This document shows positions 1 to 64,000 of a stretch of DNA of 64,000 bases, piece by piece (position 1 is the stretch's first letter; the number at the start of each line of letters is the position of its first letter). The stretch spans positions 124,001 through 188,000 of the forward strand of contig NZ_AUID01000001.1 in assembly GCF_000423525.1 (NCBI RefSeq). The letters run 5' to 3'. The position numbers and the translations under genes were made by a program. The notes beneath the pieces are model-generated. The model made no database searches. It was not told where the DNA came from and saw only the letters and a list, made by a program, of their open reading frames with translations. This DNA is from Proteocatella sphenisci DSM 23131. GTDB taxonomy: Bacteria; Bacillota; Clostridia; Peptostreptococcales; Filifactoraceae.

Positions 1-61
1 AGTATTATTACTTGGAAAAGTGTTTGTGAATAATTTTAAATAATAAATTTATTCATTTTAT

Positions 62-90
62 GTTTAATTTATCAGTTTATGGGTTATAAT
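62..90 (+). promoter_or_regulatory. candidate promoter of the superoxide reductase gene
   Basis: A perfect TATAAT lies at 85-90, 42 bases before the start codon. The -35 region at the right distance (62-67, GTTTAA) is poor, so this rests mainly on the -10 hexamer in an AT-rich background. Confidence 0.35.
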
Positions 91-132
91 ATCTATTAAG
101 CATTACTAAATTTAATTATTAGGAGGATACAC

Positions 133-501
133 ATGTCAATATCAAATTATTTTAAATCAGGTGACTGGAAATCAGAGAAACATGTTCCAGTTATAATTGC
201 TCCAGAAAAAGTTAACGCAGAAGAAAGTTTTGAAGTAACTGTATCAATAGGAGATGCAATCGCTCATCCAAATACACTTGAGCATCATATTTCATGGATG
301 AAATTATTTTTTGTTCAAGAAGGAAGCCAAGTACTTGTAGAAGTTGCGAGCATGGAATTCTCTGCTCACGGAGAGCTTGATAACCTTACTGATCCTCATT
401 TCTCAACAAAGCTTAAAATTGCTAAACCTGGAAAATTAGTTGCTATGAGCTATTGCAACATCCATGGTCTTTGGGAAAGCGAAGTTGAAGTTAAATTCTA
501 A
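133..501 (+). CDS. class II superoxide reductase (neelaredoxin)
   Basis: A 122-residue superoxide reductase that reduces superoxide to peroxide in the cytoplasm of anaerobes without making oxygen. The complete iron centre is visible: Glu15 and His17 in EKHVP, His45, His51 in EHH, and the C-terminal pair Cys108 and His111 in CNIHG. The N-terminal desulforedoxin domain with its four cysteines is absent, so this is the one-iron class II form. An AGGAGG box lies 6 bases before the ATG. It is a single-gene unit ended by a strong terminator. It needs an electron donor, usually rubredoxin, which is not in this window; the NROR-like flavoprotein at 37377-38537 could belong to the same electron path, but that is inference. 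Confidence 0.95.
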   Translation: MSISNYFKSGDWKSEKHVPVIIAPEKVNAEESFEVTVSIGDAIAHPNTLEHHISWMKLFFVQEGSQVLVEVASMEFSAHGELDNLTDPHFSTKLKIAKPGKLVAMSYCNIHGLWESEVEVKF

Positions 502-534
502 TTATTGAAAACACTTCTACAAAAACATAAACAT

Positions 535-577
535 AAAAAACCAGTTCTGAGTAAAAAAATCAGAATCTGGTTTTTTT
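535..577. terminator. bidirectional intrinsic terminator
   Basis: A stem of CCAGTTCTGA and TCAGAATCTGG (one unpaired base) around an A-rich loop, with six A before it and seven T after it. It sits between the convergent superoxide reductase and THUMP methyltransferase genes and can serve both. Confidence 0.85.
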
Positions 578-617
578 GTAATCATTTTTAAAATCTTATT
601 TTAAAACTATTCTTTTT

Positions 618-1757
618 TTAATTTTGAACTTTTGGCGGTTTTGGACCAGGAAATTGATAATAGTGTGACTTAAGCATACCATTATAAAGTTTTCTTTTTT
701 TCATTGCCTTTTTTCCAAACAACTCTTCTACGTTTTCAAGGCTTGAAATTACGTATATTGACCATGTAGGCAGATGTTTAAATGCTTTGCCTAATTGCTT
801 ATAGAGTTCATACACTTCTTCTTTTTCACCCATTCTTTCGCCGTATGGAGGATTTGTAATAATGAATCCATATTCATTTGAAGAATGGAATTTTGTTGCA
901 TCAGACTTCATAAAATCAATAAGGTGATCTACTCCTGCAATCTGGGCATTTGATTTTGCAAGCTTTACCATTTCTGGATCAATATCATATGCATAAATCT
1001 TGAACTCTTTATGATTTTCTTTTTCAATCGCTTCTTTTCTGGCAATCATCCAATCTGACTTACTTATAAAAGACAGTTCTTCACCCTGGAAATTACGATT
1101 TATCCCAGGCATTATATTTGCACCTATCATTGCTGCTTCAATTGCAATGGTTCCTGAGCCACACATTGGGTCAACAAGCAACTTTGATTCATTCCAGGGA
1201 GTAAGCATTACCATAAAAGCAGCTATGGTTTCTCTTATTGGAGCTCCACCAGAAAGTTGCCTGTAACCACGTTTATGAAGTGCTGGTCCAGTTGTATCTA
1301 TAGTAACTTGAACTATGTCTTTATTAATAAAAACATGTATTGGGTGTTTTTCGCCTGTCTCACAAAACCACTCTGTTTTATAAACGCTCTTTAATCTTTC
1401 AACGGCAGCTTTTTTAGTGATTGCCTGTATGTCTGAAACCGAAAAAAGTTTACTGTTTATTGATTTTGCTTTTGCAACTGGAAAATTTGCATCAACTGGT
1501 ATATATTTTTCAAGAGGTAGTTTTTTAACGTTTTCAAAAAGTTCATCAAAAGTTCGCGCCTGAAATTCACCCAGTTTTACCAAAATTCTTTCCGCACATC
1601 TCAGCGAAATGTTAGCTGTCGCTATACCTTTTGCATCAGTTTCAAATGTCACTCTGCCATCGGAAACATTAGTAACAGTGAATCCCAGGTTTTTTAATTC
1701 GTAAGACACTGTGGACTCAACTCCAAAGAGGCATACTGCTATTGCTTCAAATTTCAT
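618..1757 (-). CDS. THUMP-domain class I RNA methyltransferase (YpsC/RlmL-like)
   Basis: A 379-residue SAM-dependent RNA methyltransferase. The N-terminal ~150 residues form the ferredoxin-like plus THUMP RNA-binding part. The catalytic part has SAM motif I around residue 192 (DPMCGSGTIAIEA) and the N-methyltransferase motif NPPYGER around residue 300. The family (B. subtilis YpsC, E. coli RlmL N-terminal half) is linked to m2G formation in 23S rRNA; the exact target here is inferred. AAGGAG lies 7 bases before the ATG. It lies 42 bp after the RNase H-like gene and probably ends the operon trmK - nif3-like - RNase H-like - this gene. Confidence 0.88.
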   Translation of the reverse strand: MKFEAIAVCLFGVESTVSYELKNLGFTVTNVSDGRVTFETDAKGIATANISLRCAERILVKLGEFQARTFDELFENVKKLPLEKYIPVDANFPVAKAKSINSKLFSVSDIQAITKKAAVERLKSVYKTEWFCETGEKHPIHVFINKDIVQVTIDTTGPALHKRGYRQLSGGAPIRETIAAFMVMLTPWNESKLLVDPMCGSGTIAIEAAMIGANIMPGINRNFQGEELSFISKSDWMIARKEAIEKENHKEFKIYAYDIDPEMVKLAKSNAQIAGVDHLIDFMKSDATKFHSSNEYGFIITNPPYGERMGEKEEVYELYKQLGKAFKHLPTWSIYVISSLENVEELFGKKAMKKRKLYNGMLKSHYYQFPGPKPPKVQN

Positions 1758-1799
1758 TATATTTCTCCTTATTAATAACTGCTATAGGTTTTATCATTT

Positions 1800-2459
1800 T
1801 TATATAAATTCAAAAAGCAGATTTTTTATTTTGCTTTTTTCTCTTACTGATTTTAAATCATCCAATATATTTTCTATTTTTTTTGCATCACTTATTTTCA
1901 AAGTTATTACGACATACTGATTTAAGGCCTTGATATCCACAAAGTCAGTTTTGTTGTTTTTTAGTAAAGTTTTTACTTTATCGAATTCAGTTTTATTGCT
2001 TTGAGAATTACTACACTCCAAATTTTCATTTTCAGTAATCCTATAATCATATATGACTGTGTTGTCACTATCAAGAGCTTCATTTACAAGCTTGTCCGCC
2101 CTTTTATTAAGCTCTCTTTTGACGTGGGTTACACTGTATTTTTTAAATTTCTTGAGTTCACTTATAACAGCTGTAAAAAGAGGTATAAGATCCAGACTCT
2201 TTACTTTGTATTCCCCTTTAATCTGCTTTTCAACCAGCTGACTGTCCAGATATACTTCGACCTCAATATAACCCATACTATCTGCCATTTTAAGAGCTTC
2301 AATAACCGCCTTATATTCTGCGGTGTTATTTGTTGCTGTACCAATGTTCATTCCACACTCATATACAGCGTCTCCATCTTCTTTCTTTATTACATACCCG
2401 ATAGCTGCTTTTCCGGGATTCCCCCTGGAACCACCATCAGAAAATATTACTGCCTTCAT
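1800..2459 (-). CDS. RNase HI-like protein with extra C-terminal domain
   Basis: A 219-residue protein whose first ~135 residues are an RNase H fold. The acidic residues Asp8 (DGGSRGNPG), Glu48 (NNTAEYKA), Asp72 (YLDSQ) and Asp122 (NKRADKL) are all present, so nuclease activity on RNA-DNA hybrids is plausible. The last ~85 residues are a separate lysine-rich segment that I do not recognise; it takes the protein well past the ~150 residues of plain RNase HI. AGGAG lies 5 bases before the ATG. The gene follows the Nif3-like gene by 14 bp, probably cotranscribed. Confidence 0.85.
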   Translation of the reverse strand: MKAVIFSDGGSRGNPGKAAIGYVIKKEDGDAVYECGMNIGTATNNTAEYKAVIEALKMADSMGYIEVEVYLDSQLVEKQIKGEYKVKSLDLIPLFTAVISELKKFKKYSVTHVKRELNKRADKLVNEALDSDNTVIYDYRITENENLECSNSQSNKTEFDKVKTLLKNNKTDFVDIKALNQYVVITLKISDAKKIENILDDLKSVREKSKIKNLLFEFI

Positions 2460-2473
2460 ATTAACTCCTGTTA

Positions 2474-3256
2474 TTATCTGTATTCAAAAGGATTGACATC
2501 TACCTCTGATTTTATTAACTCTATGTCTCTTAGATCCTCAATGTTGTTTCTGATGAATTTATGCATGGCCTCTGGAAATATTTTTTCTGTGTCAAAGTGC
2601 CCTGCATCAAGTATATTAAGTCCTTTTTCTTTCAATTCCAGAGCGAAGTGATACTTGAGATCTCCTGTAATAAAAAGCTGTGCTCCATTTGAAACTGCAA
2701 GATCAATATATTCGCTTCCACTGCCAGTAACTACAGCAACCTTTTTTATTTTATCATTTATATTGCCCGAAAATCTAAGATTATCTATCTTCATAACAGA
2801 TTTAACGTGTTTTATATAATCTTCTATTGAAGCTTCTTTAATGTTAAATATCCTGCATATCCCATGTTCTTCTATAGGAGATTTTATCACTTTTATGTTC
2901 TGTCCTCCAAGCTTTTGCGCAAAATAATCGCTCAATCCACCATCTATAGCGTCAAAATTAGTATGTGCACCATAAAAGGCAATCTCACTCTTTATTAGTT
3001 CATATACAAGATTGTCACCTTCAGAGCTTACAACTTTTTTTATTCCTGAAAATATGAGTGGATGATGACTGATTATCAAGTCTGCTTTTTCTTTTACCGC
3101 AACATCAAAAACGTCTCTTGTAAGTTCCAGTGTCAAAAGTATTTTTTTTACCTCAGAATCGTAATCCCCAAGCAAAAGGCCTACATTGTCCCAAGATTCT
3201 GCAATATTTGCTCTTAGTTTATTATCCAGGATTTTAGATACCTCTCTCAGTTTCAT
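2474..3256 (-). CDS. Nif3-like dinuclear metal centre protein (YqfO family)
   Basis: A 260-residue member of the Nif3/DUF34 family, often listed as GTP cyclohydrolase 1 type 2 although the physiological role is unsettled. The metal-binding signatures are present: the ISHHPLIF pair, GAHTNFDA, and the late DAGHFDTE. At 260 residues it is the short form, without the ~100-residue insertion found in B. subtilis YqfO. A strong AGGAGG stands before the ATG. It is next to trmK, an order common in Firmicutes and often reported downstream of rpoD. Confidence 0.92.
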   Translation of the reverse strand: MKLREVSKILDNKLRANIAESWDNVGLLLGDYDSEVKKILLTLELTRDVFDVAVKEKADLIISHHPLIFSGIKKVVSSEGDNLVYELIKSEIAFYGAHTNFDAIDGGLSDYFAQKLGGQNIKVIKSPIEEHGICRIFNIKEASIEDYIKHVKSVMKIDNLRFSGNINDKIKKVAVVTGSGSEYIDLAVSNGAQLFITGDLKYHFALELKEKGLNILDAGHFDTEKIFPEAMHKFIRNNIEDLRDIELIKSEVDVNPFEYR

Positions 3257-3274
3257 AAAAACCTCCTTTGATGG

Positions 3275-4000
3275 CTAGTCAATTTTTTCCAGCACATTAT
3301 TTAATGATTCAATTTTTTTAAGAACTACTCTGTACCTGTCTTTAATATTGTTACTATCTGTAATTTCAAGTTTTTCTTTTATTTTATACTGTTTTTTCAG
3401 CTTATAATAGACCAGTTCTTTGAGGAGCATAAGGTTGTTATTGCTTTTGTCTGCCATTATAAATTCCCCCAGCTCCAGTGTGACATCGCCTTCACTGAAA
3501 TTTCTAATTGGAATTTTCGCTTTTCTTGCCTTTGCTTTTATTATATGATATATCCTGCCATCTGCTTTGGCCAATTTTTCTTCGAGTATATCAAAGCTGT
3601 TTTCATAAAAATATTTCCTTATGGATTCAGGCAACTGTACTGGCTGAACTATTATTTCTATATCATTTTTTCTGATATGTTTTAGCCTTTTATCAATAAG
3701 CTCTGATATTAAATTTCCGCCCATACCAGAAATCACTATAGTATCTATTTTATCGCCTTCTTTAATCACTTCGAGGCCCGATCCAAGTCTTGTTTCTATG
3801 CTTGTTTCAAGTTTGTGCAATTCTACCTGAATTACCGCTTTTGAAAGTGAACCCTTGCTAACATCTGAAGCTATTACATTTTTTACCACTTTGTTTTGTA
3901 CAAGATATATAGGCAAATATCCATGATCAGTACCCACATCAAGGAGTGTACCAGGTTTGCTTACCATATCTGCTATTGTTTTGAGTCTCTCATCTATCAT
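3275..4000 (-). CDS. trmK: tRNA (adenine-22-N1)-methyltransferase
   Basis: TrmK methylates A22 of tRNA in Gram-positive bacteria. The SAM-binding motif LLDVGTDHGYLPIYL is close to the N-terminus, followed by VISGMGGNLI and the family-specific VQPVQLPESIR, with a C-terminal coiled-coil helical part. The ATG at 4000 is chosen over a GTG nine bases upstream because AGGTG lies 6 bases before it, giving 241 residues. The gene is 18 bp before the Nif3-like gene and leads this small operon. Confidence 0.92.
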   Translation of the reverse strand: MIDERLKTIADMVSKPGTLLDVGTDHGYLPIYLVQNKVVKNVIASDVSKGSLSKAVIQVELHKLETSIETRLGSGLEVIKEGDKIDTIVISGMGGNLISELIDKRLKHIRKNDIEIIVQPVQLPESIRKYFYENSFDILEEKLAKADGRIYHIIKAKARKAKIPIRNFSEGDVTLELGEFIMADKSNNNLMLLKELVYYKLKKQYKIKEKLEITDSNNIKDRYRVVLKKIESLNNVLEKID

Positions 4001-4021
4001 ATTATTCACCTGTAATTTATA

Positions 4022-4056
4022 AGACCTATTACCAAGCCGCTCTTAATAATAGGTCT
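4022..4056 (-). terminator. hairpin after the first ABC-F gene
   Basis: A long inverted repeat (AGACCTATTA and TAATAGGTCT, 10 bp) lies just past the stop codon of the ABC-F gene. The following T-run is interrupted (TTATAAATT), so it is a moderate terminator or an RNA-stabilising stem. Confidence 0.5.
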
Positions 4057-4061
4057 GCATT

Positions 4062-5618
4062 TTATACTATCTTATTTGTCCAGTCTTCTACATTCCATAC
4101 TTCATCAACTACATCTTCATAGAACTCAGGATCATGTGATACAAGTACAACTGTGCCCTTGAATTCTTTTATTGCCTTTTTTAGCTCATCTTTTGCATCA
4201 ACATCCAAGTGATTTGTGGGCTCATCAAGTACGAGGAAATTTATATTTTTCAGTAAGATTTTGCACAGTCTTACTTTTGCATTTTCTCCACCCGAAAGCA
4301 CCATCATCTGACTTGTAATGTGTTCATTAGTCAGTCCGCACCTTGCCAGTTCGAGCCTTACTTCATGATTGGAAAGATTTGGATATGTGGTCCATATTTC
4401 TTCTAATGCAGTATTTCTGTTTTTTTTGGCATCTTCTTGTTCAAAAAAACCATACTCTACATGCTGTCCCAATTTTACTGAACCATCTATCGGTTTTTGT
4501 ATTCCCAGCATTGTCTTTAAAAGAGTTGATTTTCCAAGCCCATTAACTCCTTTTATTGCTATTTTTTTATTTCTCTCAACTACAAATGATACTTCTCTTG
4601 TGAGTGGTTCATTATACCCTATTACCAGATTTTCTGCTTCAATTATGAACTTTGAAGGTGTCCTCGATTCTTTGAACGAAAACGACGGCTTTAATTTTTC
4701 TTTAGGTCTTTCAATCATGTCCATTTTTTCAAGCTGTTTCATACGGCTTTTAGCTCTTCCTGTAGTTGATATTCTGGCCTTATTTCTCGCAATAAAGTCT
4801 TCTAGTTTTTCAACTTCTTTTTGCTGCTTTTCATAGGCATGTTCATGTTGCCTTTTTTTCAAATCATAAAGTCTTTCAAATTCATCATAGTTTCCAACAT
4901 ATCTTGTAAGACTTCCATCTGCAACGTGATAAATTATATTAGTTACGTCATTTATAAAAGGTACGTCATGTGATATTAATATGAATGCATTCTCATAATT
5001 ATTAAGATATTTTTTTAACCACTCTATATGTTCAAAGTCAAGGTAGTTGGTAGGCTCATCCAAAAGAAGGATAGTCGGATTTTTAAGTAAAAGCTTTGTA
5101 AGCAATACTTTTGTTCTTTGTCCTCCGCTCAGCTCATTTACAAGACTATCCAGGCCTATTTCTCTTAAACCCAGTCCGCCTGCAACCTCTTCTATTTTAG
5201 AATCTATTATATAGAATCCTGAATCGTCGAGTATTGTCTGTATTTCGGCTGCTTCTTCCATCATTTTATCCATTTCTTCGGGTGTTGATTCTGCCATATC
5301 TTCGTATAGTTTCAACATCTCTTTTTCAATGTTGTACATATCATCAAAAGCACCTCTTAAGGTATCTCTTATAGTTGTGCCTTCTTTTAATGAAGCGTGC
5401 TGATCCAAATAACCAACACTGACATGACTTGACCATGTGACTTCGCCTTGATCTGGCATAAGGTTTCCAGTTATGATATTCATAAATGTAGATTTCCCTT
5501 CACCATTTGCTCCTACCAGAGCCACATGCTCTCCTTTGAGTAACCTGAAAGAAACATCTTCAAGTATTACCCTTGACCCAAAACCATGACTTACATCTTT
5601 AACTATTAAAACACTCAT
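4062..5618 (-). CDS. ABC-F family ATPase (ribosome-associated type)
   Basis: A 518-residue soluble protein with two ATP-binding cassettes and no membrane segments, as in the ABC-F family that acts on the ribosome. Cassette one has GANGEGKSTFM, LSGGQRTKVLL and ILLLDEPTNYLD; cassette two has GVNGLGKSTLLK, LSGGENAKVRL and FLVLDEPTNHLD. A charged helical linker follows cassette one around residues 230-310. Both sites look intact. It may be a translation factor or an antibiotic-protection protein; nothing in the sequence settles which. AGGAG lies before the ATG. It is preceded by hpt. Confidence 0.9.
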   Translation of the reverse strand: MSVLIVKDVSHGFGSRVILEDVSFRLLKGEHVALVGANGEGKSTFMNIITGNLMPDQGEVTWSSHVSVGYLDQHASLKEGTTIRDTLRGAFDDMYNIEKEMLKLYEDMAESTPEEMDKMMEEAAEIQTILDDSGFYIIDSKIEEVAGGLGLREIGLDSLVNELSGGQRTKVLLTKLLLKNPTILLLDEPTNYLDFEHIEWLKKYLNNYENAFILISHDVPFINDVTNIIYHVADGSLTRYVGNYDEFERLYDLKKRQHEHAYEKQQKEVEKLEDFIARNKARISTTGRAKSRMKQLEKMDMIERPKEKLKPSFSFKESRTPSKFIIEAENLVIGYNEPLTREVSFVVERNKKIAIKGVNGLGKSTLLKTMLGIQKPIDGSVKLGQHVEYGFFEQEDAKKNRNTALEEIWTTYPNLSNHEVRLELARCGLTNEHITSQMMVLSGGENAKVRLCKILLKNINFLVLDEPTNHLDVDAKDELKKAIKEFKGTVVLVSHDPEFYEDVVDEVWNVEDWTNKIV

Positions 5619-5669
5619 ATTTTCTCCTATGTCTTTTTTTATTTATTTTATATCTGTCTTTGTCTTAAA

Positions 5670-6194
5670 CTAATCTTGAACAAATCCAATGTAAGGAAGG
5701 TTTCTGTATTTTTCCCCACAGTCTATGCCGTAGCCAACAACAAATTTATCTGGAATTTCAAATCCTGTAAAGTCTGCAACCACGTCACAGGTCCTTCTTT
5801 GAGGTTTGTCAAGCAAAGTACAGATTTTAAAGCTCTTGCAACCTTTTCTCTGGAAATAATCTCTAAGATAATTCATTGTAAGGCCTGTGTCTATTATGTC
5901 TTCAACAATTAGTACATTTTGACCTTCTACCACTGCATCTACATCTTTGATTATTTTAACGACGCCAGAGCTCTTTGTAGACATTCCATAGCTTGAAACC
6001 ATCATGAAATCAAGTATCACATCATTTTTTATCTCTCTCATCAGATCAGTAACAAAAACGCATGCACCTTTTAGTACTCCTACTATTACTATATCTTCAT
6101 CACCAAAACATTCTTCGATTTCAACGGCAAGTTCTTTGACTCTCTTAGCTATTTCTTCTTTTGAATAAAAAACTCCTGCGATATTGATATCCAT
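5670..6194 (-). CDS. hpt: hypoxanthine phosphoribosyltransferase
   Basis: A 174-residue purine salvage enzyme that makes IMP or GMP from hypoxanthine or guanine and PRPP. The PRPP-binding loop is residues 94-106 (VLIVEDIIDTGLT), and the C-terminal LDKPQRR and KFVVGYG segments are typical. AAGGAG precedes the ATG. A second paralogue lies at 26516-27055; this copy has a canonical length and start. Confidence 0.93.
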   Translation of the reverse strand: MDINIAGVFYSKEEIAKRVKELAVEIEECFGDEDIVIVGVLKGACVFVTDLMREIKNDVILDFMMVSSYGMSTKSSGVVKIIKDVDAVVEGQNVLIVEDIIDTGLTMNYLRDYFQRKGCKSFKICTLLDKPQRRTCDVVADFTGFEIPDKFVVGYGIDCGEKYRNLPYIGFVQD

Positions 6195-6232
6195 TATTTA
6201 CTCCTTTTATTAATAAGTTGAATTGTTTATTA

Positions 6233-6775
6233 CTACTGTGATCTTTTTTGAGTGAGGACACTGGTTATTTCACCATATATGTCCGACGCATACTCATCCC
6301 AGTTTGCACATATTGATTTTGCAGTTTCTATTGTAGGAACTTCCAGGTTTAATGTTATGAAAGGTTTTCCTTTATTTATCAGCTGAAGCGTAACTTCTGC
6401 ATTTCCAGTTTCATTATCTTTTTTGTATTCTGCCTTAATTTCTTTGTACCTGTTAAATTTGGGTAGATTTTCATCAAGATAATGCTCTATCTTTTTCTTA
6501 TCTTGCCCAAGCATCCTGTTTTCAAAATAATTAAGTGCAGATTTCCCTCTTTCAGTCATCTCGTAGAATTCATTTCTCTCAACGACCTTTTTGTATATGA
6601 AATCTGATTTTTCAAGTTCAAACAGGTACTGCTGCAAAGGAAAATATTCCACTATATCTGTCTCTATAAGCGTTTGGGTTATATTTAAGTTTGAAAATGG
6701 TTCATCTATTTTATCAAGCAAATATAAAATATACAATTTGCTTTTTGTAAGTTCTTCATCTGTCTTTCCATACAT
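6233..6775 (-). CDS. DUF4364 family protein
   Basis: A DUF4364 protein, a clostridial family of unknown role with a predicted winged-helix-like N-terminus (KLYILYLLDKI followed by a helix-turn-helix-like stretch), so a regulator is possible. The ATG at 6775 is chosen because GAGGG lies 7 bases upstream; an in-frame GTG at 6820 has no ribosome binding site. This gives 180 residues. It lies 38 bp upstream of hpt on the same strand and downstream of the pyk terminator. Confidence 0.82.
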   Translation of the reverse strand: MYGKTDEELTKSKLYILYLLDKIDEPFSNLNITQTLIETDIVEYFPLQQYLFELEKSDFIYKKVVERNEFYEMTERGKSALNYFENRMLGQDKKKIEHYLDENLPKFNRYKEIKAEYKKDNETGNAEVTLQLINKGKPFITLNLEVPTIETAKSICANWDEYASDIYGEITSVLTQKRSQ

Positions 6776-6845
6776 AGAATATCCCTCACATCCTTTTAAT
6801 TTTTCATAATATCTACTCACTAAACATACTTTAATATTATATCAT

Positions 6846-6874
6846 AAAAAGAGCAAACATTACATTTGCTCTTT
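6846..6874 (-). terminator. intrinsic terminator of pyk
   Basis: A 10-bp perfect stem, AAAGAGCAAA with TTTGCTCTTT, around a 7-base loop; on the minus strand it ends in a T-run. It lies 23 bp past the pyk stop codon. Confidence 0.85.
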
Positions 6875-6896
6875 CATATTTTAAATATTTTTCATC

Positions 6897-8648
6897 TTAT
6901 ACAAGATTTATTTTCCCTCTGTAAACAAATCCTTTTTCAAGATCCACACTTATAAGTTCTCCACTGGTAATATTTTCAGTTATATTCTTTGCTCCAACTA
7001 TAACTGGGATACCAAGGCTTACTCCTACAACTGCAGCATGACTTGTAAGACCGCTCTCTTCAACTACTATAGCCGATGCTCTTTGAACCTGGTCCATAAA
7101 ATCTTTGTCTGTAAATTTACCAACAAATATATCCCCATCTTCAAATTTATCTTCAGGCGAATTTATTATTCTTGCAACACCCGAAATACTGCTGTTCCCA
7201 ATTCCTATTCCTCTACCTACCACATCTGTAACCAGATGAACTTTTATAAGGTTTGTAGTACCTACTTCTCCAACAGGAACTCCTGCGGTTATTACTACAG
7301 TGTCTCCTGATTTTACAAAACCTTCTTTAAGCGAAAGTTCCACGGCCTGCTCAAACATGGCATCAGTGGAATGTACTGGACTACCAATTACAGTTACAAC
7401 CCCCCACACAAGTGAAAGTTGTCTCATTACTCCTGGTGTATTTACTGCTGCTATTATAGGAGCCTGAGGCCTGTAGCTGGAAACCGATCTTGCCGTATAT
7501 CCTGAACTTGTGGCAGTTATGATAGCATTAGCATTTATATCCACTGCAAGTGTACACGAAGCATGGCTTATAGCATTAGTTATAGACCAGTCTCTGAGTA
7601 AAAGTCTATTTTTTAAAATATTTATATAGTCTAGAGTATCTTCAATTCTTACTGCTATCCTTGCCATTGTTTCAATAGTTTCTATAGGATATTTTCCAGC
7701 TGCTGTTTCTCCAGAAAGCATTATGGCATCAGTTCCATCATAAATTGCATTTGCTACATCTGTAACTTCTGCTCTTGTAGGTCTTGGATTTCTTATCATG
7801 GAATCAAGCATTTGCGTCGCAGTAATTACTGGTTTTGCAAGGAAATTGCATTTTCTGATAATCATTTTCTGTACTATCGGAATTTCCTCAGTAGGGATTT
7901 CAACTCCAAGGTCTCCTCTTGCAACCATTATGCCGTCTGAAACCTTTAAAATTTCGTCTATATTGTCAACACCTTCCTGGTTTTCAATCTTAGATATTAT
8001 CTGTATATGTTCGCCGTTATTTATCTCAAGTATTTCCCTTATAGCCATTACATCAGATGCTTTACGTACAAAAGAGGCAGCTACAAAGTCAATTCCATTT
8101 TTAATTCCAAATACAATATCCTCTCTGTCCTTTTGCGTTATAGCCGGAAGATTGATCACCACGCCCGGAACGTTTACGCCTTTATTATTCTTAACTACTC
8201 CTGCATTTTCAACTCTGCATATTATATCATTGCCAATTGTTTCTTCAACAACAAGACTTATAAGTCCATCGTCAATAAGAATTTTGTTTCCAGGCACAAC
8301 ATCATGTATCAGCTCTTTATAAGAAATTGTGCATCTATTTTGATCTCCCATAACCTCATCCATAGTTATTATGAATTTTTGGCCTTCTTCCAGATTTACC
8401 TCAGGAACTGAAAATAAACCCGTTCTTATTTCTGGACCTTTAGTATCCAGCAGTATTGCCACAGAAGGCTTTACTTCTTCACGAACTTTTTTTATAGTGT
8501 CTATCCTTGCCTGATGTTCAGCATGGTTTCCATGAGAAAAATTCAGTCTGCATACATTCATACCAGATGTCATAAGTTCTCTTATTACTTGTGGCGACTC
8601 ACTTGCAGGTCCTATAGTGCAGACTATTTTAGTTTTTTTATTTGACAT
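6897..8648 (-). CDS. pyk: pyruvate kinase with C-terminal PEP-utilizer domain
   Basis: A 583-residue pyruvate kinase, the last step of glycolysis (PEP + ADP to pyruvate + ATP). The N-terminus KTKIVCTIGPASE, the active-site segment ISKIENQEGV and the ATQMLDSM region are present. Residues ~480-583 form the extra PEP-utilizer-like domain, with GLTSHAAVVGVSLGIPV, seen in bacilli and clostridia; its histidine is intact. AAGGAG lies upstream of the ATG. It follows pfkA by 39 bp, the classic dnaE-pfkA-pyk order of Firmicutes. Confidence 0.96.
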   Translation of the reverse strand: MSNKKTKIVCTIGPASESPQVIRELMTSGMNVCRLNFSHGNHAEHQARIDTIKKVREEVKPSVAILLDTKGPEIRTGLFSVPEVNLEEGQKFIITMDEVMGDQNRCTISYKELIHDVVPGNKILIDDGLISLVVEETIGNDIICRVENAGVVKNNKGVNVPGVVINLPAITQKDREDIVFGIKNGIDFVAASFVRKASDVMAIREILEINNGEHIQIISKIENQEGVDNIDEILKVSDGIMVARGDLGVEIPTEEIPIVQKMIIRKCNFLAKPVITATQMLDSMIRNPRPTRAEVTDVANAIYDGTDAIMLSGETAAGKYPIETIETMARIAVRIEDTLDYINILKNRLLLRDWSITNAISHASCTLAVDINANAIITATSSGYTARSVSSYRPQAPIIAAVNTPGVMRQLSLVWGVVTVIGSPVHSTDAMFEQAVELSLKEGFVKSGDTVVITAGVPVGEVGTTNLIKVHLVTDVVGRGIGIGNSSISGVARIINSPEDKFEDGDIFVGKFTDKDFMDQVQRASAIVVEESGLTSHAAVVGVSLGIPVIVGAKNITENITSGELISVDLEKGFVYRGKINLV

Positions 8649-8687
8649 ATTATAGTTCTCCTTGCCTTATAAATAATAAATTGTACC

Positions 8688-9647
8688 TTATATAGATAGA
8701 ATTTTTGAAAGTTCGTGCATATCCTTATCAAAAACTCTTTTTTGTTTTAAAGCTTCATCAATGTCCATATCAAATATCTTATTTTCTTTTATACCTATAA
8801 CCCTTGCTTTTTTACCAGAGATGAGACATTCTACAGCCATTGCACCCATTCTACTTGCCAGTATCCGGTCTAAGCTACTTGGTGAACCTCCACGCTGAAT
8901 ATGTCCAAGAATAGTAGTTCTGGTGTCCATTCCTGATTTTTCCGATATAAGGGCTCCGATAGTAGTGGCAGAGGCAGCTCCCTCTGCTACTACTATAATA
9001 CTTTGCGTTTTCCCTCTTTGTTTACTATCTATAAGCTTTTTACATATTTCATCAATATCATATTCCACTTCAGGAACTATAATAGCTTCTGCTCCACCTC
9101 CAAGGCCCGCATAGAGTGCTATGTCTCCACAATTTCTTCCCATCACCTCAACTATACTAACTCTTTCATGAGAAGATGATGTATCTCTAAGCTTACTTAT
9201 TGCATCAAGCGCTGTGTTGACAGCTGTATCAAAGCCTATAGAAAAATCAGTATATGCCAGGTCATTGTCTATAGTCCCTGGTATCCCTATAGCCGGAACC
9301 CCTTTTTCACTGAGTTTCTGCGCTCCTCTAAAGCTTCCGTCTCCTCCAATTACAACAAGGCCATCGATTTTATATACATTCAAAACATTAATAGCATCAT
9401 TTTGACCCTCATCTGTCTTAAATTCAAGAGATCTTGCTGTCTTTAGAATAGTACCTCCTCGCTGAATAATATCACCTACGCTGGATACATTCATAGGGAA
9501 CAAGTCTCCTTCCATAAGACCCTTGTATCCCCTCTGTACTCCATAAACTTCAATGTTATTGTATACGGAATATCTTACCACCGCTCGCACAGCAGCATTC
9601 ATACCTGGCGCATCACCGCCACTTGTTAAAACAGCTATTCTCTTCAT
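8688..9647 (-). CDS. pfkA: ATP-dependent 6-phosphofructokinase
   Basis: Phosphorylates fructose 6-phosphate, the committed step of glycolysis. The ATP loop ([11 protein letters not shown]), [10 protein letters not shown], the catalytic GIPGTIDND and the C-terminal [12 protein letters not shown] are all present. The frame is open a further 33 codons upstream, but the ATG at 9647 with GGAGGT four bases before it gives the standard 319 residues. It lies between dnaE and pyk on the same strand. Confidence 0.96.
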
Positions 9648-9772
9648 CAATACCTCCATCGGGATCGTTTTAGTTCCCTCATATACATTTTTTATCCCGC
9701 AAAAACTTCTTATTCCTATTATAATAAAATTCTGTTTTCTTGTCATTAGTTTTTAAGAAATAATTTATAAAA

Positions 9773-12700
9773 TCATTTTAAAATAATATTTTCTTTTCCT
9801 ATTAACAAGGATAATTCATCAATTGTATTGTCACTACAAGATATATATGAGTATTTATTAGATACAAAGCTCTTGTTTGACGAAGCGTCAAAGTACTTTA
9901 CATTATTTGTACCCGGATTTTTCAAAACTACTTTCTCAATTTCTTTTACCACTGGATCCGCCATGCTTTTTACTCTTATATATAGGGTCTTATTGTCTTC
10001 ATTGGATACAAGTGTATCAATCTTCATGGCAATTATCTTTGCGTCGTCATCTTCTTTGAGTTGCAGTCTTCCTTTTACCGTGACAACACTGTCTTTTTCC
10101 AGTGATAAAGTGCACGAGTTAAGAACTTTAGGGAAAACTATAACCTCTACAGTACCATATTCATCCTCAAGGGTTATAAAAAGCATCATTTCATTTCTTT
10201 TTGTAGTCTTGTAGGTTTTTTCAGATATCAAGCCTCCTACTATTACCATCGAATCATCTTCATATTGATACTGCTCATAATCTTCCTGCATTTCTTTAAA
10301 CATGAGCGTGTTATGTGATGCAACTCTCTTTAGCTTGTCCGAATAGTCACTTAAGGGATGTCCACTAATATATAATCCTAGAACTTCCTTTTCCATAGCC
10401 AGTCTTTCTTTTGTTCCAAAATCTGCTGCATCAACCATATCAATTGTTGACTCGGTCTCATGGATACTGTCAAAAAGAGAAACCTGCCCATCTATGTTGT
10501 TTCTTCTTTCATTATTTGCACTGTCCCATATTTTTTCAAAATTCGCCATCAGGGTAGCTCTGTTTATATTAATAGAATCAAACGCTCCTGCCTTGAAAAG
10601 ACTCTCTACAAGCCTTTTGTTGACATCTTGCCCAGAAACTCTTTTTACAAAATTTTGAAGAGAGGTAAATTCTCCATCTTTTGTTCTTTCTCTTACTATA
10701 GTTTCTACAGCATTTTCACCAACATTTTTAATTGCCGACATAGCAAATCTTATATTTCCATTCTCCACACTGAAAGTTTTTATACTTTTGTTGACATCGG
10801 GCGGAAGCACTTCTATACCAATATCATTACACTCTTTTATATATTGAACTACTTTATCTGTATTGCCCATGACACTTGTCATAAGAGCTGTCATAAATTC
10901 TACTTTATAATGTGCCTTCAGATACGATGTCTGATATGCAAGCACTGCGTAACATGCAGCATGACTTTTATTGAAAGCATATTTTGCAAAATCTATCATG
11001 TTATCATAGATCTTGTTAGCTGCTCCTGCGCTTATGCCATTTCTTACACAACCCGCTATTTCAATATTTCCATCTGCATCTAGTTTCCCATTTACAAAGT
11101 ACTCGCGTTCTTCTTCCATTACATCCATCTTTTTCTTGCTCATGGCTTTTCTTACCAGGTCTGCTCTTGCATATGAATATCCACCGAGTTCTCTTACTAC
11201 TTGCATAACCTGCTCCTGGTAAACAAGTATGCCATTTGTAACCTCGAGTATGGATCTGAGTTTTTCATGGAGATACTCTATCTGGTCTGGATTGTTTTTG
11301 TTTTTTATATATGCTGGTATAGATTCCATTGGGCCCGGTCTGTAAAGTGAAATCCCAGCTATTATTTCCTCAAAATCATCGGGCTTAAGCTCTTTCAAGA
11401 ACTGTCTCATGCCGCCGCTCTCAAGCTGAAAAACGCCCAGAGTGTTAGCCGAGGAAAGATTTTCGTATACAAGCGGATCATCGTATTTCATTCCAGAAAA
11501 AACTATATCTTTGCCATGATTTAACTTTATCATCTTAACAGAATCCTGAATTACAGTAAGTGTCCTAAGCCCCAGAAAATCCATTTTCAAAAGACCAAGT
11601 TCTTCGAGCGTAGTCATAGGAAACTGTGTAGTTACAGAATTTTGATGCATATAAAGAGGTACATAGCTGTCTACGCTTTCCTTGGATATAACGACTCCAG
11701 CCGCGTGTGTCGATGCATGGCGAGGAAGGCCCTCCACGCTTTTTGATATATCTATCAGTTCTTTTATCTGAGGGCTTGAACTATAAAGCTTTCTTAGATT
11801 AGAATTTACCTCAAGGGCTTTTTCTATAGTCATTCCTATTGCAAAGGGAATCTCTTTGGCTACTTTATCTACCTCCTGATAGCTTACTCCAAGGACCCTT
11901 CCCACGTCGCGAATAGATGATCTTGCTCCCAAAGTTCCAAATGTTATTATTTGGGCTACGTGATCGTCATGATATTTCTGCTTTACATAATCAATTACCT
12001 GCTCTCTTTTTTCATAGCAGAAATCTATATCCACATCTGGCATAGAGATTCTGTCAGGATTAAGAAAACGCTCAAACAGAAGTGAGTATTCAATCGGATC
12101 CACATCTGTGATTTCAAGGGTGTATGCTACAATAGATCCCGCTGCGGAACCCCTTCCTGGACCAACCATTATGTCATTGCTCTTGGCATAATAAATAAAG
12201 TCCCATACTATAAGAAAGTATGCTACGTAACCCATTTTTTCTATGACTCCAAGTTCAAACTCAAGTCTGTCTAAAACTTCTTTTGAAGGATTTGTATATC
12301 TTTTCTTTAATCCTTTGTAACATAATTCTCTGAGAAATCCAGAAGGAGTTTTTCCATCTTCCACCTTATATTCAGGAAGATGAATTGTCTCAAAGTCAAA
12401 GTCAACTTTGCACCTGCCAGCTATCTTTACTGTATTTTCCAGTGCGCCGTCATAACCTTTAAAGAGATCTGCCATCTCATCTGGAGACTTGAGATAGAAT
12501 TCATTAGTCTTAAACTCCATCCGGTGCTCATCTTGGAGAGTTTTTCCAGTCTGTATACACATGAGTATCTCATGTGTCTTCCAATCTTCTTTTGTAAGAT
12601 AATGCACATCATTTGTTGCAACCATAGGGATTCCAGTTTCTCTGGAGAGTTTTTGTATATACATATTAACTCTCGCCTGCTCTGGGATATTATGATCTTG

Positions 12701-13222
12701 AAGCTCCATATAAAAATTATCTTTTCCAAATAAAGCTAAAAATCTCTGCGCTGCAGTTTTCGCCTCCTGATATTTCCCCTCCATAAGTCTTTGGGGAATT
12801 TCTCCCGCCAGACAAGCTGAAAGCCCTATAATCCCTTTGCTGTATTTTTCAAGTACTTCATAGTCAACTCTTGGTTTATAATAAAACCCTTCAACAAATC
12901 CTGCAGATACAATCTTTATGAGGTTTTGATAACCTTCATTGTTTTCTGCAAGAAGCACAAGGTGATAAGATTTTTTATCTATATTTTCTCTGTCATATCT
13001 ACCCCTGAATGAAACGTATACCTCGCAACCAATTATAGGGTTTATACCACTGCTCTTTGCTTTTTTATAAAAATCTACAACCCCAAACATTACCCCATGA
13101 TCCGTTATGGCCACAGAATCCATTCCCAGCTCTTTTACTTTATCCATAAGATTATCTATTTTGGAAAATCCATCCAAAAGACTGTACTGCGTGTGAAGAT
13201 GAAGATGACAAAATTTGCTCAT
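9773..13222 (-). CDS. dnaE: DNA polymerase III subunit alpha (DnaE type)
   Basis: A 1149-residue replicative or lagging-strand polymerase. It begins with the PHP domain (HLHLHTQYSLLDG), carries the catalytic PDVDIDF around residue 394, a helix-hairpin-helix region, and a C-terminal OB-fold near residues 980-1060. No proofreading exonuclease insertion is present, so it is DnaE rather than PolC. It lies 125 bp upstream of pfkA. The gene is full length and intact. Confidence 0.96.
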   Translation of the reverse strand: MSKFCHLHLHTQYSLLDGFSKIDNLMDKVKELGMDSVAITDHGVMFGVVDFYKKAKSSGINPIIGCEVYVSFRGRYDRENIDKKSYHLVLLAENNEGYQNLIKIVSAGFVEGFYYKPRVDYEVLEKYSKGIIGLSACLAGEIPQRLMEGKYQEAKTAAQRFLALFGKDNFYMELQDHNIPEQARVNMYIQKLSRETGIPMVATNDVHYLTKEDWKTHEILMCIQTGKTLQDEHRMEFKTNEFYLKSPDEMADLFKGYDGALENTVKIAGRCKVDFDFETIHLPEYKVEDGKTPSGFLRELCYKGLKKRYTNPSKEVLDRLEFELGVIEKMGYVAYFLIVWDFIYYAKSNDIMVGPGRGSAAGSIVAYTLEITDVDPIEYSLLFERFLNPDRISMPDVDIDFCYEKREQVIDYVKQKYHDDHVAQIITFGTLGARSSIRDVGRVLGVSYQEVDKVAKEIPFAIGMTIEKALEVNSNLRKLYSSSPQIKELIDISKSVEGLPRHASTHAAGVVISKESVDSYVPLYMHQNSVTTQFPMTTLEELGLLKMDFLGLRTLTVIQDSVKMIKLNHGKDIVFSGMKYDDPLVYENLSSANTLGVFQLESGGMRQFLKELKPDDFEEIIAGISLYRPGPMESIPAYIKNKNNPDQIEYLHEKLRSILEVTNGILVYQEQVMQVVRELGGYSYARADLVRKAMSKKKMDVMEEEREYFVNGKLDADGNIEIAGCVRNGISAGAANKIYDNMIDFAKYAFNKSHAACYAVLAYQTSYLKAHYKVEFMTALMTSVMGNTDKVVQYIKECNDIGIEVLPPDVNKSIKTFSVENGNIRFAMSAIKNVGENAVETIVRERTKDGEFTSLQNFVKRVSGQDVNKRLVESLFKAGAFDSININRATLMANFEKIWDSANNERRNNIDGQVSLFDSIHETESTIDMVDAADFGTKERLAMEKEVLGLYISGHPLSDYSDKLKRVASHNTLMFKEMQEDYEQYQYEDDSMVIVGGLISEKTYKTTKRNEMMLFITLEDEYGTVEVIVFPKVLNSCTLSLEKDSVVTVKGRLQLKEDDDAKIIAMKIDTLVSNEDNKTLYIRVKSMADPVVKEIEKVVLKNPGTNNVKYFDASSNKSFVSNKYSYISCSDNTIDELSLLIGKENIILK

Positions 13223-13301
13223 TTTAATTCTACTTTCCTTTTACTAAAAATTTTTCCAAATTAACAAAGCATCATTACTTATTATTATATCATAAAGACG
13301 C

Positions 13302-13340
13302 AAAAAGGACTGAGAACAAATGTTTCTCAATCCTTTTTTT
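13302..13340 (-). terminator. intrinsic terminator of the pflBA operon
   Basis: Stem AGGA-TGAGAA paired with TTCTCA-TCCT (one internal mismatch), loop CAAATG, and a T-run on the minus strand. It lies 9 bp after the pflA stop codon. Confidence 0.85.
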
Positions 13341-13349
13341 ACCTTATTT

Positions 13350-14090
13350 TTATCTTTTATTTATATGTTTGTATAGCTTTAAAATCGTATCTTCTGAAGT
13401 TTCAGGGGTGTCTTTGAGTTTAAATTCCATATTCATAGAGTCATATTTAGAAATGCAGAGCTTTCTAAATCCTAAAAGTTCAACTTTTTCAACATTTTCA
13501 TATCTGTCTGCAATATCATTTAATTTTTTTATTGATAAATGGTCATCATTAATACCAGGGACAATAACCTGTCTTAACCACACTGGTATTTTACAAACCT
13601 TTGTCAATTCCAAAAAATGCAGCACTTTTTCCAGGCTTCCACCAGTAAGGTTTTTGTAGTTTTCTTCACTTGCAAACTTTACATCGCATATAACAAGGTC
13701 CGTTAAACTAAACAGCTGCCTTAGTGATTCTTCATCCTCGCATCCCATACCGGATGTATCAAGCGCTGTGTGTATATTGTTTTCTTTGCAGATTCGGAAA
13801 ATTTCCTTAACGAATTCCACCTGAAGAAGTGCCTCTCCTCCTGATACGGTTACTCCACCATTTTTACCAAAGTAATTTTTATATTTTTTGATTTTGCTGT
13901 AAAGCTCGTTTGCTGTCATTTCAATTCCGCCCTGAATACTCCAGGTTTCAGGATTATGACAGTAAACGCAACGCAGGGGGCAACCTTGAAGAAAAACCAC
14001 AAATCTTATGCCCGGTCCATCCACAGCGCCAAGGCTTTGAAATGAACTAACTCTCCCCTTTGTGTCTCCATTGCCTGAATTGTTTTTCAT
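13350..14090 (-). CDS. pflA: pyruvate formate-lyase-activating enzyme
   Basis: A 246-residue radical SAM enzyme that installs the glycyl radical on PflB. The cluster-binding cysteines are Cys37, Cys41 and Cys44 in GCPLRCVYCHNP. The ATG at 14090 is chosen because GGAGGT lies 5 bases upstream; an in-frame ATG at 14102 overlaps that very box and cannot use it. It is 28 bp downstream of pflB and cotranscribed with it under the ZTP riboswitch. Confidence 0.96.
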   Translation of the reverse strand: MKNNSGNGDTKGRVSSFQSLGAVDGPGIRFVVFLQGCPLRCVYCHNPETWSIQGGIEMTANELYSKIKKYKNYFGKNGGVTVSGGEALLQVEFVKEIFRICKENNIHTALDTSGMGCEDEESLRQLFSLTDLVICDVKFASEENYKNLTGGSLEKVLHFLELTKVCKIPVWLRQVIVPGINDDHLSIKKLNDIADRYENVEKVELLGFRKLCISKYDSMNMEFKLKDTPETSEDTILKLYKHINKR

Positions 14091-14118
14091 ACAAACCTCC
14101 ATGCTTTGATAAATTCCA

Positions 14119-16350
14119 CTAAACTCTTTCGTGGAAGGTTCTTTTTATTACCTCGATCTGTTGGTCTTTGCTTAGCTTTACGAAATTGACTGCATATCCA
14201 GAAACTCTTATTGTAAGATTTGGGTATAAATGCGGGTTTTTGTATGCTTCTACAAGCTTTTCTCTTTCAAGAACATTTACATTTATGTGATGTGCATTTT
14301 GTGCAAAATATCCATCTATTATACTGCTTAGATTTTCCCTGCTCTCTGCTTCAGTTTTTCCAAGAGCCTGAGGCACTATAGAAAACGTGCATGAAATCCC
14401 ATCTTGACATGATTCATAAGGTATCTTTGCTACAGAATTCAGTGATGCCAGAGCTCCTTGTGTTTCTCTGTTGTGCATGGGATTGGCTCCAGGAGCAAAT
14501 GCTTCTCCTTTTTTTCTTCCATCTGGTGTAGAACCTGTTTTTTTCCCATACACTACATTAGAAGTTATAGTAAGAACTGACAGAGTATGTTTTGAGTTTC
14601 TGTATGTCGGATTTTTCTTTAATGACTCATGAAATTTTACTATCTGATCTACTGCAATCTGGTCTACTCTGTCATCATCATTTCCGTATGTTGGGAAGTC
14701 GCCTTCCACTTCAAAATCTATGATTATTCCATTTTCGTCTCTTAGAGGTTTTACCTTTGCAAATTTTATGGCTGAAAGTGAATCTGCCAGCACCGAAAGT
14801 CCTGCCACCCCAAAAGCCATAAGTCTTTCAACATCTGTATCATGAAGCGCCATCTGAAGTTTTTCATATGCATATTTGTCATGCATATAATGTATTATAT
14901 TCATTGTGTTCACATAAAGCTTTGCAAGCCAGTCTCTGTAGAAATCAAGTTTTTCTATGACCCTATCATATTCCAGGTATTTCCCTTCATATTTTTCTCC
15001 TTGTGGCCCCACTTGCATTCCTGTATTTTCGTCTATTCCTCCATTTAAAGCAACAAGAAGAAGTTTTGCAAGATTTGCTCTTGCTCCAAAAAATTGCATC
15101 TGTTTGCCTACCTTCATTGCAGATACGCAGCAAGCAATAGCATAGTCATCTCCAAACTCAGGCCTCATTAAATCATCATTTTCATACTGGATAGAATCTG
15201 TATCAATTGAAACTTTTGTGCAGAATCTCTTAAAGCCGTCTGGAAGATCTTGTGCCCATAAAACAGTAAGATTGGGCTCTGGAGATGGGCCTAGATTATA
15301 AAGGGTATTTAGTACCCTGAATGAGTTTTTTGTAACCATGGATTTTCCCTGTATTGTCATTCCACCAATACATTCAGTTATCCACATAGGGTCTCCTCCA
15401 AAGAGCTCATTATAATCTTTAGTTCTAAGATGCCTTGCCATTCTCAGCTTCATTACAAAATCATCCATTATCTCCTGAGCCTGTGATTCATCAATTGCCC
15501 CAAGAGCAATATCTCTTTCTATATATATATCAAGGAATGTGCTGGTTCTTCCCAGTGACATGGCTGCCCCATTTTGTTCTTTTATCGCTCCCAGATAGGC
15601 AAAATAAAGCCACTGGACTGCTTCTCTTGAGTTATGTGCCGGTTTTGAAATATCATATCCGTAAGAAAAAGCCATTTCCTTAAGTTTTTTCAAAAAAGCT
15701 ATCTGCTGATATAGTTCTTCCAGACTTCTTATTGAATCCACATCCATTACCTTTTCTCCGACATTCTTCTTATCTATTTCTTTCTCTTCTATGAGTATGT
15801 CTACCCCATAAAGAGCCACTCTTCGATAATCTCCTATTATCCTTCCTCTTCCATACGCATCAGGTAACCCAGTTATTATTCCAGATTTTCTGACTATTTT
15901 CATTTCGTCAGTATATGCCCTAAAAACTCCATCGTTATGAGTTGTTCTGAAACTGAATTCCTTTTCTACTTTATCAGAAAGCTCGTATCCATATTCCTTG
16001 CATGCCGATCTGGTCATCTTTATTCCACCAAAAGGATTTACCGCTCTTTTTAAAGGTCTGTCTGTCTGCAGCCCTACTATTATTTCATTTTCTTTGTCCA
16101 GATATCCTGGCTTAAAATGAGTAAGAGAAGCCACCGTATTCACGTCAATATCAAGCACTCCCCCAAACTGCTTTTCGATTTCAAAAAGTCCATTTAGTTT
16201 TTTCATCATATCGTCAGTTCTTTTACTTGCATTTTTAAGAAAACTTTCATCTCCATCATATGCTTTGTAATTATTTAATATAAAATCACTCACATTAATC
16301 TCATTATTCCAAACTGATTTTTTAAATCCTTCCCACTGCATGAATTTCAT
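14119..16350 (-). CDS. pflB: formate acetyltransferase (pyruvate formate-lyase)
   Basis: A 743-residue glycyl radical enzyme that splits pyruvate with CoA into acetyl-CoA and formate. The radical glycine is Gly718 in RVSGYAV near the C-terminus, and the catalytic cysteine pair is at about residues 406-407 (AIACCVSAM). [20 protein letters not shown] is typical of true PFL. AAGGAGGA precedes the ATG. Expression is controlled by the ZTP riboswitch and terminator just upstream, which links formate production to one-carbon/purine status. Confidence 0.97.
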
Positions 16351-16375
16351 ATTCAGTCCTCCTTATATTTAAAAC

Positions 16376-16403
16376 AAAAAAGACAGCTCCATCAGGAACT
16401 GCC
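16376..16403 (-). terminator. riboswitch-controlled terminator before pflB
   Basis: A 9-bp stem (GGCAGTTCC with GGAGCTGTC, including G-U pairs), a TGAT loop and six T on the minus strand, 25 bp before the pflB start codon. It is the expression platform of the ZTP riboswitch. Confidence 0.88.
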
Positions 16404-16437
16404 TTGAGTTAGTTAGTTTATTCTTGCATCAACCATA

Positions 16438-16528
16438 CCGGGCAGTATCTAGAGTGTTGCCCAGGCGGTCGGCTGTTATTTATCGATATCTCACGTGGTT
16501 TAATCCACTTATCCGCCAGAAATATCAA
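16438..16528 (-). ncRNA. ZTP riboswitch (pfl motif)
   Basis: The aptamer reads on the minus strand: P1 strand TTGATAT (16522-16528) pairing with ATATCGA, then CTGGCGG, a GTGG/CCAC hairpin, and the highly conserved GCCGACCGCCTGGGCA. GGCGG and CCGCC can form the characteristic pseudoknot, and GGGCA can pair with TGCCC further on. This class senses the purine intermediate ZMP/ZTP, which builds up when 10-formyl-tetrahydrofolate is short, and commonly precedes pfl genes. A terminator follows at 16376-16403, so ligand binding is expected to turn pflBA on. Confidence 0.93.
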
Positions 16529-16592
16529 TACAAGATTATTATATATCTATAATCGATCTAAGTCAATAGCACAAATAGAAAAAATTTTTAGA

Positions 16593-17591
16593 TTACAGAT
16601 CAAGGTTTACAATAGTTCTCCCTTTTAATTTCCCATCAAGAATTTTGTCTATCTTGTCATTTAGCTCCATAATGCCTATCTCTTGAATATTTTCGTTTAA
16701 GCTATCTGGCTTCCATAATTCTGACAGCTTATCCCATACTTTTACTCTTTCATCCATTGGGCATTGAACAGAATCTACTCCGAGCAACGAAACTCCTCTT
16801 AGTATAAACGGATATACAGTAGTTAAAAGTTCATGTGAAGCCACATTCCCGCAACAAGTTACACAACCACCATATTTTGTAGATTTTATAGCAGTTGCAA
16901 GTATATTTCCTCCTACCGTATCAATTACGCCTGCCCATCTTCCTTTTACCAAAGGTCTTCCTGATTGGTCATCCAGCTCTTCTCTAAGAATGATATCCTT
17001 AGCTCCTAATTTTAACAACATGTCCTTAGACTCCGGCTTGCCTGTTGCGGCAATAACACTATAGCCCAGTTTATGGAGAATAGAAACAGCTACACTTCCA
17101 ACTCCACCTGTAGCACCGGTTATCAGTATTTCACCATCAGCAGGTTTAATATTGCAGCTTAATAGTTTACTTATAGAAAGCGCTGCTGTAAATCCTGCAG
17201 TACCGTATATCATACTTTCTTTTAGTGAAAGGTTTTCAGGTAATTTAACAACCCATTCCCCTGGTACACTAATATACTGACTAAAACCGCCAGCTGTATT
17301 CATACCCAGATCATACCCCGTTACAAGCACATGATCTCCTGCTTTAAAATTTGCATTCTTGCTTTCCATAACTACTCCCGCGGCATCTATACCGGGGGTA
17401 TGAGGATAAACTTTTGTTACCCCCCTGTTGCCTGTAGCTGAAAGAGCATCTTTATAATTTAAAGACGAGTATTTTACGTTTATTAAAACTTCATTTGATG
17501 GCAAATCAGAAATATTCCTGGTCACAATATCTCTGGAAAACTTTCCGTCATCAAGTTCACTGACTAACATAGATTTATAATTAGTTATCAT
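16593..17591 (-). CDS. YhdH/YhfP-family quinone oxidoreductase
   Basis: A 332-residue zinc-free medium-chain dehydrogenase/reductase of the YhdH/AcuI group; relatives reduce acrylyl-CoA or quinones with NADPH. YKDALSATG, GIDAAGVV, GTAGFTAALS and the nucleotide loop GATGGVGSVAVS are present. The ATG at 17591 matches the family start; AAAGGA is about 10 bases upstream, so initiation may be modest. It is divergent from a MarR gene with two matching operators between them, which suggests induction by a reactive carbonyl or quinone-like compound. Confidence 0.88.
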   Translation of the reverse strand: MITNYKSMLVSELDDGKFSRDIVTRNISDLPSNEVLINVKYSSLNYKDALSATGNRGVTKVYPHTPGIDAAGVVMESKNANFKAGDHVLVTGYDLGMNTAGGFSQYISVPGEWVVKLPENLSLKESMIYGTAGFTAALSISKLLSCNIKPADGEILITGATGGVGSVAVSILHKLGYSVIAATGKPESKDMLLKLGAKDIILREELDDQSGRPLVKGRWAGVIDTVGGNILATAIKSTKYGGCVTCCGNVASHELLTTVYPFILRGVSLLGVDSVQCPMDERVKVWDKLSELWKPDSLNENIQEIGIMELNDKIDKILDGKLKGRTIVNLDL

Positions 17592-17633
17592 AATTAATTC
17601 ATCCTTTCTACAATTCAATATTCTACCAACTAA

Positions 17634-17651
17634 TGGTTTTGCGTCAAACTA
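17634..17651. promoter_or_regulatory. MarR-type operator, copy 2
   Basis: TGGTTTTGCGTCAAACTA, an imperfect palindrome matching copy 1 at 15 of 18 positions. It lies just downstream of the -10 box of the oxidoreductase promoter. Its centre is 33 bp from copy 1, about three helical turns, so two dimers would sit on the same face. Confidence 0.7.
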
Positions 17652-17680
17652 ATTGTAGCACAGCAATAGTTTTGTGTCAA
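17652..17680 (-). promoter_or_regulatory. promoter of the YhdH-family gene
   Basis: A consensus TTGACA (17675-17680 on the minus strand), a 17-bp spacer and TACAAT (17652-17657). The two flanking operator copies overlap the -35 box and the start region, the layout expected for repression. Confidence 0.8.
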
Positions 17681-17684
17681 ACCA
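17667..17684. promoter_or_regulatory. MarR-type operator, copy 1
   Basis: TAGTTTTGTGTCAAACCA, an imperfect palindrome overlapping the -35 hexamer of the minus-strand promoter. See copy 2 at 17634-17651. Confidence 0.7.
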
Positions 17685-17741
17685 TATTGCAATTTTTTAT
17701 TTATTGATATATACTGTTTTAAATGGAGGTTGGATAAAATA

Positions 17742-18176
17742 ATGAATGATAAATATATAGTTTATTTTATAAGTAGAACTAAACAAAAAATGATTCAATT
17801 TATTGAACAAAAATTAGAAGAAAATGGAGTATATGACCTGATAACTTCGCATGGCAATATTCTCACAGCCCTGTATGAAAATAATGGGAAATTGACAATG
17901 AGCCAAATTGCAAAAAAAATAGGTAAAGATAAGTCAACAGTAACACCTTTAATAACCAAGCTGTTTCAGCTTGGTTATATAGACAAACTTAAAAATGATG
18001 ATGATAAAAGAATCACTTATATAACTATCACGGATAAGGGTAGGCAGTTGGAATCCACGTTTAATTCTATCACATCACAGGTTCATGAAACCGCTTATAA
18101 AAATTTCACTCCAGAAGAAAAGCAAATTTTCCTAGAATTGTTAAAAAAGCTGAACATGAACTTTACTAAACTGTAA
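17742..18176 (+). CDS. MarR family transcriptional regulator
   Basis: A 144-residue winged-helix regulator. The DNA-binding part is LTMSQIAKKIGKDKSTVT followed by the wing KNDDDKRITYITITDKG. The ATG at 17742 is used; GGAGGT ends 11 bases upstream, a rather long gap, and an in-frame TTG at 17730 overlaps that box and is rejected. It faces away from the YhdH-family gene and very likely represses it and perhaps itself through the twin operators between them. Confidence 0.9.
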   Translation: MNDKYIVYFISRTKQKMIQFIEQKLEENGVYDLITSHGNILTALYENNGKLTMSQIAKKIGKDKSTVTPLITKLFQLGYIDKLKNDDDKRITYITITDKGRQLESTFNSITSQVHETAYKNFTPEEKQIFLELLKKLNMNFTKL

Positions 18177-18364
18177 TACAAAATACTAATTCAGGTTGAT
18201 ATTTTTCAATAATCAATTTTCATTTGATATATAACAGGTAAAATTAATTAAGAGCTATCTAGGTCATTCAACTGTTTCTTTGTATTGATATGGGGTAAAT
18301 AATTATTATAAATAAATTTGAGAGATTTCAGACATTTTTATAATAATATTTTTGGAGGTATATT

Positions 18365-19656
18365 ATGTTTAATAAAATATTGATAAAAATAAAAAAGAGT
18401 ATATGGATTTATCCTATTTTGTACAGCGCAATATCATTAATCGCGGCTATTTTCATAATAATTATAGATTCGAGGTTTTTTTAAATTTAGAGAATTACCT
18501 GCCTCAGGTTCTATTCACAAGTGTTGATTTAGCAAAAACTATATTAGCCACTATAGCTGGTTCTCTTCTCAGCATGACTACTTTCACTTTTTCAATTACC
18601 ATGGTAGTCTTGACTATGTATTCTTCACAATTTTCATTAAGGACACTTGAAAACTTTCTTAGTGACAAGACAACCATGAAAATTCTTGGGGTTTTTATGG
18701 GAGGATTCGTATATTCCATATCTTCTCTGCTTTTCATGAGGGCTGCTATTTCTGAATACATGGTAATTTCAGCCACCATAGGGGTTATATACGCTATAAC
18801 CTGCCTTGCATATTTTGCTATATTTATACACCATGTAGCTTCTTTGATACAGGTAGAAAATCTAGTTGACCGTCTTTATTCAAGTTCGATTGAAGGTATT
18901 AATAGCTATAAGGAACTCTTAAAGGACAAATCATTTAAAGATGATTTAAATCTTAAGGATTATAATTTTATTTTTGAAATTATAAATGATAAGGTCGGAT
19001 ACATACAACTTGTAGATCATTTTAGGCTACAGGTGATTGCAAAAGAAATATCTGCTACTATTATTTTTGAAAAACTTATAGGACAATTTCTAGTAAAGGA
19101 TACGGTTGTTTTTTTTATATGTTCAAAAGATAAAATTACTATCGATGAAGAATTATCGAATAAATTATTGGATTGCTTAACAATAGGGAAATATCGAAGT
19201 GAACTTCAAGATTTTAATTTCCCAATTCAAAAAATAGTCGAAATATCTTTAAGGGCCATATCACCAGGGATAAACGATCCAAATACGTCTAATCACTGCA
19301 TAAGAATGTTAGGGGTTTTAATAGGGCTCATATCTGATTTTGAAAAAGGATATGTAATACTTAAGGTTGATCAAGAAAATTCAGAGTTTATATTTAAAGC
19401 AATTGATTTTGAAAAAGAACTTTATTTTACTTTCTATCAGATTGTCACCTACGCAAAACACGACGTTTCTGCACTTTTATCAATTTTTACAGCCTTGGGA
19501 TATGTGATGAAAAATGCGACAGATCAAAATCGCGATGTCATAACCTCTTTTTCTGACTATGTCTGGGATCATATTGATAGAAGCTTGAAAAAAGGTTTGG
19601 ATTATCATATATTAAAACATGAAAAAGAAGCTATAATTTGCAAATATATCCCTTAA
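18365..19656 (+). pseudogene. DUF2254 membrane protein, frameshifted after the first membrane helix
   Basis: DUF2254 proteins are multi-pass membrane proteins of unknown role. The true start is the ATG at 18365, six bases after a GGAGGT box. That frame codes for a basic start and one hydrophobic helix (IWIYPILYSAISLIAAIF) and stops at 18482-18484, right after a run of seven T (18476-18482). The rest of the protein (VLFTSVDLAKT, ATIAGSLLSMTTFTFSITMVV and a ~300-residue soluble tail) continues in the -1 frame to 19656. One more T would restore a ~430-residue protein of normal length. It may be a mutation, a sequencing error in the homopolymer, phase variation, or slippage. Translation from the ATG at 18403 would lack helix one and has no good ribosome binding site. 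Confidence 0.8.
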
Positions 19657-19683
19657 TATCTAAACAGGTGAAAGTAACAATTT

Positions 19684-19721
19684 TAAAAAGCACCAGATCC
19701 AAATAGGAACTGATGCTTTTT
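19684..19721. terminator. bidirectional intrinsic terminator
   Basis: AAAAAGCA-CAG-TCC paired with GGA-CTG-TGCTTTTT with two single mismatches and an AAATA loop. It stands between the convergent DUF2254 and ppiB genes; T-runs occur on both strands. Confidence 0.85.
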
Positions 19722-19749
19722 AAAAAAAATTTATAATATTTTATAGAAA

Positions 19750-20268
19750 TTACATCTTTTCAGGTTCTGGGTACTCTACATCAAATGTTTCAACAGTAAC
19801 CGCTTCCATTATTTCGTCCACTTTTGGCTTATCTCCAAAACCAGTCTTGATTTTTTCTATGTCCATAGCAATTTCAAGTCCTTCAACCATCTTTCCAAAT
19901 CCCGCATACTGTCCGTCCAGATGAGGGCTGTTTGAGGTCATCAGAAAAAACTGTGATCCTGCAGAGTTTGGAGCCATTGTTCTCGCCATAGATATAACAC
20001 CTGGTTCATGAATTAAGTCGTTTTTATGACCATTAGATGAGAACTCACCCTTGATTGAATATCCTGGGCCACCGGCACCAGTTCCTTGAGGGTCTCCACC
20101 TTGTATCATAAATCCTTTAATTACTCTGTGAAACTTGAGCCCATCATAATATCCTTTTTTTACAAGTGATATAAAGTTATTTACTGTATTAGGCGCAATC
20201 TCAGGATATAATTCTATCTTAATATCTCCTCTGTCTTTGATTTTCATCGTTACTATTGGATTTGACAT
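19750..20268 (-). CDS. ppiB: peptidyl-prolyl cis-trans isomerase, cyclophilin type
   Basis: A 172-residue cytoplasmic cyclophilin that speeds proline isomerisation in folding proteins. FHRVIKGFMIQGGDPQGTG, the SAGSQFF-like segment and LDGQYAGFG are the active-site signatures. No signal peptide is seen. AAGGAG precedes the ATG. It is 87 bp after folC on the same strand. Confidence 0.94.
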   Translation of the reverse strand: MSNPIVTMKIKDRGDIKIELYPEIAPNTVNNFISLVKKGYYDGLKFHRVIKGFMIQGGDPQGTGAGGPGYSIKGEFSSNGHKNDLIHEPGVISMARTMAPNSAGSQFFLMTSNSPHLDGQYAGFGKMVEGLEIAMDIEKIKTGFGDKPKVDEIMEAVTVETFDVEYPEPEKM

Positions 20269-20355
20269 ATTTTATTCTCCTTTTAAATTCATTTTTTTAT
20301 TTACATTAATCATTTTAACATCATTTTCTTACTTTGTATAGAACATGGTATTGAT

Positions 20356-21678
20356 TTATAGTCTATGATACATTTCGTTTAGCAGTGTACGAACTTTACC
20401 AATCATATAGAGTGATCCTGCATATACTACAACCTCATCTTCTGATGCAGTTTTTTGTGCATAGTTTACAGCCTCTTTAATTTGAGGGATTTCAATTATC
20501 TCTAAAACTGTATCACTTTTATTTATCTTGGAAATTAAATCATGTACTTCTTTTACATTAGCCGCCCTTGGACTTTCAGGTTCAGTGATTATTACTTTTT
20601 GAACACATGGAACAAGAATTTCTGCCACTGAATAGATGTCTTTATCTGAAAGCATTCCAAAAACAAGATTTATTTTTTTCCCTTTGAGATATCTCTCTAT
20701 AGCTTCTCTTAGAATGCCTGCTCCATCTGGATTGTGTGCTCCATCAATTATAGTCATTGGATTTTCAGTTATTATCTCCATCCTGCCTGGCCACCTGGTG
20801 TCTCGTATTGACCCGTATAGCGCCTCTGTATCAATCTGAGATATTTTACCAGACATTTCCAGAATCCTAATAACACTAAGAGCAACCGCCAGATTTTTAG
20901 CCTGATGACGCCCAGGGAGCCTTATTTCTATACCTGAGTACAGATGCCCCATCTCTTCAATATTCACGGTCTGACCATGTATGTTTTCTGATATATATTC
21001 TATATTATCATTTTGGGTTATATAAAGATCCGATTTTCTTAGATTGCAGATTTCCGATATCACAAGTTCCACTTCTTTTGATTGCTGGTACAGGACAACA
21101 GGGATATTTTCTTTTATTATACCAGCTTTTTCAAATGCAATCTCAGCAAGAGTTTCACCGAGATATTGTGTATGATCCATACCAATTGAAGTTATAGCAC
21201 TTATTACAGGAGTGCATACATTTGTCGCATCCAACCTTCCTCCAAGCCCAACCTCAATCACTGCAAAATCCACATTTTTTTCACTGAAATAAAGATAAGC
21301 TGTAGCCGTTATTATTTCAAATTCTGTAGGATGCTCAAATCCAGAATCAAGGATTTTATCAATCGCTTTTTTTACTGTGCTTATACTCTGTGCAAGCTCC
21401 TCATCTGATATATTAGAATTATTGATTCTAATTCTTTCATTAAATTCTTCAAGATAGGGAGAAGTGTAAAGTCCTACATTGTAACCTTGATAAACCAGCA
21501 TATTATTTATATAAGAACATGTAGATCCTTTTCCATTTGTACCTGCCACATGTATTATCTCAAGGTTATTCTGTGGATTTCCTAAAATTTCAAGTAAATT
21601 CTTAACATTCTCAAGCCCTAACCTGGAACCAAATTTGCCTGTATTTTCAATATAATTTAACGCCTGTCTATAATCCAT
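20356..21678 (-). CDS. folC: bifunctional folylpolyglutamate/dihydrofolate synthase
   Basis: A 440-residue Mur-ligase-family enzyme that adds glutamate to folates. The ATP loop VAGTNGKGSTCSY is near residue 45, with EVGLGGRLDATN and the C-terminal DGAHNPDG signature. The start has GAGGCGG just upstream. It follows truA by 18 bp, so the order GNAT - truA - folC (and perhaps ppiB) is probably one transcript. Confidence 0.94.
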   Translation of the reverse strand: MDYRQALNYIENTGKFGSRLGLENVKNLLEILGNPQNNLEIIHVAGTNGKGSTCSYINNMLVYQGYNVGLYTSPYLEEFNERIRINNSNISDEELAQSISTVKKAIDKILDSGFEHPTEFEIITATAYLYFSEKNVDFAVIEVGLGGRLDATNVCTPVISAITSIGMDHTQYLGETLAEIAFEKAGIIKENIPVVLYQQSKEVELVISEICNLRKSDLYITQNDNIEYISENIHGQTVNIEEMGHLYSGIEIRLPGRHQAKNLAVALSVIRILEMSGKISQIDTEALYGSIRDTRWPGRMEIITENPMTIIDGAHNPDGAGILREAIERYLKGKKINLVFGMLSDKDIYSVAEILVPCVQKVIITEPESPRAANVKEVHDLISKINKSDTVLEIIEIPQIKEAVNYAQKTASEDEVVVYAGSLYMIGKVRTLLNEMYHRL

Positions 21679-21696
21679 ATCCGCCTCTTAATTATA

Positions 21697-22443
21697 TTAA
21701 TATTTTACTTTTAAGAGTTTCAGCCCTTGTGATGGAACCATAACTCCAGCATCTTCTCTTGATCCATTTTTTAATATTTCCTGCACTGAATTGATGTCTC
21801 TGCTTCCTGTTCCAACTTCAAGAAGAGTACCTGCAATTATTCTTACCATGTTTTGCAAAAATCCATTTCCCTCTATCTCAATCACAACTTCTCCATAATT
21901 ATCTTGATAAATTACTATATCATATATTTTTCTCACTGTAGATTTCGTTTTAGATTTAAGGTTTGTAAATCCAGAGAAATCTCTTTCTCCAACCAGGAGT
22001 TCTGCTGCTTTTTTCATTTTCTCTACATTTGGCACATCGTTTATATGATATGCATATTTTCTTGTAAATACGTTGCGATTTCTGTCTGAAGATATCCTGT
22101 ACTGATACGTTTTTGAATATACATTGTATCTTGAATGGAATCTGTCTGATACTTCAGATATTTCTTTTACATATATATCTTCTGGCAGATATTTATCAAA
22201 ATGATTAAGCATACCTTTTTCGTCTATTTTATCATCTGTATTAAAATTTGCTGTGTAATTTTCGCTATGAACTCCTGCGTCGGTTCTTCCACATCCAACA
22301 AGCGAAACATCATGGCCGACATAAGTCTTAATTACAGACTCAAGTTTGCCCTGAATAGTACTTTCGTTTTCTTTTGTTCCTGTTTGTTTTTGAAATCCCT
22401 TATATCTTCCGCCATCATATTGTAATACTATTTTATAATTCAT
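21697..22443 (-). CDS. truA: tRNA pseudouridine(38-40) synthase
   Basis: A 248-residue enzyme that converts uridines 38-40 of tRNA to pseudouridine. The catalytic aspartate is Asp55 in GCGRTDAGVHS. The ATG at 22443 matches the family start (MNYKIVLQYDGG); the frame is open 48 codons further upstream but those codons lie over the GNAT gene. Its start overlaps the end of the GNAT gene by 11 bases, so it is probably translated by coupling. Confidence 0.94.
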   Translation of the reverse strand: MNYKIVLQYDGGRYKGFQKQTGTKENESTIQGKLESVIKTYVGHDVSLVGCGRTDAGVHSENYTANFNTDDKIDEKGMLNHFDKYLPEDIYVKEISEVSDRFHSRYNVYSKTYQYRISSDRNRNVFTRKYAYHINDVPNVEKMKKAAELLVGERDFSGFTNLKSKTKSTVRKIYDIVIYQDNYGEVVIEIEGNGFLQNMVRIIAGTLLEVGTGSRDINSVQEILKNGSREDAGVMVPSQGLKLLKVKY

Positions 22444-22876
22444 TTTCACTCTTTTCCCATACAAAAAGCAGCTCTGTCTCCTGTGTATTTTGATCAAATT
22501 GCCTGTATTGAAACTTAAAACCTTGCCTGGTAAGAAAACCCTGGGCATTTTTGTTTTTTTCGTATACAGATATAAATAATTTATCATGTTTTTCTTTTAC
22601 GCAGTTCAGCAGCTGAACACCAATACCTTTGTTTTGAAAAGGCATTTCTACAAATATTGCACCAATAGTACTTTCTTCAATTATAGATATAAAACCTACA
22701 ACCCCTCCATCCATAGTGTAAACATAACTTTCACTGTTTAGTATATAATTTGATCTCATATTTTCAATAGCTTCATGCCAATAATTTTCATTAACAAAAT
22801 CATGAGCTTCCACTATCGTCTCTATCCATACCTGCATAACGGCCGCAGTATCTTTAATCTCAAATTTTCTTATCAT
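22433..22876 (-). CDS. GNAT family N-acetyltransferase
   Basis: A 147-residue acetyltransferase of unknown substrate. Typical pieces are GAIFVEMPFQNKGIGVQLL (acetyl-CoA binding) and a C-terminal NAQGFLTRQGFKFQYRQ strand. The ATG at 22876 is preceded by GGTGAG and by a tandem 20-bp duplication that repeats this ribosome binding site. It overlaps truA. Confidence 0.85.
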   Translation of the reverse strand: MIRKFEIKDTAAVMQVWIETIVEAHDFVNENYWHEAIENMRSNYILNSESYVYTMDGGVVGFISIIEESTIGAIFVEMPFQNKGIGVQLLNCVKEKHDKLFISVYEKNKNAQGFLTRQGFKFQYRQFDQNTQETELLFVWEKSENEL

Positions 22877-22880
22877 ATAA

Positions 22881-22920
22881 CTCACCATTCTTTTATATAA
22901 CTCACCATTCTTTTATATAA
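22881..22920. repeat. 20-bp tandem duplication over the GNAT ribosome binding site
   Basis: Two perfect copies of CTCACCATTCTTTTATATAA (22881-22900 and 22901-22920), with partial further matches on both sides. On the minus strand each copy carries GGTGAG and an ATG, so the leader holds a repeated translation-start-like segment. Confidence 0.9.
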
Positions 22921-22960
22921 CTCAAAAAAATATACTCTGATTAATCACAATATGAAATTT

Positions 22961-24133
22961 TTATACATCAACGACTGTTGCATTCTCCATCGCCTCTGAA
23001 ACCAGTCTCTCCACGTCAAGCGCTTCTTCAGCCTTATATATCTTTTCAAGTTTTGGCTTTGTGGCAGGTCTTTTTGGTAGAAATACTGTGCAGCAGTCTT
23101 CTTCTGGAATTATTGATGTTTCAAACGTGTCAATATTTCTTGCAATCTTTATTATATCTTCTTTGTCAAATGATATAAGAGGTCTGATAACTGGCATGGA
23201 TTTTACAACATCATTGGTTGCAGTCAATCCTTCAATAGTCTGAGATGCCACCTGCCCTATACTTTCTCCAGTTACAAGCGCCCCACATCCTGTCTGCTGG
23301 GCTATCAGCTCTGCTATTCTCATCATAAATCTTCTTGAAAGTATGGTCATTAGCTCTTCAGGACATTTTTCAGCAATTTCCTTCTGAATAGGAAGAAGGT
23401 TAACCATATGGATTTTTATGTTGCCTGTATATAGAGATACTATCTTTGCAAGTTGCTCTACTTTTTGTGCCGATTTTTCGCTTGTGAAAGGAAAACTGTG
23501 GAAATGTACAGCTTCAATTTCAAGTCCTCTTTTTGAGGCCATATAAGTCGCTACTGGGGAATCTATACCTCCAGAAAGCAGGGTTGCTACCTTACCGTTT
23601 ATTCCTACTGGCAATCCACCCACGCCATCAATTTTTCGAGCATAGACAATGTTTACGTTGTCTCTAAACTCTGCATACACTGTAAGCTCTGGTTTAAATA
23701 CGTCAACTGCTATAACATCAGGGTTTTGAGAAAGAATATAGCCCGCTATGTCTTTTGTCATTTCAGGAGATGTCATATGAAAAGACTTGTTTTGTCTCTT
23801 AACATCCATTTTAAATGTCTTGTATTCTCCATTTTCAATTGCATCCTCAAAAACTTTAAGACAAATTTCCTTGAGGTTATCATATCCTTTTTCAGTTTTT
23901 ATAGCAGGACTAAGGGTCACTACGCCAAAAACATTCTTCACTTTGTCAATGACCTGATCCATGATTTCAGGATCTGCATCGACATATATTCTCCCCTCTC
24001 CCTTGTATACTTTATAACCTTGCATTCCATAAAGTGCCTTCTTTATGTTCGTCATGAGCTTTTTCTCAAATACTGGCCTATTTTCGCCTTTTATTGCCAC
24101 TTCACCATTTCTGATTATTATGGTATTAAACAT
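22961..24133 (-). CDS. thiI: tRNA 4-thiouridine synthase
   Basis: A 390-residue protein with an N-terminal ferredoxin-like/THUMP part and a PP-loop ATPase part (TLLSGGIDSPVATYM). It activates U8 of tRNA for thiolation and can act in thiamine thiazole formation. The C-terminal rhodanese domain of the E. coli enzyme is absent, as is usual in Firmicutes; sulfur would come straight from the adjacent cysteine desulfurase. The ATG at 24133, with AGGAG 5-6 bases upstream, lies one base past the desulfurase stop codon, implying coupled translation. Confidence 0.94.
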   Translation of the reverse strand: MFNTIIIRNGEVAIKGENRPVFEKKLMTNIKKALYGMQGYKVYKGEGRIYVDADPEIMDQVIDKVKNVFGVVTLSPAIKTEKGYDNLKEICLKVFEDAIENGEYKTFKMDVKRQNKSFHMTSPEMTKDIAGYILSQNPDVIAVDVFKPELTVYAEFRDNVNIVYARKIDGVGGLPVGINGKVATLLSGGIDSPVATYMASKRGLEIEAVHFHSFPFTSEKSAQKVEQLAKIVSLYTGNIKIHMVNLLPIQKEIAEKCPEELMTILSRRFMMRIAELIAQQTGCGALVTGESIGQVASQTIEGLTATNDVVKSMPVIRPLISFDKEDIIKIARNIDTFETSIIPEEDCCTVFLPKRPATKPKLEKIYKAEEALDVERLVSEAMENATVVDV

Positions 24134-24134
24134 T

Positions 24135-25286
24135 TTATCTCCTTCCAAATTTTGTTATCATCCTTATATCTTCAACTGCAGCTCTAAGCTCCTGTATACA
24201 CAAATCAATTTCTTCTTTTGTATTGAGTGAAGAAAGCGAAAATCTAATTGCACCTTCTATTTCATTTTCTTTTAATCCGATGGATCTCAGTACGTGAGAT
24301 CCTTTCTTTTTAGATGAGCAGGCTGAACCTGTAGAAACATATATGCCCTTACTTTCCAGAGTGTGCAGCAGTATTTCCGCCTTAGCACCAATAAAGGATA
24401 CATTGAGTATGTGACATACTCCGTTCTCAGGAGAATTAATCTTTATATTTTCTATATTGTCTGTTATTGACTTCTTCAAATAATTCTTTAGCTCATTTAT
24501 ATATTGTGTGTTTTTAGTAAAGTCTCTGTCATTTATTTCCACAGCTTTTCCAAGCGCAAAGATCCCCGGTGTATTCTCTGTACCACAGCGATATCCTTTT
24601 TCCTGCCCACCACCTAAAAACATAGGATTAAGGCGGGAGGTGTCCCTTGCATAAAGAACTCCACTACCTTTGATTCCATGTATTTTATGTCCAGATACAC
24701 TTAGATAATCAGCCCTTGATTTATCGACGTCAACTTTCAGTTTCATATAGGACTGAACGGCATCTATGTGAATGGCTGTAGCCGGATTTTTTTTCTTAAC
24801 TTCATTTCCAAGTTTGTTTATATCAATAATATTACCCGTCTCATTATTTACATGCATTACACTTAGCAAAGCCGTTTGAGGAGTAATAGCTTCAACTATG
24901 CGATCCACCTCTATTATCCCATTTTCAGGTTTTATATAAGTTACCGTGTAACCTTCACGCTCATATTTTTTTATAAGATTAAGTGTAGCATCATGCTCAT
25001 ACTCAGTCGTAACAATGTGTTTTCCTCTTGAGTTTCGAATAGAAGAATTTATTGCAGTATTTATAGACTCGGTTCCACCAGATGTGAATATTATATTTTT
25101 AGACTTTGTATTTATTGTCCCTGCTATATTTTCTCTGATATCTTCCATTTTTTTTGAAACTGCTATAGCTTTATCATAAATTGACGATGGATTGTAAAAC
25201 ATGTTATTTATCGCAGAGTTTACTGCCTCTGCAACTTCTGTATATGGTTTTGTTGTTGCACTGTTATCAAAATATATTTCTTTCAT
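24135..25286 (-). CDS. cysteine desulfurase (NifS/IscS family), ThiI partner
   Basis: A 383-residue PLP enzyme that takes sulfur from cysteine. The PLP lysine is in SVSGHKIHGIKG and the catalytic cysteine in STGSACSSKKKGSH. It is immediately upstream of thiI, like the dedicated NifZ-ThiI pair of B. subtilis, so tRNA thiolation is the probable role rather than general Fe-S assembly. GGAG lies before the ATG. Confidence 0.93.
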   Translation of the reverse strand: MKEIYFDNSATTKPYTEVAEAVNSAINNMFYNPSSIYDKAIAVSKKMEDIRENIAGTINTKSKNIIFTSGGTESINTAINSSIRNSRGKHIVTTEYEHDATLNLIKKYEREGYTVTYIKPENGIIEVDRIVEAITPQTALLSVMHVNNETGNIIDINKLGNEVKKKNPATAIHIDAVQSYMKLKVDVDKSRADYLSVSGHKIHGIKGSGVLYARDTSRLNPMFLGGGQEKGYRCGTENTPGIFALGKAVEINDRDFTKNTQYINELKNYLKKSITDNIENIKINSPENGVCHILNVSFIGAKAEILLHTLESKGIYVSTGSACSSKKKGSHVLRSIGLKENEIEGAIRFSLSSLNTKEEIDLCIQELRAAVEDIRMITKFGRR

Positions 25287-25384
25287 CCTAACTCCAATAT
25301 CCCTTAAAATTTAATAAAAAACAAAATATGCCTTTAATATAATATATAATTATATCACTTTATATTCATTACTACAAAAAGTAA

Positions 25385-25413
25385 TTGTATATTTCATAAT
25401 TTTATCATACAAT
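25385..25413 (+). promoter_or_regulatory. promoter of the asparaginase gene
   Basis: TTGTAT (25385-25390), 17-bp spacer, TACAAT (25408-25413). Downstream, at 25432-25453, an AAAATTGAA/TTCAATTTT inverted repeat lies in the leader before the ribosome binding site. Confidence 0.65.
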
Positions 25414-25485
25414 ATTTTGTGTGTCATTTTTAAAATTGAAATTTTTCAATTTTGTAAATCTTATTATTGGAGGCTAATTATACTT

Positions 25486-26472
25486 ATGAAAAAACCTAAA
25501 GTGGCAATTATATTTACCGGCGGAACTATATCTATGACTATAGATGAAAAAATCGGGGCAGCCATTCCCTCCCTTTCAGGAGATCAGATACTCTCAATGG
25601 TAACAAATATAGACAAGCTTGCTGATATAGAACCCATTGAATACTGCGAAATTCCGGGACCACATGTTAATTTTGAAATGCTTTTTGAAATAAGAAAGAT
25701 AGTCCTTGAACTTTCACAAAGAGAAGATATAACTGGGGTCATAATAACTCACGGAACAGATACACTTGCAGAAAGTGCATATTTCCTGGATCTCACCCTT
25801 AATATTAAAAAACCTGTAATTGTTGTAGGAGCTATGAGAAACAGCTCAGAACTTGGATATGATGGCTCATCCAATCTTGCCGCAGCAGTATGTACTGCAA
25901 TTTCTCCAAATGCAGTGGGAAAAGGCGTCCTTGTCGTATTAAACAACGAGGTAAATACCGCCAGGGAAGTTACAAAAACCAATACCATGTCACTAAACAC
26001 TTTCCAGTCAAATTATGGGCCTATAGGCATAATAGATACCAATGAATTTATAATCCACCGAAATATTGCTGTTCACGATTTTATCGAAACAGAAAAAATC
26101 GAAAAAAATGTTGTATTGATAAAATCATGTATGGATATGGGACCTGAAATCCTCGATTTCTGTATTGAAAAAGGATCTAAGGGCATAGTAATCGAAGCTA
26201 TGGGTAGGGGTAATCTTCCACCTGATCTTGTCCCTTCAATTAAAAATGCAATTTCCAAAAATATAGTTGTTGTAATTGTTTCCAGATGCCCTTCTGGAAG
26301 AGTAATGTCAAGTTACGGATATCCTGGTGGAGGGAAAAATCTTCGTGATCTGGGGGTTATATTTGGTGGTGAACTTTCCGGAGAAAAAGCAAGAATCAGA
26401 TTAATGTTGGCTCTTGGTGCCACCTCTGATATGGAATTCATTCAAAATATGTTTGAAAAAAATTACATCTAA
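25486..26472 (+). CDS. L-asparaginase
   Basis: A 328-residue asparaginase that makes aspartate and ammonia. The two threonine active-site motifs are FTGGTISM near the N-terminus and THGTDTLAES. No signal peptide is evident, so it is probably cytoplasmic. The ATG at 25486 is the family start although GGAGG ends 12 bases upstream, a long gap; upstream codons in the same frame are not conserved-looking. It is a single-gene unit with its own promoter and terminator. Confidence 0.93.
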   Translation: MKKPKVAIIFTGGTISMTIDEKIGAAIPSLSGDQILSMVTNIDKLADIEPIEYCEIPGPHVNFEMLFEIRKIVLELSQREDITGVIITHGTDTLAESAYFLDLTLNIKKPVIVVGAMRNSSELGYDGSSNLAAAVCTAISPNAVGKGVLVVLNNEVNTAREVTKTNTMSLNTFQSNYGPIGIIDTNEFIIHRNIAVHDFIETEKIEKNVVLIKSCMDMGPEILDFCIEKGSKGIVIEAMGRGNLPPDLVPSIKNAISKNIVVVIVSRCPSGRVMSSYGYPGGGKNLRDLGVIFGGELSGEKARIRLMLALGATSDMEFIQNMFEKNYI

Positions 26473-26478
26473 AAAAAT

Positions 26479-26507
26479 AAAAAACTGGAATAAACCAGTT
26501 TTTTTTA
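26479..26507. terminator. intrinsic terminator after asparaginase
   Basis: AAAACTGG with CCAGTTTT around AATAAA, flanked by an A-run and a T-run. It serves asparaginase and possibly the convergent hpt paralogue. Confidence 0.85.
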
Positions 26508-26515
26508 TTGCTTAT

Positions 26516-27055
26516 TTATCTATCTTCATTTGTAACTGCAAAAACGTAGGGTATATTTCTATAGTAATCTCCATAATTAAGCCCATATCCAACTACAAAC
26601 TTGTCTTCTATAGAAAACCCTATATAATCTGCTTCCAGGTCCACCTGTCTTCTGTCAGGTTTATCTAAAAGTACACAACTTTTTATACTGGCTGGAGATT
26701 TTTTCATAATATGTTCCGTAACATATTTCATAGTAATTCCTGAATCAGTAATATCATCTACAACAAGAACGTCTACACCTTCCAGATTGTCCTGAATATC
26801 CATACTCACAGATACACTTCCACTTGATGTTTCTGAATGTCCATAGCTTGAGGTTATCATAAATGCAACTTTTAGTGGTATGCTCATCTTTCTTACAAGA
26901 TCGGCGGTAAAAATAAAGCTTCCTTTGAGCAAAGACACAACCAGTAAATTCTTACCTTCGTAAGCCTTACTTATCTCTTCTGCAAGTTCACTTATCCTGT
27001 CTTTAATCTCCTCTTCTGAACAAAGCACTTCCCAGACCTTACTCTCTATATCCAT
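26516..27055 (-). CDS. hpt: hypoxanthine phosphoribosyltransferase, second copy
   Basis: A 179-residue HPRT paralogue of the protein at 5670-6194. The PRPP loop is VLVVDDITDSGIT, with LDKPDRRQVD and KFVVGYGLNYGDYYRN near the end. The two copies share the motifs but are clearly diverged. The ATG at 27055 is the likely start although only a weak GCGAG box precedes it; a TTG 48 bases upstream is in frame with no better box. It is 79 bp after the EamA transporter. Confidence 0.9.
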   Translation of the reverse strand: MDIESKVWEVLCSEEEIKDRISELAEEISKAYEGKNLLVVSLLKGSFIFTADLVRKMSIPLKVAFMITSSYGHSETSSGSVSVSMDIQDNLEGVDVLVVDDITDSGITMKYVTEHIMKKSPASIKSCVLLDKPDRRQVDLEADYIGFSIEDKFVVGYGLNYGDYYRNIPYVFAVTNEDR

Positions 27056-27134
27056 TTTTTTCTCGCTTTCTTTACCAATATTAGTATTCCTGTTTATAGA
27101 CAATTTTAAATAAAATACCTGGAAATGTCAATAA

Positions 27135-28034
27135 TCAAATGTGTTTATTAGCTGAATGTCCTAATCCTAAAAATTCGAATCTTGTTTCAATCAATAATAT
27201 TGCAACAAATACAGTAATGCATCCAAGTGCCATTTGTATGTTAAACAGTTCGCCTTCAAAAACAACCGCAACCAAGGTTCCAATTACTGATTCTAATGAA
27301 AGAATAAGTGATGCATGTGTTGCCGGAGTATATTTTTGACATATATTCTGAAGAAGAAATGCAAGCAGAGTAGACCCAAGTATCATATATGCTATAGAAA
27401 TAGTTGCCTCTGATCCTAGTTTTGTGGGCATAGGTTCCATAATAAGAGCTGAGCCCAGAGAAAGAACAGCCGTTACTGCAAACTGGACTATTGTAAGAGC
27501 AATAGGATCTTTATCTTTTGCAAAAAAACCAATAGATACTATATGACATGCAAAAAATACAGCGCACATAAGAGTCCACATATCACCAACGTTAAGATGC
27601 AATCCATCTTTTAGAGTGATTAAACCTATCCCTGCCGTTGCAAGAGCTGCCCCAATGAATGCAAATTTGTCTGGTGCTTTTTTGTATATCATCCATACAA
27701 GGAAAGGAACAAAAATAACATTGGTAGCAGTTAAGAAAGCCTGATTTGAAATACTGGTGAACTGTAATCCTATAGTCTGCGCTGCAAAAGCAATATAAAG
27801 AAATATTCCAATTATAAATCCCGCTTTTATATCATCTTTATTTATTTTTTTAAAATTTTTAAAAAACACTATGCTCATTATGATTGTAGCACCTACAAAT
27901 CTCATAGCCATCATCCAAAGCGGAGTTATATAATCCAGTCCTCTTTTTGTAAAAAGAAATCCCAAACCCCAAAGTAAAGCGACCATAAGTAATCCCAGAT
28001 CTGCAAGCAATACTTGTTTTTTTGTCTTATCCAT
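27135..28034 (-). CDS. EamA/DMT-family transporter
   Basis: A 299-residue membrane protein with about ten hydrophobic helices in two EamA repeats (starting LLMVALLWGLGFLFTKRGL and MCAVFFACHIVSIGFF). Substrate unknown; relatives export amino acids or other metabolites. AGGAG precedes the ATG. Confidence 0.88.
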   Translation of the reverse strand: MDKTKKQVLLADLGLLMVALLWGLGFLFTKRGLDYITPLWMMAMRFVGATIIMSIVFFKNFKKINKDDIKAGFIIGIFLYIAFAAQTIGLQFTSISNQAFLTATNVIFVPFLVWMIYKKAPDKFAFIGAALATAGIGLITLKDGLHLNVGDMWTLMCAVFFACHIVSIGFFAKDKDPIALTIVQFAVTAVLSLGSALIMEPMPTKLGSEATISIAYMILGSTLLAFLLQNICQKYTPATHASLILSLESVIGTLVAVVFEGELFNIQMALGCITVFVAILLIETRFEFLGLGHSANKHI

Positions 28035-28052
28035 AATTATTCTCCTATGTAG

Positions 28053-28080
28053 TAAAATGCATGAAATATTTCATGCACTT
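28053..28080 (-). terminator. intrinsic terminator of the second ABC-F gene
   Basis: A perfect palindrome TGCATGAAATATTTCATGCA (28058-28077), flanked by T-rich sequence on the minus strand, 19 bp after the ABC-F stop codon. Confidence 0.8.
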
Positions 28081-28098
28081 TAAAAGTAACACTATATC

Positions 28099-29721
28099 TT
28101 ACGCATTGTACATATGTTCAACTTGTGTTTGAACTTCATCATCTTCAAGATATTCATCAAATTCCATCAATTTGTCCATTACTCCTCCTGGAGTTATCTC
28201 AATTACTCTGTTAGCAATAGAACTTATAAACTGATGGTCATGAGATGAGAACATCATACATCCATTAAATCTCATAAGGCCTTCATTTAGGGCTGTGATG
28301 GACTCAAGATCTAAATGGTTTGTAGGATCATCCATTACAAGTACATTTGAATTCGCTATCATCATCCTTGAAAGCATACATCTTACTTTTTCTCCTCCTG
28401 AAAGAACCGAAGCCGATTTTAAAACTTCTTCTCCTGAAAACAACATCCTTCCAAGGAATCCTCTTATAAAAGTTTCTGTCTTATCAGTTGAATACTGTCT
28501 TAGCCAATCTACAAGATTTGAATCTATTCCTTCAAAATATTTTGTATTATCTTTTGGAAGATATGATACCGAAGTAGTAACTCCCCACTTAAAAGTACCA
28601 CTGTCTGGCTCTTCTTCTCCAGTAATTATTTTGAACAGCATGGTTACCGCTTGCTCATTTTTGCTCATAAAAACTACTTTATCGTCTTTTGAAAGTCTAA
28701 AAGTTATATTATCAAGTATCTTGACTCCGTTTACAGTCTTTGTTATTCCATCTACTTCCAGAAGTTCATTTCCGACTTCTCTTTCAGGTGTAAACCCTAC
28801 AAAAGGATAACGCCTTGAACTTGGTCTTATATCTTCAAAAGTAAGCTTTTCAAGCTGTTTTTTTCTTGATGTAGCCTGCTTTGCCTTGGAGGCATTAGAG
28901 CTGAATCTAGCTATGAAATCCTGAAGCTCTTTTGCTTTTTCATGAACTTTTTTATTTTGATCCTTCATAAGCTTTCCTGCCAGCTGACTTGATTCATACC
29001 AAAAATCATAGTTTCCAACATAAAGCTGTATCTTGCTGAAATCCACGTCACACATATGTGTACATACTTTATTAAGAAAGTGTCTGTCGTGTGATACTAT
29101 TATTACAGTTGACTCTTCAAGGTTCATAAGGAAGTTCTCAAGCCACATTATAGATTTAAAATCAAGGTGGTTTGTAGGCTCATCCAGAAGCAGTATTTCA
29201 GGTTTTCCAAAAAGTGCCTGAGCAAGCAATACCTTGACTTTATCTCCACCCTTTAGCTCTTTTACCTGCTTATCGTGTAAATCCTTGGATATTCCAAGCC
29301 CCATAAGAAGAGATGCCGCATTTGATTCAGATTCCCAGCCATCCAGCTCTGCAAACTCTGCTTCAAGTTCTGCCGCCTTCATTCCATCTTCATCTGTAAA
29401 TTCTTCTTTAGAATAAATTGCATCCTTTTCCAACGCTATCTGATGAAGTCTTTCGTGACCCATTATTACTGTATTTAAGACAATTTCATCATCGAACTGG
29501 AAGTGATCCTGCTTTAATACAGCCATTCTCTTTCCTGATTCGATTGTTACACTTCCCTCATTTGATTCTATCTCACCAGAAAGAATTTTTAGGAAAGTAG
29601 ATTTTCCAGCACCATTGGCTCCGATTACTCCATAGCAGTTTCCGTCTGTAAACTTAAGGTTTACATCCTTGAAAAGCTGTCTGTCACCAAATCTGAGTCC
29701 AACTCCTGTTACATTTATCAT
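28099..29721 (-). CDS. ABC-F family ATPase (YkpA/YbiT-like)
   Basis: A 540-residue soluble twin-cassette ATPase. Cassette one has a good Walker A (GANGAGKSTFLK), a modified signature LKGGDKVKVLL and LLLDEPTNHLD. Cassette two has LSGGEKVRCML but its Walker A is degenerate (SKNEQAVTMLFK, no lysine in the usual place) and its Walker B reads VMDDPTNHLD. The YkpA/YbiT branch often has an unusual second P-loop, yet loss of the lysine goes further. The ATG at 29721 has GAGGGG 7 bases upstream. Probably a ribosome-acting factor; single-gene unit. Confidence 0.87.
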   Translation of the reverse strand: MINVTGVGLRFGDRQLFKDVNLKFTDGNCYGVIGANGAGKSTFLKILSGEIESNEGSVTIESGKRMAVLKQDHFQFDDEIVLNTVIMGHERLHQIALEKDAIYSKEEFTDEDGMKAAELEAEFAELDGWESESNAASLLMGLGISKDLHDKQVKELKGGDKVKVLLAQALFGKPEILLLDEPTNHLDFKSIMWLENFLMNLEESTVIIVSHDRHFLNKVCTHMCDVDFSKIQLYVGNYDFWYESSQLAGKLMKDQNKKVHEKAKELQDFIARFSSNASKAKQATSRKKQLEKLTFEDIRPSSRRYPFVGFTPEREVGNELLEVDGITKTVNGVKILDNITFRLSKDDKVVFMSKNEQAVTMLFKIITGEEEPDSGTFKWGVTTSVSYLPKDNTKYFEGIDSNLVDWLRQYSTDKTETFIRGFLGRMLFSGEEVLKSASVLSGGEKVRCMLSRMMIANSNVLVMDDPTNHLDLESITALNEGLMRFNGCMMFSSHDHQFISSIANRVIEITPGGVMDKLMEFDEYLEDDEVQTQVEHMYNA

Positions 29722-29828
29722 TATATTACCCCTCACTTTTATATTATTAAATTATTTTACGCATACTATTATATTGTACTATATATTGTAATAAAAATAC
29801 AGTTATTTTAACATAAATATTTTGATAA

Positions 29829-29857
29829 TTGACATGTAAACCATTTACTTGTAAAAT
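29829..29857 (+). promoter_or_regulatory. promoter of the nhaC-type gene
   Basis: TTGACA (29829-29834), a 17-bp spacer and TAAAAT (29852-29857). The spacer contains GTAAA-CCA-TTTAC, a short inverted repeat. Confidence 0.75.
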
Positions 29858-29861
29858 TTCA

Positions 29862-29879
29862 TTACAGAGCACTCTGTAA
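29862..29879. promoter_or_regulatory. inverted repeat at the nhaC start site (candidate operator)
   Basis: TTACAGAG-CA-CTCTGTAA, two perfect 8-bp arms. It starts five bases after the -10 box, at the expected transcription start, and no T-run follows, so it looks like a repressor site rather than a terminator. Confidence 0.6.
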
Positions 29880-29911
29880 ATAAATAATTTATTTTATAGT
29901 AAGGGGAAATT

Positions 29912-31267
29912 ATGAATATTTATAAAAAACTATCCGCAAATCTTATCACAGTTACTATCTTCCTGATTGCTTCCTCGGTTTATTTTGGATTCAGCCTTAT
30001 ACTTAGCTTTGCCACGGCTATACTCTATTCATTTATAGTCCTCCAGCGAAATGAATTCGATATCAGATTACTACTTACCCAATCACTTGACTCTGTATTA
30101 AAATACATACCTCTTTACATTACTATCTTCCTTATAGGCGCCACCGTCTCCATGTGGCTTTCATCTGGCGTCATAGCGTCTATGATTTATTATGGATTTA
30201 ATTATGTCAGAGGAATAAACTTCCTTTTCTTCAGCTTTATAATAATAACGATGTGTTCTGTCTTTATGGGAACAGCTGTTGGAACGTTCAGTACTATAGG
30301 ACTTATACTTTACAGCATAGGCTCTGCTATAGGAATACCTCCTCATATAATGATGGGTACTATTGTTTCAGGAGCATTTATAGCCGACAAGATTTCTCCA
30401 CTTTCAGGACTTATGAATATAGTTTTAAAAGTCACAGAAACAAACTATAACAAGACCTTCAAATCTATGATGTATACCCTTATACCGTCTATGTTGCTTA
30501 CTCTGACATTTTATCTTGTAGTCGGAAACAAATACATAGTGGGTGATAACATGAGTGACTTTGTAATACTTCAAGGCGCACTGAAAAGCTCATATATTAT
30601 CTCGCCATGGCTGCTCCTGTTTCCCATATTTATAATTTTAATGTCCTCCCGGGGAATCAATTCTCTTTTCACAGTAGGCAGTGGGGTCTTAATTGGCTCA
30701 TTCCTTACAATTTTTGTACAGGGATACTCTGATGTCACTACACTTGGCTTTCTTGTAAATGGCTTCGTACTCAATTCAGACAACACCTATCTTAGTTCCA
30801 TACTTCATGGGGGAGGTGTTGCAGGTATGATTGAAGTCATAGCAATAGTTGTAAGCGCAATATTTCTAGTAAGTATCTTTGAGAAAAGTGGGATAATTAA
30901 TTATATAATAGGAAATTATATAAAAAACATAAAGAACCCATCTGAACTTATCATGAAAACTGCCATTCTAAGTGGGTGCCTCACAATACTTACCTGTGAT
31001 CAGACAGTAGGAATAGTGCTTCCTGGAACATTTCTGAAAGAAAAATACGAAAATTTTGGAATCGATTCAAGTGTCCTTGCCCGTACTATTTCTGACAGTG
31101 GCATAATTATTGCCCCCATAATCCCCTGGAATATAAATTTTATAATAATAACAAGCATAATCTCCACCGGCTTATCTTTCATACCTTATGCTGTGTTTTG
31201 TTTTATATGCCCTTTAGTTACGATAATTTCTTCTTTCTTCATAAAAAAGAAATCATATAATCCATAA
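29912..31267 (+). CDS. NhaC-family Na+/H+ antiporter
   Basis: A 451-residue polytopic membrane protein. The family signatures GIPPHIMMGTIVSGAFIADK, ISPLSG and LTCDQTVGIVLPGT are visible. It probably exchanges sodium and protons (or malate/lactate in some relatives). AGGGGA precedes the ATG. It is a single gene with its own promoter; it converges on cbiA with only a few bases between stop codons and no obvious terminator. Confidence 0.9.
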   Translation: MNIYKKLSANLITVTIFLIASSVYFGFSLILSFATAILYSFIVLQRNEFDIRLLLTQSLDSVLKYIPLYITIFLIGATVSMWLSSGVIASMIYYGFNYVRGINFLFFSFIIITMCSVFMGTAVGTFSTIGLILYSIGSAIGIPPHIMMGTIVSGAFIADKISPLSGLMNIVLKVTETNYNKTFKSMMYTLIPSMLLTLTFYLVVGNKYIVGDNMSDFVILQGALKSSYIISPWLLLFPIFIILMSSRGINSLFTVGSGVLIGSFLTIFVQGYSDVTTLGFLVNGFVLNSDNTYLSSILHGGGVAGMIEVIAIVVSAIFLVSIFEKSGIINYIIGNYIKNIKNPSELIMKTAILSGCLTILTCDQTVGIVLPGTFLKEKYENFGIDSSVLARTISDSGIIIAPIIPWNINFIIITSIISTGLSFIPYAVFCFICPLVTIISSFFIKKKSYNP

Positions 31268-31271
31268 TTCT

Positions 31272-32642
31272 CTATTTTTCTCTGTATTTTTCCATTGCAT
31301 TGATAAAGTTAAGTGATATTTTATAATCGCTGCAAAAATGTGTATGCAGATATGTTCCAAGGGTATTTCCTATGCAATACCCGCCTCCCCAGCGCTTTAT
31401 ATCGCCGTTTGACATTTCTTTGAACATATCATAAGCATTATCCATTTCAGATTCAAACACTGAATAGTGAAACTCGTGCCCTTTCACAATTTGATCTTTG
31501 TCTGATATGGTCGTTTGCATGTTGGACTTTCCACTGCAATATCCAAATCTTTGGAGTTTGCTTTGCATTTTACTTGTGCCTCTAAATATTCCCGTCATCT
31601 TGTATGAGTTCGCATTCATATCTTCAACTCTTTCTCCAAGATACATCAGTCCTCCACACTCAGCATATATGGGCATGCCTTCCAGTGATTTTTGCTTGAT
31701 ATTCTCAAGAATGCCCTTATTCATTGAAAGCTCTGAGGCAAACACCTCAGGGAAACCTCCTCCTATATAGATACCATCACACTCTGGAAGCTGTTTATCT
31801 TCAAGAGGGCTGAATTTTACCAGTTCCACTCCCATTTCTTCTAAAAGATCCAGGTTGTCCTGATAATAAAAATTAAATGCTTTGTCATAAGCTATTGCAA
31901 GTTTTACATTGGTTATATTTCTTATTTCATCTCTTCTTGCGCTGTCAAATTCATTCTTATCTCCTTCTGCTATCTTAAGAATCTTATCTATGTCCAAATA
32001 CTCTTCAAGTTTTCCAGCCACATAATCCAGTTTATCATCCAGCTCGTCTATTTCAAAACTTGGGGTTAATCCAAGATGCCTTGATGACAAACTGAAGTTT
32101 TCATCTCTTGGTATTCTTCCTACAACTGGGACTCCAGCATACTTCATTATCGATTCTTTAAGGAGTGTATAATGACTTTGGGAATTTACATTGTTTACTA
32201 TTACCCCTGCAATATTTACTTCTTTATCAATGTTTTTAAATCCATATACAATAGCTGCCGCCGATGCAGCCATAGCACGTGCATCTATAACCAGAATTAC
32301 AGGACAAGATAAGATTTTTGATATGTTCGCACTACTGCAATAATCAAGGGATGATCCGTAGCCATCATAAAAACCCATAACCCCTTCAATTATTGATATA
32401 TCCTTGTCTTGTGAATTTTTTCCAAATATATATTTGATTTCTTCTAGGGGCAGCATAAATTCATCCAGGTTCCTCGACTTATACCCGCTGGATTTAGTGT
32501 GATATTCTGTATCAATATAATCAGGTCCTACTTTAAAGGGCTGAACTTTCATATTTCTCTTCTTTAAGGCTCTCATAAGTCCACAGCTCACAGTCGTCTT
32601 TCCTGTTGAACTGCTAACTGCTGCAATCATTAGTTTTTTCAT
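31272..32642 (-). CDS. cbiA: cobyrinate a,c-diamide synthase
   Basis: A 456-residue amidotransferase of cobalamin synthesis that amidates the a and c side chains of cobyrinate using glutamine and ATP. The N-terminal ATP loop is SSSTGKTTVSCG, followed by KVGPDYIDTEYH; the C-terminal class I glutaminase-like part has the cysteine in YAECGGLMYLGE. GGAGG is about 10 bases before the ATG. It stands alone here; the CobD-like gene at 48838 is the only other likely cobalamin gene in the window. Confidence 0.93.
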   Translation of the reverse strand: MKKLMIAAVSSSTGKTTVSCGLMRALKKRNMKVQPFKVGPDYIDTEYHTKSSGYKSRNLDEFMLPLEEIKYIFGKNSQDKDISIIEGVMGFYDGYGSSLDYCSSANISKILSCPVILVIDARAMAASAAAIVYGFKNIDKEVNIAGVIVNNVNSQSHYTLLKESIMKYAGVPVVGRIPRDENFSLSSRHLGLTPSFEIDELDDKLDYVAGKLEEYLDIDKILKIAEGDKNEFDSARRDEIRNITNVKLAIAYDKAFNFYYQDNLDLLEEMGVELVKFSPLEDKQLPECDGIYIGGGFPEVFASELSMNKGILENIKQKSLEGMPIYAECGGLMYLGERVEDMNANSYKMTGIFRGTSKMQSKLQRFGYCSGKSNMQTTISDKDQIVKGHEFHYSVFESEMDNAYDMFKEMSNGDIKRWGGGYCIGNTLGTYLHTHFCSDYKISLNFINAMEKYREK

Positions 32643-32754
32643 ATGCTTTATTCCTCCATCTATAATTCCATTTAATCTTATTATTTTATATATATTGTGA
32701 TATAATTTTAAATATAGTATTTAATAATTATATCATCAAGACAAGGAGTAATAA

Positions 32755-33681
32755 ATGAATTTTTATCTTATATTTTCAAAAGTATCTGTTATCTTTCTTC
32801 TAATCCTGGTAGGGTTTTTTCTTTCGAAAAGGAGAATACTCTCATCCGAAGGTCAAAGAGAACTGACGTCGCTGCTTCTTTATGTGCTTCTTCCATGTAC
32901 GCTTATAAAGTCCTTTGATATCGAATATTCATATGACATCCTCACAAGAGGTCTTAAAATGTCTTTTTTTATGTTTGGAATGTACATTATTTCATATTTT
33001 CTGGCTAAATTTATTTCTGGAAAATATGCGGAACCTGAAAACAGAAAAGACATCCATGTACTTTCTATGATACTTCCAAATGTAGGTTTTATGGGTTATC
33101 CAATTATCAATGCCTTAATAGGACCAGATGCAATAATATATGCTGTGATGTGTAATATGGGCTTTGAATTTTTTGCATGGACAGTAGGCATTAATACAGT
33201 GTCAAAGAATAGTCCGGTTAAAGTCACTGAAAATCCAGTTTTTTCACTACTCAAAACTCCAGCTATTCTTGCAATTTTAACTGGTATGGTGCTTTTTACT
33301 ACGCCTCTTTATATTCCTGAGCCACTTATATCCACTGTAAACCTGCTTGCAGGCGCAATGTCTCCCGTAGCTATGATAATTGTAGGAATATCTCTTGCAA
33401 ATAGTAATCTTTCCAATATAATAAAAAACAAGTATATATATATATCTTCTTTAGTAAGACTCTTTGCTATACCACTTATAACAATGCTTATACTAAAATT
33501 AATATCTGCTGAGAATTTGTCTTATACTATCCCACTTATTCTCATATCCATGCCCACAGCTGGCTACGCAACGATGTTTGCTACAAAGTACGAGAACGAC
33601 AGTCTCCTTGCCTCAGAAATAATATCTATGAGTACACTGATTTCATTAATTTCTATTCCGCTTATACTAAGCCTTATGTAA
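32755..33681 (+). CDS. AEC family transporter (auxin efflux carrier-like)
   Basis: A 308-residue membrane protein with about ten helices. MILPNVGFMGYPI and the C-terminal LISMPTAGYATMFA are typical of bacterial AEC permeases, which move organic acids such as malate. AAGGAG precedes the ATG and a TATAAT lies at 32701-32706. Divergent from cbiA. Its stop codon is immediately next to that of the convergent gene at 33682. Confidence 0.88.
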   Translation: MNFYLIFSKVSVIFLLILVGFFLSKRRILSSEGQRELTSLLLYVLLPCTLIKSFDIEYSYDILTRGLKMSFFMFGMYIISYFLAKFISGKYAEPENRKDIHVLSMILPNVGFMGYPIINALIGPDAIIYAVMCNMGFEFFAWTVGINTVSKNSPVKVTENPVFSLLKTPAILAILTGMVLFTTPLYIPEPLISTVNLLAGAMSPVAMIIVGISLANSNLSNIIKNKYIYISSLVRLFAIPLITMLILKLISAENLSYTIPLILISMPTAGYATMFATKYENDSLLASEIISMSTLISLISIPLILSLM

Positions 33682-34227
33682 TTAATGATCTTCTTCTTGT
33701 TCATCGTTTATTAATATATTCAATGTTTTTCTTGTAAACATTACATTAACGAAAAGTGACACGATTATACCTACAATCGTGTCCAGCATTCTTGTAGCTG
33801 CCGCAAATATAACCTCATTGCTACCAACGTGAAGTATTACAATACTAGCATATACAACCCCCGTTACAGATGCTGCTCCTTGTTTTTTCATAAGCTTCAT
33901 CACAAAAAGCATAGGTACAATCATAGCAGATATAAATGCAAACCTTACAATATCAATGTCCATGAATGGTATTATATTGACGCTGTAAAGAGCCAACACC
34001 CCAAACATACCTCCTGCAAAAGTTCCTATGATACGATTTTTAGAAACAGTCCAACTATTATCTATATCTTTTTGCATACATATTATAGCCGAAATAACTG
34101 AATATATAGGCTGATTTATTCCTCTTAGTGCATCTACACAGAAACACAAAAATGTGGCTATGGCAGTTTTTATTATCCTCATCCCTGGTTTTGGAACAAA
34201 TTTATAAACATCAACTTTAGGTGGCAT
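33682..34227 (-). CDS. ArAE/FUSC-type membrane protein (short)
   Basis: A 181-residue protein with four or five hydrophobic helices resembling the N-terminal membrane half of aromatic acid exporter/FUSC proteins (GMRIIKTAIATFLCF, a SAIICMQ segment, and NRIIGTFAGGMFGV). The large cytoplasmic C-terminal domain of full-length relatives is absent; short forms exist. Its ribosome binding site (GAGGA) lies within the last codons of the upstream PPK2 gene, so the two are cotranscribed. Confidence 0.8.
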   Translation of the reverse strand: MPPKVDVYKFVPKPGMRIIKTAIATFLCFCVDALRGINQPIYSVISAIICMQKDIDNSWTVSKNRIIGTFAGGMFGVLALYSVNIIPFMDIDIVRFAFISAMIVPMLFVMKLMKKQGAASVTGVVYASIVILHVGSNEVIFAAATRMLDTIVGIIVSLFVNVMFTRKTLNILINDEQEEDH

Positions 34228-34230
34228 TTA

Positions 34231-35733
34231 TTAGTCCTCTTTTTTTAATATTCTTTCTAATTTATCGATAAAAATTTCCATAGTCTTTATTCTCGCAAAG
34301 TTTTTACTTTTTGCTTCGATTATATTCCATGGTGCAAAATCAGTTGAAGTATAGTTTATCATTTCATCTACAGATGATTCATATTCATCCCATTTGTCAC
34401 GATTTCGCCAGTCTTCACCTGTAATTTTATATTTTTTAGAAAAAGTGTCTTCTCGTTCATTGAAACGCTTAAGCTGTTCTTCTTTATCAATATGAAGCCA
34501 GAATTTAATTATTACAGCTCCCCACTTGTTGAGGGTGGCTTCAAATTCATTGATTTCGTTATAGGCTCTCATCCATTCTTCTTTTTTGCAATATTCTTCA
34601 ACTCGCTCAACTAAAACTCTTCCATACCAGCTTCTATCATATATGGATATATGTCCTGTCTTTGGAACTTTTTTCCAGAATCTCCACAGGTAATGATGAC
34701 CAGTTTCACATTCATTTGGAGCGGCAATGGTCGTTACATTATAACCGCGTGGGTCAAGAGCAGACGCAATCCTTTTTATGCTCCCACCTTTCCCAGCTGC
34801 ATCCCAACCTTCATAAACAATAACCACAGGGATTTTCTTCTGATAAAGAATATTTTGAAGAGTCTCTATCTTGTCTTTATATTTTTTTAATTTCGCTTCA
34901 TACTCTTGATCAGAAATATCTTTTGTGAGGTCAATTTCTTTTAATTTATTGCTTTTTAAAATATAAAACTCAGGTTGGATACTTATGGTGTTGTTGATTA
35001 TTACACTTTTTTCTATATCTGATTTTACTTTTATGTGAGTTTTGATTTGTTCTATTATTATTTCCAGAGTTTTTATTCTTAAATACCGTTTATCGGTTGC
35101 AGGAATGATATTCCATGGAGCAGTTGTGTTACTCGTCCTGCCTATCATTACATCAAATGCTTCAAAATGCTCACTATATTCTTTATTATGTTTTTTATCT
35201 TTGTCAGTGACTCTCCATGCTGTCGTTTTATCATCTAGCAGTTTCTTAAATCTCTGTTTTTGTTCCTTTTGGTCTATATGAAGGAAAAACTTTATTATAA
35301 GTGTTCCGTCATCTGAAAGTTGCCTTTCAAAAGTATTGATTTCATCGTATGATTCTATCTTTTCCCGAAACTCACCTGCAGTATCTATGATATTTGTTGA
35401 AATGTCAAAATACCAGCTTCTGTCAAATATAGCTATGTTTCCATATTCAGGTGTTTTTTCCCAAAATCTGTAAAGAGGTGGCATTCTTTTTTCATATTCG
35501 TTAACTGCCGATATTGAATATACATCAAAGCCTCTAGGGTCTAATGACCTTATTACAGAAGATATAGTACTTCCTTTGCCCGACGCTCCCCAGCCTTCAA
35601 AAAGAATTATAACTGGAATTTTGAGTTTTTTAATATCCTGTTGAAGTAAAAACAGCTCAGATCTTAGATTATCTATCTTTTCATCATATTCCTCTTTAGA
35701 TACAGAAAGTTTTAAATCGACTTTTTCAAGCAT
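34231..35733 (-). CDS. pap: tandem PPK2 polyphosphate:AMP phosphotransferase
   Basis: A 501-residue protein with two PPK2 domains. Both have Walker A (FEGWGASGKGSTI; YEGWDAAGKGGSI) and Walker B/lid segments (IAIFDRSWY; ISIYDRSWYGRV). Two-domain PPK2 enzymes transfer phosphate from polyphosphate to AMP; one- versus two-domain function is inferred from the family. The ATG at 35733 has AGGTGA 5 bases upstream; the frame is open 13 codons earlier but those lie over a terminator. Confidence 0.88.
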   Translation of the reverse strand: MLEKVDLKLSVSKEEYDEKIDNLRSELFLLQQDIKKLKIPVIILFEGWGASGKGSTISSVIRSLDPRGFDVYSISAVNEYEKRMPPLYRFWEKTPEYGNIAIFDRSWYFDISTNIIDTAGEFREKIESYDEINTFERQLSDDGTLIIKFFLHIDQKEQKQRFKKLLDDKTTAWRVTDKDKKHNKEYSEHFEAFDVMIGRTSNTTAPWNIIPATDKRYLRIKTLEIIIEQIKTHIKVKSDIEKSVIINNTISIQPEFYILKSNKLKEIDLTKDISDQEYEAKLKKYKDKIETLQNILYQKKIPVVIVYEGWDAAGKGGSIKRIASALDPRGYNVTTIAAPNECETGHHYLWRFWKKVPKTGHISIYDRSWYGRVLVERVEEYCKKEEWMRAYNEINEFEATLNKWGAVIIKFWLHIDKEEQLKRFNEREDTFSKKYKITGEDWRNRDKWDEYESSVDEMINYTSTDFAPWNIIEAKSKNFARIKTMEIFIDKLERILKKED

Positions 35734-35752
35734 ATCGTCACCTCTCGTATGT

Positions 35753-35792
35753 AAAAAGGTGACTAACCTCATAGAAATGTGTTAATCACCTT
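35753..35792 (-). terminator. intrinsic terminator after the RluA-type gene
   Basis: AAGGTGA-TAAC with GTTA-TCACCTT (one mismatch), followed on the minus strand by five T. It lies 19 bp past the pseudouridine synthase stop codon and just before the PPK2 gene, so separates two transcripts. The plus strand also has seven A after it. Confidence 0.8.
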
Positions 35793-35810
35793 AAAAAAAT
35801 ATCCAATATT

Positions 35811-36494
35811 TTAATCCATCTTCCTGTTAACCTTGAATTTATCCCAAGGCTCTACCAGAGGTGGTTCTAACACAAATGTCATTTTTGTTTTTTTTGTAGG
35901 ATGCATAAATTCCAATTTTGTGGACCACAAAGCAATCCCTTTTCTGCTCTTATATGATGATCCATACTTTCCATCACCCCAGATTGGATTTTCTCTGCTT
36001 GAAAACTGAACTCTGATCTGGTGAGGTCGCCCTGTAAGAAGATTCACTGAAATAAGTGTTAGCCTGTCTTTAGATTCTATCATCTCATATTTGAGTATAG
36101 CTTCTTTAGAATCTTTTACATTTTTACTGACAACTTTTACTGTATTTGTATCCTTGTCTTTCTTAACATAATCAACAAGTTGAGCTTTTTCTGCTTTAAT
36201 ATGACCTTCAACAACTGCCATGTATTCTTTGTAAAATTCCCTGTCCCTTATCTGTTCAGAGAGTCTTGATGCCGCCTTTGAGGTTCTGGCAAATACCATC
36301 AGTCCTCCTGCTACTCGGTCTAACCTGTGTACCATACCTATATATACGTCTCCAGGCTTATCGTATTTTACCTTTACATACTCTTTTACTGCTGTCAAAA
36401 GGTCTCTGTCTTTTGACTCATCCTCTTGCGTGGGCATATTGAAAGGTTTTTCAACTACTATTATATGATTATCTTCATATACTACATTTAACAT
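35811..36494 (-). CDS. RluA-family RNA pseudouridine synthase
   Basis: A 227-residue pseudouridine synthase without an S4 domain. The catalytic aspartate is in MVHRLDRVAGGLMV, and LTGRPHQIRVQF is the second signature. The RNA target cannot be told from sequence. Its ATG follows directly on the TAG of the upstream methyltransferase, so the two are coupled. Confidence 0.9.
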   Translation of the reverse strand: MLNVVYEDNHIIVVEKPFNMPTQEDESKDRDLLTAVKEYVKVKYDKPGDVYIGMVHRLDRVAGGLMVFARTSKAASRLSEQIRDREFYKEYMAVVEGHIKAEKAQLVDYVKKDKDTNTVKVVSKNVKDSKEAILKYEMIESKDRLTLISVNLLTGRPHQIRVQFSSRENPIWGDGKYGSSYKSRKGIALWSTKLEFMHPTKKTKMTFVLEPPLVEPWDKFKVNRKMD

Positions 36495-37364
36495 CTATTT
36501 ATTCTCCATTCTTGCATATATTCCGCACGGCAGAATTAAGTCACCATTTCCTATTGGTATTCCTATTTCACCAGAGGAAAATCTTGAATCAAATTTTTTA
36601 AATACAATTTTCATCATATTGCTTAGCGAGATATGAGAAAAGCCTGTTGTGTAGGAATTTACAAGCAGAAAAAGTGGATCGTCTGTCAGAACCTTTGAAG
36701 TAAGCTCAAGTAGTTTTGGCAACTCATCTTCAAGTTTCCAAATTTCTCCCTTGGGACCTCTCCCATAAGATGGTGGGTCCATTATGACAGCATCGTATTT
36801 GTTTCCTCTTCTTATCTCTTTTTCTACGAACTTGAATACATCATCCACAAGAAATCTTATCTTATTTTCTCTAAGTCCACTTATTTCAGCATTTTCCTTT
36901 GCCCATGTAACCATTCCTTTGGATGCGTCCACATGGCACACCTCGGCTGCTCCTGCTTTTGAAGCTGCGCAAGTCGCTCCGCCAGTGTAAGCAAACAGAT
37001 TGAGTACTTTAACAGGTCTTCCGGCATTTTTTATTTTTTCTGTCATCCAGTCCCAGTTTGCGGCCTGCTCAGGAAAAAGTCCTGTATGTTTAAAGCCCGT
37101 AGGTTTTATATAAAAAGATAAGTCTTTATATTGTACAATCCACTTTTCGGGATACTTCTTTTTATTCTCCCATTGTCCCCCGCCTTGAGTACTCCTGTGA
37201 TAAGATGCATGAACATCTTTCCACATTTTCTGATCTTTGTCTGTTTTCCAGATTATTTGGGGATCGGGTCTTCTTAATACCACATCTTTCCAGATTTCCA
37301 GCTTTTCGCCTTCACCTGCATCAAGTATTTTATAATCTTTCCAGTTATTTGCTAATATTAACAT
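36495..37364 (-). CDS. RlmI-like class I SAM methyltransferase
   Basis: A 289-residue methyltransferase similar to the catalytic part of 23S rRNA methyltransferases. PTGFKHTGLFPEQA, the SAM motif LNLFAYTGGATCAASKAGA and VIMDPPSYGRGPKGEIW are clear. No PUA domain precedes the catalytic part. The ATG at 37364 (AAGG six bases upstream) is preferred to a TTG one codon earlier. Coupled with the pseudouridine synthase that follows, which suggests a shared rRNA role. Confidence 0.87.
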   Translation of the reverse strand: MLILANNWKDYKILDAGEGEKLEIWKDVVLRRPDPQIIWKTDKDQKMWKDVHASYHRSTQGGGQWENKKKYPEKWIVQYKDLSFYIKPTGFKHTGLFPEQAANWDWMTEKIKNAGRPVKVLNLFAYTGGATCAASKAGAAEVCHVDASKGMVTWAKENAEISGLRENKIRFLVDDVFKFVEKEIRRGNKYDAVIMDPPSYGRGPKGEIWKLEDELPKLLELTSKVLTDDPLFLLVNSYTTGFSHISLSNMMKIVFKKFDSRFSSGEIGIPIGNGDLILPCGIYARMENK

Positions 37365-37376
37365 CAATTGCCTTCC

Positions 37377-38537
37377 TTATTTAATTATTTCCAGAAACTC
37401 TTCTCTGGTAGTTTTTTTTGTAAGCATTGAAAAAATCTTAGATGAAAGTTTTGTCTCTCCAATTAGATTCGCTCCAGTAAAAATATTATTCTTGAAAGTA
37501 TAAAGTTTATAGTTTTCACCTTCAAGTATCTCTATTTCATCGTCTTTGTCAGTTACATCTCCAGCTGAATATACTCCTATATCCAGTGCTTTTAGTATTG
37601 TCGCAGGTGGATTCATAGTAAATTCGATACTTTTCCCAAGGATATCCATAGCTGCTACTTTTCCTGTTTGCATAGCTAATGGCCATATACCCAGACATAC
37701 CCCGTTTACCTGAGCGCAGTCTCCCACAGCATATATGTCTTTATCCGAAGTCTTCATATCTTCTTTTACTACTATTCCTTTGTCTGTTTCAAGACCTGCT
37801 TCTGATGCAAGACCAATCTGCGGTCTTATTCCAACAGAAAACATAATCATATCTGTAGAAATCTCTTCGCCAGAATTAAGAATTATTTTTTCAACCTTAT
37901 CACTTCCTATTATACACTTTGTACTTTTTTGCGTAAATACATTTATTCCTTCTTTTTCAAGTTCTTTAAGAATTATCTGACTCGCTTTTTCGCTGAGCTG
38001 CCTTGCCATGAGCCTGTCTCCAAATTCAAGTATATTCACATTTTTTCCAGATTTTCTAAAAGTCCATGCTGCTTCGATTCCTAAAAGCCCTCCACCTACT
38101 ATAGTCACAGTTTTTTTGTCTCTTATATAGGTGTTTATATTTTCCATATCATCATAGAATTTCAGGTCAAATACTCCAGGTATGTCTGAACCCTCAACCG
38201 GCGGTACGAAATTTATACTGCCAACTGCCAACACAAGTTTATCATATTTTATATTTTCTCCTGAAGCAAATTCTACTGATTTTGAATCTCTGTCTATTTT
38301 TACAGCTTCTTTGCCAGTTAACAATTCTATATTCTTATCTTTATAATAGTTTTCTGCTTTAAGATAAAAATGTTTATCTTCTTTCCCATCACAAAGCATA
38401 TGTGATAGTTGAGGCCTGTAATATGGGAGTCTGGTTTCTTTACCTGCTACCGTTATCTCAACGTCTGAGTCATTCTTTCTTAAAGTGTCTGCACAAGAAA
38501 TCGCTCCTGCACTGCTGCCCAATATCAAAACTTTCAT
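37377..38537 (-). CDS. NAD(P)/FAD-dependent oxidoreductase (rubredoxin reductase-like)
   Basis: A 386-residue flavoprotein with an N-terminal FAD motif (VLILGSSAGAISCADTL), a central NAD motif (IVGGGLLGIEAAW) and the second FAD contact DIYAVGDCAQ. It resembles NADH:rubredoxin oxidoreductases and the flavin module of nitrite reductases, without an attached iron-sulfur or rubredoxin domain. AAGGAGG is 6 bases before the ATG at 38537; 13 upstream in-frame codons are excluded. It could supply electrons to superoxide reductase through rubredoxin, which is inference. Confidence 0.87.
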   Translation of the reverse strand: MKVLILGSSAGAISCADTLRKNDSDVEITVAGKETRLPYYRPQLSHMLCDGKEDKHFYLKAENYYKDKNIELLTGKEAVKIDRDSKSVEFASGENIKYDKLVLAVGSINFVPPVEGSDIPGVFDLKFYDDMENINTYIRDKKTVTIVGGGLLGIEAAWTFRKSGKNVNILEFGDRLMARQLSEKASQIILKELEKEGINVFTQKSTKCIIGSDKVEKIILNSGEEISTDMIMFSVGIRPQIGLASEAGLETDKGIVVKEDMKTSDKDIYAVGDCAQVNGVCLGIWPLAMQTGKVAAMDILGKSIEFTMNPPATILKALDIGVYSAGDVTDKDDEIEILEGENYKLYTFKNNIFTGANLIGETKLSSKIFSMLTKKTTREEFLEIIK

Positions 38538-38663
38538 GTTTTTCCTCCTTAACGTGACCATATTGCTCAAGTCCAAGAAATAATATACAAAATTAATTAT
38601 GTTATTTTAAATGATAACACAATAAAAGGCTGTCATCAAGTCACTGATTTTTTTATTTAAAAA

Positions 38664-38702
38664 ATAAAAAAAGGATTAGAATAATCGTATACTCTAATCC
38701 TT
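38664..38702 (-). terminator. intrinsic terminator of the hrcA-grpE-dnaK-dnaJ operon
   Basis: GGATTAGA paired with TCTAATCC (8 bp, flanked by AA/TT), a 12-base loop, and a long T-run on the minus strand. It lies 6 bp after the dnaJ stop codon. Confidence 0.88.
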
Positions 38703-38707
38703 AAATA

Positions 38708-39904
38708 TTAGTCTTTCAAAGAATCCTTCATCTTTTTAAAGAAAGATTTTTCTTTTTTTTCGGAATTTTTTTCAGAATTCTCTTCCTTGTTACTTCCAAC
38801 TGCTTCTGAATTCTTTGTTTCGCCTGTTTCAGCAGCAAATTCTTCAAGAATAGCTTTTTGCTTTGCTGTAAGGTTTTTTGGAGTTTCAACAGTAACTCTC
38901 ACCATCTGATCTCCACGTTTATCAGGATTGCTTATATATGGAATACCTTTGTTCTTAACCCTGAATATTGTGCCTGTCTGAGTACCTTCTGAAACTTTGT
39001 ACTTTACCTTGCCATCAAGAGTAGGAACTTCAATCTCAGCACCAAGTGCCGCCTGAGTAAATGAAATAGGAATTTCAAGCCATACATTATTTCCTTCTCT
39101 TTCAAATAATTTATGTGAAAGTACGTAAATTGTAAGGTATACATCGCCGCGTGGACCGCCCTTGCTTCCAGGTTGGCCTTCTCCAGCAATTCTAAGTGTT
39201 GATTCGTCATCTATACCTGCAGGTATTTTAACAGATTTTTTCACCTTTACAGTTTCGGTTTTCTTACCCTTACACTTTGAACATTTTTCTTCAATTACTT
39301 CACCGGTTCCATTACAGTTTCCACAGACAGCTGCGCTCATCATAGTACCAAAAGGAGTTCTAACCTGCTTTTGTACTTGGCCGCTTCCATGACAAACAGG
39401 ACATGTTTTTGCTGATGTTCCTTTTTTTGCTCCAGATCCATGGCATTCATGACATTCTTCTTCTCTTGTTATATTGATTTCTTTTTCTACTCCAAAAGCA
39501 GCCTCTTCAAAAGTGATATTCATTCTGTAGCGAATATCTTCTCCCTTTTGAGGTCCATTTCTTCTCTGTCTGCTTCCTGTACTTCCAAATCCGCCTCCAA
39601 AGATACCTTCAAATATATCTTCGAAGCCTCCAAAACCGCCGCCTCCAAATCCGCCTGCGCCTCCGCCTGGACCGCCCTGTTCAAAGGCTGCATGACCAAA
39701 TCTGTCATAAGCCGCTCTTTTTTGAGGATCCGAAATGTGCTCATATGCTTCATTGACTTCTTTAAAATTTTCTTCAGCTTTTTTATCATCTGGGTTTCTG
39801 TCAGGATGAAATTCCATAGCCTTTTTTCTAAAGGCTTTCTTTATTTCTTTCTCATCTGCATCTTTTGAAACTCCGAGAACTTCGTAATAATCTTTTTTCG
39901 CCAC
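38708..39904 (-). CDS. dnaJ: chaperone protein DnaJ
   Basis: A 398-residue Hsp40. The J domain has HPD (EFHPDRNPDD), then a Gly/Phe-rich stretch, four zinc-finger repeats (CHECHGSG, CPVCHGSG, CGNCNGTG, CSKCKGKK) and a C-terminal domain; the last ~40 residues are a Glu/Lys-rich tail. The start is GTG at 39904, with GAGGTGAT upstream. Last gene of the heat-shock operon, after a GC-rich hairpin. Confidence 0.96.
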   Translation of the reverse strand: MAKKDYYEVLGVSKDADEKEIKKAFRKKAMEFHPDRNPDDKKAEENFKEVNEAYEHISDPQKRAAYDRFGHAAFEQGGPGGGAGGFGGGGFGGFEDIFEGIFGGGFGSTGSRQRRNGPQKGEDIRYRMNITFEEAAFGVEKEINITREEECHECHGSGAKKGTSAKTCPVCHGSGQVQKQVRTPFGTMMSAAVCGNCNGTGEVIEEKCSKCKGKKTETVKVKKSVKIPAGIDDESTLRIAGEGQPGSKGGPRGDVYLTIYVLSHKLFEREGNNVWLEIPISFTQAALGAEIEVPTLDGKVKYKVSEGTQTGTIFRVKNKGIPYISNPDKRGDQMVRVTVETPKNLTAKQKAILEEFAAETGETKNSEAVGSNKEENSEKNSEKKEKSFFKKMKDSLKD

Positions 39905-39920
39905 CGTATCACCTCTTCAA

Positions 39921-39954
39921 GGCAAAAGCCTGCGGAAAAATCCGCAAGCCTGCC
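39921..39954 (-). promoter_or_regulatory. intercistronic hairpin between dnaK and dnaJ
   Basis: A strong stem (GC-TGCGGA with TCCGCA-GC, loop of four, extendable by GGCA/TGCC) followed on the minus strand by TTTTG. The T-run is too short for full termination; it may lower dnaJ expression or protect the dnaK message end. Confidence 0.6.
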
Positions 39955-39967
39955 GTAATATTTTTTA

Positions 39968-41794
39968 TTACTCTTCTATAATCTCTGCATCAACAACATT
40001 GTCATCTTTAGCTTCTTCAGTTCCTGATTCCGGATTTTCTCCTTGAGCTGCCTGAGCTTCTTCATACATCTTTTGTGATATTGAATGGAATTTAGTCATT
40101 ACTTCGTCTATTGCTTTTCTTATATCTTCGCCAGATGCATTTTCATCAGCTACAAGAGTCTTAAGATCGCTTATAGCCCCGTTTACAGCATCTTTTTCTT
40201 CTTGAGAAGCCTTTTCTCCCACTTCTTCAAGTGTCTTTTCAGTCTGATAAATTGTAGATTCTGCTTGATTAAGCGCTTCCATTTTATCTTTTTTCAGTTT
40301 GTCTTCTTCAGCGTGAAGTTCAGCTTCTTTAACTTTTTTATCTATTTCGTCTTCAGACAGATTCGTAGATGATGTTATAGTTATTGATTGCTCTTTACCT
40401 GTTCCAAGGTCTTTTGCAGTAACGTGAGCTATACCATTTGCATCTATATCGAATATTACCTCAATTTGAGGAATCCCTCTTGGAGCTGGTGGAATATTAG
40501 TCAATTGGAATCTTCCAAGAGTTATATTATCAGATGCCATTGATCTCTCACCTTGTAGTACGTGAATATCAACTGCCGTCTGATTGTCAGCTGCCGTAGA
40601 GAATACCTGAGATTTCTTAGTTGGTATTGTAGTATTTCTGTTTATAATTGGAGTAGACACTCCGCCTAATGTTTCAATTCCAAGTGAAAGAGGGGTAACA
40701 TCAAGTAATAACAGGTCTTTTACTTCCCCTGTAAGAACTCCTGCCTGGATTGCAGCTCCAAGCGCAACACACTCGTCTGGATTGATTCCCTTGTGAGGGT
40801 CTTTGCCTGTAAGATTTTTTACAGCCTCTTGTACTGCTGGTATTCTTGTTGATCCACCAACTAGTATAACTTTATCTATATCACTTGTTGATAATTTTGC
40901 ATCTGCAAGTGCTTTTTTTGTAGGTTCCATAGTCGCATCTACAAGTCTTCTTGTAAGCTCATCAAATTTTGCTCTTGTAAGGTCCATGTTAAGGTGCTTT
41001 GGACCTTCTGCCGTAGCTGTGATAAACGGAAGATTCACATTTGTTGACATTGTTGAAGAAAGCTCTTTTTTAGCTTTTTCAGCTGCATCTTTAAGTCTTT
41101 GAAGACTCATTTTATCAGCTTTAAGATCTACGCCTTCTTGCTTTTTAAATTCGCCTGCCATATAATCTACAAGTATATCATCAAAATCATCTCCACCTAA
41201 TCTGTTGTTTCCGCTTGTAGAAAGCACTTCAAATGCTCCATCTCCAAGCTCTAGTATAGATACGTCAAAAGTACCTCCACCAAGGTCGAATACAAGTATT
41301 TTTTCTTCCCTTCCATCTTTATCAAATCCATAAGCTATAGAAGCTGCTGTTGGCTCATTGATGATTCTCTTCACATCAAGACCAGCTATTCTTCCTGAAT
41401 CTTTTGTTGCCTGTCTTTGAGCATCTGTAAAATATGCAGGTACAGTTATAACTGCATCAGTTACTTTTTCTCCAAGGTAGCTTTCAGCATCTGCCTTAAG
41501 TTTTTGCAAGATTATTGCTGAAATATCTTGTGGAGTATATTTTTTTCCATCTATCATCACATTGTGATCAGTTCCCATCTCTCTTTTGATAGAACTTATT
41601 GTTCTTTCAGGGTTTGTCACTGACTGTCTCTTAGCCGGCTCTCCTACTATTCTTTCTCCATCTTTAGAAAATGCAACTATTGAAGGAGTTGTTCTAAATC
41701 CTTCTCTATTTGATATTACAACTGGTTCTCCACCTTCTAAAACAGCAACACATGAGTTGGTTGTTCCTAAGTCAATTCCTATTACTTTTCCCAT
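39968..41794 (-). CDS. dnaK: molecular chaperone DnaK
   Basis: A 608-residue Hsp70. The N-terminal ATPase has [26 protein letters not shown] and [14 protein letters not shown]; the linker [15 protein letters not shown] leads to the substrate-binding domain and helical lid. The end, [12 protein letters not shown], resembles the EEVD-like tail of bacterial DnaK. AGGAGG precedes the ATG. Central gene of the CIRCE-controlled operon. Confidence 0.98.
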
Positions 41795-41877
41795 TTTTTA
41801 ATCCTCCTGAATTTTTATTCATAAAAACGTTATTGTTTATTCAAACTTCTATATTGCTATAGCAGTATTTTGGCTAT

Positions 41878-42492
41878 CTAATTAGATACCTTTACCATTG
41901 CCGGTCTTATTACTTTACCCTTTAACTTGTAGCCTTTTTGAAATACTTCAAGTATCTCATCCGGATTTTCACCAGCCTCTTGCATTACTGCGTGATGCAT
42001 ATTATGATCAAATTTACAGTCTGTCTTTATTTCTTCAACACTGCTTTTTGAAAGTGCACCTTCCATCTGTTTCTTTATCATCTCGACCCCTTTGAATACA
42101 GATGATTCTTCATCATCAAAGGCATTTAGCGCCCTTTCAAAGTTGTCCATTATACCCAAAAATTCCATGATTATTTTTTCGTTTGCAAAAGCAGAAATAT
42201 CTTCTTTTTCTTTTTCAGTTCTTCTTTTGTAATTCATGAAATCTGCCTGAGTTCTCTGCACAGTAGCTTTAAGCTCTTCAATCTGTTTTTTTGCCTCTTC
42301 AAGCTCAGCAGAAGATTTGTCTTTTTTTGTTTTCGATTTAGCAAAATTTAAGATTTTTTCTCCAGTATTTGCTTCTTTTTCTCTTGATTCCTGGTTGTCT
42401 TCAACATTTTCATCTGTACTGATATTTTCAGCCGTATTTTCAATAGCCTGTATCAGATCTTCATCCAAGGTGTTTTTTTCTTTCTTGTCCAT
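41878..42492 (-). CDS. grpE: nucleotide exchange factor GrpE
   Basis: A 204-residue cofactor of DnaK. The N-terminus is acidic and disordered, followed by a long coiled coil and the C-terminal beta domain ending GYKLKGKVIRPAMVKVSN. The ATG at 42492 (AAAGGA 7-8 bases upstream) is used; an earlier in-frame ATG at 42516 lies over the end of hrcA. It follows hrcA directly. Confidence 0.95.
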   Translation of the reverse strand: MDKKEKNTLDEDLIQAIENTAENISTDENVEDNQESREKEANTGEKILNFAKSKTKKDKSSAELEEAKKQIEELKATVQRTQADFMNYKRRTEKEKEDISAFANEKIIMEFLGIMDNFERALNAFDDEESSVFKGVEMIKKQMEGALSKSSVEEIKTDCKFDHNMHHAVMQEAGENPDEILEVFQKGYKLKGKVIRPAMVKVSN

Positions 42493-42505
42493 TTTTCTTT
42501 CCTTT

Positions 42506-43567
42506 CTACGAGTCATTTATTATTGAATTTATTTTTGACTGAATATAACTTATGACTGAGTATGCTTTGTCATAATCCATCCTTTTTGGAGCTATCAGTC
42601 CTATCTTCCCTACTACAGACCCTCTATAATGAAAGTTGGCCGTTATAATGGCACAATCTTTAACCACTGAGCCCATATCCTCATTACCTATTATTATATT
42701 TATATCATTCTTCTGAATACCCTGTTTATCAAGGATGTTTTTAACTTCATCTTTGCTACTCAAAAAATCCATAAAGGATTTGGCTCTTTCGATATCATGA
42801 AATTCTGGATAATCCAGCATATTAGTAGCCCCATCAAGAGCAAATTCTAACGTGTTTTCATTTATGAATGCACTGTTTAGATTCATTGTAATATCATCAA
42901 ATAAAGATGCATAGGCATCGAGTTTTATTCTTATGAAATCAAGAAGGTCTATGTCAATGCCGGCTATGTTTTTACCAACAAGACTGTCATTAATCATTGA
43001 ACCCATAAGTTTTATAGTGTCATCGTTGACATCTGTACTCATATTGGCGATGCAATTATTTACTTGTCCATTATCAAGCACGGTAACAATAACAACTTGC
43101 TTCTCATTTATCTTTACCAGAGAAACATGTTTTATATATATTGCCTGAACATTTTTTTTAGAAACTGCGAATGCCGTATAGTTAGTTATTTTTGTAAGCA
43201 TATTGAGAGAATGATCTATCAGTGCATTGATTTGCGTTATATTGTCAAAAATATTCATCTCTTCAAGTATTTTCATATTGTCATCTGTGTTTTTAAAAGG
43301 CAAATCTTCAAATAATAGATTTTGAACATAAAGTTCATAAGCTTCAGCTGATGGTATTCTGCCAGAAGAAGTGTGGGGTTGAAGCAATAAACCAAGCTTC
43401 TCCAGATCTGACATTTCATTTCTGATTGTCGCAGCACTCACTCCCAAATCCTTGTTTTTGGATATAGTTCTTGATCCAACAGGTTCGGCTGTATCTATAT
43501 ATTCTTTTATAATAAATTGCAGTATTCTTTTTTTCCTGTCACTTAAATTGATCAATGAAGTCATCAT
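42506..43567 (-). CDS. hrcA: heat-inducible transcription repressor HrcA
   Basis: A 353-residue repressor of class I heat-shock genes. The N-terminal winged helix (AATIRNEMSDLEKLGLL) follows RKKRILQFIIKEYIDT, and a GAF-like domain fills the rest. The start is one of two adjacent ATG codons (43567 or 43564) after GAGGTGA. It binds the CIRCE element just upstream and so controls its own operon. Confidence 0.96.
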   Translation of the reverse strand: MMTSLINLSDRKKRILQFIIKEYIDTAEPVGSRTISKNKDLGVSAATIRNEMSDLEKLGLLLQPHTSSGRIPSAEAYELYVQNLLFEDLPFKNTDDNMKILEEMNIFDNITQINALIDHSLNMLTKITNYTAFAVSKKNVQAIYIKHVSLVKINEKQVVIVTVLDNGQVNNCIANMSTDVNDDTIKLMGSMINDSLVGKNIAGIDIDLLDFIRIKLDAYASLFDDITMNLNSAFINENTLEFALDGATNMLDYPEFHDIERAKSFMDFLSSKDEVKNILDKQGIQKNDINIIIGNEDMGSVVKDCAIITANFHYRGSVVGKIGLIAPKRMDYDKAYSVISYIQSKINSIINDS

Positions 43568-43587
43568 TTCACCTCACTCTATCTTTG

Positions 43588-43614
43588 TTAGCACTCTATA
43601 ACATCGAGTGCTAA
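43588..43614. promoter_or_regulatory. CIRCE operator
   Basis: A perfect consensus CIRCE: TTAGCACTC, nine bases, GAGTGCTAA. It sits between the promoter and hrcA, 21 bp before the start codon; HrcA binds here. Confidence 0.98.
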
Positions 43615-43623
43615 TCTATACAT

Positions 43624-43652
43624 ATAATATACCTTTTTGCTTATTGTGTCAA
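43624..43652 (-). promoter_or_regulatory. promoter of the hrcA operon
   Basis: TTGACA (43647-43652 on the minus strand), 17-bp spacer, TATTAT (43624-43629), immediately upstream of CIRCE. It is a vegetative sigma-A type promoter, as expected for class I heat-shock genes. Confidence 0.85.
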
Positions 43653-43673
43653 CATTATTTTCAATTTTTACAA

Positions 43674-43713
43674 TAAAAAAACTCCTTATCATATGAAAAT
43701 ATGTAAGAAGTCT
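43674..43713 (-). terminator. terminator of the tRNA operon
   Basis: An imperfect stem around GAAA (TCCTTATCATAT with ATATGTAAGAAG) followed on the minus strand by seven T, 15 bp after tRNA-Gly. Confidence 0.7.
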
Positions 43714-43727
43714 GGGTATCAATCAAT

Positions 43728-43801
43728 TGGAGCGGGTGAAGGGGATCGAACCCTCGCAACCAGCTTGGAAGGCTGGGGCTCTACCACTGAGCTACACCCG
43801 C
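43728..43801 (-). tRNA. tRNA-Gly (anticodon TCC)
   Basis: A 74-base gene with CCA encoded. The acceptor stem GCGGGTG pairs with CACCCGC-side bases, the anticodon arm is CCAGC-CTTCCAA-GCTGG, and the T arm contains GGTTCGATCCC. Third in the Val-Tyr-Gly operon. Confidence 0.96.
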
Positions 43802-43844
43802 GTGGTAAGAAGGAAATCTTTAAAAGTACTATATATTGAAATTT

Positions 43845-43929
43845 TGGTGGTGGAGGGTGGATTCGAACCACCGAAAGCGATGCTAACAGATTTACAGTCT
43901 GCCCCCTTTGGCCACTCGGGAACTCCACC
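43845..43929 (-). tRNA. tRNA-Tyr (anticodon GTA)
   Basis: An 85-base class II tRNA with a long variable arm and encoded CCA. Acceptor GGTGGAG/CTCCACC; anticodon arm GCAGA-CTGTAAA-TCTGT; T loop GGTTCGAATCC. Confidence 0.96.
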
Positions 43930-43947
43930 ATATATTTGATTGTATTT

Positions 43948-44023
43948 TGGTGGGACCAATAGGGCTCGAACCTATGACCCCCTGCTTGTAAGGCAGGTGC
44001 TCTCCCAGCTGAGCTATGATCCC
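43948..44023 (-). tRNA. tRNA-Val (anticodon TAC)
   Basis: A 76-base tRNA with encoded CCA. Anticodon arm CCTGC-CTTACAA-GCAGG; T arm GGTTCGAGCC. First gene of the operon. Confidence 0.96.
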
Positions 44024-44076
44024 ATGCAAACAATCAAGTAATTATTAAAGTAAGTATTATCCTTACTACGCTTATT

Positions 44077-44105
44077 ATATTACCAAATCAACGGACTATT
44101 GTCAA
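44077..44105 (-). promoter_or_regulatory. promoter of the tRNA operon
   Basis: TTGACA (44100-44105 on the minus strand), 17-bp spacer, TAATAT (44077-44082), 53 bp before tRNA-Val. Confidence 0.8.
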
Positions 44106-44131
44106 TGGAAATTTAAAATTTTTTTATATTT

Positions 44132-44656
44132 TTAAAAAATAGCAACCGAATTTTTCTGATCAAAGGGCTGTATGCTTACCTTAACAATCTCTTCTCTTGA
44201 AGTAGGTACATTCTTTCCAACAAAATCCGCCCTTACAGGAAGTTCTCTGTGACCTCTGTCAATAAGCACTGCGAGCTGTATGGATTTTGGCCTCCCAATT
44301 TCCATAAGCGCGTTAAGTGCCGACCTCACAGTCCTGCCGGTGTATAATACATCGTCCACAAGTACTACCACCTTGTCATCTATTGAAAATGATAGATTAT
44401 TCCCTTCGCTTACAGTATTTATTTTTTTTTGTTCAAGGTCATCTCTATAATTTGTTACATCCAATTCTCCCGTACTAAGCTGAGCTTTCTCTATCTCATT
44501 TATTTTTTTAGAAATGCTTTGCGCAAGATATATTCCCCTTGTTTTTATTCCAACTATAACAATGTTTTCTGTGCCTTTGTTTTTTTCAATAATTTCATGA
44601 CTGATCCTTGTAACTGCTCTGAAAATATCTTTTTCGTCCATAATTAATGCTTTCAT
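44132..44656 (-). CDS. pyrR: bifunctional pyrimidine regulator/uracil phosphoribosyltransferase PyrR
   Basis: A 174-residue PRTase-fold protein that binds UMP and pyr mRNA to attenuate pyrimidine genes and has weak uracil phosphoribosyltransferase activity. The PRPP loop is VVLVDDVLYTGRTVRSAL. The ATG at 44656 with AAGGAG 8 bases upstream is preferred to an internal ATG at 44641. It follows an rluD-type gene by 19 bp and has no pyr biosynthetic gene beside it, so its targets lie elsewhere. Confidence 0.94.
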   Translation of the reverse strand: MKALIMDEKDIFRAVTRISHEIIEKNKGTENIVIVGIKTRGIYLAQSISKKINEIEKAQLSTGELDVTNYRDDLEQKKINTVSEGNNLSFSIDDKVVVLVDDVLYTGRTVRSALNALMEIGRPKSIQLAVLIDRGHRELPVRADFVGKNVPTSREEIVKVSIQPFDQKNSVAIF

Positions 44657-44675
44657 TGAAAAATCTCCTTATACA

Positions 44676-45590
44676 CTATATTTCTGTCAGCTTGTCTATG
44701 ATATCAGAAAAATATTCTGGAAGCTGAGAATTGAATTCTACATATTCTCCTGTTGATGGATGAATAAAACCGAGTTTTCCGGCATGAAGAACAGGTCCTT
44801 GAGTTTTAAACTTGAAATTACCGCCAAAATATAAATCATCACCAAGTAGTGGATATTTTTTGTAGAGCGAATGCACTCTTATCTGATGAGTTCTTCCAGT
44901 TTCAAGATTAGCCTTCAAAAGACAGTAACCCTGGAACCTCTTTATTACTTCAAAATGAGTTACAGCCCGCCTTCCCCCCTCAACAACAGCCATTTTTAGC
45001 CTGTCTTTAGGATTTCTATCTATTGGTGCATCTACTGTATACTTATCTTCTTTGGGATTCCCTAATACTATCATAGTGTATTCCCTTATTATGCTATGGT
45101 CTTTAAACTGCTCTGAGAGCGAATTATGCGCCTTGTCATTTTTTGCAACAACAAGTACCCCTGTGGTGTTCTTGTCAATACGATGAACAATTCCAGGCCT
45201 CTTTATTCCATTTATTGTAGACAACTTATCCTTGAAGTGAAACAAAAGCGCATTCACAAGAGTACCCGTATAATTTCCAGGGGCCGGATGTACAACCATA
45301 TCTTTGCTCTTATTGATTATTATAATGTCATCGTCTTCATACATTATATCAAGCGGTATGTCTTCAGCTAGTATATCAAGTTCAACTGGATCACAAATAT
45401 TCATAACAATTATATCATCTTCTTGAACAATATAGCTGGACTTCTTTATTTTATCGTTCACTTTTATATTTCCGTCTTTGATATTCTTTTGAATAAATGA
45501 CCTGCTGCTTATGTTTATCTGCGAAGAGAGATATTGATCAAGTCTCGTCCCAGAGTCTTCTTCTGTTACATAAAATCTGCTTTTTTCCAT
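44676..45590 (-). CDS. rluD: RluD-type 23S rRNA pseudouridine synthase
   Basis: A 304-residue pseudouridine synthase with an N-terminal S4 RNA-binding domain (TRLDQYLSSQINISSRSFIQ) and the catalytic GIVHRIDKNTTGVLVVAK. ETGRTHQIRVH is the second signature. RluD and close relatives modify helix 69 of 23S rRNA; assignment to that exact site is by family. AAGGAG precedes the ATG. The order with pyrR is common in Firmicutes, where lspA often comes just before; lspA is absent here. Confidence 0.9.
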   Translation of the reverse strand: MEKSRFYVTEEDSGTRLDQYLSSQINISSRSFIQKNIKDGNIKVNDKIKKSSYIVQEDDIIVMNICDPVELDILAEDIPLDIMYEDDDIIIINKSKDMVVHPAPGNYTGTLVNALLFHFKDKLSTINGIKRPGIVHRIDKNTTGVLVVAKNDKAHNSLSEQFKDHSIIREYTMIVLGNPKEDKYTVDAPIDRNPKDRLKMAVVEGGRRAVTHFEVIKRFQGYCLLKANLETGRTHQIRVHSLYKKYPLLGDDLYFGGNFKFKTQGPVLHAGKLGFIHPSTGEYVEFNSQLPEYFSDIIDKLTEI

Positions 45591-45603
45591 CTTAACTCCT
45601 TAA

Positions 45604-45984
45604 TCACTTTTTAGCATTTGTAGCATTCATCTTTTGCATCTCAATATGTTCCTGATTTACATCCACAAGGACTCTCTCAAAATCCCATTCAAGATTGTTC
45701 GAAGTTACCGTTGCAAAAACCGGTCTTTTTATACCAGTTTCTTTCATCATGTCTATAAACTCAAATATACTTTCTCTGTCAAATCCTCCAAACATGCAAA
45801 GTTCCAGCTCATTTAAAGGTTGTTCTGAAAATTTGGGATCCGCTTCCTTTTCAAGTATATCAATTACCCTCTCAGAAAGCTCACTATTTTTTACAAAGTG
45901 AACCTCGTCGCAAAAATTAGAAGCAATACCAGAAATTACACCTAATCTCTGCTCATCAATTCCATACACTAATATTTTTTTCAT
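45604..45984 (-). CDS. DUF3783 family protein
   Basis: A 126-residue protein of unknown function. It starts MKKILVYGIDE and has the central LNELELCMFGGFDRESIFEFI segment typical of DUF3783. The ATG at 45984 has GAGGG just 3 bases before it, a tight gap, and upstream codons have no box at all. It is 13 bp from rluD and probably cotranscribed with rluD and pyrR. Confidence 0.78.
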   Translation of the reverse strand: MKKILVYGIDEQRLGVISGIASNFCDEVHFVKNSELSERVIDILEKEADPKFSEQPLNELELCMFGGFDRESIFEFIDMMKETGIKRPVFATVTSNNLEWDFERVLVDVNQEHIEMQKMNATNAKK

Positions 45985-46002
45985 ATGCCCTCTTTCCCAC
46001 AT

Positions 46003-46034
46003 AAGAAAAATGTCTCAACAAAGACATTCTTCTT
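46003..46034 (-). terminator. intrinsic terminator of the feo operon
   Basis: AATGTC paired with GACATT around an 8-base loop, extended by AAGAA/TTCTT, ending in TTTTTCTT on the minus strand, 16 bp after the last feo gene. Confidence 0.75.
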
Positions 46035-46049
46035 ATATCTTATTATCTG

Positions 46050-46223
46050 CTACTTCTCTTTACCATCGCATTTTGTAACAGAAACCCCGCTACGGTTTCT
46101 AAGTTCACATTTATCTTTAGATGGACATGCATAACATCCATCACTTACTTCTTTTTTTAAGGATTTGATGAGAATATAAATGCCAAACACTACAATTATG
46201 AAACCAATAATATATGATAACAT
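46050..46223 (-). CDS. FeoB-associated Cys-rich membrane protein
   Basis: A 57-residue protein with one N-terminal membrane helix (SYIIGFIIVVFGIYILI) and a short cytoplasmic tail holding four cysteines (GCYACPSKDKC and a later TKCDG). Such proteins follow feoB and may act like FeoC; function unproven. The ATG at 46223 has AGGAG 6 bases upstream. It begins 10 bp after the feoB stop codon. Confidence 0.85.
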   Translation of the reverse strand: MLSYIIGFIIVVFGIYILIKSLKKEVSDGCYACPSKDKCELRNRSGVSVTKCDGKEK

Positions 46224-46233
46224 ATTATCTCCT

Positions 46234-48102
46234 TTAGCCCAATAACAGGCTTGCAATCTGGTAAAAAGCCATGGCTACAAACCAGGCTATCCCCAGTTGA
46301 TATAAAACCGAAAAAGCCGTCCATTTAAGTGAATTTGTTTCCCTTCTTATAACACCTATTACTGATACGCACGGTGTATAAAGAAGAACAAATATCATAA
46401 AAGCATAAGCTGAAATAGGGGTAAATGTTGAAGAAAGCGTCGCCGCAAATTCGCCAGCAGTCTCACCCACTCCATAAATTATTGCCATATTTGCAATTAC
46501 CACTTCTTTTGCAAGTACTCCTGTAAGAAGCGAAAGTGATGCCTGGTAGTTTCCAAAACCAAGTGGTGCAAATAAAGGGGCAATAAGCTTTCCAATTGAT
46601 GCTCCAATACTGTTATTTATTTCTGAAGGTCCAGCAAAGTTGTAGTTAAGGATAAACCAAAGGACTATCGAAGCTCCAAATATAAGCGTTCCCGCCCTTA
46701 TAATAAAACCCTTTACCCTGTCCCATATATGAAGAAACAGGTTTTTTAATGACGGAAATCTATATTGAGGAAGTTCCATAATAAAAGGAGTTTCTTCAGC
46801 TTTAAATAGAGTCTTCTTAAAAACAAGACCAACTGCAATTGCAACTAATATACCCAGTGCATACAAGGAAAAAACAATATATTTCTCATTGCCCGGAAAA
46901 AAAGCTGCTGCAAAAAGAGTATACACTGGCAATCTCGCCGAACATGAAACAAAGGGATTTATCAGTATAGAAGTAAGTCTGTCCTTTTCACTTTCGAGCG
47001 TCCTTGTACTCATTATCGCCGGAACATTGCATCCTATTCCAAGTACCAAAGGTATAAAAGCCTTTCCACTAAGACCTATGTTTCTCATTGCTCTGTCCAT
47101 TATAAAAGCAACTCTGGCCATGTATCCAGTATCTTCCATGAGAGATATCATAAGGAAAAGACAAGCGACATTGGGTATAAAAACAAGAACTCCACCAACG
47201 CCTGAAAGTATCCCATCAACAATAAGAGATATGAGCCACCCCTGCGCTCCAATGGAGAGTAAAAGCATTTTTACTGCAGGCGCAATAGTTTCTGTTATAA
47301 GTCCATCTATCAACTCATTAAGCGGATTCCCAACAAGATCAAAGGTAACAAAAAAAGTAAAAAACATAAATAGTGCAAATATTGGAATAGCCAGATACTT
47401 GTTAGTTAAAACTTGATCTATCTTGTCACTTACCGTATATTTTTCTTCTTCAGGTTTTTTTAATATAGCTCCTGATATGTTTTCTATAAATTCATAGGTT
47501 AAATCAGTCTTTTGTTCTTCTCTCAAATCTTCAGAGTCAGCAATTTTTTCAATTTCTGAAATTTTATCAAAAAAATCCTTAATCAAAGGAGTTTCTTCAT
47601 TACTAATATTTTGGGTCCTTATAGCTTCAACAAGCTCCTCTATTCCTTCATTTTTTGAAGCTACAATAGGAATCACTTTTAAGCCCAAAGTTTTTTCCAT
47701 TTCCTTTATGTTGATCTCGTGACCCATTCGTTTAGCAACGTCCACCATATTTAAAGCAATTACCATGGGCTTTTTTAGTCTCAACAGTTGAAGAGAAAGA
47801 AACAAGTTTCTTTCTAAATTTGATGCATCTACAATATTTACTACTACATCAGGATTTTCTTCAATTATATAATTTTTAGATACTATCTCTTCCATAGAGT
47901 AGGGTGAAAGAGAATATATACCCGGTAAATCAACAATTTTTATTTTATCTCCATTGGAAACAAAATAACCTTCTTTTTTTTCTACCGTAACCCCTGGCCA
48001 ATTGCCAACATACTGTCTGGACCCTGTAAGAGAGTTGAATAAAGTGGTTTTTCCGCAGTTTGGATTACCTGCCAAAGCTATTGTAAAGTTTCTTTGCGAC
48101 AT
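46234..48102 (-). CDS. feoB: ferrous iron transport protein B
   Basis: A 622-residue Fe(II) transporter. The N-terminal G domain has GNPNCGKTTLFN, DLPGIYSLSPYS and NMVDVAKR; the membrane part has two Gate domains with conserved cysteines (GIGCNVPAIMSTRTLE, PFVSCSARLPVYT). Part of the operon feoA - feoA - feoB - Cys-rich protein, with a hairpin just before this gene. GGAGAA precedes the ATG. Confidence 0.96.
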   Translation of the reverse strand: MSQRNFTIALAGNPNCGKTTLFNSLTGSRQYVGNWPGVTVEKKEGYFVSNGDKIKIVDLPGIYSLSPYSMEEIVSKNYIIEENPDVVVNIVDASNLERNLFLSLQLLRLKKPMVIALNMVDVAKRMGHEINIKEMEKTLGLKVIPIVASKNEGIEELVEAIRTQNISNEETPLIKDFFDKISEIEKIADSEDLREEQKTDLTYEFIENISGAILKKPEEEKYTVSDKIDQVLTNKYLAIPIFALFMFFTFFVTFDLVGNPLNELIDGLITETIAPAVKMLLLSIGAQGWLISLIVDGILSGVGGVLVFIPNVACLFLMISLMEDTGYMARVAFIMDRAMRNIGLSGKAFIPLVLGIGCNVPAIMSTRTLESEKDRLTSILINPFVSCSARLPVYTLFAAAFFPGNEKYIVFSLYALGILVAIAVGLVFKKTLFKAEETPFIMELPQYRFPSLKNLFLHIWDRVKGFIIRAGTLIFGASIVLWFILNYNFAGPSEINNSIGASIGKLIAPLFAPLGFGNYQASLSLLTGVLAKEVVIANMAIIYGVGETAGEFAATLSSTFTPISAYAFMIFVLLYTPCVSVIGVIRRETNSLKWTAFSVLYQLGIAWFVAMAFYQIASLLLG

Positions 48103-48134
48103 ATATTTTCTCCAATTAATTTATTTTATTGTCT

Positions 48135-48162
48135 AAAAAAGGCAGGGTGCTGTATCCTGCCA
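48135..48162 (-). terminator. terminator-like hairpin between feoA and feoB
   Basis: GGCAGG with CCTGCC (6 bp, with further partial pairing in the loop) and six T on the minus strand. It lies 8 bp after feoA and 33 bp before feoB, inside what should be one operon, so probably causes partial termination. Confidence 0.7.
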
Positions 48163-48169
48163 TTGAGAT

Positions 48170-48391
48170 TTATTTTATACGGATATTTGAAGCATCCGAC
48201 CTTCTTATAGCTATATGAGAATTCTTTACCTTTATATCAATAGGATCACCCATAGGAGCTACTCTTTCTATTTTTACCGTACTTCCCTTGGTGAGACCCA
48301 TATCTACAATCCTTCTTTTTAAAATTCCTGTTATATCTATAGATTCTACCACCGCTGTTTCGCCAATGTTTAAATCACTGAGATTTCTCAT
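48170..48391 (-). CDS. feoA: FeoA family protein
   Basis: A 73-residue SH3-fold protein that assists FeoB. It starts MRNLSDLNIGETAVVESI and holds the conserved RRIVDMGLTKGSTVKIERVAP-type core (shown in part). The ATG at 48391 is set by GGAGG 5 bases upstream. Second of two tandem feoA genes. Confidence 0.93.
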   Translation of the reverse strand: MRNLSDLNIGETAVVESIDITGILKRRIVDMGLTKGSTVKIERVAPMGDPIDIKVKNSHIAIRRSDASNIRIK

Positions 48392-48433
48392 AATATCCTC
48401 CATGATGATTCTTGTTTAAATTATAAAATTAAA

Positions 48434-48649
48434 TTAGGACACTATAACTCCGTGTGCTGTTGATAAATTAATTACAAGTTTGGAGTTTAAAACTTTTATC
48501 AACATAGAACCATTTTTAGATCCTTGTATTATTTTAATTCTGGTGCCTTTAATCAACCCAAGTTCATTAAGTCTTTTTCTAACTGCGAGATTTCCTCTGA
48601 AATCCACAACCGTTACTTCATTATTTGTTCTGGCCATACTTAAGGGCAT
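48434..48649 (-). CDS. feoA: FeoA family protein, first copy of the operon
   Basis: A 71-residue FeoA domain protein (KRLNELGLIKGTRIKII), clearly diverged from the next copy. The ATG at 48649 has GAGGTG 6 bases upstream. First gene of the feo operon. In clostridia one of the two copies may serve a different partner; sequence alone does not show which. Confidence 0.9.
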   Translation of the reverse strand: MPLSMARTNNEVTVVDFRGNLAVRKRLNELGLIKGTRIKIIQGSKNGSMLIKVLNSKLVINLSTAHGVIVS

Positions 48650-48837
48650 ATACAACACCTCTCTCTAATGATCCTTTATAAAAGATTATTCTAATTGATA
48701 ATCTATATCAATTATATTATAGATGACCCATAAAGTCAAGAATCAATGTAAAAATAGCATGAATTATATTTTTACACTTGTATATAATTAAAATATGGCC
48801 TAAAATGTATTTATAATTTAAAAACGAGAGGTGCAAA

Positions 48838-49923
48838 ATGAGTAAAAAACACGGTGCAAATTTGTTTGAGCTGTCAAAACAATATAATTTTGATATAAAT
48901 AATATACTAGACTTCAGTTCTAATATAAATCCCTTCGGTGCAAGCTCCAAAGCACTGAAATATATTTCGGAAAATATCGATATAGTTTCCATATATCCCG
49001 ACCCAGATTACATCAAACTTAAAAAATCAATTTCTTATTACTGTGAATGCGTAGATGAAAATATCATATTAAGTAATGGTGCCACATCACTTATATCAAA
49101 TTATATACAATTCGTTTCCCCCGAAAATTCATTGCTTATACAGCCCGCCTACTCTGAGTACGAGAGTGAACTTTTAAACCACGGTTCTAAAATACACAGA
49201 TTCTTCCTTAATAAGGAAGAAGACTTTATTATTGATACTGACAAATTAATTGACTATGTTAACAAAGAAAATATAGAGCTCGTTATAATATGTAATCCAA
49301 ATAACCCTACGGGGACAATAGTTTCAAGAACTGATATGATAAAAATGATAACAAATACTAAAGCGCAATTTCTTATTGATGAAACTTATATAGAGTTTTC
49401 AGAAAAAGATGTTTTTTCATCTGCCCCTTTAACTACAGATTATGATAATCTTTTTGTAATACGAGGTACAAGTAAGTTTTTTGGAACACCCGGGATAAGA
49501 CTGGGATATGCTCTCACTTCAAACAAGGATGCGAGAACATTCATAAACTCCAAATTTAACCTCTGGGATATAAACATAATAGCCTCGACTATGGGAGAAA
49601 TAATGTTTACGGATTCTGAATATATAAATGAAACTTTTAATAAACTATCAAATGAGATGAGCTTTCTTAAATCAGAACTTTCAAAATTCAATGATCTGAA
49701 AACTTATCCGACCAAGGGCAATTTTATATTATGCGAAATCCTTAATCCTGATATTAACACAGAATTTATATATAATGAACTCATAAAAAAAGGAATCGCA
49801 ATAAGAAACTGCAGCAGTTTTAATGGACTTGGTGAAAGTTTCTTCAGAATATGTGCATTAAAACATAATGACAACGAACTATTAATATCAGAACTTGCAA
49901 AAATCCTTAATAAAAATGAATAA
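48838..49923 (+). CDS. CobD-like threonine-phosphate decarboxylase / class I-II aminotransferase
   Basis: A 361-residue fold type I PLP enzyme. NILDFSSNINPFGASS near the start is the hallmark of CobD (L-threonine-O-3-phosphate decarboxylase, which supplies aminopropanol phosphate for cobalamin); the PLP lysine is in RGTSKFFGTPGIRLGY, and ICNPNNPTG is present. Histidinol-phosphate aminotransferase (HisC) is the alternative, but the N-terminal motif favours CobD. GAGAGGTG precedes the ATG. A perfect palindrome covers its stop codon. Confidence 0.82.
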   Translation: MSKKHGANLFELSKQYNFDINNILDFSSNINPFGASSKALKYISENIDIVSIYPDPDYIKLKKSISYYCECVDENIILSNGATSLISNYIQFVSPENSLLIQPAYSEYESELLNHGSKIHRFFLNKEEDFIIDTDKLIDYVNKENIELVIICNPNNPTGTIVSRTDMIKMITNTKAQFLIDETYIEFSEKDVFSSAPLTTDYDNLFVIRGTSKFFGTPGIRLGYALTSNKDARTFINSKFNLWDINIIASTMGEIMFTDSEYINETFNKLSNEMSFLKSELSKFNDLKTYPTKGNFILCEILNPDINTEFIYNELIKKGIAIRNCSSFNGLGESFFRICALKHNDNELLISELAKILNKNE

Positions 49924-49950
49924 TGCATATGCATTATTCATTTTTATTAA
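49907..49950. terminator. 44-bp perfect palindrome, bidirectional terminator
   Basis: A perfect inverted repeat with 22-base arms and no spacer (centre GCAT|ATGC), spanning the last codons and stop of the CobD-like gene and ending right at the stop codon of the convergent DUF1232 gene. T-runs on both strands fit a terminator for both. Confidence 0.85.
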
Positions 49951-50352
49951 TTAGTTTATCTTGTTATGTGGCCCGCTGTCGCGAGGAGGAGTTTTATTCT
50001 CAAATTTTACAATCTTACTTTTTTTATTGTTACCCGCCAATGTTTCTTCAGCCTTGATTTTTTTTATTTCATTGCCAATAATGGTACCTATAAAGACAAA
50101 CATGGCAGCACCAACTATAATATCTTCTATCAAGCCAAAACCAGGCGATGTATTAGGAATAATGCCCATTGGCAAAATGACATATATTAAAGTCAGCAAC
50201 AAAAGCGACAATATAAACAGCTTCTTGAAAAAAGAAACATTTTTTGATTTTAAAACTACAGATAAATCCTTTATATACCTGAAATCACCAAAAATATTCA
50301 AATAATCCAGGATTTTAAAATTATCAAATTTCATATTATTTTTTTTTTTCAT
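49951..50352 (-). CDS. DUF1232/YkvA-family membrane protein
   Basis: A 133-residue protein with two membrane helices. The DUF1232 core is recognisable in the LIYVILPMGIIPNTSPGFGL segment, followed by IEDIIVGAAMFVF. Role unknown. The ATG at 50352 has AGGTG 7 bases upstream; a TTG-type start slightly earlier is not supported. Confidence 0.75.
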   Translation of the reverse strand: MKKKNNMKFDNFKILDYLNIFGDFRYIKDLSVVLKSKNVSFFKKLFILSLLLLTLIYVILPMGIIPNTSPGFGLIEDIIVGAAMFVFIGTIIGNEIKKIKAEETLAGNNKKSKIVKFENKTPPRDSGPHNKIN

Positions 50353-50402
50353 ACTAAACACCTGCTTTTTATAATATTTAAAAAGTCATTTAAGGAGCCC
50401 TT

Positions 50403-51020
50403 ATGAACTACGAACAAATTAAAGAATACTTCGAAAACTATCAGAGATATATTTTATCTTCTAACGATTACACAATATCTTCAATCCTTATCCCACTTGT
50501 CGATATAGATGATGAACTTCATATAGTATTTCAGATAAGATCATCATCTCTAAAAACTCAGCCAAATGAGGTCTCCTTTCCCGGAGGAAAGATGGAACCT
50601 GGTGAATCTCCTTTAGAGACTGTAATCAGGGAAACTTATGAAGAATTTGGCTTGGAAAAAGATAAAATAGACATTACCACAGAACTCGATTTATTTGTAA
50701 GTCCATTTGGAATAATAATTCATAGCTTCTTGGGTAAAATATCCAGTATCGATGATATAAAGATAAATACCGATGAAGTAGAATCTATATTCACTGTACC
50801 ATTGTCCTTCTTAAGTAATTATACCCCAGAAGAGCATGTCAACTCACTAATTCCAAATTTTGATGATAACTTTCCTTTTGACCTCATCCCAAACGGGAAA
50901 AAATATAAATTCAGGAATGCAAACTACAAGACATACTTCTATAGATATAAAAACAAGATAATATGGGGCATGACAGCAATGATTCTCGAAAACTTTATAG
51001 GTAAACTAAGACGATTGTAA
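50403..51020 (+). CDS. NUDIX hydrolase, CoA pyrophosphatase-like
   Basis: A 205-residue NUDIX enzyme. The box GGKMEPGESPLETVIRETYE continuing EFGLE is complete. The preceding FQIRSSSLKTQPNEVSFP resembles the CoA-diphosphatase (NudL/YeaB) signature, so hydrolysis of CoA or its derivatives is likely. AAGGAG precedes the ATG. Confidence 0.88.
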   Translation: MNYEQIKEYFENYQRYILSSNDYTISSILIPLVDIDDELHIVFQIRSSSLKTQPNEVSFPGGKMEPGESPLETVIRETYEEFGLEKDKIDITTELDLFVSPFGIIIHSFLGKISSIDDIKINTDEVESIFTVPLSFLSNYTPEEHVNSLIPNFDDNFPFDLIPNGKKYKFRNANYKTYFYRYKNKIIWGMTAMILENFIGKLRRL

Positions 51021-51085
51021 TTATCTCAAATTTAGAGTATAATAATATGTCGACATTTGATAAAAATTGAAAGGAATTAATATAA

Positions 51086-52183
51086 ATGAAATTAGGAATA
51101 GTAGGATTACCAAACGTAGGAAAAAGTACACTTTTTAACGCAATTACACAAGCTGGAGCAGAATCAGCAAATTATCCGTTTTGTACAATCGAACCAAATG
51201 TAGGAGTAGTATCAGTACCAGACGAAAGACTTGCGCAACTTGCAAAGATTTACGATTCAAAAAAAATAGTCCCAACCTATATAGAATTTTATGATATAGC
51301 CGGACTCGTTAGAGGTGCCAGCAAAGGAGAAGGACTAGGCAATAAATTTTTGTCCCACATAAGAGAAGTAGAATCCATAGTTCACGTTGTTAGATGCTTC
51401 GAAGACGAAAATATTACCCACGTAGATGGTGATGTTGATCCTCTTAGAGACATAGAGACCATAAACCTGGAACTCATATTCTCAGATATAGACCTGGTAG
51501 GAAGAAGACTTCAAAAATCGTCAAAGCTTGTTAAGTCTGACAAGTCACTTGCATTCGAAGTAGAAGTTCTTCAAAAAGTACTTGAGGTACTTGAAGATGG
51601 TAGATCGGTAAGAACCGCAGACTTTACAAAAGATGAAGCAGAATTTGTAAAAGGCCTTAATCTGCTTAGCTACAAGCCCATAATATATGTAGCAAACGTA
51701 GCTGAAGGTGACGTTGCTGATAACGGAGACGGAAATAAATTTGTGCAAATAGTAAGAGATTTCGCAAAGACCGAAAGTTCAAGCGTTATAGTTGTATGCG
51801 CTCAGATAGAAGCAGAAATATCATTGCTTGAAGATGATGAAAAACTAATGTTCCTTGAAGAACTTGGACTTAGCGAATCAGGACTTGATAAACTTGTAAA
51901 AGAAAGTTATTCACTGCTTGGCCTTCTGTCATTCCTTACAGCAGGACCTCAGGAAACAAGAGCCTGGACAATAGTAAAAGGAACAAAAGCCCCTCAGGCA
52001 GCCGGAAAAATTCACTCCGATATAGAAAGAGGATTCATAAGAGCAGAAACTATATCATTTGACGAAATAATGGTGCACGGCGGAAACCTTGCAAGCGCAA
52101 GAGAAAAAGGCCTTGTGAGACTCGAAGGCAAGGATTATGTAATGAAAGACGGCGATGTCGTGCTGTTCAGATTTAATGTTTAG
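51086..52183 (+). CDS. ychF: redox-regulated ATPase YchF (OLA1 family)
   Basis: A 365-residue P-loop protein of the Obg-related group that prefers ATP. GLPNVGKSTLFNAI, the switch region DIAGLVRGASKGEGLGNKFL and the altered base motif NVAE (in place of NKxD) are typical, and the C-terminal TGS domain ends the protein. AAAGGAA precedes the ATG. Single-gene unit. Confidence 0.96.
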   Translation: MKLGIVGLPNVGKSTLFNAITQAGAESANYPFCTIEPNVGVVSVPDERLAQLAKIYDSKKIVPTYIEFYDIAGLVRGASKGEGLGNKFLSHIREVESIVHVVRCFEDENITHVDGDVDPLRDIETINLELIFSDIDLVGRRLQKSSKLVKSDKSLAFEVEVLQKVLEVLEDGRSVRTADFTKDEAEFVKGLNLLSYKPIIYVANVAEGDVADNGDGNKFVQIVRDFAKTESSSVIVVCAQIEAEISLLEDDEKLMFLEELGLSESGLDKLVKESYSLLGLLSFLTAGPQETRAWTIVKGTKAPQAAGKIHSDIERGFIRAETISFDEIMVHGGNLASAREKGLVRLEGKDYVMKDGDVVLFRFNV

Positions 52184-52215
52184 GATTTAGTGTAAATATT
52201 AAAATACAAAATTAT

Positions 52216-52262
52216 AGCACACAGGAAGTCGGATAACAATTCACCTTCTGTGTGCTTTTTTT
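52216..52262 (+). terminator. intrinsic terminator of ychF
   Basis: AGCACACAG-AAG with CTTCTGTGTGCT (one bulged G), then seven T. It also marks the boundary between the housekeeping region and the accessory genes. Confidence 0.88.
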
Positions 52263-52266
52263 GCCT

Positions 52267-52488
52267 TTAGATATCTATTGAGTTCAGTAAAGCTTTTAGT
52301 ACCTTGGCTTCTTCGATTGACAAGGTTACTCCCTTGCCCATTTTTTCATGATCCGGAGCCCATTCTCTGATGTCATATTTAGGCTCTCTGTCGTTCCAGC
52401 TAATCAAATTAAACTCTTTAGTCCATCCTTTTGAGCTTTCTGATAATATTCCTATTTCTTCAGTTATTTCATATTTTATATCCGCCAT
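52267..52488 (-). CDS. YdbC/PC4-family nucleic acid-binding protein
   Basis: A 73-residue protein that matches the YdbC group of PC4-like ssDNA-binding proteins (GWTKEFNLISWNDREPKYDI and the late GVTLSIEEAKVLKALL). The ATG at 52488 is set by AGGAG 5-6 bases upstream. It lies 23 bp after the methyltransferase gene on the same strand, so it may be the third gene of that transcript; whether it works with the restriction-modification genes is unknown. Confidence 0.82.
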   Translation of the reverse strand: MADIKYEITEEIGILSESSKGWTKEFNLISWNDREPKYDIREWAPDHEKMGKGVTLSIEEAKVLKALLNSIDI

Positions 52489-52511
52489 ATACTCTCCTAT
52501 AAAAATAAATT

Positions 52512-55500
52512 TTAACATTTAACAGTTTCTTCAATCACTTTAACCTCCGAATCATTTATATCATAAATCTTATAGACTAATTCATCTATTCTTTTATCGA
52601 TTTCAGAGATTTCATCATCTGAAGATACTTCTAAAGCCTTGATATACTCGTCAACCAATTTTACCATCTCAATATGATCAATCTCGTCAGCATACTTTAT
52701 TGGCAAACGCCTTACATCATTAACTAATATTTTTGGAAACAATCCCTTATTTGCTTTTGGTGAGCTTGACATATGATAATAAGTCATCAATTTTGAATTC
52801 AAGATCCCTAATATATATTTAATGTTACACTTTATATTAATACAATTAATAATTGATGGTGTATTATAAAATTCTTCTGATGTGAACGCCGCTAATATTC
52901 TAGGATTTGTTATTTCTCTTATAAGTATTCTTTCTGAGTTGAAATATTCTTTTTTCCTAGGCGCTGCTAACCAATCGCCATAACTTATCCATATTTTTCC
53001 ATTCCATTTAATAGAAAATCTATTCACGTCCTTTCCAGCTAACTCTGGCCTGTATGTTTCATCTTTTTTAAAATCAGAATGCCATACTCTATTCTTTATT
53101 GTTTCTATTGAGTGACCCCTGTACTTATCATAAGGAATCAACCCTTGAGAAATATCAGAAATATCGCTAAATGGTATAGAATTATTAGTTATTTTTTTAC
53201 ATATGATTATTTGATCATTACTCTTATCAATAATATTGAGCCAGTTATCAATAAAATTTGATAAATCATTTTTTGTTGTACATTTGCTTTTTAAAAATTT
53301 GATTTGATTTAATTTGATAGTCATTTTGTTGAATTTTGCAAAAAATTCCTTATCATTATTCTTTAAAAGTATAATACAAGTTCTAACTTTTGCAGAATCA
53401 AATACATCAATATTAGACAAATCGTCAATTACTAATATTTCCCAATTTTGTATAAGCTGTTCCCTATATTTTTTGGCATTAATATTAGCCATAAACATAT
53501 TCGGTATTATATAATTCACTAATCCATCAAACTTTAACAACTCTTTGGATTTATCTATAAAGAAATTTGAAGACTCATAATCAGGTACAAATCTATATAA
53601 TTTTGATAATATATTTTTTTCATTCTTTGAAAATTTTGCACCATAAGGAGGATTACCAATTACTACATCAAACCCGCCTTTTTCCTTAAACACTCTTGCA
53701 AACTCAAGCTGCCATAGAAAGAATGGCGGAGACGGCTGATTTTTTACTTCGTTATATTTTTCAACTATTGCAGGATTTATTCCCTCTCCCAGGTTCAGTA
53801 ATACAATATTATCAATTATTGATCTGATAGACCGTTTTATCTGTTCTTTTTCAGAATGATTTTTTTCATAAAACAGTCTGTCCTGTGCTTCAAATAGCCT
53901 TGAAAGTAACGAATCGTACTGATTCTGACCCACTGAAATCTGATAAACTCTATTTCCAAACAAATCACTTTCGTTTATAAGCTTTGCTCCATCAAGCTCG
54001 TCAATGAGGCTGTTTCCACATCTTATATTGCAATCAAGGTTTGGCAGCGGTCGCGGATTTCTGGTTACTGCGTGCATACCATCATCAACTGCATTTTCAT
54101 CCGTTTCCTGATCTACAACAAGTGAAAGCCAGAGTCTGAGTTTTGTTATATCTACTGCTGAAGGATCTATGTCTACTGCAAATATTGAGTTTTTTATAGT
54201 GTGATACTTCAGATTCAAAGGATGTCGGTCTATTTCGTATAGCATTCTGGATTTGAACTTATCATTGATAATCATTACCATATATTCTGTTATGTTTTTT
54301 CTAGCCCTTACTATCTCAGACAGCATTCCCAAAGGAAATGCACCTGAGCCCACAGCAGGGTCAGCTACTCTGATATTTGCAAGTGCATCATCCACATCTT
54401 TCAATCTGTTTATATTGCTTTTTGTGTCAAGAATCTCCGTTGAAATAAACAGTTCTGAATCTCCGTTTCTGCTGCTTATATTCGTATCCTGATCTTTCAT
54501 GAACTCACCGTAGACAATAAAATCTTTTATGGCATCATAGGAGATTCCCGTTTCATTTGAAATGTGATTTGCAAGGCTCTCCTGACACATATAGTGAACT
54601 ATCTCTCTTGGAGTATAAAATGCTCCCTTCGATTTTCTGTCTTTTACATCCAGAAGGTTTTCAAATATCTTTCCTAGCATCTCGGGATCTACTGCAACTT
54701 CTTTTTCAAGCGGTTCGTCTTCGTTCATTGTAAAGTTATATCTGTCGAAAATGTCCAGTATTCCGTCCGCATCTTCTTTTCCTTTTAAATCAATGTTTGA
54801 GAACATTTCGTTTGGAATATCAAAATCATTGTGGTTCCAGTCATAATTGTCAAGAGGTTCAAAAAGGCCGCCGTTCAAAAATGGTACTTTGCATTTCAGC
54901 TTATTGTAATATCCTATATCTCCTCGCTGCTCGTTTAATGCTTCATAAAAAAGCGGCTCCAGATAATCGTCAAAAAAATTAAGATTCTTTTTCTGGCAGT
55001 TGTCATACATCTTTCTTAAAAAATCTCTTGGACCAGTACCCCAGGACTGACCTTTCAGTGCTGCCGCAAGTATTTCCTGTTTGCTTACTTCATATTCTTC
55101 AATCGTCTTTCCGCTTATTCTTGTATACTGATCTTCACCCGTCTGTCCATATACTGCAGGAATAATCTCTTTTGTGATTTTTCCTTTAAAATACAGTGCG
55201 TCATTATACTGCTTTTGTGTCAGTGTTTCAGGAAAAGCATTTACTCCCAGCCAGCCTTTTTTCTGAATAAAATAAAGGAATGCAAGCTGACCCATGAGTT
55301 TTTTTGAAAATTGTTCACTCGTGAAGTCCAGACGCTCTGCTTCGTGCATAAAATCTTCATTTGACTCCAGATGCTCTTTGAGTCCGATGTATTTTTTTCT
55401 ATAGTTCTCAAAAAATTCCTTAGTAACTTTTTCAACGCTGAATGCCTCTTCAATCTGATCCAAAGTAGGATTACCCTGATCATCCATAAATATTGGATAC

Positions 55501-55985
55501 AGTCTCTCTTCAGCAGTATGACACGGCTCCAGTTCTCCCACTAAATATGAATATCTTTTTGCAGGTGTGAGTTTCTCGGTGATTTTTCCTTTTGCAAATT
55601 CGTAATCCAGCCTAATAAATGACAGTCTCCACTTGCCTTCTCCTTTTGTGTAAAATGCCGCTATTGCTCCATCAACTCCAGCCGCATCCATGAGCTTTTT
55701 TACAAAGTTTCTCTGCATGCTGCGTGCATTTTCTACAGTTTTATGGCTTTTGAGTTCTACTGCAAACACTGCAATCTTCGCTCTGTCTTCACCAGAAAAA
55801 TTTGCAATATGATGATATCCCTCTATGTGATAACTGAATTCAGACCATTTTCTCGAATCATTCACAAATTTGTCAGGACGAACGATCTCTAAATTATTAA
55901 AGAATTCAGTTGTAAATTTTGTAAATTGTGATATCTCAAAGGATTTTTCAAGCGTATCTTTGAAAAATTGTTTTCTTGCGTCCAT
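52512..55985 (-). CDS. Eco57I-type N6-adenine DNA methyltransferase/specificity protein
   Basis: A 1157-residue class I DNA methyltransferase. Motif I is DPAVGSGAFPLGML near residue 540, the FAVDIDPSAVDITKLRLW motif follows, and the catalytic NPPY (VVIGNPPYGAKF) is near residue 776. The ~350 residues after it look like a target recognition domain, ending in a helical region. The first ~170 residues hold an IAVFAVELKSHK strand that recalls a nuclease-like or NTD fold, unproven. It lies 6 bp after the PLD-helicase gene, forming a two-gene restriction-modification unit. The recognition part is more AT-rich than the rest, which fits exchange of that domain. Confidence 0.9.
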   Translation of the reverse strand: MDARKQFFKDTLEKSFEISQFTKFTTEFFNNLEIVRPDKFVNDSRKWSEFSYHIEGYHHIANFSGEDRAKIAVFAVELKSHKTVENARSMQRNFVKKLMDAAGVDGAIAAFYTKGEGKWRLSFIRLDYEFAKGKITEKLTPAKRYSYLVGELEPCHTAEERLYPIFMDDQGNPTLDQIEEAFSVEKVTKEFFENYRKKYIGLKEHLESNEDFMHEAERLDFTSEQFSKKLMGQLAFLYFIQKKGWLGVNAFPETLTQKQYNDALYFKGKITKEIIPAVYGQTGEDQYTRISGKTIEEYEVSKQEILAAALKGQSWGTGPRDFLRKMYDNCQKKNLNFFDDYLEPLFYEALNEQRGDIGYYNKLKCKVPFLNGGLFEPLDNYDWNHNDFDIPNEMFSNIDLKGKEDADGILDIFDRYNFTMNEDEPLEKEVAVDPEMLGKIFENLLDVKDRKSKGAFYTPREIVHYMCQESLANHISNETGISYDAIKDFIVYGEFMKDQDTNISSRNGDSELFISTEILDTKSNINRLKDVDDALANIRVADPAVGSGAFPLGMLSEIVRARKNITEYMVMIINDKFKSRMLYEIDRHPLNLKYHTIKNSIFAVDIDPSAVDITKLRLWLSLVVDQETDENAVDDGMHAVTRNPRPLPNLDCNIRCGNSLIDELDGAKLINESDLFGNRVYQISVGQNQYDSLLSRLFEAQDRLFYEKNHSEKEQIKRSIRSIIDNIVLLNLGEGINPAIVEKYNEVKNQPSPPFFLWQLEFARVFKEKGGFDVVIGNPPYGAKFSKNEKNILSKLYRFVPDYESSNFFIDKSKELLKFDGLVNYIIPNMFMANINAKKYREQLIQNWEILVIDDLSNIDVFDSAKVRTCIILLKNNDKEFFAKFNKMTIKLNQIKFLKSKCTTKNDLSNFIDNWLNIIDKSNDQIIICKKITNNSIPFSDISDISQGLIPYDKYRGHSIETIKNRVWHSDFKKDETYRPELAGKDVNRFSIKWNGKIWISYGDWLAAPRKKEYFNSERILIREITNPRILAAFTSEEFYNTPSIINCINIKCNIKYILGILNSKLMTYYHMSSSPKANKGLFPKILVNDVRRLPIKYADEIDHIEMVKLVDEYIKALEVSSDDEISEIDKRIDELVYKIYDINDSEVKVIEETVKC

Positions 55986-55991
55986 AATATA

Positions 55992-58900
55992 TTAAACCTC
56001 GCTTTTTAAATACATTGAAAGGATAATTTGCTTTTCTTCTCTTGATTTTTTTGTACTTTGTCTTGTTTCTGCAAAATATGCAGAAGGTACCCCATTCATT
56101 ATAACATTGTAAACTTCTGCTTCATCTTCGACATTCTTGAGGTCTTTTATTATCTGCTTGCTTATTCCGCTTGGGATTTCACCATTTTCCCAGAGACCAA
56201 GCATCCTTACAATATATGAATCTTCTACATCTGTTAGTATTTTGCTTTTTTGAAGTGCTTTAAGATATTTTATTATTTTTGAATCGTTTCCTCTTACACC
56301 TGATTTATCGGCTACGATTTCAATTTCCTGCGAAAGTGCATCATCGAATGCATTTTTATTTTTTTCAAGATGATCAAAATAATTACGTTCAACAGAGTAA
56401 CGTTTTTCAGCTCTATCAGATTTAATATAATTTGCTGCTGAAATAAAAGATATTTCTTTTGTACTATCTGTTGTTATAAAAAATTTTTTTAATGCACCTT
56501 TTCTTATGAATGTAATTGTTCCATCGGCATTTATTCCAGAGAGTTTTTTGGCTGTTTTAGCTTTCAATGGCAGCTTCTTTATCTTTTCAAATAATTCCGG
56601 TTCATTATCTCTTACTCTTCTTATTTCCGCAAGAAATGCAAGTTCCGGATTAATACTTTCGGTATCTTCATCCAAATTTTTCGTCAGTTCTTCATACAGC
56701 TTATGGGAACTCACTTCTTCATCATCTGAGAGATATTTGAAATCTTCTCCGAGAGTATCGTGAAACAACTGTAATTTAGATATTATCCTGTCTTTTATTG
56801 GTAGTTGAATATCTGTCTGTGAAGTTGGGAAAAAATTATAAATATAAATATTCTCGTGTTTACTACCAACTCTGTTTATGCGTCCGCCTCTTTGCATTAT
56901 CTTTGTCGGGTTCCATGGCAAATCATAGTTTATTAAAACATTTGCCCTATGAAGGTTTATTCCTTCTGCTAACACATCTGTAGTTATAAGAATATCATAT
57001 TTATCTTTATTTAGGTCCTCATATTTTGGATTGAAACTATATTCAACATCCATCTTATGGTATTCACTACTTTCACCACTGAAATAAGTTAATCTGCTGC
57101 CATAAATATTCTCAAGATTTTCTTTTAGATATTTCGCTGTTTCTTTAGATTCTGTAAACACAATTATTTTTGCACTTTTCAATATCTCATCAGTCTGAAG
57201 TTGTTTTACAAATTCATCCAGCTTTGGATCTTCTTTAATTTCATCCCAATGTTCTTTTAACTGATTCAAGATAGCTAAGTCATATTCAAGCGCTGGCAAA
57301 AATGTAGGTTTTAGAGCTTCAGATTTAAAATGATATATTTTTTCTTCATCAACCAATCTCATTAATTTTGCATCATCTCCATTATCCAACAGGTCATATA
57401 CATTAATTTTTTTACTGACGTATACATCTCCAGTTTTAACCATTTTTATAAATTTTTCATACGATAGAATAAATCTGGATAGAGTCATCCTAAAAGCATG
57501 AAAACTGCTTTCGAGTCTCTTTACAAGTATCGCTTTCATGAATCCACTCATATTCTGCTGAGAAACTAAGATTGATGCGTATTTTTTATTATCTTTAAGA
57601 TAAAGTAAAGGTGTATATCTTGCATATCTTAAAGTCTTTATTGCAGCTATCGTCTCACTGAAAACGTCATCTACGGCTTTATCAAATGTGTATATTATCT
57701 TCTCTGGTGCTCCAAGCTTTGGAAATTTCAAGCCTTGATTTTTTAAATCATCAGCATAATATTCAATAATTTCTTTTCTAGTGCGCCTTATCATGACGTT
57801 TCTAAGAACTTGATCTCTGATATTCTCAGAATTTCTTTTAAGTACAGCTTTATATTCTGCTGTTCCCTTCTTTTGTTTGTTCAATTCAGTATTCATTTTT
57901 GCAAAAAATGATTCTAAATTTTTTACATTTGGAATAATCGTACTGTTATGCTTTTGCTGAAAAAGATATATTTGATTTTCTATATCACTTGAGTAATTAT
58001 TTATTGGAGTAGCCGAGATTAATATAACTTTTTTATCTTTACATATTTGATGCAGATGCCCATATGCTCCGGTGTCACTGTTTCTAAATCTATGAACTTC
58101 ATCTATAAATATATAATCATATCTTTCAAGCTTTTTAGGATTGTCAGCGATTCTCTCAAGTTTTCCAAGAGACACGACATCTGCAATAACATCAAATTCC
58201 TTCATGACTTCTTCCCAGTAATCAACTAAAACCGGTGGACAAATCACGAGTTTATTATGTCCTTTTTTGAGACTTTTTGCTAATAAAGCTGATATATATG
58301 TTTTTCCCAAACCGACAACATCCGAAATAAAGACTCCACCATAACTATCTAGTACTTTTTTTGCCTGAGTTACTGCATCAAGCTGATACTGAAGTCGCAT
58401 ATACCCATCAGGGAGGAGTTTTTCTATCGCAGCATTTTTATCGGAATTTATTTCCTCTTTAAAATATTCATAAATAGTTTTTAAATATAACTCATATGGA
58501 GTTATATCACTCTTTAACCAAGTCTTCCCTTCTATAGTTTCTATGTATGATTCTTTAATATCTACACCTTTTATCCATAGTTCCTCAAACTTTTCAAGCG
58601 CAAAATCCACGTCTCTGCTATCTTTTAATTCAACATTGAATTCTAAATTATTCTTCAACCCCGCTTCTGAAAAATTACTTGAACCAGTGATTACACTTCC
58701 ATACATATCAGGAATCAGAGCCATGTTCTTTCTCATTATGTACACTTTTGCATGTATTGGCGATTCTGTATACATTTTCACTTCAAGTTTTCCATTGTTA
58801 AGCCATTCAATAAAAGTCCTCACACCTTTTTCAACATCCATTGTATCATCTGATGAAGTAAATTCTTTTTCGATACTTTCAGAATATGCTTCTTTTGCTT

Positions 58901-59165
58901 CTTTTTGTGATAAAGATTTGGCAACAAACTCTTGCTCCGCTTGTTTAATTATCTCAACAGTCCTGTTGTCAACATTTAACCCTACTAATATTCGTATCTT
59001 ATCAAGTTTTTCCATTGCTGGATACATTCTGAAAAAGCCACTGGTTCTAAAATATCCCACTAAAACGTCAAAATATTGTGTATTGCTTTTTAATATATTT
59101 CCAAATCGTTCATATAGGTTTCGGTCCGGTTCATTTGTAAAAAAAGTCAAGTCATTGTGTGTCAT
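55992..59165 (-). CDS. PLD nuclease - SF2 helicase fusion (restriction/translocase subunit)
   Basis: A 1057-residue protein. The N-terminal ~200 residues are a phospholipase D-type nuclease domain: PIHAKVYI (HxK near residue 137) and GSSNFSEAGLKNNLEF (near 161). The rest is an SNF2-like SF2 motor: Walker A DVVGLGKTY near 285, FIDEVHRFRN near 355, LISATPINN, and motif VI QRGGRINRVGS near 758. Single-HKD proteins cut DNA as dimers. With the adjacent methyltransferase it forms an ATP-dependent restriction candidate like the PLD-type enzymes NgoAVII and CglI, but with nuclease and motor fused. AGGGGG lies upstream of the ATG. Confidence 0.9.
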   Translation of the reverse strand: MTHNDLTFFTNEPDRNLYERFGNILKSNTQYFDVLVGYFRTSGFFRMYPAMEKLDKIRILVGLNVDNRTVEIIKQAEQEFVAKSLSQKEAKEAYSESIEKEFTSSDDTMDVEKGVRTFIEWLNNGKLEVKMYTESPIHAKVYIMRKNMALIPDMYGSVITGSSNFSEAGLKNNLEFNVELKDSRDVDFALEKFEELWIKGVDIKESYIETIEGKTWLKSDITPYELYLKTIYEYFKEEINSDKNAAIEKLLPDGYMRLQYQLDAVTQAKKVLDSYGGVFISDVVGLGKTYISALLAKSLKKGHNKLVICPPVLVDYWEEVMKEFDVIADVVSLGKLERIADNPKKLERYDYIFIDEVHRFRNSDTGAYGHLHQICKDKKVILISATPINNYSSDIENQIYLFQQKHNSTIIPNVKNLESFFAKMNTELNKQKKGTAEYKAVLKRNSENIRDQVLRNVMIRRTRKEIIEYYADDLKNQGLKFPKLGAPEKIIYTFDKAVDDVFSETIAAIKTLRYARYTPLLYLKDNKKYASILVSQQNMSGFMKAILVKRLESSFHAFRMTLSRFILSYEKFIKMVKTGDVYVSKKINVYDLLDNGDDAKLMRLVDEEKIYHFKSEALKPTFLPALEYDLAILNQLKEHWDEIKEDPKLDEFVKQLQTDEILKSAKIIVFTESKETAKYLKENLENIYGSRLTYFSGESSEYHKMDVEYSFNPKYEDLNKDKYDILITTDVLAEGINLHRANVLINYDLPWNPTKIMQRGGRINRVGSKHENIYIYNFFPTSQTDIQLPIKDRIISKLQLFHDTLGEDFKYLSDDEEVSSHKLYEELTKNLDEDTESINPELAFLAEIRRVRDNEPELFEKIKKLPLKAKTAKKLSGINADGTITFIRKGALKKFFITTDSTKEISFISAANYIKSDRAEKRYSVERNYFDHLEKNKNAFDDALSQEIEIVADKSGVRGNDSKIIKYLKALQKSKILTDVEDSYIVRMLGLWENGEIPSGISKQIIKDLKNVEDEAEVYNVIMNGVPSAYFAETRQSTKKSREEKQIILSMYLKSEV

Positions 59166-59564
59166 TAATTAATCCCCCTTGTAAAATAAATATAATTCTA
59201 TTATACATTATAAATATCGTTTTAACACCTTTCCTGCTTATAAAATCTTCTGTAAATAGACTGTATGATTATTTTTGGCCATAGTATTCTCACTTTTGTA
59301 ATTCTAATGACGGTATCGTATATTTATATGTACAACAGGATACAAAATCAGGCATACTAGCTTATAAATTGTCGATGATTTTTGTAAAATAAATCAACTT
59401 TTTATTTCTTTAATTGCGTAAACGTTTGTTACATTGTATTATATATATTATTAAGGTTATGAAAACAACTAAAACAACAAGAACTGGCAGATAAGTTCAG
59501 TCTTTAAAATGATGAATAAGAAATATACACCTAAGAAGCACAGAAAATAATTACGGAGGTACAT
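59166..59564. other. 399-bp gene-free divergent region
   Basis: No gene is seen. It holds the divergent upstream regions of the PLD-helicase (a TATAAT on the minus strand at 59200-59205) and dinD, plus tiny open frames of 11-12 codons without good ribosome binding sites. No LexA-type GAAC-N4-GTTC site was found. Confidence 0.7.
59414..59442 (+). promoter_or_regulatory. candidate dinD promoter with AAACGTTT palindrome
   Basis: TTGCGT (59414-59419), 17-bp spacer, TATTAT (59437-59442). The palindrome AAACGTTT occupies the first eight spacer bases (59420-59427), where a repressor would block polymerase. The leader to the start codon is long, about 115 bases. Confidence 0.5.
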
Positions 59565-60386
59565 ATGACTTACAATGAAATCACATTTGAAAATATCAAA
59601 CATTTCACAGAAGAAGGAATTGAATTTTGGTATGCCAGAGAGTTACAAGAGACGCTGGAATATAAACAATGGAGACGTTTCTTTTCTGTAATAGAAAAAG
59701 CAATGATAGCATGCGAAAGCTCTGGCAATACTGTTGATGAACATTTTGCCAACGTTGGCAAAACGATAAGTATGCCTAAAGGTGCATCAAAAGAAATAGA
59801 TGATTATATGCTTTCCAGGTATGCCTGTTACCTTATAGTCCAAAATGGAGATCCAAGGAAGGAAGTTATAGCCCTTGGCCAAACATATTTTGCTGTAAAA
59901 ACAAGGCAACAGGAATTAGCTGAATCAGATGCAATGTTAACGGAAGAGCAACGAAGACTTGCCATCAGGGGAGATTTAACTGAGCATAATAAGTCACTTG
60001 TTGATGCAGCGAAAGATGCCGGCGTTGACACTAAACAGGAATATGCTATTTTTCAAAATAAAGGCTATCAAGGACTTTACGGTGGTCTAGGAGCAAAAGA
60101 TATACATGATAGAAAAGGACTAAAGTCTTCACAAAAAATTCTGGACCATATGAGCAGCGAAGAACTTGCCGCTAACTTGTTTCGTGCCACTCAAGCTGAA
60201 GCAAAGCTAAGAAGAGAAGGTATACAAGGCAAGGATAATGCTAACAAAGCCCATTTTGAAGTTGGTAAAAAGGTTAGACAAACAATTGAGGAACTTGGAG
60301 GTACTATGCCAGAAGATCTGCCTACTCCAGACAAGAGTATTAAGCAGATTGAAAGGGAGAAAAACAAAAAGAAACTTCCTAAATAA
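59565..60386 (+). CDS. dinD: DNA damage-inducible protein D (DinD)
   Basis: A 273-residue DinD homologue; in E. coli it is SOS-induced and blocks RecA filament activity. FWYARELQETLEYKQWRRF (Bro-N-like start), YMLSRYACYLIVQNGDPRKE and the middle region around NKGYQGLYGG are typical. CGGAGG lies before the ATG. In bacteria the gene is often found in mobile or defence regions. It is 45 bp upstream of the ImmA-like gene on the same strand. Confidence 0.92.
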   Translation: MTYNEITFENIKHFTEEGIEFWYARELQETLEYKQWRRFFSVIEKAMIACESSGNTVDEHFANVGKTISMPKGASKEIDDYMLSRYACYLIVQNGDPRKEVIALGQTYFAVKTRQQELAESDAMLTEEQRRLAIRGDLTEHNKSLVDAAKDAGVDTKQEYAIFQNKGYQGLYGGLGAKDIHDRKGLKSSQKILDHMSSEELAANLFRATQAEAKLRREGIQGKDNANKAHFEVGKKVRQTIEELGGTMPEDLPTPDKSIKQIEREKNKKKLPK

Positions 60387-60431
60387 ACAGTTGGCACAAC
60401 AGTATCAAATACTCCCATAAGGGGTGCTTGT

Positions 60432-60749
60432 TTGAATAAAGAAAAGTTTGTTGATAAGTTAATAAAAAAATATAATACTTATGATCCGTTCGAGATATGC
60501 AAAAAAAGAAATATTAATTTAGTTTATGAAAATCTTGGAAATGCTGTTTTACATTCTGAGTACAATAGAATTTTTTTGAATTCAACTTTTTATTTGCCCA
60601 GTAAATTTGAGAACCAGGCAAACAGATTCGCTGCGTATTTGATTTTACAAGGTTATGATGATAATTTTGAGGACATGGCTATAATGGATGTGCACAAAAT
60701 CACGCGTATACCTTTTGAATATTTGATGTTGATTTTATATTTATTTTAA
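60432..60749 (+). pseudogene. ImmA/IrrE-family peptidase remnant lacking the HExxH motif
   Basis: A 105-residue open frame from a TTG start with AGGGGTG 5 bases upstream. Both flanks match ImmA/IrrE peptidases: the start KFVDKLIKKYNTYDPFEIC, and later FENQANRFAAYLIL. Between them the expected CAHELGHAVLH is reduced to ENLGNAVLH, so the zinc-binding first histidine and catalytic glutamate are gone and the second histidine is asparagine. The missing ~25-30 residues lie between two LG pairs, consistent with an internal in-frame deletion. It could be inactive or a binding-only protein. No repressor gene partner (ImmR-like) is adjacent. Confidence 0.75.
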
Positions 60750-60764
60750 AAGGGGGAAATACAT

Positions 60765-62348
60765 ATGGCATTTATTTTGTTCGGGATAGTTGTTTTTTTA
60801 TCACTAAATCTTCACAGCTACAAGAAAAAGGAAAAAGATTTTGTTAATCTGGTTACCTCAAAAAAAGCTGAATTAACAGCTCTGGAAAAGAGGAAAAACG
60901 AAGAATGGACCAAAATGGAACAACAGAAGAAAGATGAACTTTCTTCCATAGAAAAGCTTATAGCAAATAAGGATTCCGAGTGGCAAAAAATTGTAGATGA
61001 AGCAAAAGCTCATGCTGGCAAAGAAATTGTAGAAATATCTAAAAATAAAAGTTTTTACTCAGATGAAGTCATTAGATTGAAAAATGATTATGAAAAATAT
61101 ACTAAATCCTGTATAACTCAAGAAAATAAATTAAGAAAAATAAAAGAGATATATAGAAGTATGGATTCTGCAATAAATAATTATACGGTATCTGATTTTT
61201 CTTTTGACAAACTTAGATTACCCAATACTGTTTTAGATGAGGCTGAACAACTATCTCCATCTGTGGTACTTAAGTTGAATTGTATGGATATCAAATCACT
61301 GAGAAAATCTTTTAATGATAATAACAAATTGATAGATGAAGTATTAACAAAATATGCACAACGATATACAACAAAGGCTAATGCTACAATTTATAAATTG
61401 ATGGTTATAGCACTCAGAGCTGAATTACAAAATATTCTATATAGCTTAAAATATGATAAACTTTCTGTTGCACTAGGTCATGTTTCTGAAATATCTAAAA
61501 AATATTTACAAATAGCTTCTGACGGAAATCAGAGTATAGCTCCTACTTTAGTTAAATTTATAGGAGAGCTCGAATACTTATTCTTCAATGCTGTACATAT
61601 CGAGTATGAATATTATGTAAAAAAAGAACAAGCTAAATTAGAACAACAGGCTATCAGAGAGCAACTTAGACAAGAAGCCGAAGAAAGAAAAGAATTAAAA
61701 AGACAACAAGAACAGCTTGATAAAGAAGAATCTAAATATGTTAATGAAATCGATAAGATAAAAGATCAATTGGCTTCTGCTGATTCCGAAAAACAGGAAC
61801 AACTTAATGCTAGAATAAAAGAACTTGAAAGTCAGATTCAAGATATTGAAAGCAAAAAATCAGAAATTGTAAACCTTCAAAACGGAAAAGCTGGAAGCGT
61901 TTACGTAATTTCTAATATGGGCGCTTTCGGAGAAAACGTCTTCAAAGTAGGTATGACAAGAAGACTTGAACCTATGGATAGAATAAAAGAGTTAAGCAGC
62001 GCAAGTGTGCCATTCTCATTTGATGTTCATAGCCTTATATTCTCAAATGATGCTGTAAATTTAGAACAAACGCTCCACCAGAGGCTGAATGACAAACGAG
62101 TTAATATGATTAACCTTAGAAAAGAATTTTTTAGAACATCTATTGATGAACTTGAAGCTCTCGTTAATGAAATTGATATAAGCGCAGAATTTAATAAAAC
62201 AATGCTTGCTGAAGAATTTAGACAAAGCTGCGACATAATTGAAAACGGACTCTTCCCTACTTCATCCGATGAAATTGACGAGTCTGATTATGAAAATGAT
62301 GAGAACTATGACGAGAACTATGAAGATGAACTTGAAGATGTAATATAA
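60765..62348 (+). CDS. membrane-anchored coiled-coil protein with DUF4041-like and T5orf172/GIY-YIG domains
   Basis: A 527-residue protein. Residues 2-17 are a hydrophobic anchor (AFILFGIVVFLSLNL); ~20-125 are coiled coil; ~125-285 resemble DUF4041; ~285-375 are a second highly charged coiled coil; ~376-465 match the T5orf172/MUG113 branch of GIY-YIG nucleases (GSVYVISN, FKVGMTRR, LEQTLHQRL, KEFF); the tail is very acidic. DUF4041/T5orf172 proteins occur in phages and mobile islands, with unknown function. GGGGG precedes the ATG. It starts 15 bp after the ImmA-like frame and is probably cotranscribed with it and dinD. Confidence 0.83.
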   Translation: MAFILFGIVVFLSLNLHSYKKKEKDFVNLVTSKKAELTALEKRKNEEWTKMEQQKKDELSSIEKLIANKDSEWQKIVDEAKAHAGKEIVEISKNKSFYSDEVIRLKNDYEKYTKSCITQENKLRKIKEIYRSMDSAINNYTVSDFSFDKLRLPNTVLDEAEQLSPSVVLKLNCMDIKSLRKSFNDNNKLIDEVLTKYAQRYTTKANATIYKLMVIALRAELQNILYSLKYDKLSVALGHVSEISKKYLQIASDGNQSIAPTLVKFIGELEYLFFNAVHIEYEYYVKKEQAKLEQQAIREQLRQEAEERKELKRQQEQLDKEESKYVNEIDKIKDQLASADSEKQEQLNARIKELESQIQDIESKKSEIVNLQNGKAGSVYVISNMGAFGENVFKVGMTRRLEPMDRIKELSSASVPFSFDVHSLIFSNDAVNLEQTLHQRLNDKRVNMINLRKEFFRTSIDELEALVNEIDISAEFNKTMLAEEFRQSCDIIENGLFPTSSDEIDESDYENDENYDENYEDELEDVI

Positions 62349-62434
62349 AGAGTCTTTGTATTTAGGAATTAAATAAGGGCATTTAAAAAAAGGGGTAAAT
62401 TTTAAGAACTCCAACTGGACTCCAAAAGTCCCTA

Positions 62435-62463
62435 TTTACATTTTTGCAATTAAAATATATAAT
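62435..62463 (+). promoter_or_regulatory. promoter of the toxin-antitoxin-chaperone operon
   Basis: TTTACA (62435-62440), 17-bp spacer, perfect TATAAT (62458-62463). The palindromic operator starts one base later. Confidence 0.78.
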
Positions 62464-62464
62464 A

Positions 62465-62490
62465 GAAATATAACCTATAGGTTATATTTC
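62465..62490. promoter_or_regulatory. 26-bp perfect palindrome, antitoxin operator candidate
   Basis: Arms of 13 bases with centre CCTA|TAGG (inner part ATAACCTATAGGTTAT). It lies between the TATAAT box and the toxin start codon, where an XRE dimer would repress transcription. There is no T-run, so it is not a terminator. Confidence 0.8.
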
Positions 62491-62508
62491 ATTAAAAGAG
62501 GGTATTAA

Positions 62509-62904
62509 ATGAATGATAATCTAATTCAAAAAATAGAGTATCCTGGCGAATCCGAAATATATGGGTATAGGGATTTCAATTCCGAATTGATGTCTATTGT
62601 CAAAAAAAGCGGAAAACAAAAGGAAATCGCACTCGGAATTCGTAAGTATTATGACATGCTTGGGAAAATGTCATTGCAGGAACTTATAAGGAATAAGCAT
62701 TTCGAAAAACTCAAGGATACAAAACATGATCTTTACTGTATCAGATTTTTAAAGCAGTTAAATTTACGAATCATTTTCATATTTATGGAAGATGATGGTA
62801 GAAAAGTCTTAATTCATGCTTTCTCAGAAAAGAACAAAAGTGATTACAAAATCGCTATAAAAAAATCAGAGGGTATCGTTGAAAGACTGCAAGGAGGAAA
62901 ATAA
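62509..62904 (+). CDS. RelE/HigB-like toxin
   Basis: A 131-residue basic protein of the RelE/HigB (Gp49-like) fold, which acts as ribosome-dependent mRNA interferase. The core is LYCIRFLKQLNLRIIFIFME followed by the C-terminal strand LIHAFSEKNKSDYKIAIKK. GAGGG precedes the ATG. Its TAA is followed without a gap by the antitoxin ATG. As in HigBA modules, the toxin gene comes first. Confidence 0.85.
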   Translation: MNDNLIQKIEYPGESEIYGYRDFNSELMSIVKKSGKQKEIALGIRKYYDMLGKMSLQELIRNKHFEKLKDTKHDLYCIRFLKQLNLRIIFIFMEDDGRKVLIHAFSEKNKSDYKIAIKKSEGIVERLQGGK

Positions 62905-63276
62905 ATGAAAACTATGGATATGACTTGGCTATTTGAAGGAATATCAAAAGAAGAATTAGAGCTCGACAAGCTTCTTTCTGATATCTCAATAGCCATAATT
63001 AAAGAAAGATATGCACTTGATATGAATCAAAAAGATTTTGCAAGACACTTAGGTATTTCCCAACCTATGGTTTCGAAACTTGAGAGTCTTGAATACAACC
63101 CAAGTGTTAAAACACTGTTTCAAATATGTAAAAAATTGAATCTTAAACTAGATATTAGTGTCACTAAAGTTGAGAGCGCAACAAAATCTGTGCTAACAAG
63201 GTTTGTAAATAAAAAAGAATCTGACGTAGCGCCCAATAGCAGTAACCAGGATAATCAAAGAGCAATCGCAGCATAA
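62905..63276 (+). CDS. XRE-type antitoxin (HigA-like) with C-terminal tail
   Basis: A 123-residue helix-turn-helix protein. The DNA-binding part is DMNQKDFARHLGISQPMVSK followed by LESLEYNPSVKTLFQICKK. Beyond ~residue 85 there is a ~38-residue low-complexity tail rich in Asn, Ser, Gln and Ala, which plain HigA does not need; in TAC systems a C-terminal extension (ChAD) binds the chaperone. GGAGG lies 6 bases before the ATG, inside the toxin gene end. It probably represses the operon through the 26-bp palindrome. Confidence 0.85.
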   Translation: MKTMDMTWLFEGISKEELELDKLLSDISIAIIKERYALDMNQKDFARHLGISQPMVSKLESLEYNPSVKTLFQICKKLNLKLDISVTKVESATKSVLTRFVNKKESDVAPNSSNQDNQRAIAA

Positions 63277-63285
63277 GGAGAATTT

Positions 63286-63792
63286 ATGAACAGTATAAAT
63301 AATATAATAGCTGATTTCCAAAATATAAAATCAAAAATAATACATTCTAAAATGGATTTTAGTAGTGAAATTGATATTGATAATCCCACCAGTTACGATT
63401 ATGCTATTGACTACGAAGTAATCAATTCAAAATTAGAACATCTGGAATACGACGAAGAATCTGTTGATTTTTACACAGGAGAAATAAAGTTCTTCCTTAA
63501 ATTGTACGAACTATCAAATCAGAAATATAAAAACCCCAGTTTTAAAAATATAATACCTTTTATTGAGATAATATCAACAGGGACATTCGCAGGAAATGCA
63601 AACGTATTAGATAATGATATGTTTGACCGTATGTTAGTTCAAAACGGTTTAATTTATCTTTCTCAATTTGTAAGAGTTCACCTTCTAGCGATAACATCTA
63701 CAATTGGTATTTCTGGAAATTTCAGTCTCCCTATGATTAACATTGTACAATTCATACAAGAAAATGAAAAAGAAAAATCTAAGAAGAAGTAA
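63286..63792 (+). CDS. SecB-like chaperone of a putative TAC module
   Basis: A 168-residue protein without a signal or membrane helix. The second half follows the SecB layout: IEIISTGTFAGN (beta strand), then LIYLSQFVRVHLLAITSTIG (cf. SecB LfPyxRe...SSLTxRxG), then NFSLPMINIVQFIQ (cf. lPPINF), and a charged tail. The N-terminal third is diverged. It starts 9 bp after the antitoxin gene with AAGGAG upstream. In the M. tuberculosis TAC system the third gene is likewise a SecB-type chaperone that protects the antitoxin. Match is by motif only; a fold search would settle it. Confidence 0.68.
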   Translation: MNSINNIIADFQNIKSKIIHSKMDFSSEIDIDNPTSYDYAIDYEVINSKLEHLEYDEESVDFYTGEIKFFLKLYELSNQKYKNPSFKNIIPFIEIISTGTFAGNANVLDNDMFDRMLVQNGLIYLSQFVRVHLLAITSTIGISGNFSLPMINIVQFIQENEKEKSKKK

Positions 63793-63837
63793 GAGTTTAT
63801 TTAGAGGCCCTGACCTCTTTTATATACAAAAAATTAG

Positions 63838-64000
63838 GGTAGTAATATATGGTACGGTCAGATAACTATCGGTGTAGATGAAAATAGAAAATACAAAAGA
63901 AAATCCGTTTCAGGTAAATCTAAAATGGAAATTTCTGATAAACATCGACAAATAACACATGATATGGGTGTAATGGATGTGGGCAAAGCTAATTCATATA
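63838..64000 (+). pseudogene. degenerate N-terminus of a tyrosine recombinase/integrase (runs off window)
   Basis: The frame from 63838 reads GSNIWYGQITIGVDENRKYK and then RKSVSGKSK, matching the AP2-like DNA-binding start of phage and transposon integrases (W.GQIT.G.DENGK.KRKS.YGK). No start codon is available: a TAG precedes it in frame. Shortly upstream, in another frame, TTT ATA TAC AAA AAA TTA GGG reads FIYKKLG, similar to the IYKRKDG lead-in, so one extra base near 63840 could explain the break. The 3' part lies beyond the window. Confidence 0.6.

Follow-up and report, generated by a model that had tools for sequence, protein, structure and literature searches.

The window (the whole stretch of DNA analyzed here, 64,000 nucleotides) comes from Proteocatella sphenisci DSM 23131, contig NZ_AUID01000001.1, positions 124,001 to 188,000 of the forward strand. 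Downstream of a MarR-family regulator gene lies a gene for a membrane protein of family DUF2254 (Pfam PF10011, InterPro IPR018723), the parts of which fall in two reading frames. The features are as follows, with the basis for each in parentheses.

17730 to 18176, plus strand: MarR-family regulator gene, same strand as and upstream of the DUF2254 gene (Pfam)
18354 to 18359, plus strand: Shine-Dalgarno-like GGAGGT, with identical letters in Peptoclostridium litorale (sequence)
18365 to 18484, plus strand: 39-codon frame 0 piece encoding DUF2254 membrane helix 1, closed by TAA (sequence, Kyte-Doolittle, PF10011)
18403 to 18480, plus strand: 5' part of the −1 open frame, from ATG 18403, without a hydrophobic helix (codon score −4.0)
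18476 to 18482, plus strand: seven-T run, site of the frame change, in a stretch that has one base more in P. litorale (sequence)
18481 to 19656, plus strand: −1 frame, the other 391 residues of DUF2254, with stop (ORF list, Pfam)

The frame 0 start codon is the ATG at 18365 to 18367 and its stop is the TAA at 18482 to 18484, giving a 39-residue product, MFNKILIKIKKSIWIYPILYSAISLIAAIFIIIIDSRFF. This stop sits at the end of the seven-T run, which begins 111 bases into the gene. Helix 1 reaches a Kyte-Doolittle maximum of 2.42, and a weak similarity to the beginning of PF10011 covers residues 1 to 38 (14.4 bits, E = 0.017, under the cut-off). In the ORF list the −1 frame extends from 18403 to 19656, and its portion from 18481 to 19653 matches PF10011 with 284.3 bits (E = 1.6e-84, cut-off 28.8). 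The sequence has three more hydrophobic segments, and the block RAISPGINDPNT is conserved in the second half. The two pieces cover successive positions of the family, 2 to 28 and then 40 to 366, and they abut at the frame-change site when aligned with an intact relative. A profile search of the genome (2.41 Mb, 45 contigs) returned one DUF2254 match, of 285 bits, making the gene single-copy. The first-pass annotation, made from the letters of the window, had placed ATG 18365, the GGAGGT, and helix 1 in one frame and the remainder in the −1 frame, an arrangement borne out by sequence, Pfam, and alignment.

An Rfam scan gave no family match at the DUF2254 gene, and a promoter scan was uninformative (22 sites versus 15.5 expected). 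Elsewhere in the window, a ZMP/ZTP riboswitch (Rfam RF01750, 53.2 bits; 16452 to 16533, minus strand) lies directly upstream of a pyruvate formate lyase-like glycyl radical enzyme gene (14119 to 16350). To our knowledge, such a gene is not an expected partner of this riboswitch.

Relatives at the site and distribution of DUF2254

A scan of named bacterial records yielded 19 DUF2254 loci, two of which (L017 and L019) belong to one MAG and one of which (L021) breaks off where its contig ends, 104 matched residues in. The intact in-frame orthologues expected if the window copy is a pseudogene were found at all 19 loci, each having the helix-1 stretch in one frame with the remainder. Because of this agreement, the alignments indicate that the split is one DUF2254 protein over two frames, not merely ORFs that overlap by chance. 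The conserved frame change in several relatives that marks a programmed frameshift was found at none of the 19, which also weighs against phase variation and slippage.

The nearest relative is P. litorale DSM 5388 (L003), whose protein is 74% identical; the next reaches 56%. DNA alignment of the coding region with P. litorale contains a single one-base gap, up to the last codons, where the ends differ. From a shared AGG to a shared GAGAAT, P. litorale has 15 bases and the window 14, and at that spot P. litorale reads C and then eight T, with the run in frame. By this alignment the window is one base short, and the lost base would be either a T of the run or the neighboring C, two options that a pair of sequences does not distinguish. 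The first-pass annotation had put the switch exactly on seven T, and the run is indeed at the frame change (18476 to 18482), but the lost base need not be a T, since intact P. litorale has a C immediately before its run. Its wording of seven versus eight T is thus one of two options. Of the 19 loci, P. litorale alone shows a T run there; none of comparable length occurs in the other 18, each at most 56% identical. The same-genus genome G001 (88% complete) had no DUF2254 match and so offers no sister copy for comparison.

The P. litorale gene has other genomic neighbors than the window copy. For the DUF2254 gene (18350 to 19631), pS against P. litorale was 0.545, versus 0.73 and 0.79 for two other window genes. 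On account of this lower pS and the different surroundings, the gene was perhaps acquired by lateral transfer.

The relatives also bear on whether translation from ATG 18403 makes a working 417-residue protein without helix 1, which the open −1 frame would permit. This ATG is probably not the true gene start. Its N-terminal stretch is hydrophilic (Kyte-Doolittle maximum −0.18, versus 2.42 for helix 1), the only ribosome-binding candidate upstream is a weak AAGAG, and the P. litorale stretch differs at 6 of 27 residues and reaches a stop once those 27 codons have been read; an internal start is scarcely credible. A second conserved protein encoded by the −1 frame at 18403 to 18480 was likewise rejected: the frame is open in P. 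litorale, but with the same 6 of 27 differences and then the stop.

Within the taxonomic family, 5 of 11 genomes have a DUF2254 match, and among 148 genomes sampled from the order there are 16 carriers, P. sphenisci being counted in both. In 11 of the 16 the reading frame is uninterrupted and close to full length (430 to 483 codons). The copy in G059 is spread over two contigs and was left unjudged, leaving 15 judgeable carriers, 4 of which have differing lesions: P. sphenisci itself, G007 (internal part lost with a frame change), G014 (about the first 160 residues missing), and G082 (L065; start or first part replaced by other ORFs, which we take to be transposase-like). The DUF2254 gene is accessory in the order, and for a gene so often lost a plain inactivating mutation is believable. 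No described function was found in the open literature searched, and a search for a solved structure related by sequence gave no match up to E = 1. Both knotted and unknotted members of the family have been predicted (PMC11184937).

Selection on the gene and possible rescue of the frame

Compared with P. litorale over 424 codons, the window gene has 77, 31, and 151 differences at codon positions 1, 2, and 3, with a pS of 0.51 and a pN of 0.12. A codon model of three species (the window, P. litorale, and Acetoanaerobium pronyense, L004) put branch omega at 0.139 (window), 0.166 (P. litorale), and 0.046 (the long A. pronyense branch), values that are rough because this third branch is saturated. 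Letting the window and P. litorale omega differ gained 0.01 log units. A single omega gave an lnL of −3552.52, freeing only the window (omega 0.201 versus 0.067 for the other two branches) gave −3548.42, and an omega shared by the window and P. litorale gave −3546.80; the window-freed model is therefore better than the single omega but worse than the shared model at equal parameter number. Parsimony counts leaned toward relaxation in the window, with 43 synonymous and 60 replacement changes on its branch and 45 and 38 on the P. litorale branch.

Alignment with relatives revealed no second lesion in the window gene. From its substitution pattern the gene looks to have been functional recently, and the signs of past selection seen in the first pass were confirmed (omega 0.14, versus 0.17 in intact P. 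litorale). Since there is no second lesion and omega is like that of P. litorale, the break is either young or not real; an old, decaying pseudogene is ruled out by the same two observations.

Synonymous change against P. litorale was very low in the first 38 codons (18365 to 18478), where 2 of 28 degenerate same-residue codons had changed, compared with 93 of 274 in the remainder of the gene (Fisher P = 0.0024, for a region chosen after looking). This could reflect an mRNA constraint on the start region.

An omega no higher than that of P. litorale would also fit rescue of the frame during expression, either by RNA polymerase adding a base on the run or by the ribosome shifting −1 at TTT TTT before TAA. 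An added U or a −1 slip of the last TTT would restore the frame; in the slip, the phenylalanine tRNA could leave TTT and pair again one base further back while TAA occupies the following site. Transcript insertions in Escherichia coli and Buchnera increase exponentially with run length (PMC5574713). The window run is seven bases long, whereas in a large share of genomes selection against A/T runs becomes visible at length nine (PMC1088944), and for transcriptional slippage the GeneTack paper gives T runs of more than eight (PMC3711429). The downstream RNA fold is unremarkable (z = −1.53 over the 91 nucleotides from the run end, with 13 of 200 shuffles as good). Close Shine-Dalgarno-type spacing is linked to +1 shifting in prfB; the window has GAGG before the run at a similarly close spacing, but +1 reading stops after 14 codons. 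With none of the 19 relatives changing frame at the site, rescue is considered very unlikely. Programmed −1 frameshifting was dropped as the leading idea, no relative shifting at the site and the fold downstream being ordinary.

The T run as a possible switch or site of error

The contig was scanned over 208,000 bases and 178 main ORFs, within which 268 A/T runs of at least 7 were found. On the coding strand, inside main ORFs with 30-nucleotide margins, there were 31 T7, 4 T8, and 1 T9 runs. Because A/T runs of such length are frequent, a T7 within a gene is commonplace on this contig and the run itself is not special.

This frequency, with the shortness of the run, counts against phase variation, in which replication slippage at the T run would turn the protein on and off between cells. 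In its favor, a shift this close to the start (the run begins after 111 bases of the gene) abolishes the product, and a T run occupies the equivalent position in P. litorale without breaking the frame. A/T runs of at least 7 are mildly enriched in the first 120 nucleotides of ORFs (45 seen versus 29.5 expected), and Orsi et al., discussing A7/A6 changes in inlA, make the case that short A/T tracts near the 5' end function in gene inactivation (PMC2831843). Nevertheless, the other 18 loci have no like T run at the site and no second allele was seen in the one genome, so that phase variation has a very low probability. The normal omega, the P. litorale run, and the scarcity of synonymous changes over codons 1 to 38 would allow a selected low-rate switch, genetic or by transcript slippage, in which cells mostly make the 39-residue peptide and rarely full-length DUF2254, an idea to which we give equally little credence. 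Taken together, a switch, rescue, or an internal start is improbable.

The main rival is a consensus or assembly error, with the gene intact in the cells and one base missing from the deposited sequence at a homopolymer, a possible reading that we hold only tentatively. The assembly is in 45 contigs, the change falls at a homopolymer, and the absence of a second lesion and the omega like that of intact P. litorale are as expected, since a working gene with a consensus error would show the same selection. The GeneTack authors expect isolated frameshifts with BLASTp support to be sequencing errors rather than genuine indels (PMC3711429). Three points lower this reading: the lost base may be the C beside the run, lesions also occur in copies from three other genomes of the order, and no other clear frameshift was seen in the 208,000 bases, mostly judged by eye, despite the 268 A/T runs.

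Several observations support that last count. A frame-tracking model gave many same-strand frame changes, which by eye were ordinary gene junctions. Four of 17 overlapping same-strand ORF pairs were run against Pfam and gave different families within each pair, and the remaining 13 were judged by eye only; widespread homopolymer error along the contig was rejected on the basis of the pairs tested. At contig positions 199022 to 200797, a frame change has no start codon within 45 nucleotides, and its ORFs match different parts of a 2-oxoacid oxidoreductase, which would fit two subunits. Among simulated one-base losses at A/T runs, 86 of 88 were detected at least 150 nucleotides inside ORFs and 9 of 21 at 60 to 150 nucleotides from the ORF start; the model left the DUF2254 break itself unflagged. 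Given this detection rate and the lack of another clear frameshift, gross homopolymer error across the contig is unlikely, although errors near gene starts would often be missed.

The best-scoring unassigned stretches were, by eye, mostly small genes excluded by size and overlap limits, besides some remnants. On the minus strand at contig C1 195782 to 195912 (L035 7782 to 7912, beyond the window), a pair of short coding-like pieces resemble, in our estimation, the start and end of one PhzF-type protein whose middle is gone. Further coding-like pieces at window 63856 to 64000 and L035 1 to 310 may presumably be the remnant of an integrase-like gene.

Probable recent inactivation and known systems

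Plain inactivation, absent from the explanations offered in the first pass, is judged most likely: a recent one-base frameshift would have disabled an accessory, dispensable DUF2254 gene, making it an early pseudogene (probability of about 0.55). The frameshift, the single DUF2254 protein, and past selection all stood from that first reading, while its phase variation and slippage gained little support, the run being short and such runs plentiful. Under recent inactivation, a single base would have been lost at the end of the first membrane helix in a single-copy gene. Ribosomes starting at ATG 18365 would stop after 39 codons, so that the main product would be a short one-helix peptide and the 391-residue remainder would not be made in useful amount. 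Two points here are inferred: the absence of the base from the living cells, and the lack of any useful full-length protein.

The gene should be annotated as frameshifted, with error kept possible; the importance of the case beyond annotation is small. If the break is real, it marks DUF2254 as accessory and easily lost in the order, a weak clue to a habitat-dependent role.

Several known systems invite comparison. In the sequence of both pieces, the window gene is like the DUF2254 family (PF10011), but the window copy lies in two frames while its relatives are intact. Slippage in IS elements and dnaX (PMC1088944) likewise involves a frame change on an A/T run, but there on runs of nine, compared with only seven here, where no relative changes frame. 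The A7/A6 changes of Listeria inlA (PMC2831843) share a short A/T run near the 5' end, a one-base change, and loss of the product; that case has isolates with both alleles and measured frequencies, and this one a single genome. Closest are the singleton frameshifted genes and early pseudogenes described in the GeneTack paper (PMC3711429), where a frame change likewise occurs in one genome with both parts belonging to one family, and from which the window case differs in nothing beyond being one more.

Follow-up and report, generated by a model that had tools for sequence, protein, structure and literature searches.

A Probable Mobile Two-Gene, ATP-Dependent Restriction-Modification System With a Methyltransferase-Directed PLD Nuclease-Motor in Proteocatella sphenisci

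Organization of the Locus

The window analyzed here, a stretch of 64,000 nucleotides from Proteocatella sphenisci DSM 23131 (contig NZ_AUID01000001.1, positions 124,001 to 188,000), contains on its minus strand two large genes, the first encoding a PLD nuclease fused to an SF2 motor (hereafter PLD-motor) and the second, which starts 6 bp later, an Eco57I-type DNA methyltransferase (MTase) that includes a target recognition domain (TRD; Table 1). The original prediction, made from the letters of this DNA, had placed here two open reading frames (ORFs) for proteins of 1057 and 1157 amino acids with this same spacing, which our analysis confirms, and had missed the third co-directional gene, encoding a small protein of the PC4/YdbC family. 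A promoter scan of the locus performed no better than on shuffled sequences. The remainder of a small defense island lies at 59565-63276 of the window. A BRO-N protein encoded there matches the PADLOC candidate PDC-S13 with 401 bits, and a T5orf172 protein matches PD-Lambda-1 with 273 bits; in addition, a small ORF precedes an HTH gene in a HigBA-like order.

Table 1. Features of the locus, in coordinates of the window.
Feature	Position	Strand	Remarks
PLD nuclease + SNF2/RapA-like SF2 motor, 1057 aa	55992-59165	-	Pfam; fold matches RapA and SauUSI
PLD nuclease domain, residues 17-200	58566-59117	-	Catalytic residues identical in 25/25 aligned homologs
H138xK140, S162xN164 and E175 of the PLD domain	58641-58754	-	
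SF2 motor (RecA1-insert-RecA2), residues 256-830	56676-58400	-	
Motor Walker A	58299-58322	-	
Motor DExH	58092-58103	-	
PLD-motor C-terminal domain, residues 831-1057	55995-56675	-	Less conserved (mean identity 36%)
Eco57I/PglX-like N6-adenine MTase + specificity domain, 1157 aa	52512-55985	-	
MTase N-terminal domain, residues 1-165	55491-55985	-	
MTase core, residues 431-870	53376-54695	-	DPAVGSG at 54342-54362; NPPY at 53643-53654
Hypervariable TRD, residues ~871-1096	52698-53375	-	Contains TaqI_C
PC4/YdbC-family small protein	52267-52518	-	ORF of 83 aa; likely 73 aa from the ATG at 52488

The PLD-Motor Protein

The presence of a PLD nuclease and an SNF2-like helicase on a single chain, as originally proposed, is borne out by the Pfam matches of the 1057-residue protein to PLDc_2 (residues 25-197, E 3e-11), SNF2-rel_dom (E 9e-10) and Helicase_C (E 2e-20). 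The nuclease site has the form H138-x-K140...S162xN164...E175, and the aspartate of the textbook HKD motif is absent. BfiI was a weak match of this site in PDB profiles, and the spacing of the HxK...N...E residues fits that of BfiI. The five residues H138, K140, S162, N164 and E175, together with those of the motor (GKT 287-289, DExH 355-358, T386 and Q758/R762/R765 of motif VI), are identical in all 25 aligned homologs, and pairwise dN/dS values are 0.03-0.08, PLD domain included. In the wider set of homologs the sole exception to the conservation of the PLD site is L030 (L030:1944-5039), a Methanosphaera relative of 36% identity in which the histidine of this site is gone; the 13.9 kb of the locus include no NPPY-type MTase. 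The C-terminal domain is possibly a docking region.

The structural model of the protein (pLDDT 80.4) has RapA as its top fold match, and SauUSI is found at rank 16. The PADLOC "HKD+Snf2" model scores 167 bits, and the best NCBIfam match is DrmD, whose score of 157.8 bits falls short of the cut-off of 610. SauUSI carries the PLD domain followed by the SF2 motor on one chain, as the protein studied here does, and differs from it in having its own C-terminal reader of modified cytosine and no MTase partner (PMC7913695). The shared domain order and the fold match would suit a Type IV-like, modification-dependent nuclease akin to SauUSI, tied to the MTase by co-mobility only. This is very improbable, since neither SRA nor EVE nor DUF3427, the reader domains for modified bases, was found on the PLD-motor with Pfam, and the tight linkage to an MTase described below is not expected of such a nuclease. 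Another fusion of PLD and motor, a PLD-DEAD-DUF3427 protein, is present in the same class at locus L093.

The Methyltransferase

The second protein matches Eco57I (E 2e-30), N6_Mtase (E 5e-12) and the TaqI_C specificity domain (E 7e-22) in Pfam, in agreement with the original reading of an Eco57I-type MTase with a recognition domain. In its motifs D542...G546xG548 and NPP(Y/W), the aspartate, both glycines and NPP are identical across 25 aligned homologs. In the model (pLDDT 77.5), CamA is the best fold match over the core and BrxX/PglX matches over most of the length, and the PglX sequence models reach 19-35 bits vs cut-offs of 400-900.

The N-terminal domain deserves attention because the PADLOC model for Type IIG enzymes, in which the methylase cuts DNA by itself, takes 18 out of 18 MTases of this family (459 bits for that of the window). 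The MTase could then be self-sufficient, cutting by its own N-terminal domain, with the PLD-motor as a separate defense enzyme in the same operon. In fact, the predicted order of secondary structure in the domain (helix-3 strands-helix-strand) resembles that of PD-(D/E)XK enzymes, so that the fold may be nuclease-like, and the exchange of TRDs reported below would be equally expected with the PLD-motor as an independent partner. However, no catalytic D/E-x-K pair is conserved in this domain among the homologs: E77 and K79 vary freely, and the 12 invariant residues, which include R88, R92 and W119-R120, comprise a single acidic one, E153. Furthermore, the near-constant adjacency of the two genes and their co-divergence (r 0.93) are unexpected for independent enzymes. 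We consider this explanation unlikely and rejected it as the main reading; because the domain has no conserved nuclease residues, the Type IIG label is probably a misfiling. A PDB profile search with the domain gave no significant match, and we infer that it has a non-catalytic docking or sensing function.

Distribution and Linkage of the Pair

One scan of genome contigs returned 27 PLD-motor loci, distributed in Lachnospiraceae and other Clostridia, Bacillaceae, Selenomonadaceae, Gastranaerophilales, Campylobacterota, Spirochaetes and Bacteroidota, in a contig labeled Planctomycetaceae and in methanogenic archaea. An MTase adjoins every PLD-motor with room on the matching side, except at L022 and at L030, the locus with the inactivated PLD site. 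In 21 loci, window included, it follows the PLD-motor with a spacing of -7 to +22 bp; these loci extend over Firmicutes, Campylobacterota, Gastranaerophilales and methanogens, with identities down to 39%. More distant relatives (27-36% identity), carried by plasmids of Bacteroidota, Cyanobacteria, Deinococcota and haloarchaea, have an Eco57I-type MTase nearby as well. The other genes that recur in at least three loci encode YdbC (9), tyrosine-type integrases (6), HTH regulators (4) and transporters (3); no third large gene or further subunit recurs among the neighbors.

Both genes are present on nine of ten viral contigs, and phage records gave partial, low-identity matches only. The PLD-motor and the MTase were each found in 5 of 391 genomes from the same class, a patchy occurrence like that of mobile defense genes; in a genome scored for the motor only (G189), the start of the MTase is still visible at the contig edge. 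At one further locus (L169, G082:C29:12500-21500) the MTase is intact and in frame and only the last third of the motor is left, the PLD domain and the first motor lobe being missing and the YdbC remnant frameshifted. This MTase is probably an orphan methylase, a state that, although seen in a single case, agrees with a tolerated loss of restriction.

Exchange of the Target Recognition Domain

The two proteins have diverged together, with the exception of one domain. Distances between PLD-motors correlate with those between residues 1-870 of the MTases (Mantel r 0.93, 0 of 2000 permutations), and show no correlation with the distances between TRDs (r -0.05). In 13 of the 14 locus pairs whose motors are at least 71% identical, TRD identity is 16-28%, that is, the domains are unrelated; the remaining pair, L014/L031, has kept the same TRD (85%). 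L014 and L020 have PLD-motors that are 97.1% identical and MTases of about 95% identity up to residue ~750, beyond which identity falls to 20-46% per block, with 28% in the TRD. A similar break is found between L006 and L026, in which the PLD-motors are 95.0% identical, the MTases are about 95% identical before the break and 14-28% per block after it, and the TRDs share 19%. At the DNA level, L014 and L020 are 79-97% identical in the MTase gene up to the TRD, 44-69% in the TRD and again 76-94% around YdbC. The two segments, L014:9001-16135 and L020:9001-16132, amount to a natural specificity swap.

Had the motor-nuclease recognized its target by itself, it should have changed together with the TRD. 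Because the motor stays constant while the TRD changes, it is most likely the MTase that selects the target, as it does in Type I and Type III systems, and the TRD swaps behind a motor that is 95-97% identical strongly imply, at the level of sequence, that the specificity of restriction is delivered by the MTase. The situation resembles that of EcoPI and EcoP15I, in which the Res subunits are nearly identical and the specificity of Mod is different (PMC4005696): in both cases the motor-nuclease is near-constant and the methylase specificity varies. Specificity carried by the MTase would set this system apart from SauUSI and from CglI/NgoAVII, which have, respectively, a reader and a B3 domain of their own.

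The PC4/YdbC Gene

The ORF of the third gene shares 7 bp with the MTase gene, at the end of the latter, whereas translation from the likely start codon of the third gene leaves a gap of 23 bp. The product is probably a single-stranded DNA (ssDNA) binder. YdbC lies behind the MTase at 9 of 16 loci, namely the window and 8 of the 15 contig loci with visible room, where it lies -4 to +16 bp from the MTase stop codon. All the loci bearing it are in Clostridia-like hosts, and three of the eight (L014, L020 and L031) are closely related to one another.

YdbC genes are widespread in the class, occurring in 129 of 391 genomes, and usually lie beside housekeeping genes. It directly follows a restriction-modification (R-M) or CBASS gene in 7 of 80 YdbC loci, surveyed in one class (L078, L093, L095, L097, L100, L101 and L108), the preceding genes encoding HsdR (three times), HsdS, a Type III Res, the PLD-DEAD-DUF3427 protein and a CBASS synthetase. 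In genome G249 there are two YdbC genes, one behind a Res and one behind an HsdR gene. None of the listed R-M families was found among 40 scanned downstream neighbors of YdbC. With seven such cases in 80 and most copies beside housekeeping genes, the idea that YdbC is a general R-M gene was rejected. Instead, it would be an optional accessory that apparently favors ATP-dependent R-M operons, possibly an ssDNA-binding accessory shared by restriction operons, and a role in the two-gene unit is plausible.

Relationship to Known Systems

In its division of labor the pair is like the Type III systems EcoPI and EcoP15I (Mod2Res1), in which one gene provides methylase and TRD and the other motor and nuclease. 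The original prediction had regarded this split as an intermediate design; it is in fact the standard Res/Mod layout of Type III, which had been left unconsidered, and nothing in this analysis gives the locus an intermediate position in evolution between CglI and Type ISP. We favor a system that works like Type III, whereas membership of that type fails on the nuclease and on the MTase class. In Type III the nuclease is of the RecB/PD-(D/E)XK kind, in contrast with the PLD domain here, and Mod belongs to the N6_N4 methylase (beta) group, in contrast with the Eco57I, N6_Mtase and TaqI_C domains of this MTase. The SNF2/RapA-like motor, the C-terminal TaqI-like TRD and the nuclease-motor gene in first position are further differences. 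Type ISP enzymes (LlaGI/LlaBIII) are likewise ATP-dependent and have a motor, an adenine MTase and a TRD that cooperate, but on one chain and with a different nuclease, as had been correctly pointed out; here there are two chains and a PLD nuclease.

CglI and NgoAVII depend on both a PLD nuclease and an SF2 ATPase, and the PLD chain with its own B3 domain, the Z1-type ATPase chain and a C5-cytosine MTase are separate (PMC4267653). In the present pair, unlike these systems, the PLD domain is fused to the motor, the MTase is of the adenine type and specificity apparently comes from it. Neither B3 nor Z1 domains were found in the pair by a family profile search, and private recognition by the nuclease chain, as in CglI/NgoAVII, was rejected on the lack of a B3-type domain and on the constancy of the motor despite TRD change. 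The earlier generalization, in which the nuclease and the ATPase of PLD-type ATP-dependent enzymes are on separate chains, holds for CglI and NgoAVII; it does not for SauUSI and the Type-2 BREX-related systems, in which PLD and motor are already known on one chain.

These latter systems (BR; related neighborhoods are termed Hma) resemble the pair in combining an N-terminal HKD/PLD domain, a Swi2/Snf2 motor and an N6-MTase, as they possess an HKD-Swi2/Snf2 helicase fusion and an N6-MTase; they are built round a DUF499 ATPase, and DUF3780 occurs in 98% of the Type-2 loci (PMC12839542). Membership was rejected, since a profile search found DUF499 (PF04465) nowhere in the genome; moreover, neither DUF499 nor DUF3780 is among the recurrent neighbors at the loci. 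DISARM membership was rejected as well, with MZB (PF09369, the DrmA/B-type domain) absent from the whole genome and DrmD below its cut-off. A RapA-like helicase beside a PglX-like MTase is common to DISARM class I and ARMADA (PMC12458937). This adjacency is the likeness of the pair to BREX, DISARM class I and ARMADA, and the difference is that none of their other subunits is found at the loci, BrxC and PglZ not being among the recurrent neighbors, and that here the pair stands alone with a nuclease fused to the helicase, which is what the locus looks like.

A point against an R-M reading of the pair is that BREX, whose PglX the MTase resembles, blocks phage replication and is not known to act as a classical restriction enzyme. 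The pair could be a stripped-down unit of the DISARM/BREX kind, in which the MTase marks self and the target of the RapA-like PLD-motor is phage DNA that is replicating or has exposed ends, with no need for the methylation motif. The recurrence of the helicase-MTase pair in DISARM class I and ARMADA, the MTase fold match to BrxX/PglX, the motor's best family match being DrmD and its top fold match RapA, a model for BrxHII-like helicases, all point in this direction; a PC4-like third gene would fit an ssDNA-linked role, and phages without the methylation motif can be restricted by DISARM (PMC9142583). Against this, the DrmD score is far under the cut-off (158 vs 610 bits), MZB and DUF499 are absent genome-wide and no further subunit recurs, and we regard such a mode of action as improbable.

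A characterized ortholog of identical layout, or a published account of the pair standing alone, was not found in a mainly open-access literature, in which the pair appears only within larger systems.

Proposed Mechanism

The reading that we consider probable is a mobile two-gene, ATP-dependent R-M system in which the MTase directs the PLD-motor. It builds on the anatomy of the two proteins, the conservation of their catalytic residues, their fixed pairing and the exchange of the TRD alone behind a near-constant motor, all of which are established. An ATP-dependent R-M unit divided into nuclease with motor and methylase with specificity, as originally proposed, is still the best reading, and the TRD swaps strengthen it. 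The 1157-residue MTase would read the target through its C-terminal TRD and presumably methylate adenine there. The 1057-residue protein would act as shared motor and nuclease, recruited via the methylase, in a putative complex, to unmodified sites on incoming DNA, where it would hydrolyze ATP and either move along the DNA or switch state on it, and finally cut through a dimeric PLD active site. PC4/YdbC may serve as an optional ssDNA-binding accessory.

A broader view, which we put forward tentatively and hold to be doubtful, is that the pair represents a class of its own: a free-standing and widespread form of ATP-dependent restriction that fits none of Types I-IV as defined, in which the RapA-like helicase and PglX-like methylase of BREX and DISARM have been cut to two genes and have gained a PLD nuclease by fusion, with TRD exchange as the means of retargeting and, in Clostridia, with a PC4-type ssDNA-binding subunit as an aid.

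Implications

If the MTase-directed reading is true, genes now annotated separately as "helicase-related protein" and as "N-6 DNA methylase" or "Type IIG" would belong to one widespread ATP-dependent restriction system, the specificity of which could be changed by replacing one methylase domain. In L014/L020 and L006/L026, nature has already set up such swap experiments. The system would, moreover, represent the helicase-methylase pair of BREX, DISARM and ARMADA in its simplest free-standing form, and would thus offer a tractable model for how that pair works.

Follow-up and report, generated by a model that had tools for sequence, protein, structure and literature searches.

A probable toxin-antitoxin-chaperone operon of HigBA-plus-SecB type beside defence genes in Proteocatella sphenisci

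We analysed a 64-kb stretch of the Proteocatella sphenisci DSM 23131 genome (the window) and conclude with high confidence that a three-gene operon near its 3′ end is a toxin-antitoxin-chaperone (TAC) system of HigBA-plus-SecB type, the antitoxin of which would be guarded by the chaperone and cleared by ClpXP, with a phage structural protein as the likely trigger. The system is most likely a HigBAC-like TAC with an anti-phage role, and by analogy its antitoxin very probably needs the dedicated SecB-type chaperone. A TAC operon had already been proposed in the first-pass annotation of this DNA, and the proposal is supported by the SecB fold of the third protein, the recurrent triplet, controls on the antitoxin tail and a common operator.

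Operon layout and selection

The toxin, antitoxin and third ORF, with their own promoter, a palindrome and a terminator-like hairpin, form a single transcription unit within 62435-63792. The features of the operon and its flanks (window positions) are:

60765-62348, + strand: SNIPE/PD-Lambda-1 homologue, full-length, directly upstream of the operon and separate from it (PADLOC PD-Lambda-1, E 1e-81, residues 9-494)
62435-62463, + strand: promoter, TTTACA-17 nt-TATAAT (11/12 consensus in a consensus scan, top score of the region)
62465-62490, + strand: operator, perfect 26-bp palindrome (13+13) GAAATATAACCTA/TAGGTTATATTTC, directly 3′ of the -10 box
62509-62904, + strand: toxin, 131 aa, RelE/HigB (Gp49/DUF891-like) fold (AF2 pLDDT 87, Foldseek)
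62905-63276, + strand: XRE/Cro-type HTH antitoxin, 123 aa, with a C-terminal extension ending AIAA (PF01381, E 8e-12)
63163-63273, + strand: antitoxin tail, last 37 residues, putative chaperone-addiction region (SVLTRFVNKKESD..) and ClpX-like degron AIAA (alignment, controls)
63286-63792, + strand: SecB-like chaperone, 168 aa, lineage-specific inserts around residues 50-60 and 77-91
63803-63818, + strand: terminator-like hairpin (intrinsic type), AGAGGCCCTGACCTCT then TTTATA, 3′ end of the operon
63850-64000, + strand, continuing past the window end to about 64500 (L032:4850-5510): start of a decayed tyrosine integrase (six-frame reading, by eye)

The antitoxin starts on the base right after the toxin stop and the third ORF follows 9 nt past the antitoxin, so that the three packed genes lie exactly where they had been placed earlier, with both junctions (0 nt and 9 nt) confirmed. 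The common promoter and operator claimed for them were also found, the palindrome being perfect and the operator kept across the family loci. An Rfam search of the operon region gave zero matches. The unit looks like a complete operon carrying its own signals.

Its nearest relative, on the viral contig L022 (IMG/VR), has all three genes in identical order and with identical lengths, and retains both promoter hexamers and the operator. Compared with L022, dN/dS is approximately 0.16 for the toxin, 0.08 for the antitoxin and 0.05 for the third gene, and the coding changes cluster at third codon positions. Given the matching order and lengths in L022 and the low dN/dS, the three ORFs are not due to chance; dN/dS and the third-position bias further indicate that all three genes are maintained as proteins. 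Thus, the toxin, antitoxin and chaperone genes are under purifying selection.

Folds of the toxin and the third protein

Searching PDB sequences with a toxin profile returned nothing convincing and, therefore, structures were compared instead. The AF2 model has the BECR fold of the HigB/RelE toxin superfamily: its top Foldseek match is the S. pneumoniae toxin-antitoxin (TA) toxin 6af4, followed by HigB2, YoeB and ribosome-bound M. tuberculosis HigB1. Against Gp49 (PF05973) the window toxin scores 15.1 bits (E 0.025), below the cut-off of 23.9, and six of ten toxin family members match this model (E up to 0.1; best 2.2e-5). By analogy, the toxin is most likely a ribosome-dependent mRNA endonuclease. 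Identity with CmdTAC was rejected, as the toxin is RelE-fold rather than an ADP-ribosyltransferase and PADLOC reported no PD-T4-9 match.

Searched by itself, the window's third protein matches SecB neither in Pfam nor among PDB sequences. Since single-sequence searches of Pfam, NCBIfam and PDB with the chaperone were empty or meaningless, a family alignment was needed. At the family level, SecB (PF02556) is matched by nine of 13 members (best 1e-12), the top three PDB hits of the family profile are SecB of Haemophilus and E. coli (E approx. 0.003), and hhalign gives 99% probability over nearly the whole protein against clostridial proteins picked out by the SecB Pfam model. The AF2 monomer model (5-row alignment; pLDDT 78, pTM 0.73) shows four strands, a long helix and a second helix, which is the element order of SecB, and Foldseek ranks 1-13 are all SecB chains (E. 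coli, Haemophilus and the M. tuberculosis TAC chaperone 5mtw). With at most 0.54 (query length) and 0.64 (target length), the TM-scores are modest; a diverged protein that carries inserts and was modelled from a 5-row alignment would be expected to score in this range. A fold unrelated to SecB had been set beforehand as the outcome that would speak against a TAC, and the predicted fold leaves the reading standing. SecB-likeness had been assigned to the C-terminal half; the segment cited for it is present, but the similarity extends over the whole protein.

That the SecB-type protein of this operon is a TAC chaperone, as the first-pass annotation argued from the usual lack of SecB in Firmicutes, is supported here. 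SecB-like genes, some linked to toxin-antitoxin genes, had already been described in Gram-positives and outside proteobacteria (PMC4257090), so the occurrence by itself is less surprising than stated. No match was found by tblastn of the window and L005 chaperones against phage and plasmid collections, and none in viral contigs scanned with the L005 and L024 chaperones. A further clostridial SecB-like group (L010, L013, L014, L017) has no evident toxin-antitoxin neighbour.

Conserved triplet, antitoxin tail and operator

The same triplet, which the first-pass annotation had suggested looking for in other Clostridia, occurs in about a dozen other, mostly clostridial, loci, where gene order is kept with mostly 17-40% identity to the window proteins. 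It is present in L003, L004, L005, L020, L022, L023, L024, L025 and L028; in L002 and L026/L047 it occurs as well, but the toxin frame is interrupted. In a toxin-profile search of two overlapping samples, one of 198 relatives and one of 391 genomes from the class, all eight intact toxin copies above 100 bits in these sampled Clostridia, the window's included, have a chaperone. Broken relatives were also seen (toxin in G288 and G028, chaperone in L006, and L040). The sole strong chaperone-less relative, L040 (1122-1698), combines an N-terminally truncated toxin with an antitoxin lacking the usual tail end, as would follow if an antitoxin can retain its tail only in the presence of the chaperone. 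The L040 remnant still bears the exact operator. Other Clostridia hold CmdTAC-like loci (L009:658-1893, L027:515-1929) with an ADP-ribosyltransferase-type toxin, a small antitoxin and a SecB-like chaperone, the presumed antitoxins ending WIAA and IRAA, respectively. Further clostridial TAC-like triplets with other toxins and diverged SecB-like proteins (L015:540-1827, L007:603-1893) lie outside the operator group.

As controls for the antitoxin tail, we used 27 Gp49-type HigBA-like pairs of the same order, none of which (0/27) has a chaperone. The control antitoxins have a mean length of 99 aa, and most of them stop just past the HTH domain; the extension (ChAD) of about 35 residues, with its putative chaperone binding, is absent from all 27. 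The extra tail pointed out earlier is, hence, specific to chaperone-bearing loci in this comparison. A C-terminal Ala was found in nine of 12 TAC-family antitoxins versus none of the 27 controls; as the TAC-family members are not independent points, no p-value is claimed for this difference. As a sequence feature, the antitoxin bears a ClpX-type C-terminal degron, the AIAA end being present in the window and in L022. The idea that the ribosome-binding site of the chaperone gene incidentally produces this Ala ending was rejected for these two, because that site lies at and after the antitoxin stop. The host genome encodes ClpX. In known systems, HigA1 ends in a Val-Ala ClpX signal (PMC8165232), and CmdA and other TAC antitoxins in an LAA ClpX signal (PMC11618068). 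The window tail lacks the Trp motifs (Trp-based ChAD) of M. tuberculosis HigA1, so that chaperone binding is deduced from position, conservation and controls. By analogy with HigA1 and CmdA, the tail is a putative chaperone-addiction region plus degron (PMC5105189, PMC8165232, PMC11618068).

The quality of the operator palindrome was matched by none of 200 shuffles, and its core matches the family operator ATAACTTATAAGTTAT. This sequence or a close variant stands upstream of the toxin in 13/13 family loci and is exact in five. In the 64-kb window, the operon's site is the sole match of at least 13/16 (forward strand scored, near-palindromic site); it scores 14/16 although it is a perfect palindrome. 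The best score in the control loci is also 14/16, over approximately 3 kb and both strands. ATAACTTATAAGTTAT was not found upstream of the CmdTAC-like loci L009 and L027 nor of the unrelated TAC L007. Because some of the family loci supplied the consensus, the argument rests chiefly on the exact repeats and on the loci that lack the site. A tree of the chaperones places the members with the operator in one group (support 95/93), separate from the CmdTAC-type proteins and from other SecB-like proteins of Clostridia; within this group, the window protein and that of L022 share a long branch. Judged by sequence, the clostridial TAC group is recognisable by this common predicted operator.

Genomic setting, mechanism and alternatives

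The SNIPE homologue has an N-terminal hydrophobic segment, a coiled coil and a GIY-YIG-type MUG113/T5orf172 domain (Pfam PF13455, PF10544), and is preceded by a BRO-N protein and an ImmA/IrrE-like fragment. The BRO-N protein (59565-60386) matches the PADLOC candidate family PDC-S13 over its full length (E 6e-121). On the minus strand, 52512-59165 holds a type IIG-like methylase/restriction protein (Eco57I, TaqI_C) adjoining a PLD-helicase that resembles PADLOC ‘HKD+Snf2’ and DrmD; this region is a probable further defence system. Downstream of the operon, the integrase-like stretches are interrupted by stops, and in L022 the operon is flanked by a CI-like repressor on one side and an integrase on the other. 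Based on this integrase remnant and the phage genes of L022, the module appears to travel with temperate phages and to reside now among defence genes. The prophage remnant and the SNIPE neighbour together point to anti-phage defence.

TAC precedents have been described (PMC11618068, PMC11980606, PMC9519451, PMC5105189, PMC8165232). By description, the operon resembles HigBAC of E. coli C496, with a HigB-type toxin, a HigA antitoxin and a SecB-like chaperone, for which sensing of phage structural proteins has been proposed (PMC11980606). However, HigBAC has a proteobacterial host, and the trigger, the lambda major tail protein, is known only for HigBAC. With M. tuberculosis HigB1-HigA1-Rv1957 it shares the toxin fold (7nbu and 7awk are among the Foldseek matches), the chaperone fold and, as in HigA1, an antitoxin tail with a hydrophobic C-terminal degron (PMC8165232), but chaperone identity is only about 10% and the Trp-based motif is absent. 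CmdTAC (PD-T4-9) likewise has a SecB-like chaperone last in the operon and an antitoxin with an LAA-type ClpXP signal (PMC11618068), whereas CmdT is an mRNA ADP-ribosyltransferase unrelated to the window toxin; the clostridial CmdTAC-like loci are separate and lack the ATAACTTATAAGTTAT operator. Two-gene Gp49-type HigBA pairs agree in toxin superfamily and HTH domain, but have no chaperone, no tail and no Ala ending.

From homology with HigBAC, CmdTAC and the M. tuberculosis TAC, we infer toxin activity, chaperone dependence, ClpXP degradation, autoregulation and a phage trigger, and propose the following mechanism. The HigB/RelE-fold toxin would be neutralised by the XRE antitoxin, dimers of which would repress the operon via the palindrome. 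The antitoxin tail would combine a binding site for the chaperone with a ClpX-type degron (..AIAA), so that the antitoxin would be stable only as long as the SecB-like protein is bound to this tail. If a competing client captured the chaperone, most plausibly a phage structural protein that has just been synthesised, as for HigBAC and CmdTAC, ClpXP would remove the antitoxin and the toxin would stop translation in the infected cell.

Clostridia do have SecB-like genes without toxin-antitoxin neighbours (e.g., L008, L011, L012), and the operon might be an ordinary two-gene HigBA-type pair beside a bystander or a general folding or export factor. We regard this as very improbable, given that the triplet order persists at mostly 17-40% identity to the window proteins, that no intact toxin without a chaperone occurs in the sample and that antitoxin tails are found only alongside the chaperone. 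The least probable reading is a non-functional, decayed relic in a prophage remnant. The neighbouring integrase and several relatives are indeed broken, and the decay of the prophage around the operon was counted against our interpretation; nevertheless, all three reading frames as well as the promoter, operator and terminator are undamaged, dN/dS versus L022 is 0.05-0.16, and the operator and the AIAA end are kept.

A TAC serving mainly in stress response, or as an addiction module stabilising a mobile element, rather than in phage defence, is unlikely but deserves more weight than either of these. The M. tuberculosis TAC has been described as stress-responsive (PMC4257090), and the setting with its integrase remnant is mobile. 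On the other hand, the SNIPE homologue and restriction-like genes lie directly alongside, and CmdTAC, MqsRAC and HigBAC, when tested against phage, defend (PMC9519451, PMC11618068, PMC11980606). An anti-phage TAC, thus, remains the preferred reading.

No description of the clostridial TAC lineage was found in the literature covered, which did not include the survey of Sala et al. (2013). We tentatively suggest that a TAC lineage centred on Clostridia, spread by prophages and carrying a conserved operator of its own, may constitute a phage defence of Gram-positive anaerobes, in which a SecB-like protein would sense structural proteins of competing phages and, in P. sphenisci, form a second layer behind SNIPE. 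The clostridial chaperone is sometimes too diverged for Pfam, but its lineage can be recognised from the triplet, the antitoxin tail and the common operator, which suggests that TACs are undercounted in Gram-positives. Detailed knowledge of TACs comes so far from mycobacteria and E. coli; a Gram-positive SecB-type protein has no obvious export job, and the lineage offers a clean setting for asking whether chaperone hijacking senses phages generally.
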